This document shows positions 1 to 10,136 of a DNA stretch of 10,136 bases, piece by piece. The notes under the pieces were generated by a model. The model was not told the DNA's origin. It ran no database searches and saw only the letters and a list, made by a program, of their open reading frames with translations. Origin of the DNA: Heliobacteriaceae bacterium. GTDB taxonomy: Bacteria > Cyanobacteriota > Vampirovibrionia > Gastranaerophilales > Gastranaerophilaceae. A program made the translations under genes and the position numbers. Location of the stretch: the NCBI GenBank assembly GCA_031267015.1, contig JAIRZW010000057.1, forward strand, positions 1-10,136, written 5' to 3'. The first letter of the stretch is position 1, and the number at the start of each line of letters is the position of its first letter.

Positions 1-29
1 GTTTTTTCGCGTATATCTTTAAGTTTCAT
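1..29 (-). CDS. rpmC: 50S ribosomal protein L29 (uL29), N-terminal fragment
   Basis: Only the first nine complete codons lie in the window and the gene runs off the left edge. The reading MKLKDIREK matches the usual L29 start (MK-x-K-E-L-R-E). The ATG overlaps the rplP stop codon as ATGA, so the two genes are translationally coupled, and a GAAGGA Shine-Dalgarno sequence lies inside the rplP end about nine bases before the start. L29 sits near the exit of the peptide tunnel in the large subunit. Its place directly after rplP is the standard S10 order. The call rests mostly on position, because the fragment is short. Confidence 0.85.
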
Positions 30-442
30 TGTATTGGTTCCTTCTCTATTATCTTAACTTTGATAGGAAGCTTTTGCGCTGCAAGTTCTAACGCTCTTAC
101 CGCAATGTCCCGGTCAAAGTAATCAAGTTCAAATAATATTCTTCTCGGCTTTACTACCGCTACCCAGTATTCCAGGTTGCCTTTGCCTGAACCCATACGG
201 GTTTCAGCGGGTTTGGCCGTAATCGGTTTGTCAGGGAAAATCTTAATCCAGACATTACCGCCCCGCTTAATCTCACGGGTCATTGCACGACGGGCCGCCT
301 CGATTTGTCTGCTGGTTATCCAGCCCGGCTCGACCGCCTGTATTGCATATTTGCCAAATTCAAAGTCCACCCCGCGGGTTTCGTGACCTTTCATGCGGCC
401 TTTCATCATTTTTCTGTATTTTGTCTTTTTCGGTTGAAGCAT
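26..442 (-). CDS. rplP: 50S ribosomal protein L16 (uL16)
   Basis: The product is 138 residues, the normal length for bacterial L16. L16 binds 23S rRNA near the A site and is needed for peptidyl-transferase centre maturation and tRNA positioning. Recognisable blocks are the basic N-terminus ([19 protein letters not shown]), [15 protein letters not shown] at about residues 40-54, [21 protein letters not shown] at 68-88 and the following EYWVAVVKP. The N-terminal MLxPKxTKxRK form also resembles cyanobacterial and plastid L16. An AAAGGA Shine-Dalgarno sequence lies eight bases before the ATG. The gene follows rpsC after a 113-nt spacer that holds an R2 repeat and ends in a 4-nt overlap with rpmC. 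Confidence 0.98.
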
Positions 443-476
443 TTTTTTTATCCTTTATTATTATTGCTATGAGGTT

Positions 477-552
477 ACCCCTCACCCGAAACACTAAATT
501 CACCTACGGTTCATTAAGTGTTTCTCCCTCTCCCACCTGGGGCGAGGAGAAT
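477..552. repeat. R2 palindromic repeat, copy a (rpsC-rplP spacer)
   Basis: On the plus strand it begins CCCTCACCC and ends with CCCTCTCCC followed by a GGGGCGAGGAGA arm. Between them lie 12-nt arms (GAAACACTAAAT at 488-499 and ATTAAGTGTTTC at 513-524) that are complementary except at one position. The element begins three bases after the rpsC stop codon (556-558). The same outline with different arm sequences occurs at 3100-3171 and 5048-5122. Ends of this kind are known from dispersed palindromic repeats in many bacterial genomes; the assignment to one family is mine. Confidence 0.8.
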
Positions 553-555
553 TTA

Positions 556-1320
556 CTATTCTGTTTCTATTGCTTTGCGTCTTGGGCGTCTGTCGCCTCT
601 GTCGCCGCGGCCTGACGGTTTATCTGATGCCGAAGCTTTGCCGCCGCGAGCGGATTGACCGCCTGATTTTATGTTCTGGTCTGCTTTTTCTCCAGGCATT
701 AAGTTGCCTTTGAAAACCCACACCTTTACGCCGATTTTGCCCATTACGGTATCTGCTTCGGTGAAGCCGTAATCCACATCCGCACGCAATGTTTGAAGCG
801 GGATTCTGCCTTCTTTTGCCCATTCTGAACGCGCAATCTCCGCGCCCCCCAAACGGCCTGATACCATAACTTTTATACCTTGTGCGCCTGCGCGCATTGT
901 ACGCTGCATTGACTGTTTCATTGCGCGTCTGAATGCCACACGTTTTTCAAGCTGCTGGGCGATTGCTTCTGCCACTAATTGAGCGTCAGCGTCGATTCTT
1001 GCAACTTCAACAACATTGATAACAACTTGTTTGCCAATGTATTTTGAAACGTCTTTTTTCAAGTCGTCGATACCTTGTCCGCCGCGGCCTACCACGATAC
1101 CCGGTTTTGCAGTTGATACGGTAATCGTTATATTCTGCGCCTTTCTGGCGATGAAAATCTTTGAAACGCCTGCGGTGTAAAGTTTTTTCTTGATGTATTT
1201 TCTGATACGCGCGTCTTCTGCAACGAATTCGCCGTAATCTTTCACCTTAGCAAACCATGTGCTTACCCATGGCTGGATGATTCCTATTCTAAATCCGGTT
1301 GGATGTGTTTTCTGTCCCAT
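556..1320 (-). CDS. rpsC: 30S ribosomal protein S3 (uS3)
   Basis: The product is 254 residues. S3 sits at the mRNA entry channel of the small subunit and takes part in mRNA unwinding. [14 protein letters not shown] is the classic S3 start. A KH-type domain follows with the loop GRGGQG at 78-83. R131, R132 and K135 lie in FRRAMKQ, at the numbers of the E. coli S3 helicase residues. The C-terminal domain has [14 protein letters not shown] at about 154-167. Residues 215-254 form a low-complexity Gly/Ser/Arg/Asp tail that makes the protein longer than E. coli S3. No Shine-Dalgarno sequence is visible next to the ATG: the bases before it read GCTTGGTTAAAAAAG. Repeat R3 copy A fills the whole spacer from rplV, and a short conserved frame ends 5 nt before this ATG, so initiation may depend on coupling. 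Confidence 0.98.
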
Positions 1321-1457
1321 CTTTTTTAACCAAGCTTACGATTTTTCGCAAGCCGCCTTTCATTATTTATTTGTGTTACTTTCACTATTACCTTATTATC
1401 GGCTTTATTTTGTCAACGCACTCGGAGCTTCGCTCCTCGCACCTGTTTTGCTTTATT
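1321..1457 (-). repeat. R3 element, copy A (rplV-rpsC spacer)
   Basis: This is one of two near-identical intercistronic units. From 1350 to 1457 it aligns without gaps to 2118-2225 with five differences in 108 bases, and weaker similarity continues to the rpsC start. In the direction of transcription it starts on the rplV stop codon and contains hairpin GGAGC-GAA-GCTCC (1424-1436), a TTGACA hexamer, AAGG five bases before a GTG, an identical 36-base stretch, and a second hairpin (arms 1334-1340 and 1347-1353) just before rpsC. It fills the whole 135-nt spacer. I do not recognise it as a named element. Confidence 0.9.
1326..1385 (-). CDS. possible 19-residue leader peptide before rpsC
   Basis: A GTG-started frame of 19 codons lies inside R3 copy A. 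It is preceded by AAGG with a five-base gap, the best Shine-Dalgarno-like site between rplV and rpsC. It begins [12 protein letters not shown] and its TAA ends five bases before the rpsC ATG, a distance that allows re-initiation or coupling. The first 12 codons are identical in R3 copy B, where the frame is fused to rpsS. Identity holds at all bases, so it does not by itself prove selection on protein. I do not know a function; it may simply be a ribosome-loading site or chance. Confidence 0.3.
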
Positions 1458-1800
1458 AGCTGTTGATGTTGCTGACCTTTAGTGTCAAATGTGACGTACG
1501 TTTCAGTCTTGAATACATACGGCCTTGTGCTCTTGGTCTTGCGCGTTTGTAGGTTACGCTTTCGTCCGCGAAGATTTCGGAAATCTTCAGCGAATCCGCT
1601 TGCGCGCCGAATTTTTCCTGCGCGTTCGCAACAGCAGCCTTCAAGTTCTTTTCAACCACTCTTGCAGCGAAGTATGGCATAAAACGAAGCATGTCCTGTG
1701 CCTCGACAACAGACTTGCCCCGAACCTCGTTGATTACACGGCGAAGCTTTCTTGCTGTCATTTTAATATTTGATTGTTTTGCTTGTGCTTGTGATGTCAT
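1456..1800 (-). CDS. rplV: 50S ribosomal protein L22 (uL22)
   Basis: The product is 114 residues, normal for bacterial L22. L22 contacts all 23S rRNA domains, and its extended beta-hairpin lines the nascent-peptide tunnel together with L4. The family pattern is clear: KMTARKLRRVINEVRGKSVVEA near the N-terminus, AVANAQEKFG at 56-65 and the tunnel hairpin at about 84-100 (YKRARPRAQGRMYSRLKR). An AAGGA Shine-Dalgarno sequence lies in the 11-nt gap after rpsS, so rpsS and rplV are tightly coupled. Its TAA stop is also the first base block of repeat R3 copy A, which then separates it from rpsC. Confidence 0.98.
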   Translation of the reverse strand: MTSQAQAKQSNIKMTARKLRRVINEVRGKSVVEAQDMLRFMPYFAARVVEKNLKAAVANAQEKFGAQADSLKISEIFADESVTYKRARPRAQGRMYSRLKRTSHLTLKVSNINS

Positions 1801-1811
1801 TTTTTTATTCC

Positions 1812-2090
1812 TTATTTACGTTTCGCAGTTTTGTCTGCGGCGTGTCCTTTGTATAGTCTTGTAGGTGCAAATTCGCCCAGCTTATGTCCCACCATTTGCT
1901 CGGTTACGTAAACCGGTACATGCGTTTTGCCGTTGTGTACCGCTATCGTATGCCCCAGCATGAACGGTGCTATCATTGATGCTCTGGACCAAGTTTTTAC
2001 AACTTTTTTCTCAGAGTTTTCATTCATTTTTTCTATTTTCTTTTGCAGAGCTTCCTCTACGTAAGGTCCTTTTTTAAGTGAACGTGTCAT
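1812..2090 (-). CDS. rpsS: 30S ribosomal protein S19 (uS19)
   Basis: Taken from the ATG at 2090, the product is 92 residues, the usual S19 length, and starts [13 protein letters not shown], the classic family N-terminus. S19 is in the head of the small subunit near the A-site finger and binds 16S rRNA with S13. Other conserved blocks are [39 protein letters not shown] and the basic C-terminus. The frame stays open upstream to a GTG at 2153 with an AAGG site, adding 21 residues ([12 protein letters not shown]...) contributed by R3 copy B. I keep the ATG start because it matches the family, yet that ATG has no nearby Shine-Dalgarno sequence (GCTTGGGTAAAAGA precedes it), so the longer form cannot be excluded. 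Confidence 0.95.
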
Positions 2091-2225
2091 TCTTTTACCC
2101 AAGCTTACAATTTCCGTAAGCCGCCTTTCATTATTTATTTGTGTTACTTTCACTGTTGCCTTGTTATCGGCTTTATTTTGTCAACGCACTCGGAACTTCG
2201 TTCCTCGCACCTGTTTTGCTTTATT
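2091..2225 (-). repeat. R3 element, copy B (rplB-rpsS spacer)
   Basis: This is the second copy of the unit at 1321-1457, with 103 of 108 bases identical over 2118-2225. The hairpin is GGAAC-GAA-GTTCC on the coding strand (2192-2204): compared with copy A, one G-C pair has become A-T by changes on both sides. The second stem (2103-2109 with 2115-2121) also remains paired. It begins ten bases after the rplB stop and reaches the rpsS ATG. The conserved GTG frame runs in frame into rpsS. Confidence 0.9.
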
Positions 2226-2234
2226 TGTTGTCCA

Positions 2235-3065
2235 TTACTTTTTCTTTCTTCTTCTAACTATTAATTTATCAGAAGCCTTATTTACTTTACGTGTTTTGCG
2301 TCCGAGCGCCGGTTTGCCCCAAGGTGTTTTAGGGTGGCCGCCAGGGCCGGTTTTACCTTCGCCGCCGCCGTGAGGGTGGTCGCATGGGTTCATGGTTACA
2401 CCGCGAACTGTCGGCTTGATGCCAAGGTAACGTTTTCTGCCCGCTTTACCCCAAGAAAGGTTTTTGTATTCTGAGTTGCCAAGCGTGCCGATTGTTGCCA
2501 TGCATTCTTTTCTTACCATTCTCATCTCTGATGAAGGAAGCTTAATAGTTACGTAATTGCCTTCTTTTGCCATTACCTGAGCTGCATTTCCTGCCGCACG
2601 AACCATTTTGCCGCCGCGGCCCGGTGTCATTTCAATGTTATGAACCACTGTACCAAGCGGGATTAACTCAAGCGGAAGCGCATTGCCGTTTTGAATCGGC
2701 GCGTCAGGGCCGCTGACGATTACATCGCCCACGCTTAAGCCTTCCGGAGTCAAAATATATCTTTTTTCGCCGTCTGCATAGAATACAAGCGAAATTCTTA
2801 CGTTACGGTTCGGGTCGTACTCAATGGTTTTTACTGTTGCAGGTACGCCGAATTTTTCGCGTTTGAAGTCGATTATACGGTATGCGCGTTTCACTCCGCC
2901 GCCTTTGTGACGACAGGTGATTCTGCCGGTGTTGTTTCTGCCGGAATGCTTTTTAAGCGGTTTTAGCAAGGTCTTCTCAGGATTTGATGTTGTGATTTCC
3001 TGATAATCTGACTTTGTCATGCCTCTTTGGCCCGGTGATGTTGGATTTATCTTTCTGATTGCCAT
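2235..3065 (-). CDS. rplB: 50S ribosomal protein L2 (uL2)
   Basis: The product is 276 residues, typical for bacterial L2, one of the proteins essential for subunit association and peptidyl-transferase activity. [17 protein letters not shown] opens it. [20 protein letters not shown] (48-67) is in the RNA-binding OB domain, and [18 protein letters not shown] (146-163) begins the SH3-like domain. [13 protein letters not shown] (225-237) places H230 at the site of the conserved E. coli His229; the residue before the Asp is Cys rather than the common Val. The C-terminus is strongly basic. An AAAGGA site precedes the ATG. It follows rplW after a 103-nt gap holding R2 copy b, and precedes rpsS by 144 nt holding R3 copy B. 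Confidence 0.99.
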
Positions 3066-3099
3066 TTTTTGTTTCCTTTTTTTATTTCTTTGGGTTTAA

Positions 3100-3171
3100 C
3101 CCTCACCCGCATTTCTTTGCCTCGCTTCGCTTTGCTAGAACTGCTCCCTCTCCCAGAGGTAGAGGGGATTA
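3100..3171. repeat. R2 palindromic repeat, copy b (rplW-rplB spacer)
   Basis: It has the same outline as copies a and c: CCCTCACCC, a variable cruciform, then CCCTCTCCC with a complementary AGAGGGG arm. The variable arms here are GCATTTCT (3109-3116) and AGAACTGC (3137-3144), complementary at seven of eight positions. The right edge coincides with the rplW stop codon (3169-3171): the shared border GAGGGGATTAT contains the reverse complement of the TAA, exactly as at rpsJ in copy c. Confidence 0.75.
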
Positions 3172-3465
3172 TGCCCCGGTCAACTCTTCAATCGGGTCGC
3201 CTTCGATGGTTACGATTGCTTTTTTGCCTGAGTCTGTTCTGCCGGATTTATACCCCATTCTCTTTTGGTGTGAAGGCATATAAACCGTTCTTACCTGTTT
3301 AACTTTTCTGCCCGGAAAAGCTAATTCTACTGCCTGCGCAATCTCAATTTTGGTGGCGTCTTTAACCACTTCAAATGTGTACTGCCCGATAGTAGTCGCC
3401 ATAACCGATTTTTCGGTTATAAGCGGTTTTTTGATTATGCTGTATAGTTTTTCTGTGTTGCTCAT
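3169..3465 (-). CDS. rplW: 50S ribosomal protein L23 (uL23)
   Basis: The product is 98 residues, normal for L23. L23 lies at the tunnel exit and docks trigger factor and the signal recognition particle. KPLITEKSVM (13-22) is the family signature, followed by YTFEVVKDATKIEIAQAVELAF and KVKQVRTVYMPSHQKRMGYKSGRT. The ATG lies one base after the rplD stop, with an AAAGG site inside the rplD end, so the pair is coupled. The stop codon is embedded in the border of R2 copy b, so insertion of the repeat may have set or altered the exact C-terminus (PIEELTGA). Confidence 0.97.
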   Translation of the reverse strand: MSNTEKLYSIIKKPLITEKSVMATTIGQYTFEVVKDATKIEIAQAVELAFPGRKVKQVRTVYMPSHQKRMGYKSGRTDSGKKAIVTIEGDPIEELTGA

Positions 3466-3466
3466 T

Positions 3467-4093
3467 TTATTGCAGCCTTTCGGTTATTTCGTTTATTGCT
3501 GATTCGGTGATTACTACTGAATCCGCTTCTAACAAATCTTTTACGTTTAAGTTTGACGGTAATAAAAGCCGTACGCTCGGGATGTTTCTTGCCGCAAGTT
3601 CAAGGTTATTGTTTTCAGCGGCTTTCAAGTCTGCGATGATTAAAACTTTCCCGCTTGCGTTTAAAGATTTCAATGCGCTTACCATTAATTTTGTTTTTGG
3701 TTCTTTGATTGTTGAAAAATCTTTAACGATTACAAACTGGGCTTGTCTTGCTGAAAGCGCTGATTTAAGCGCTAATTGTCTTGCTTTTTGAGGCATTGAA
3801 AAACTGTAATCTCTAGGTTTCGGGCCGAAAGTCACGCCGCCGCCCGCAAACAGAGGCGAGCGCAGCGAGCCTGCTCTTGCACGGCCGGTGCCTTTTTGTT
3901 TCCAAGGTTTTCTGCCGCCGCCAGCAACTTCCGCTCTTGTTTTTGTGCAGGCTGAACCCTGACGCGCATTATTCAACTGGCGTCTTAATGCTAGGTGCAT
4001 TACGTGAAGGTTTGGCTCTACACCGAATACTTTCTCATCCAATGTGATTTCGCCTAATTTTTCGCCTTTTGTATTTAATATTTCTTTTGACAT
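3467..4093 (-). CDS. rplD: 50S ribosomal protein L4 (uL4)
   Basis: The product is 208 residues, typical for L4. L4 binds 23S rRNA domain I and sends a long loop into the peptide tunnel opposite L22. That loop is plain: VAGGGRKPWKQKGTGRARAG at 56-75, then SLRSPLFAGGGVTFGPKPRDYSF. The Rossmann-like globular part includes KVLIIADLKAAENNNLELAARN. In E. coli L4 also represses its own operon by binding the S10 leader; here the leader before rpsJ is short (about 40 nt), so that mechanism is not evident. An AAGGA-type site precedes the ATG. The gap from rplC is 104 nt and is filled by the R1 hairpins, while rplW follows after one base. Confidence 0.98.
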   Translation of the reverse strand: MSKEILNTKGEKLGEITLDEKVFGVEPNLHVMHLALRRQLNNARQGSACTKTRAEVAGGGRKPWKQKGTGRARAGSLRSPLFAGGGVTFGPKPRDYSFSMPQKARQLALKSALSARQAQFVIVKDFSTIKEPKTKLMVSALKSLNASGKVLIIADLKAAENNNLELAARNIPSVRLLLPSNLNVKDLLEADSVVITESAINEITERLQ

Positions 4094-4123
4094 TTTTGTT
4101 TTCCTTTTTTATTTTTTGACTTT

Positions 4124-4200
4124 GACCGACTTCGTCGGGGATCCCGGATCAAGTCCGGGATGACGTATCCGTACGACGCACTGCGTCTACGGCTTCGTCA
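4124..4200. repeat. R1 palindromic cluster (rplC-rplD spacer)
   Basis: Three adjacent hairpins fill most of this gap: CCGAC-TTC-GTCGG (4126-4138), ATCCCGGA-TCAAG-TCCGGGAT (4141-4161, a perfect 8-bp stem) and a bulged CCGTA/GACGC with GCGTC/TACGG stem (4169-4192). The central one matches a dispersed palindrome (CATCCCGGACTTGATCCGGGAT) that I know from alphaproteobacteria, Rickettsia and other genomes. The cluster reaches the rplC stop codon (4198-4200), which may be contributed by the repeat. Confidence 0.75.
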
Positions 4201-4833
4201 GTTCCATTTTGTGCGCGTCGGAACGATTGTGACCAATCTGCCTTCGCAGCCCGGCACTGAACCTTTGATTAAGATTAAGCTGTTTTGGGCATCAACCTTA
4301 ACCAGTTTTAATTTTGATACTGTAACTCTTTCATTGCCCATGTTTCCGGCCATTTTTTTGCCTTTGATTACACGCGAAGGAGTTGTACCAGCGCCGATTG
4401 AACCCGGTTCGCGGTGGTTTTTAGAACCGTGAGCCATTGGCCCCCGGCTGAAGTTCCAGCGTTTTACCGTACCTTGGAACCCTTTTCCTATTGATTTTCC
4501 GGTTACATCTACTTTTTGAACGTTGTCCAATACAGACAGTTCAATCTGCTGGCCTACCGTGTAAGCCTCAGGGTTATCAACACGGAATTCCTGCAAGTGT
4601 CTGAAATTGTCCAGTTTATTTTTCTTGAAGTGGCCCATTTGAGCTTTTGTCAAATGTTTTTCTTTTGCCGCAACAGTACCGACCTGAATCGCGTTGTAAC
4701 CGTCGGTTTCGATTGTTTTAACCTGGGTTACAACAATCGGGTCAACCTTAATCACGGTTACCGGCACTGCCAGTCCCTGTTCATCAAAAATTTGGGTCAT
4801 TCCAAGTTTTTTACCTATTACACCTAGTGTCAT
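4198..4833 (-). CDS. rplC: 50S ribosomal protein L3 (uL3)
   Basis: The product is 211 residues, normal for L3, an early assembly protein that binds the 3' part of 23S rRNA and reaches the peptidyl-transferase centre. LGVIGKKLGMTQIFDEQG opens it, FSRGPMAHGSKNHREPGSIG (128-147) forms the conserved central loop, and KGKKMAGNMGNERVTVSKL (158-176) follows. The position of the Gln that PrmB methylates in E. coli L3 (GQNQTP) is Thr here (GAGTTP), so that modification is not expected. An AAAGGA site lies before the ATG. The gene follows rpsJ after an unusually long 285-nt spacer. The C-terminal KWN and stop lie at the edge of the R1 repeat cluster. Confidence 0.98.
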   Translation of the reverse strand: MTLGVIGKKLGMTQIFDEQGLAVPVTVIKVDPIVVTQVKTIETDGYNAIQVGTVAAKEKHLTKAQMGHFKKNKLDNFRHLQEFRVDNPEAYTVGQQIELSVLDNVQKVDVTGKSIGKGFQGTVKRWNFSRGPMAHGSKNHREPGSIGAGTTPSRVIKGKKMAGNMGNERVTVSKLKLVKVDAQNSLILIKGSVPGCEGRLVTIVPTRTKWN

Positions 4834-5047
4834 TGTTTTTCCTTTCTTGGATTATTGGCGGTTCGGAAAAGCGTGGTTTTCCTCACCTGGACGGGCTGGG
4901 TTCGCTTGCGCTCACACGGCGCCCTAGCCAAAATCCGCTTTCTTGCGAGCGCTGCCTTTTGCCTTTACCTCTGTGAAGCTTTCAGCTTCACCGCAGTTCA
5001 CATTATCTGCATAATGCTATTAACTTATCAATCTTGTGAGGGCTGAA
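4834..5047. other. inverted-repeat-rich spacer between rpsJ and rplC
   Basis: No coding frame here looks real. The sequence holds several hairpins: GGAAAA/TTTTCC around 4865-4882, a GC-rich part at 4890-4930, a perfect GTGAAGCT-TTC-AGCTTCAC at 4973-4991, and GTGAGGG-CTGAA-CCCTCAC at 5036-5054, which reaches into R2 copy c. It has no tRNA features. Only the last bases next to rplC act as a leader, with the AAAGGA ribosome site. It reads as layered remnants of palindromic repeats rather than one regulatory RNA, but this is inference. Confidence 0.5.
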
Positions 5048-5122
5048 CCCTCACCCGAATTTCTAAACTCACTATGTTCGTTAAGAAATTCTTCCCTCTC
5101 CCACACGGGGCGAGGGGATTAT
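5048..5122. repeat. R2 palindromic repeat, copy c (rpsJ-rplC spacer)
   Basis: It is framed by CCCTCACCC and CCCTCTCCC, with arms GAATTTCTAAAC (5057-5068) and GTTAAGAAATTC (5080-5091) that pair at 11 of 12 positions. The single mismatch falls at the same ninth position as in copy a, although the arm sequences differ. The border GAGGGGATTAT coincides with the rpsJ stop codon, as in copy b with rplW. Confidence 0.8.
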
Positions 5123-5439
5123 AGTTTTACTTCAATATCCACACCGGCCGGAAGGTCGAGTCTGCTCAGTTCCTCGGTTGTCTGCGCGGTAGGGTCATAT
5201 ATATCTATAATACGCTTGTGGGTCCGCATCTCAAAGTGTTCTCTTGATTTCTTATCCACGTGAGGGGAACGCAGTACGCAATATATACGTCTTTTTGTAG
5301 GTAAAGGAATCGGGCCTGCAACCGCTGCGTTTGTGTTTTTTGCCGTCGCTACGATTTTGTCTGCTGATACGTCAATCAATTTGTGGTCGTACGCTTTCAA
5401 ACAAACCCGTATGCGTTGTCTTTTCTGTTTAGTTGCCAT
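5119..5439 (-). CDS. rpsJ: 30S ribosomal protein S10 (uS10, NusE)
   Basis: The product is 106 residues, the family length. S10 is in the head of the small subunit and, as NusE, joins NusB and NusG in transcription antitermination. The sequence [29 protein letters not shown], then [35 protein letters not shown] and IDIYDP, is typical from end to end. It heads the operon: a sigma70-like promoter lies about 40-70 nt upstream and AAAAGGA about eight bases before the ATG. Its TAA stop is embedded in the border of R2 copy c. A position at the head of the S10 operon is normal for most bacteria but differs from photosynthetic cyanobacteria, where rpsJ is usually with tuf. Confidence 0.99.
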
Positions 5440-5482
5440 TTCTTTTCCTTTTAATAATTTGTAAATATTTCGGTCTTGTTCT

Positions 5483-5511
5483 ATCCTATGTTAAACAAAA
5501 TTTGTTGTCAA
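5483..5511 (-). promoter_or_regulatory. sigma70-type promoter of the S10 operon
   Basis: On the minus strand, a perfect -35 box TTGACA (5511-5506) is separated by exactly 17 bases from TAGGAT (5488-5483), a four-of-six match to TATAAT. The predicted start near 5476 gives a leader of about 37 nt. The site lies in an AT-rich stretch between the terminator at 5547-5572 and rpsJ, which is where an operon promoter is expected. Confidence 0.7.
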
Positions 5512-5546
5512 TAAGTGATTTTCAGAATTGTATCAGTTTCGTTACA

Positions 5547-5572
5547 AAAAAGACCGGTTAACCGGTCTTTTT
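5547..5572. terminator. bidirectional intrinsic terminator after minE
   Basis: A perfect 26-bp palindrome has the core GACCGGTTAACCGGTC flanked by five A on one side and five T on the other, with a sixth A at 5546. Read from the minus strand it ends the min transcript in a U run. The minE TAA lies inside the stem (5558-5560), so the last minE codons (KKTG) form half of the hairpin. It isolates the min operon from the S10 promoter just downstream. Confidence 0.85.
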
Positions 5573-6079
5573 GTTAGATTTTATTTTTTCTTCTTTTTCT
5601 TCCGTCAGCTTGAGCTGGTCGGCTTCCTCGTCCCCGCAAACACATTCAAGCTCCGAGCAAAGACACTGCTCCTCTGATTCTTCCTCAAGTTCTTCCTCGC
5701 GCTCGTCGATTTCCTCGTCGCTATTTTCTTGGATTGCTTCGTCGGTGCCCTCCTCGCAATGACATGATTCTTCCTCAATCTCGTCCTCGTCTTTTGCGCG
5801 GATTACAGGAATCGACAACATTAAAGCCATCTGGCCGTCGTCTTCTTCAAGGTTCAGTTCAAGCGCCTCGTTGTCCATTTCAAGGTATTTGGTAAGCAGT
5901 TTTACCAAATCTTTTCTCATGCGCTCAAGCAGCGCAGGGTTAATATTCGTTCTGTCCTGCATAAGCACGACACGCAAGCGGTTGCGCGCAACGTCTTTTG
6001 TGTGGCTTTCCTGCTCTGCCTGACGGAAAAATCCGATTACTTTATTATATACGTCTGCGAAAAAATTGTTGTCTCTCAT
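5558..6079 (-). CDS. minE: cell division topological specificity factor MinE with acidic Cys-containing C-terminal extension
   Basis: The start is the ATG at 6079, one base after the minD stop, with GGAG seven bases upstream; an upstream ATG in minD has no family support. The product is 173 residues, about twice the 85-100 usual for MinE. Residues 1-95 are the MinE domain: an N-terminal anti-MinCD segment, then KDVARNRLRVVLMQDRTNINP (28-48) and MRKDLVKLLTKYLEMDNEALELNLE. MinE stimulates the MinD ATPase at the membrane and drives the Min oscillation. Residues 96-173 are dominated by Glu and Asp and carry the cysteine groups CHC (106-108), CLC (139-141) and CVC (146-148). Codons 106-117 derive from a dispersed palindromic repeat inserted in frame. 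The gene closes the minCDE operon, and its stop is inside a terminator. Confidence 0.93.
   Translation of the reverse strand: MRDNNFFADVYNKVIGFFRQAEQESHTKDVARNRLRVVLMQDRTNINPALLERMRKDLVKLLTKYLEMDNEALELNLEEDDGQMALMLSIPVIRAKDEDEIEEESCHCEEGTDEAIQENSDEEIDEREEELEEESEEQCLCSELECVCGDEEADQLKLTEEKEEKIKSNKKTG
5731..5764. repeat. dispersed ATTGCGAGG...GAAGCAATCC repeat inside minE
   Basis: The coding strand reads TGTCATTGCGAGGAGG, then GCACC, then GACGAAGCAATCC, with ATTGC/GCAAT terminal arms. This pattern, translated as CHCEExxDEAI, is a well-known dispersed palindromic sequence in many unrelated bacterial genomes. Here it is read in frame without a stop and adds about 11 residues to the acidic tail of MinE. 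Only one copy is visible in this window; the assignment is from memory of the repeat. Confidence 0.75.
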
Positions 6080-6080
6080 T

Positions 6081-6896
6081 TTACTTCTCCTTTCCAACAA
6101 GTCCGGAGAAGAATTTTTTAACCTTCGCCACTACGCCGGTGTCTTCTTCCAAATCCATAAACGGCACGTCTTCGCCCATAATCCGGCGCGCTACGTTTTG
6201 GTAAGCCTTGCCGGCAGGTGATTTTTCATCGTTTACGATTGGTTCGCCTTTGTTGGTCGAGGTTATAATGCCTGTGTCTTCAGGGATTATGCCGACTAAT
6301 TCGGAGGAAAGTATTTCCACAACGTCGTCTACGCTCATCATGTCGTTCGATTTAACGAGGCTTGGGCGCACACGATTAATCAGAAGTTTATAAGATTTCA
6401 TGTCCTCTTTTGCTTCCAAAAGCCCGATAATCCTGTCAGCGTCACGTACTGCGGACATCTCAGGAGTTGTAACAACGATTGCTTCAGACGCTCCGGCTAC
6501 CGCGTTCTGGAAACCCTGTTCAATTCCGGCAGGACAGTCTACAAGAACATAGTCGAAATCTTTTTGAAGCTGTTCGCAAATATCTTTTAGCTGTTCTTCC
6601 GTAACCGCTGATTTATCGCGGGTTTGGGCTGCCGCCAGCAAACACAGGTGCGGGTTTTTCTTGTCCTTAACCAACGCCTGTTTAAGTTTACAGCGTTCTT
6701 CCACTACGTCTACAATCGTGTAAACGATTCTGTTTTCAAGGCCCAAAAGCAAATCAAGGTTTCTCAAGCCCAAGTCTGTGTCTATCATGACGACTTTTTT
6801 GCCTGACTTTGCCAGTGCTGTTCCTATATTGGCGTTGGTGGTTGTTTTACCGACCCCGCCTTTGCCTGATGTAATTACGATAACTCTACCAGTCAT
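6081..6896 (-). CDS. minD: septum site-determining ATPase MinD
   Basis: The product is 271 residues, the usual MinD length. MinD is a deviant Walker P-loop ATPase that dimerises on ATP, binds the membrane, recruits MinC to block FtsZ away from midcell and is released by MinE. The deviant Walker A GKGGVGKTT is at 11-19 with the signature first Lys at 12. IDTDLGLRNLD (38-48) holds the switch I Asp40, and DYVLVDCPAGIEQGF (115-129) is the Walker B/switch II region. The last residues VVAKVKKFFSGLVGKEK form an amphipathic membrane-targeting helix. It starts nine bases after minC, with GGAG overlapping the minC stop region, and minE follows after one base, so the three are cotranscribed and coupled. 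Confidence 0.98.
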   Translation of the reverse strand: MTGRVIVITSGKGGVGKTTTNANIGTALAKSGKKVVMIDTDLGLRNLDLLLGLENRIVYTIVDVVEERCKLKQALVKDKKNPHLCLLAAAQTRDKSAVTEEQLKDICEQLQKDFDYVLVDCPAGIEQGFQNAVAGASEAIVVTTPEMSAVRDADRIIGLLEAKEDMKSYKLLINRVRPSLVKSNDMMSVDDVVEILSSELVGIIPEDTGIITSTNKGEPIVNDEKSPAGKAYQNVARRIMGEDVPFMDLEEDTGVVAKVKKFFSGLVGKEK

Positions 6897-6905
6897 TGTT
6901 TCTCC

Positions 6906-7823
6906 TTAGTTTTCATAAATCCTTTGTATAATAATGTGCTTATCGCGTACACGCGCGACTTCCGGCGTAAACGTGTCTGTTTTCTGGATGTAAGGGATGT
7001 TTGCGCTGTCCGGACGGCGTGCAAAAACATCGGCTATCCGCAGTTGAATCGCGTTCATCTTCAAAGCGCGGATTCTCGCGTATCTGTTGCCCTCAGCCGA
7101 AGTCAATCCGGTACCTGCCTGAGCGATTCCGCCGAGCACTCCCCACACCGTAATATCGCCTTTTGCAATGATTTCCGAACCCGGGTGAACATCACCGATA
7201 ATTACAAGGTTCCCGTCGGAATTTATGCTCTGGCCGGAGCGAATCGTGCGCTGGATGTAAAGCGTCGGAAGCTTTTCGGTTTCTTTCAACTGTTCTTTGA
7301 TTTCCTCTGTTATATCCTCAACCTGAACATTATTCGCGTTTGCAATCTGTTTATTAAAGTCCGCGTAAGGGTCTTGCCCGGTTTCGTCCTCGTTGATATA
7401 CTGCATTTCTTCTATATCAGCGTACTTGTAATCCTTTGAGTCATATTCTTCAAAGTCTTCGCTGCCAAAAATCTTATCCAGCGCGAGTTCAAGTTCTTTG
7501 TTCGATTGAACTGGGTCTGCGCCGAATTCAGGCGTCGGAACTTTGTTTTCAATTTCGGAAACAGGGATTTCAAGGCTGTTCGCGGAAGCACGTGTTTCAT
7601 CAGACGTCGTTGTGATGAATTCAAGTTTTGAGTTCATGCACTCAATCAGCGCTCTTATACTGGTCAACTGAGAAATGTTTATGTCAATTTCGCCGAGTTT
7701 AAGCCGCACGTTCTTGCCTTTGACATCTTCAAGCACGCTGCTTAGTTCGTAAATAATTTCCGAAGTTTTGCGCGCGTTGCTTACGTCAACTATAAAACTG
7801 TTTTCTACAAATCCCGCTTTCAT
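6906..7823 (-). CDS. minC: septum site-determining protein MinC with long acidic linker
   Basis: The product is 305 residues, longer than E. coli MinC (231). MinC inhibits FtsZ polymerisation and is positioned by MinD. Residues 1-90 fit the N-terminal FtsZ-interacting domain (VRLKLGEIDIN near 39-49). Residues 187-285 form the C-terminal beta-helix that binds MinD: LYIQRTIRSGQSI, GNLVIIGDVHPGSEIIAKGDITVWGVLGGIAQAG and the RIADVF strand are all typical. Residues 91-186 are a long acidic linker rich in Glu, Asp, Asn and Tyr without a domain I recognise; it accounts for the extra length. A GGAAGGA site precedes the ATG. It is the first gene of minCDE. Confidence 0.95.
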   Translation of the reverse strand: MKAGFVENSFIVDVSNARKTSEIIYELSSVLEDVKGKNVRLKLGEIDINISQLTSIRALIECMNSKLEFITTTSDETRASANSLEIPVSEIENKVPTPEFGADPVQSNKELELALDKIFGSEDFEEYDSKDYKYADIEEMQYINEDETGQDPYADFNKQIANANNVQVEDITEEIKEQLKETEKLPTLYIQRTIRSGQSINSDGNLVIIGDVHPGSEIIAKGDITVWGVLGGIAQAGTGLTSAEGNRYARIRALKMNAIQLRIADVFARRPDSANIPYIQKTDTFTPEVARVRDKHIIIQRIYEN

Positions 7824-7907
7824 ATTTTTCCTTCCACAAATCTGGGCATGCTCATGACGATACAGGAAAAATTTTTAAACTGCAACAATTCATTAAGAAA
7901 TATTTAA
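7824..7907 (-). promoter_or_regulatory. possible minCDE promoter region
   Basis: The 84-base gap between the lysozyme stop and minC is AT-rich. On the minus strand TTGCAG and TATCGT are 17 bases apart about 50-80 nt before the minC ATG. Both boxes are weak matches, and no convincing terminator follows the lysozyme gene, so read-through from it is also possible. Confidence 0.3.
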
Positions 7908-8669
7908 TTAAGCGACCTGAGTGTCTAAAAAGTTTGACAAATTATTTAAACGGTTACTCCAGCCTTTTTCAAAAACCTTTTGGGTCGAATTATTAGCTAC
8001 AATTCTTTTGTGAAGGTTATCGCGCTGTGCTAAAAGATTATCCGTACTGCCGCCGCTTTTGTTGAACATTTTTTTAGCTGTTTCCGGACCGTGCGCCACT
8101 GCCGCGTCAAATAATGCTATGGCCATTTTAGGGTCTGAAACTTTATCAGCGCCGGAACCCTTCCAGAAGCCATAATAATAAATCTTCTTCGCCTCATCTT
8201 TGGTAAGATCTTTCACGTCTTTTTTCGGCAGACCGAATTTCGGAGCAAGCCAGTCGTATGTTGTCTGGGTTACGCCCATATTTGTTTTGCCGCCGCGGTC
8301 ATATTTGTGGTTTACGTATCCGCCTTCTGCCTTAAACAAGAACGTTATAGCTTTTTCAAAAACTTCGTCACTTGTTTTGAAATTGCTTTTTATTGAAATC
8401 TTGCTTTCAGGCGCGCTGATTTTTAACCCGCCGCTCTCTGACGCACTTTTGGAGGATGAAAGCAGATTGCTGAATAAGTTTTTATAATTATCATAATTTT
8501 TATAATTATCATAATTAGTATCATAACTAATTCTTGGTGTGAAGTTAAAAAGCGGCGGCCACGACATTACCGGCGGCGCAGAAAATGACCAAAATTTCGG
8601 TATAACAGGATACACAGGCCTGTTGTAAAATATATTATTATTTAAGTCGTAAAAATACTCAAACGTCAT
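7908..8669 (-). CDS. predicted lysozyme, glycoside hydrolase family 108 type, with Asn/Tyr-rich N-terminus
   Basis: The product is 253 residues. The C-terminal 155 residues resemble GH108 N-acetylmuramidases (the ZliS/secretion activator group), which cut the glycan strands of peptidoglycan. AEGGYVN at 114-120 holds the catalytic Glu115 of the EGG signature, followed by DRGGKTNMGVTQTTYDW (124-140), DLTKDEAKKIYYYGFWK and FDAAVAHGPETAKKMF. The end (VFEKGWSNRLNNL) fits the peptidoglycan-binding domain often found after GH108. Residues 1-100 are unlike the family: aromatic, Asn- and Pro-rich, with NYDNYKNYDNYKN from a tandem DNA duplication, and a Ser-rich part. No signal peptide is visible, so export would need a holin or another route. 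AAGGGG lies eight bases before the ATG. It could be a prophage remnant, but no other phage gene is near. Confidence 0.8.
   Translation of the reverse strand: MTFEYFYDLNNNIFYNRPVYPVIPKFWSFSAPPVMSWPPLFNFTPRISYDTNYDNYKNYDNYKNLFSNLLSSSKSASESGGLKISAPESKISIKSNFKTSDEVFEKAITFLFKAEGGYVNHKYDRGGKTNMGVTQTTYDWLAPKFGLPKKDVKDLTKDEAKKIYYYGFWKGSGADKVSDPKMAIALFDAAVAHGPETAKKMFNKSGGSTDNLLAQRDNLHKRIVANNSTQKVFEKGWSNRLNNLSNFLDTQVA
8481..8516. repeat. perfect 18-bp tandem duplication inside the lysozyme gene
   Basis: The unit TTTATAATTATCATAATT occurs twice in a row, followed by a degenerate third part. Being 18 bases long, it keeps the frame and encodes the repeated NYDNYK segment at about residues 52-63. Confidence 0.9.
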
Positions 8670-8785
8670 GTTTATCCCCTTGTATATATAAAGTATTTAT
8701 TTTATGAATATTTGCCCATATATGAACTTTTGTAAACATTGTTTATATCCAAAACAGCATGTTTATTATATTATATAAAGATATT
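8670..8785. promoter_or_regulatory. divergent promoter region with candidate operator
   Basis: This AT-rich gap separates the divergent lysozyme and regulator genes. The palindrome TAAACATTGTTTA (8733-8745) has arms of six bases around one central base. Its left part is also TTTACA on the minus strand, a five-of-six -35 box with AATATT 18 bases further on, facing the lysozyme. On the plus strand TATTAT (8764-8769) could be a -10 box for the regulator with TTGTTT 19 bases upstream. An autoregulated operator is plausible; the pairing with the regulator is inference. Confidence 0.4.
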
Positions 8786-9499
8786 ATGGCTTTTAATGAA
8801 ACTAAAACACATGAAATCACGGTCGATGTCGTGATTCTGACACTAAAATATGACGCTTTGCATGTTCTGCTTGTGAAGCGCCAGAATGAACCGTTTAAAG
8901 ACAAATGGGTAATCCCCGGCGGCTATGTGCGCTTGTCCGAAAACCTTGACCAGGCGGCTGTACGTATTCTTAAAGAGCGCACAAATGTTGACAATGTCTA
9001 TCTTGAACAGCTTTATACGTTCGGCGACCCGCTACGCCACCCGAGCGGAAGGGTTATTACATGCGCATATTTTGCACTGGTACGTACTGAAGATATTCAA
9101 ATTACTCCGACGCCGGAATTGGGATGGCATAAGGTTTTTAGCCTTCCGCCGCTGGCGTTCGACCACAAAGAAATTATTTCATATTCGCTTAAACGCACGC
9201 GCGAAAGACTTGAACTCTGCCCGGTCGCATATCAATTATTAAACGAAAAATTCACACTGACTGAAATGCAAAAAGCTTATGAATTAATCATGGGCAAAAA
9301 GCTGGACAAACGGAATTTCAGGAAAAAAGCGATTTCAACAACCGGTTTGATTGAACTTGACGAGTATACAAAATCATCCTCAAAGCGGCCGGCAAGACTG
9401 TACAAATTTCAGGCGATTGAGTTAAACTCAAGAAGGGCGCACTTTATATCAAACGGAACAAAAGAATCAGGGATTCAACCGAAGAAAGGCAATAAATAA
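8786..9499 (+). CDS. NrtR-like transcriptional regulator: degenerate Nudix domain plus winged helix
   Basis: The start is the ATG at 8786 (237 residues). An upstream in-frame ATG at 8759 adds MFIILYKDI, which has no family look and no ribosome site. Residues 10-135 are a Nudix fold: ITVDVVILTL, LHVLLVKRQNEPFKDKWVIPGGYV and the box position GYVRLSENLDQAAVRILKER. The box departs from GX5EX7REUXEEXGU: RE is RI, EE is ER and the Gly is Asn, so hydrolysis is unlikely. Residues 140-212 match the C-terminal winged helix of NrtR-type proteins (FTLTEMQKAYELIMGKKLDKRNFRKK, glycine-less RPARLYKF). NrtR proteins sense ADP-ribose or related nucleotides and control NAD metabolism; the target here is unknown as no NAD gene is in the window. 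secG starts on the last base of its stop codon. Confidence 0.85.
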   Translation: MAFNETKTHEITVDVVILTLKYDALHVLLVKRQNEPFKDKWVIPGGYVRLSENLDQAAVRILKERTNVDNVYLEQLYTFGDPLRHPSGRVITCAYFALVRTEDIQITPTPELGWHKVFSLPPLAFDHKEIISYSLKRTRERLELCPVAYQLLNEKFTLTEMQKAYELIMGKKLDKRNFRKKAISTTGLIELDEYTKSSSKRPARLYKFQAIELNSRRAHFISNGTKESGIQPKKGNK

Positions 9500-9723
9500 T
9501 GATTACATTTATCTGGACAACACAAATATTCGCGGCAATTCTGCTGATTGTTTTAATCCTGCTTCACTCGCCAAAGGGCGACGGAATCGCAGGCATGGGC
9601 GGAGCATCGCATATTTTTGCTTCCCAAAAAAGCGCTGAAAAAGGGTTGAATAAGCTTACGGCGATTATCGCGGGAATTTTTGTTTTGTGCACGTTCCTAA
9701 TCGGATACGGAATAATTAAATAG
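9499..9723 (+). CDS. secG: preprotein translocase subunit SecG
   Basis: The product is 74 residues, the small SecG form. SecG is the non-essential inner-membrane partner of SecY and SecE and helps SecA-driven export. Two membrane segments are visible: about 3-21 (IWTTQIFAAILLIVLILL) and about 53-72 (LTAIIAGIFVLCTFLIGYG). Between them lies the signature loop HSPKGDGIAGMGGASHIF followed by a basic stretch. The ATG shares one base with the regulator stop (TAATG), with AAAGG upstream, and its own TAG shares a base with the next start, so it is inside a three-gene operon. secG is often next to tpiA or pgk in other bacteria; the neighbours here differ. Confidence 0.93.
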   Translation: MITFIWTTQIFAAILLIVLILLHSPKGDGIAGMGGASHIFASQKSAEKGLNKLTAIIAGIFVLCTFLIGYGIIK

Positions 9724-10136
9724 TGAATGGTGAACAGTTCAGCAAAAATATACTGGTGACAGGTGCGTCGCGCGGAATCGGCAAGGCTATTGCAGAAGAA
9801 TTGGCTGCTGTCGGGGAGGTTTACATCACAGGACGCGACGAAAATGCCCTGAAACTGTGCGACAGCAAGGGTTATTGCGTATGCGACCTGGCCGAAAACG
9901 TCGATGTTCTGGCTGATTTTGTCTGCGAAAATAAAATTGACGTACTTGTGAACAATGCAGGCGAGTATGTTTACGGAGCTGTTGAGGATGCTTCAAAAGA
10001 AGATATTCAGCGGATTTACGCGGCAAACCTCATGGCGCCGGCGTATTTGATTTCAAAGGCTGTGCCTTTTATGAAAGAAAAAAAATGGGGCCGGATTGTC
10101 AACATAGGTTCAATTTCGGGGGTTATGGGCGAGGCA
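9723..10136 (+). CDS. short-chain dehydrogenase/reductase, N-terminal part
   Basis: The frame is open from the GTG at 9723 to the window end: 138 codons. A start at this GTG overlaps the secG stop by one base (TAGTG); the nearby ATG at 9727 is in another frame. The cofactor motif TGASRGIG is at 13-20, NNAG at 77-80, the catalytic Asn in YAANL near 102, and the active-site Ser in VNIGSISG near 130. The YxxxK pair should lie just past the edge. ITGRD at the end of the second strand and the CDL that follows fit a classical SDR that binds NAD(P)H. It could be a FabG-like reductase or a general oxidoreductase; the substrate cannot be told from this part. Confidence 0.9.
   Translation, partial: MNGEQFSKNILVTGASRGIGKAIAEELAAVGEVYITGRDENALKLCDSKGYCVCDLAENVDVLADFVCENKIDVLVNNAGEYVYGAVEDASKEDIQRIYAANLMAPAYLISKAVPFMKEKKWGRIVNIGSISGVMGEA

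Follow-up and report, generated by a model that had tools for sequence, protein, structure and literature searches.

A dispersed structured RNA repeat of Gastranaerophilales as a candidate translation-initiation region of the genes behind it

The window, that is, the whole stretch of 10,136 nucleotides analysed here, is an entire contig of a draft genome (1.0 Mb, 206 contigs, 57% complete) and carries a ribosomal-protein operon in which the spacers before rpsS and rpsC are two copies of one element, referred to here as R3 (Table 1). Pair alignment of the two spacers gave 125 identities over 136 aligned bases with one internal gap, and a repeat search of the window returned the same pair as an ungapped match of 142 nt at 87% identity. 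The original prediction had described 103 identical bases of 108 and a similarity running from the upstream stop codon to the downstream ATG; the best 108-base window contains exactly 103 matches, and the homology begins inside the rplV stop codon in one spacer and 9 nt past the rplB stop codon in the other, reaching both ATGs. With the rpsS copy as a DNA query, the rpsC copy was matched at E 1.5e-51 together with three weaker copies elsewhere in the same genome, which excludes a chance likeness of the spacers. The twin spacers are both members of one structured RNA family, about 150 nt in length. Upstream of rpsS, the reading frame stays open across part of the repeat as far as a GTG at 2153 (1812-2153), and the S19 profile begins at the ATG at 2090.

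Table 1. Genes, R3 copies and parts of the R3 unit in the window (R2, full-length covariance model built from 30 copies; SD, Shine-Dalgarno sequence)
Feature	Position	Strand	Basis and remarks
rplB (L2)	2235-3065	-	TIGR01171; upstream of the first R3 copy
R3 copy, rplB-rpsS spacer	about 2091-2226	-	R2, 103.7 bits at 2098-2215; pair alignment
rpsS (S19)	1812-2090, ATG 2090	-	TIGR01050; without AGGA-type SD upstream
rplV (L22)	1456-1800	-	TIGR01044; between both R3 copies; own AAGGA, without element
R3 copy, rplV-rpsC spacer	about 1321-1457	-	R2, 111.1 bits at 1329-1447; pair alignment
rpsC (S3)	556-1320, ATG 1320	-	TIGR01009; without AGGA-type SD upstream
P1/P1b stem, rpsS copy (GGTGC-GA-GGAAC..GTTCC-GAGT-GCGTT)	2183-2211	-	Covariation in relatives; related stem in predicted fold
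P1/P1b stem, rpsC copy	1415-1443	-	Covariation in relatives; related stem in predicted fold
AAAGCCG block, rpsS copy	2168-2174	-	GCC can pair with GGC of AAAGGC (P2)
AAAGCCG block, rpsC copy	1400-1406	-	Joint-change evidence for P2
AAAGG, rpsS copy, proposed displaced SD	2124-2128	-	Position and conservation across copies
AAAGG, rpsC copy, proposed displaced SD	1356-1360	-	Position and conservation across copies
Hairpin, AAAGG to rpsS ATG	2102-2122	-	-8.3 kcal/mol, z -2.92; also in predicted fold
Hairpin, AAAGG to rpsC ATG	1333-1354	-	-11.6 kcal/mol, z -3.98; also in predicted fold

Between the twin copies lie 11 substitutions and a one-base indel, and among the differences is a paired A-T to G-C change in the apical stem (GGAAC/GTTCC versus GGAGC/GCTCC); this argues against a plain assembly duplicate of the spacer. 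They are 92% alike, and no other copy in the comparison exceeds 78% likeness to them. Model R2 found no R3 before rpsS or rpsC in any of the 29 relatives with a fetched rplV locus (for L040 and L041, without the rplB side, which could not be located). Up to E = 1, those loci gave just two matches, at 0.067 and 0.93, both of them elsewhere in L036; in the congener G001, the search for rplV itself gave no match. The twin pair is therefore recent here, the family being older, and the pair is best explained by a recent copying event, either duplication or gene conversion, involving two spacers of the same operon.

Read in the RNA sense, the unit consists of AACAGRTGCGAGGGATAAG, a variable loop, CCCGAGTGCRTT and AAAGCCGRTA, followed after about 44 nt by AAAAGGCGRY, a hairpin, CGTAAGCTRTGGTNAAAAA and the ATG. 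Invariant blocks are linked by variable loops throughout the R3 alignment, and the apical loop of the window copies is shortened relative to most relatives. Compensatory base changes, as expected of a cis-acting structured RNA, were found in the 5' stem. In an alignment of 63 sequences less than 80% alike, 18 double-change cells were counted compared to 4.4 in shuffles, none of 500 shuffles reaching 18; 88.6% of cells were paired, compared to 19.5 to 79.9% in the slid controls. This alignment drew on 88 dereplicated copies. A motif filter let 67 of them through, and 63 of those were aligned, the four omitted being short-loop copies, one of the window's copies among them. As the filter fixes TGCGA and GAGYGCR, part of the pairing in the outer helix is a consequence of the selection; the double changes fall outside the filter-fixed bases. 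All hits from the R2 search of the family through to the 63-row test were collected with models that already contained the 5' stem or its sequence. In a MAFFT alignment of 102 dereplicated copies, the highest-ranked covarying pair was the first P1b pair, with several other high-ranking column pairs outside helices. A 30-row alignment with weaker controls gave 2 double-change pairs versus 0.6 (reached by 42 of 500 shuffles) and 9 pair types versus 8.6 (reached by 269 of 500). RNAalifold reported no compensatory pair on the first alignments, and it was wider sampling and hand-tested pairs that provided the support for the 5' stem that RNAalifold had not.

The 3' half contains competing pairings. 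Six of 30 rows combine the loss of C85 (in AAAGCCG) with the change of G132 to A (AAAGGC to AAAAGC), and neither change is seen without the other, which supports the P2 pairing. The hairpin directly after AAAGG can be drawn in two registers, neither of them present in all rows (27-43 and 22-45 of 45, pair by pair, with 45 of 55 segments used), and RNAalifold found no compensatory pair in it. The predicted 5' stem is well supported, and the predicted 3' half is less certain.

R3 extends well beyond this operon. A DNA search matched five places in the window's own genome, twins included, and 3 of 59 genomes when that genome was counted with the rest. A sequence model of the 3' part matched 26 of 146 genomes of the family at E up to 0.01, and R2 matched 57 of 383 genomes of the host family, in 9 of its 41 genera, with at least 227 matches over those 57 genomes (at most 8 counted per genome); a deeper R2 search of ten genomes yielded 5 to 27 copies apiece. 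In a draw of 241 genomes from the order, for which the share belonging to other families is not given, 42 genomes matched, all listed under the window's own family. An exact-pattern search of named species genomes returned 14 stretches, titled Candidatus Gastranaerophilales or uncultured bacterium; one query each against viral, plasmid, phage and E. coli collections was without match. Since one genome can contain numerous similar copies at unrelated loci, R3 is a small dispersed repeat in the broad sense.

For the spacers, two readings had been proposed: an element that is mobile or gene-converted, and a single cis-acting RNA that serves twice. The first is supported as to dispersal by copies at many unrelated loci, and the second gains support from the folded RNA and its mostly sense orientation before start codons. 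A search was expected to decide between the two, copies in many places pointing to a dispersed element and copies only before rpsC and rpsS to a regulatory RNA; copies were indeed found in many places, but this either/or did not separate the two readings. The original prediction also knew of no named family with this sequence, and Rfam yielded none in the window or in nine loci with relatives. Rfam 15 (4227 families) gave 0 matches over the whole window at the gathering score and, at a relaxed E-value, nothing across either R3 copy within 1300-2260, and the nine loci gave only sub-threshold matches, a few of them overlapping elements. Rfam whalefall-1 was matched below threshold (25.5 bits, cut-off 37, E 0.005) at 260-309 of L096, just upstream of an R3 copy preceding rpoC. 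A group II intron was considered for the GUGCG 5' block, and the Rfam intron models were without match. No earlier description of such repeats in this bacterial group was found in the open-access literature, a coverage that leaves most subscription journals outside.

All proportions given here for arrays, spread and SD sequences refer to loci that were chosen from search hits rather than sampled at random and that include part of the matches, with copies from related species counted singly. On this basis, 183 of 185 located matches (two duplicates in L010, at the position of L080, were dropped) formed 138 arrays, of which 101 were single, 29 double and 8 triple. In 97 of the 138 arrays, a sense ATG within 60 nt past the 3' end starts a sense frame of 35 aa or longer, compared to 11 of 138 in the mirrored upstream test. 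Five arrays that this rule assigns to a gene (L258, L270, L206, L207 and L217) were moved to the gene-less class since an antisense frame follows, and the SD analyses therefore use 92 arrays and not 97. Gene-less arrays, identified through a GC-rich hairpin motif that follows the unit, make up 23 of 76 arrays in genus g7 (28 with the five reassigned). Among the arrays classed as "other" (15) or "edge" (3), some probably precede genes too short or cut off.

The genes behind the copies are diverse. Above curated cut-offs are S19, S3, L27, L21, L36, S11, S4, L11, L9, YebC, ATP synthase gamma, ClpX and RecA, and RNA polymerase beta', SecD and DnaK were found as partial proteins under full-length cut-offs. 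Pfam identified SecY, ExbD, a pyruvate:ferredoxin oxidoreductase domain, a PurH-like protein, an HD-domain protein and a flagellar rod protein; single-strand binding protein and TolQ/ExbB matched below cut-off only, a "MAIxGFDY" protein and two short proteins were without Pfam match, and the remaining names were assigned by eye. The same labels recur behind copies in different genera for rpmA, rplU, rpoC, exbB, exbD and korC.

An AGGA-type SD (AGGA, GGAG, GAGG or AAGG at the usual place) was present in 7 of 57 genes whose ATG is abutted by the element (model end within 15 nt), compared to 35 of 35 genes with the element further away and 87 of 87 element-free orthologs, these last being three ribosomal genes (rpsS, rplV and rpsC) from 29 relatives, some of other families. 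If the first ATG belonged to the element's own GATGAAAAA, the start was set at the following in-frame ATG. The longest anti-SD match averaged 3.6 nt for abutting copies, 5.9 nt for distant copies and 5.7 nt for element-free genes, with 3.75 nt for random 15-mers of like composition, and the 16S 3' end was canonical in both genomes where it was found complete. As the SD is mostly missing at abutting copies and present elsewhere, abutting elements stand in its place.

AAAGG is the candidate for a displaced SD. It occurs in 42 of the 57 abutting copies, and for 37 of the 42 the distance to the ATG is 32-39 nt. By genus, the abutting copies with AAAGG number 37 of 39 outside g7 and 5 of 18 within g7, where AAAGC replaces it in 13 of 18, so that a displaced SD cannot be the whole story in g7. 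AAAGG is also found in 17 of the 35 copies having a separate SD, and none of the 28 gene-less copies, which are all from g7, carries it; genus and use are therefore partly confounded in these counts. The hairpin following AAAGG had a mean z of -2.54 in the 42 abutting copies compared to -0.63 in the 17 with a separate SD, and for 6 of the 42 the fold did not surpass that of shuffles (z above -0.2). A GGT close to the start, present in 28 of the 57 abutting copies, could be a weak SD. Mimicry of 16S was considered and rejected: a copy preceding ssb shares GTAACAAGGTAACCG with the 16S 3' end, one base off, at a score of 25 compared to shuffled maxima of 28 and 26.

Taken on sequence evidence, we put it at about even odds (a probability of roughly 0.5) that R3 is a dispersed structured RNA of Gastranaerophilales, which are gut bacteria, serving as the translation-initiation region of the gene behind it. 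The element would presumably be co-transcribed as an intercistronic or leader RNA directly before start codons, with the conserved AAAGG, mostly 32-39 nt upstream of the ATG, acting as the SD and the hairpin after it shortening the gap, giving a hairpin-bridged SD. The upstream AAAGCC may pair with GGC in P2 and thereby close the initiation site, which might allow R3 to work as a switch. In phage T4 gene 38, the SD is separated from the AUG by a hairpin whose stem brings the two close, and R3 resembles this arrangement in its linearly distant SD and proposed bridging stem; cases of the gene 38 type are single genes, whereas R3 is a repeat family. A bolder version, advanced tentatively and with the odds somewhat against it, is that R3 is a putative mobile translation-initiation module at the start codons of essential genes, in which the SD would be replaced by a structure-bridged or SD-independent ribosome-recruiting fold and many unrelated genes would come under a single translational control point. 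Small repeats are commonly regarded as disturbing or decorating genes; R3 appears to have taken over as ribosome-binding site for ribosomal-protein, chaperone and secretion genes whose normal SD is missing. If this is true, it would be a natural and spreadable way to rewire the translation of many genes together and a test case for the distance between SD and start codon when RNA structure bridges the gap.

An unlikely alternative is that R3 is a selfish or neutral MITE-like repeat targeting A-rich sequence before starts, whose insertion displaced the SD, selection keeping only those insertions whose 3' end still allows initiation. Among 161 copies of at least 110 nt, the nearest non-tandem relative lay at another locus of the same genome for 63, at the same gene in a congener for 45, at the same gene in another genus for 1 and elsewhere for 52; the purH copy of G271, for example, is 0.91 alike to another G271 locus and 0.74 alike to the purH copies of congeners, which reach 0.94 among themselves. 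Copy sets vary among genomes of one genus, and at 29 congeneric rplU-rpmA loci, 18 had at least one match and 11 had none, with decayed forms between, so that full, decayed and absent states occur within one genus; no close pair with an unscarred empty site was seen among these 29. The 63 copies closest to another locus of their own genome, the three states at rplU-rpmA, tandem arrays, some of which begin with a 5'-truncated unit, and the gene-less g7 copies all count for a MITE-like repeat. Copies before rpoC follow genus (0.81-0.99 within and 0.74-0.76 between genera), the values between genera being hardly closer than those of copies before other genes (0.71-0.76), and common descent between genera is thus not demonstrated. 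Judged from such comparisons, R3 copies show turnover plus retention.

Against a selfish or neutral repeat, the covariation across genera indicates selection on the RNA; the gene labels shared between genera are likewise unfavourable, and no Y1 transposase or reverse transcriptase follows the distribution of the copies. Terminal inverted repeats, as found in MITEs (BOX, RUP, ERIC, Correia), were looked for at 12 nt or more within 150 nt, and seven loci showed none of that length. The Y1 transposase PF01797 was found in 5 of 10 genomes with copies and in 3 of 10 picked as without R2 match (one of the latter set, G015, has a weak R1 match), and was absent in G001, G068 and the incomplete G000; RVT_1 was absent in the copy-rich G001, G271, G068 and G240 and present in the window's own genome and G077. 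Both were accordingly rejected as mobilisers for want of a link with copy number, and a REP/BIME system with a RAYT transposase was rejected because PF01797 presence does not follow R3 copies. A promoter inside the element (TTGACA, in some copies) is not conserved in the alignment, and a scan of L115 for an own promoter of gene-less g7 copies gave 6 sites compared to 6.1 expected. The same scan gave 3 terminator-like sites compared to 0.7 expected, one directly after a unit.

Translational riboswitches and ribosomal-protein leaders are structured RNAs by a start codon, with conserved blocks, variable loops and possible SD occlusion, and R3 is like them in each of these respects. A ligand- or protein-sensing leader, riboswitch-like or acting in ribosomal-protein feedback, with tandem copies as tandem aptamers, would suit the invariant blocks, the adjacency to start codons, the tandem units in 37 of 138 arrays, the many ribosomal-protein and growth genes and the competing pairings of the 3' half. 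One riboswitch class normally serves one pathway, whereas R3 precedes unrelated genes and is dispersed within the genome. We consider a sensing leader quite improbable, as its targets (ribosomal proteins, rpoC, secY, secD, clpX, recA, the flagellar rod and purH-like genes) have no common pathway, copy sets differ within a genus and Rfam is without match. Still less probable is a role in processing or stability, in which the element would cut polycistronic mRNA, or protect it, at the junctions of cistrons; 64 of the 97 arrays with a gene behind lie between co-directional frames, as such an element would, but the SD dichotomy and the narrow range of ATG distances are left unexplained. Local gene conversion or assembly duplication alone, copying one spacer onto the other with no wider meaning, is hardly credible: it accounts for twins so much closer to each other than to other copies, but not for their substitutions with the paired change or the three further copies in the same genome, and it is refuted as the whole story by the family-wide matches and the many copies per genome.

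Among the described repeats closest to R3 are the BOX elements of Streptococcus pneumoniae, small dispersed modular repeats with RNA folds and slow turnover, which are transcribed as 5' or 3' operon extensions, sometimes inside leader regions, and are reported with terminal inverted repeats and target duplications in the passages available from that source (PMC3049150). R3 is likewise a small dispersed repeat with an RNA fold, but is mostly sense and start-proximal, and these BOX passages tie BOX to neither a fixed start-codon distance nor SD loss (PMC3049150). ERIC/IRU and Correia/NEMIS are described in part of a second source as repeats of 100-200 bp whose RNA folds act on adjacent genes via RNase E or RNase III processing, with orientation mattering for ERIC and with terminal inverted repeats of 7 and 24 bp (PMC2229807). 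R3 differs from these in lying at the ribosome-binding site; its inverted ends were checked at 12 nt or more only, and none were seen. The dispersal of R3 thus resembles that of BOX or ERIC, and its start-codon register is a feature unreported for them in the portions of the sources available (PMC3049150, PMC2229807).

Several other repeats and oddities were observed at these loci. A second repeat family (CCCTCACCCG ... CTCCCTCTCCCAC..GGGGCGAGGGG) occupies three more operon spacers of the window (476-556, 3101-3172 and 5041-5122), and similar sequence lies near R3 copies in G001. A REP-like palindrome, GGATCCCGGATCAAGTCCGGGATGAC, is located in the rplC-rplD spacer (4139-4164), and a palindrome like CCTGAAACAAGTTCAGGATGAC, whole or partial, is nested in the variable apical loop of copies in L115, L205, L215 and L257. 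Many g7 genomes without R3 before rplU (L273-L301) have a conserved leader there (GTATTAGTATGCGGTAACTCGTT ... ATTACGATACCAGAAAGG), possibly an L21 leader. Finally, a draft assembly of the congener G002 (L023, 366-1839) has the gene order rpsS-rplB-rplV-rpsC and not the usual rplB-rpsS-rplV-rpsC.
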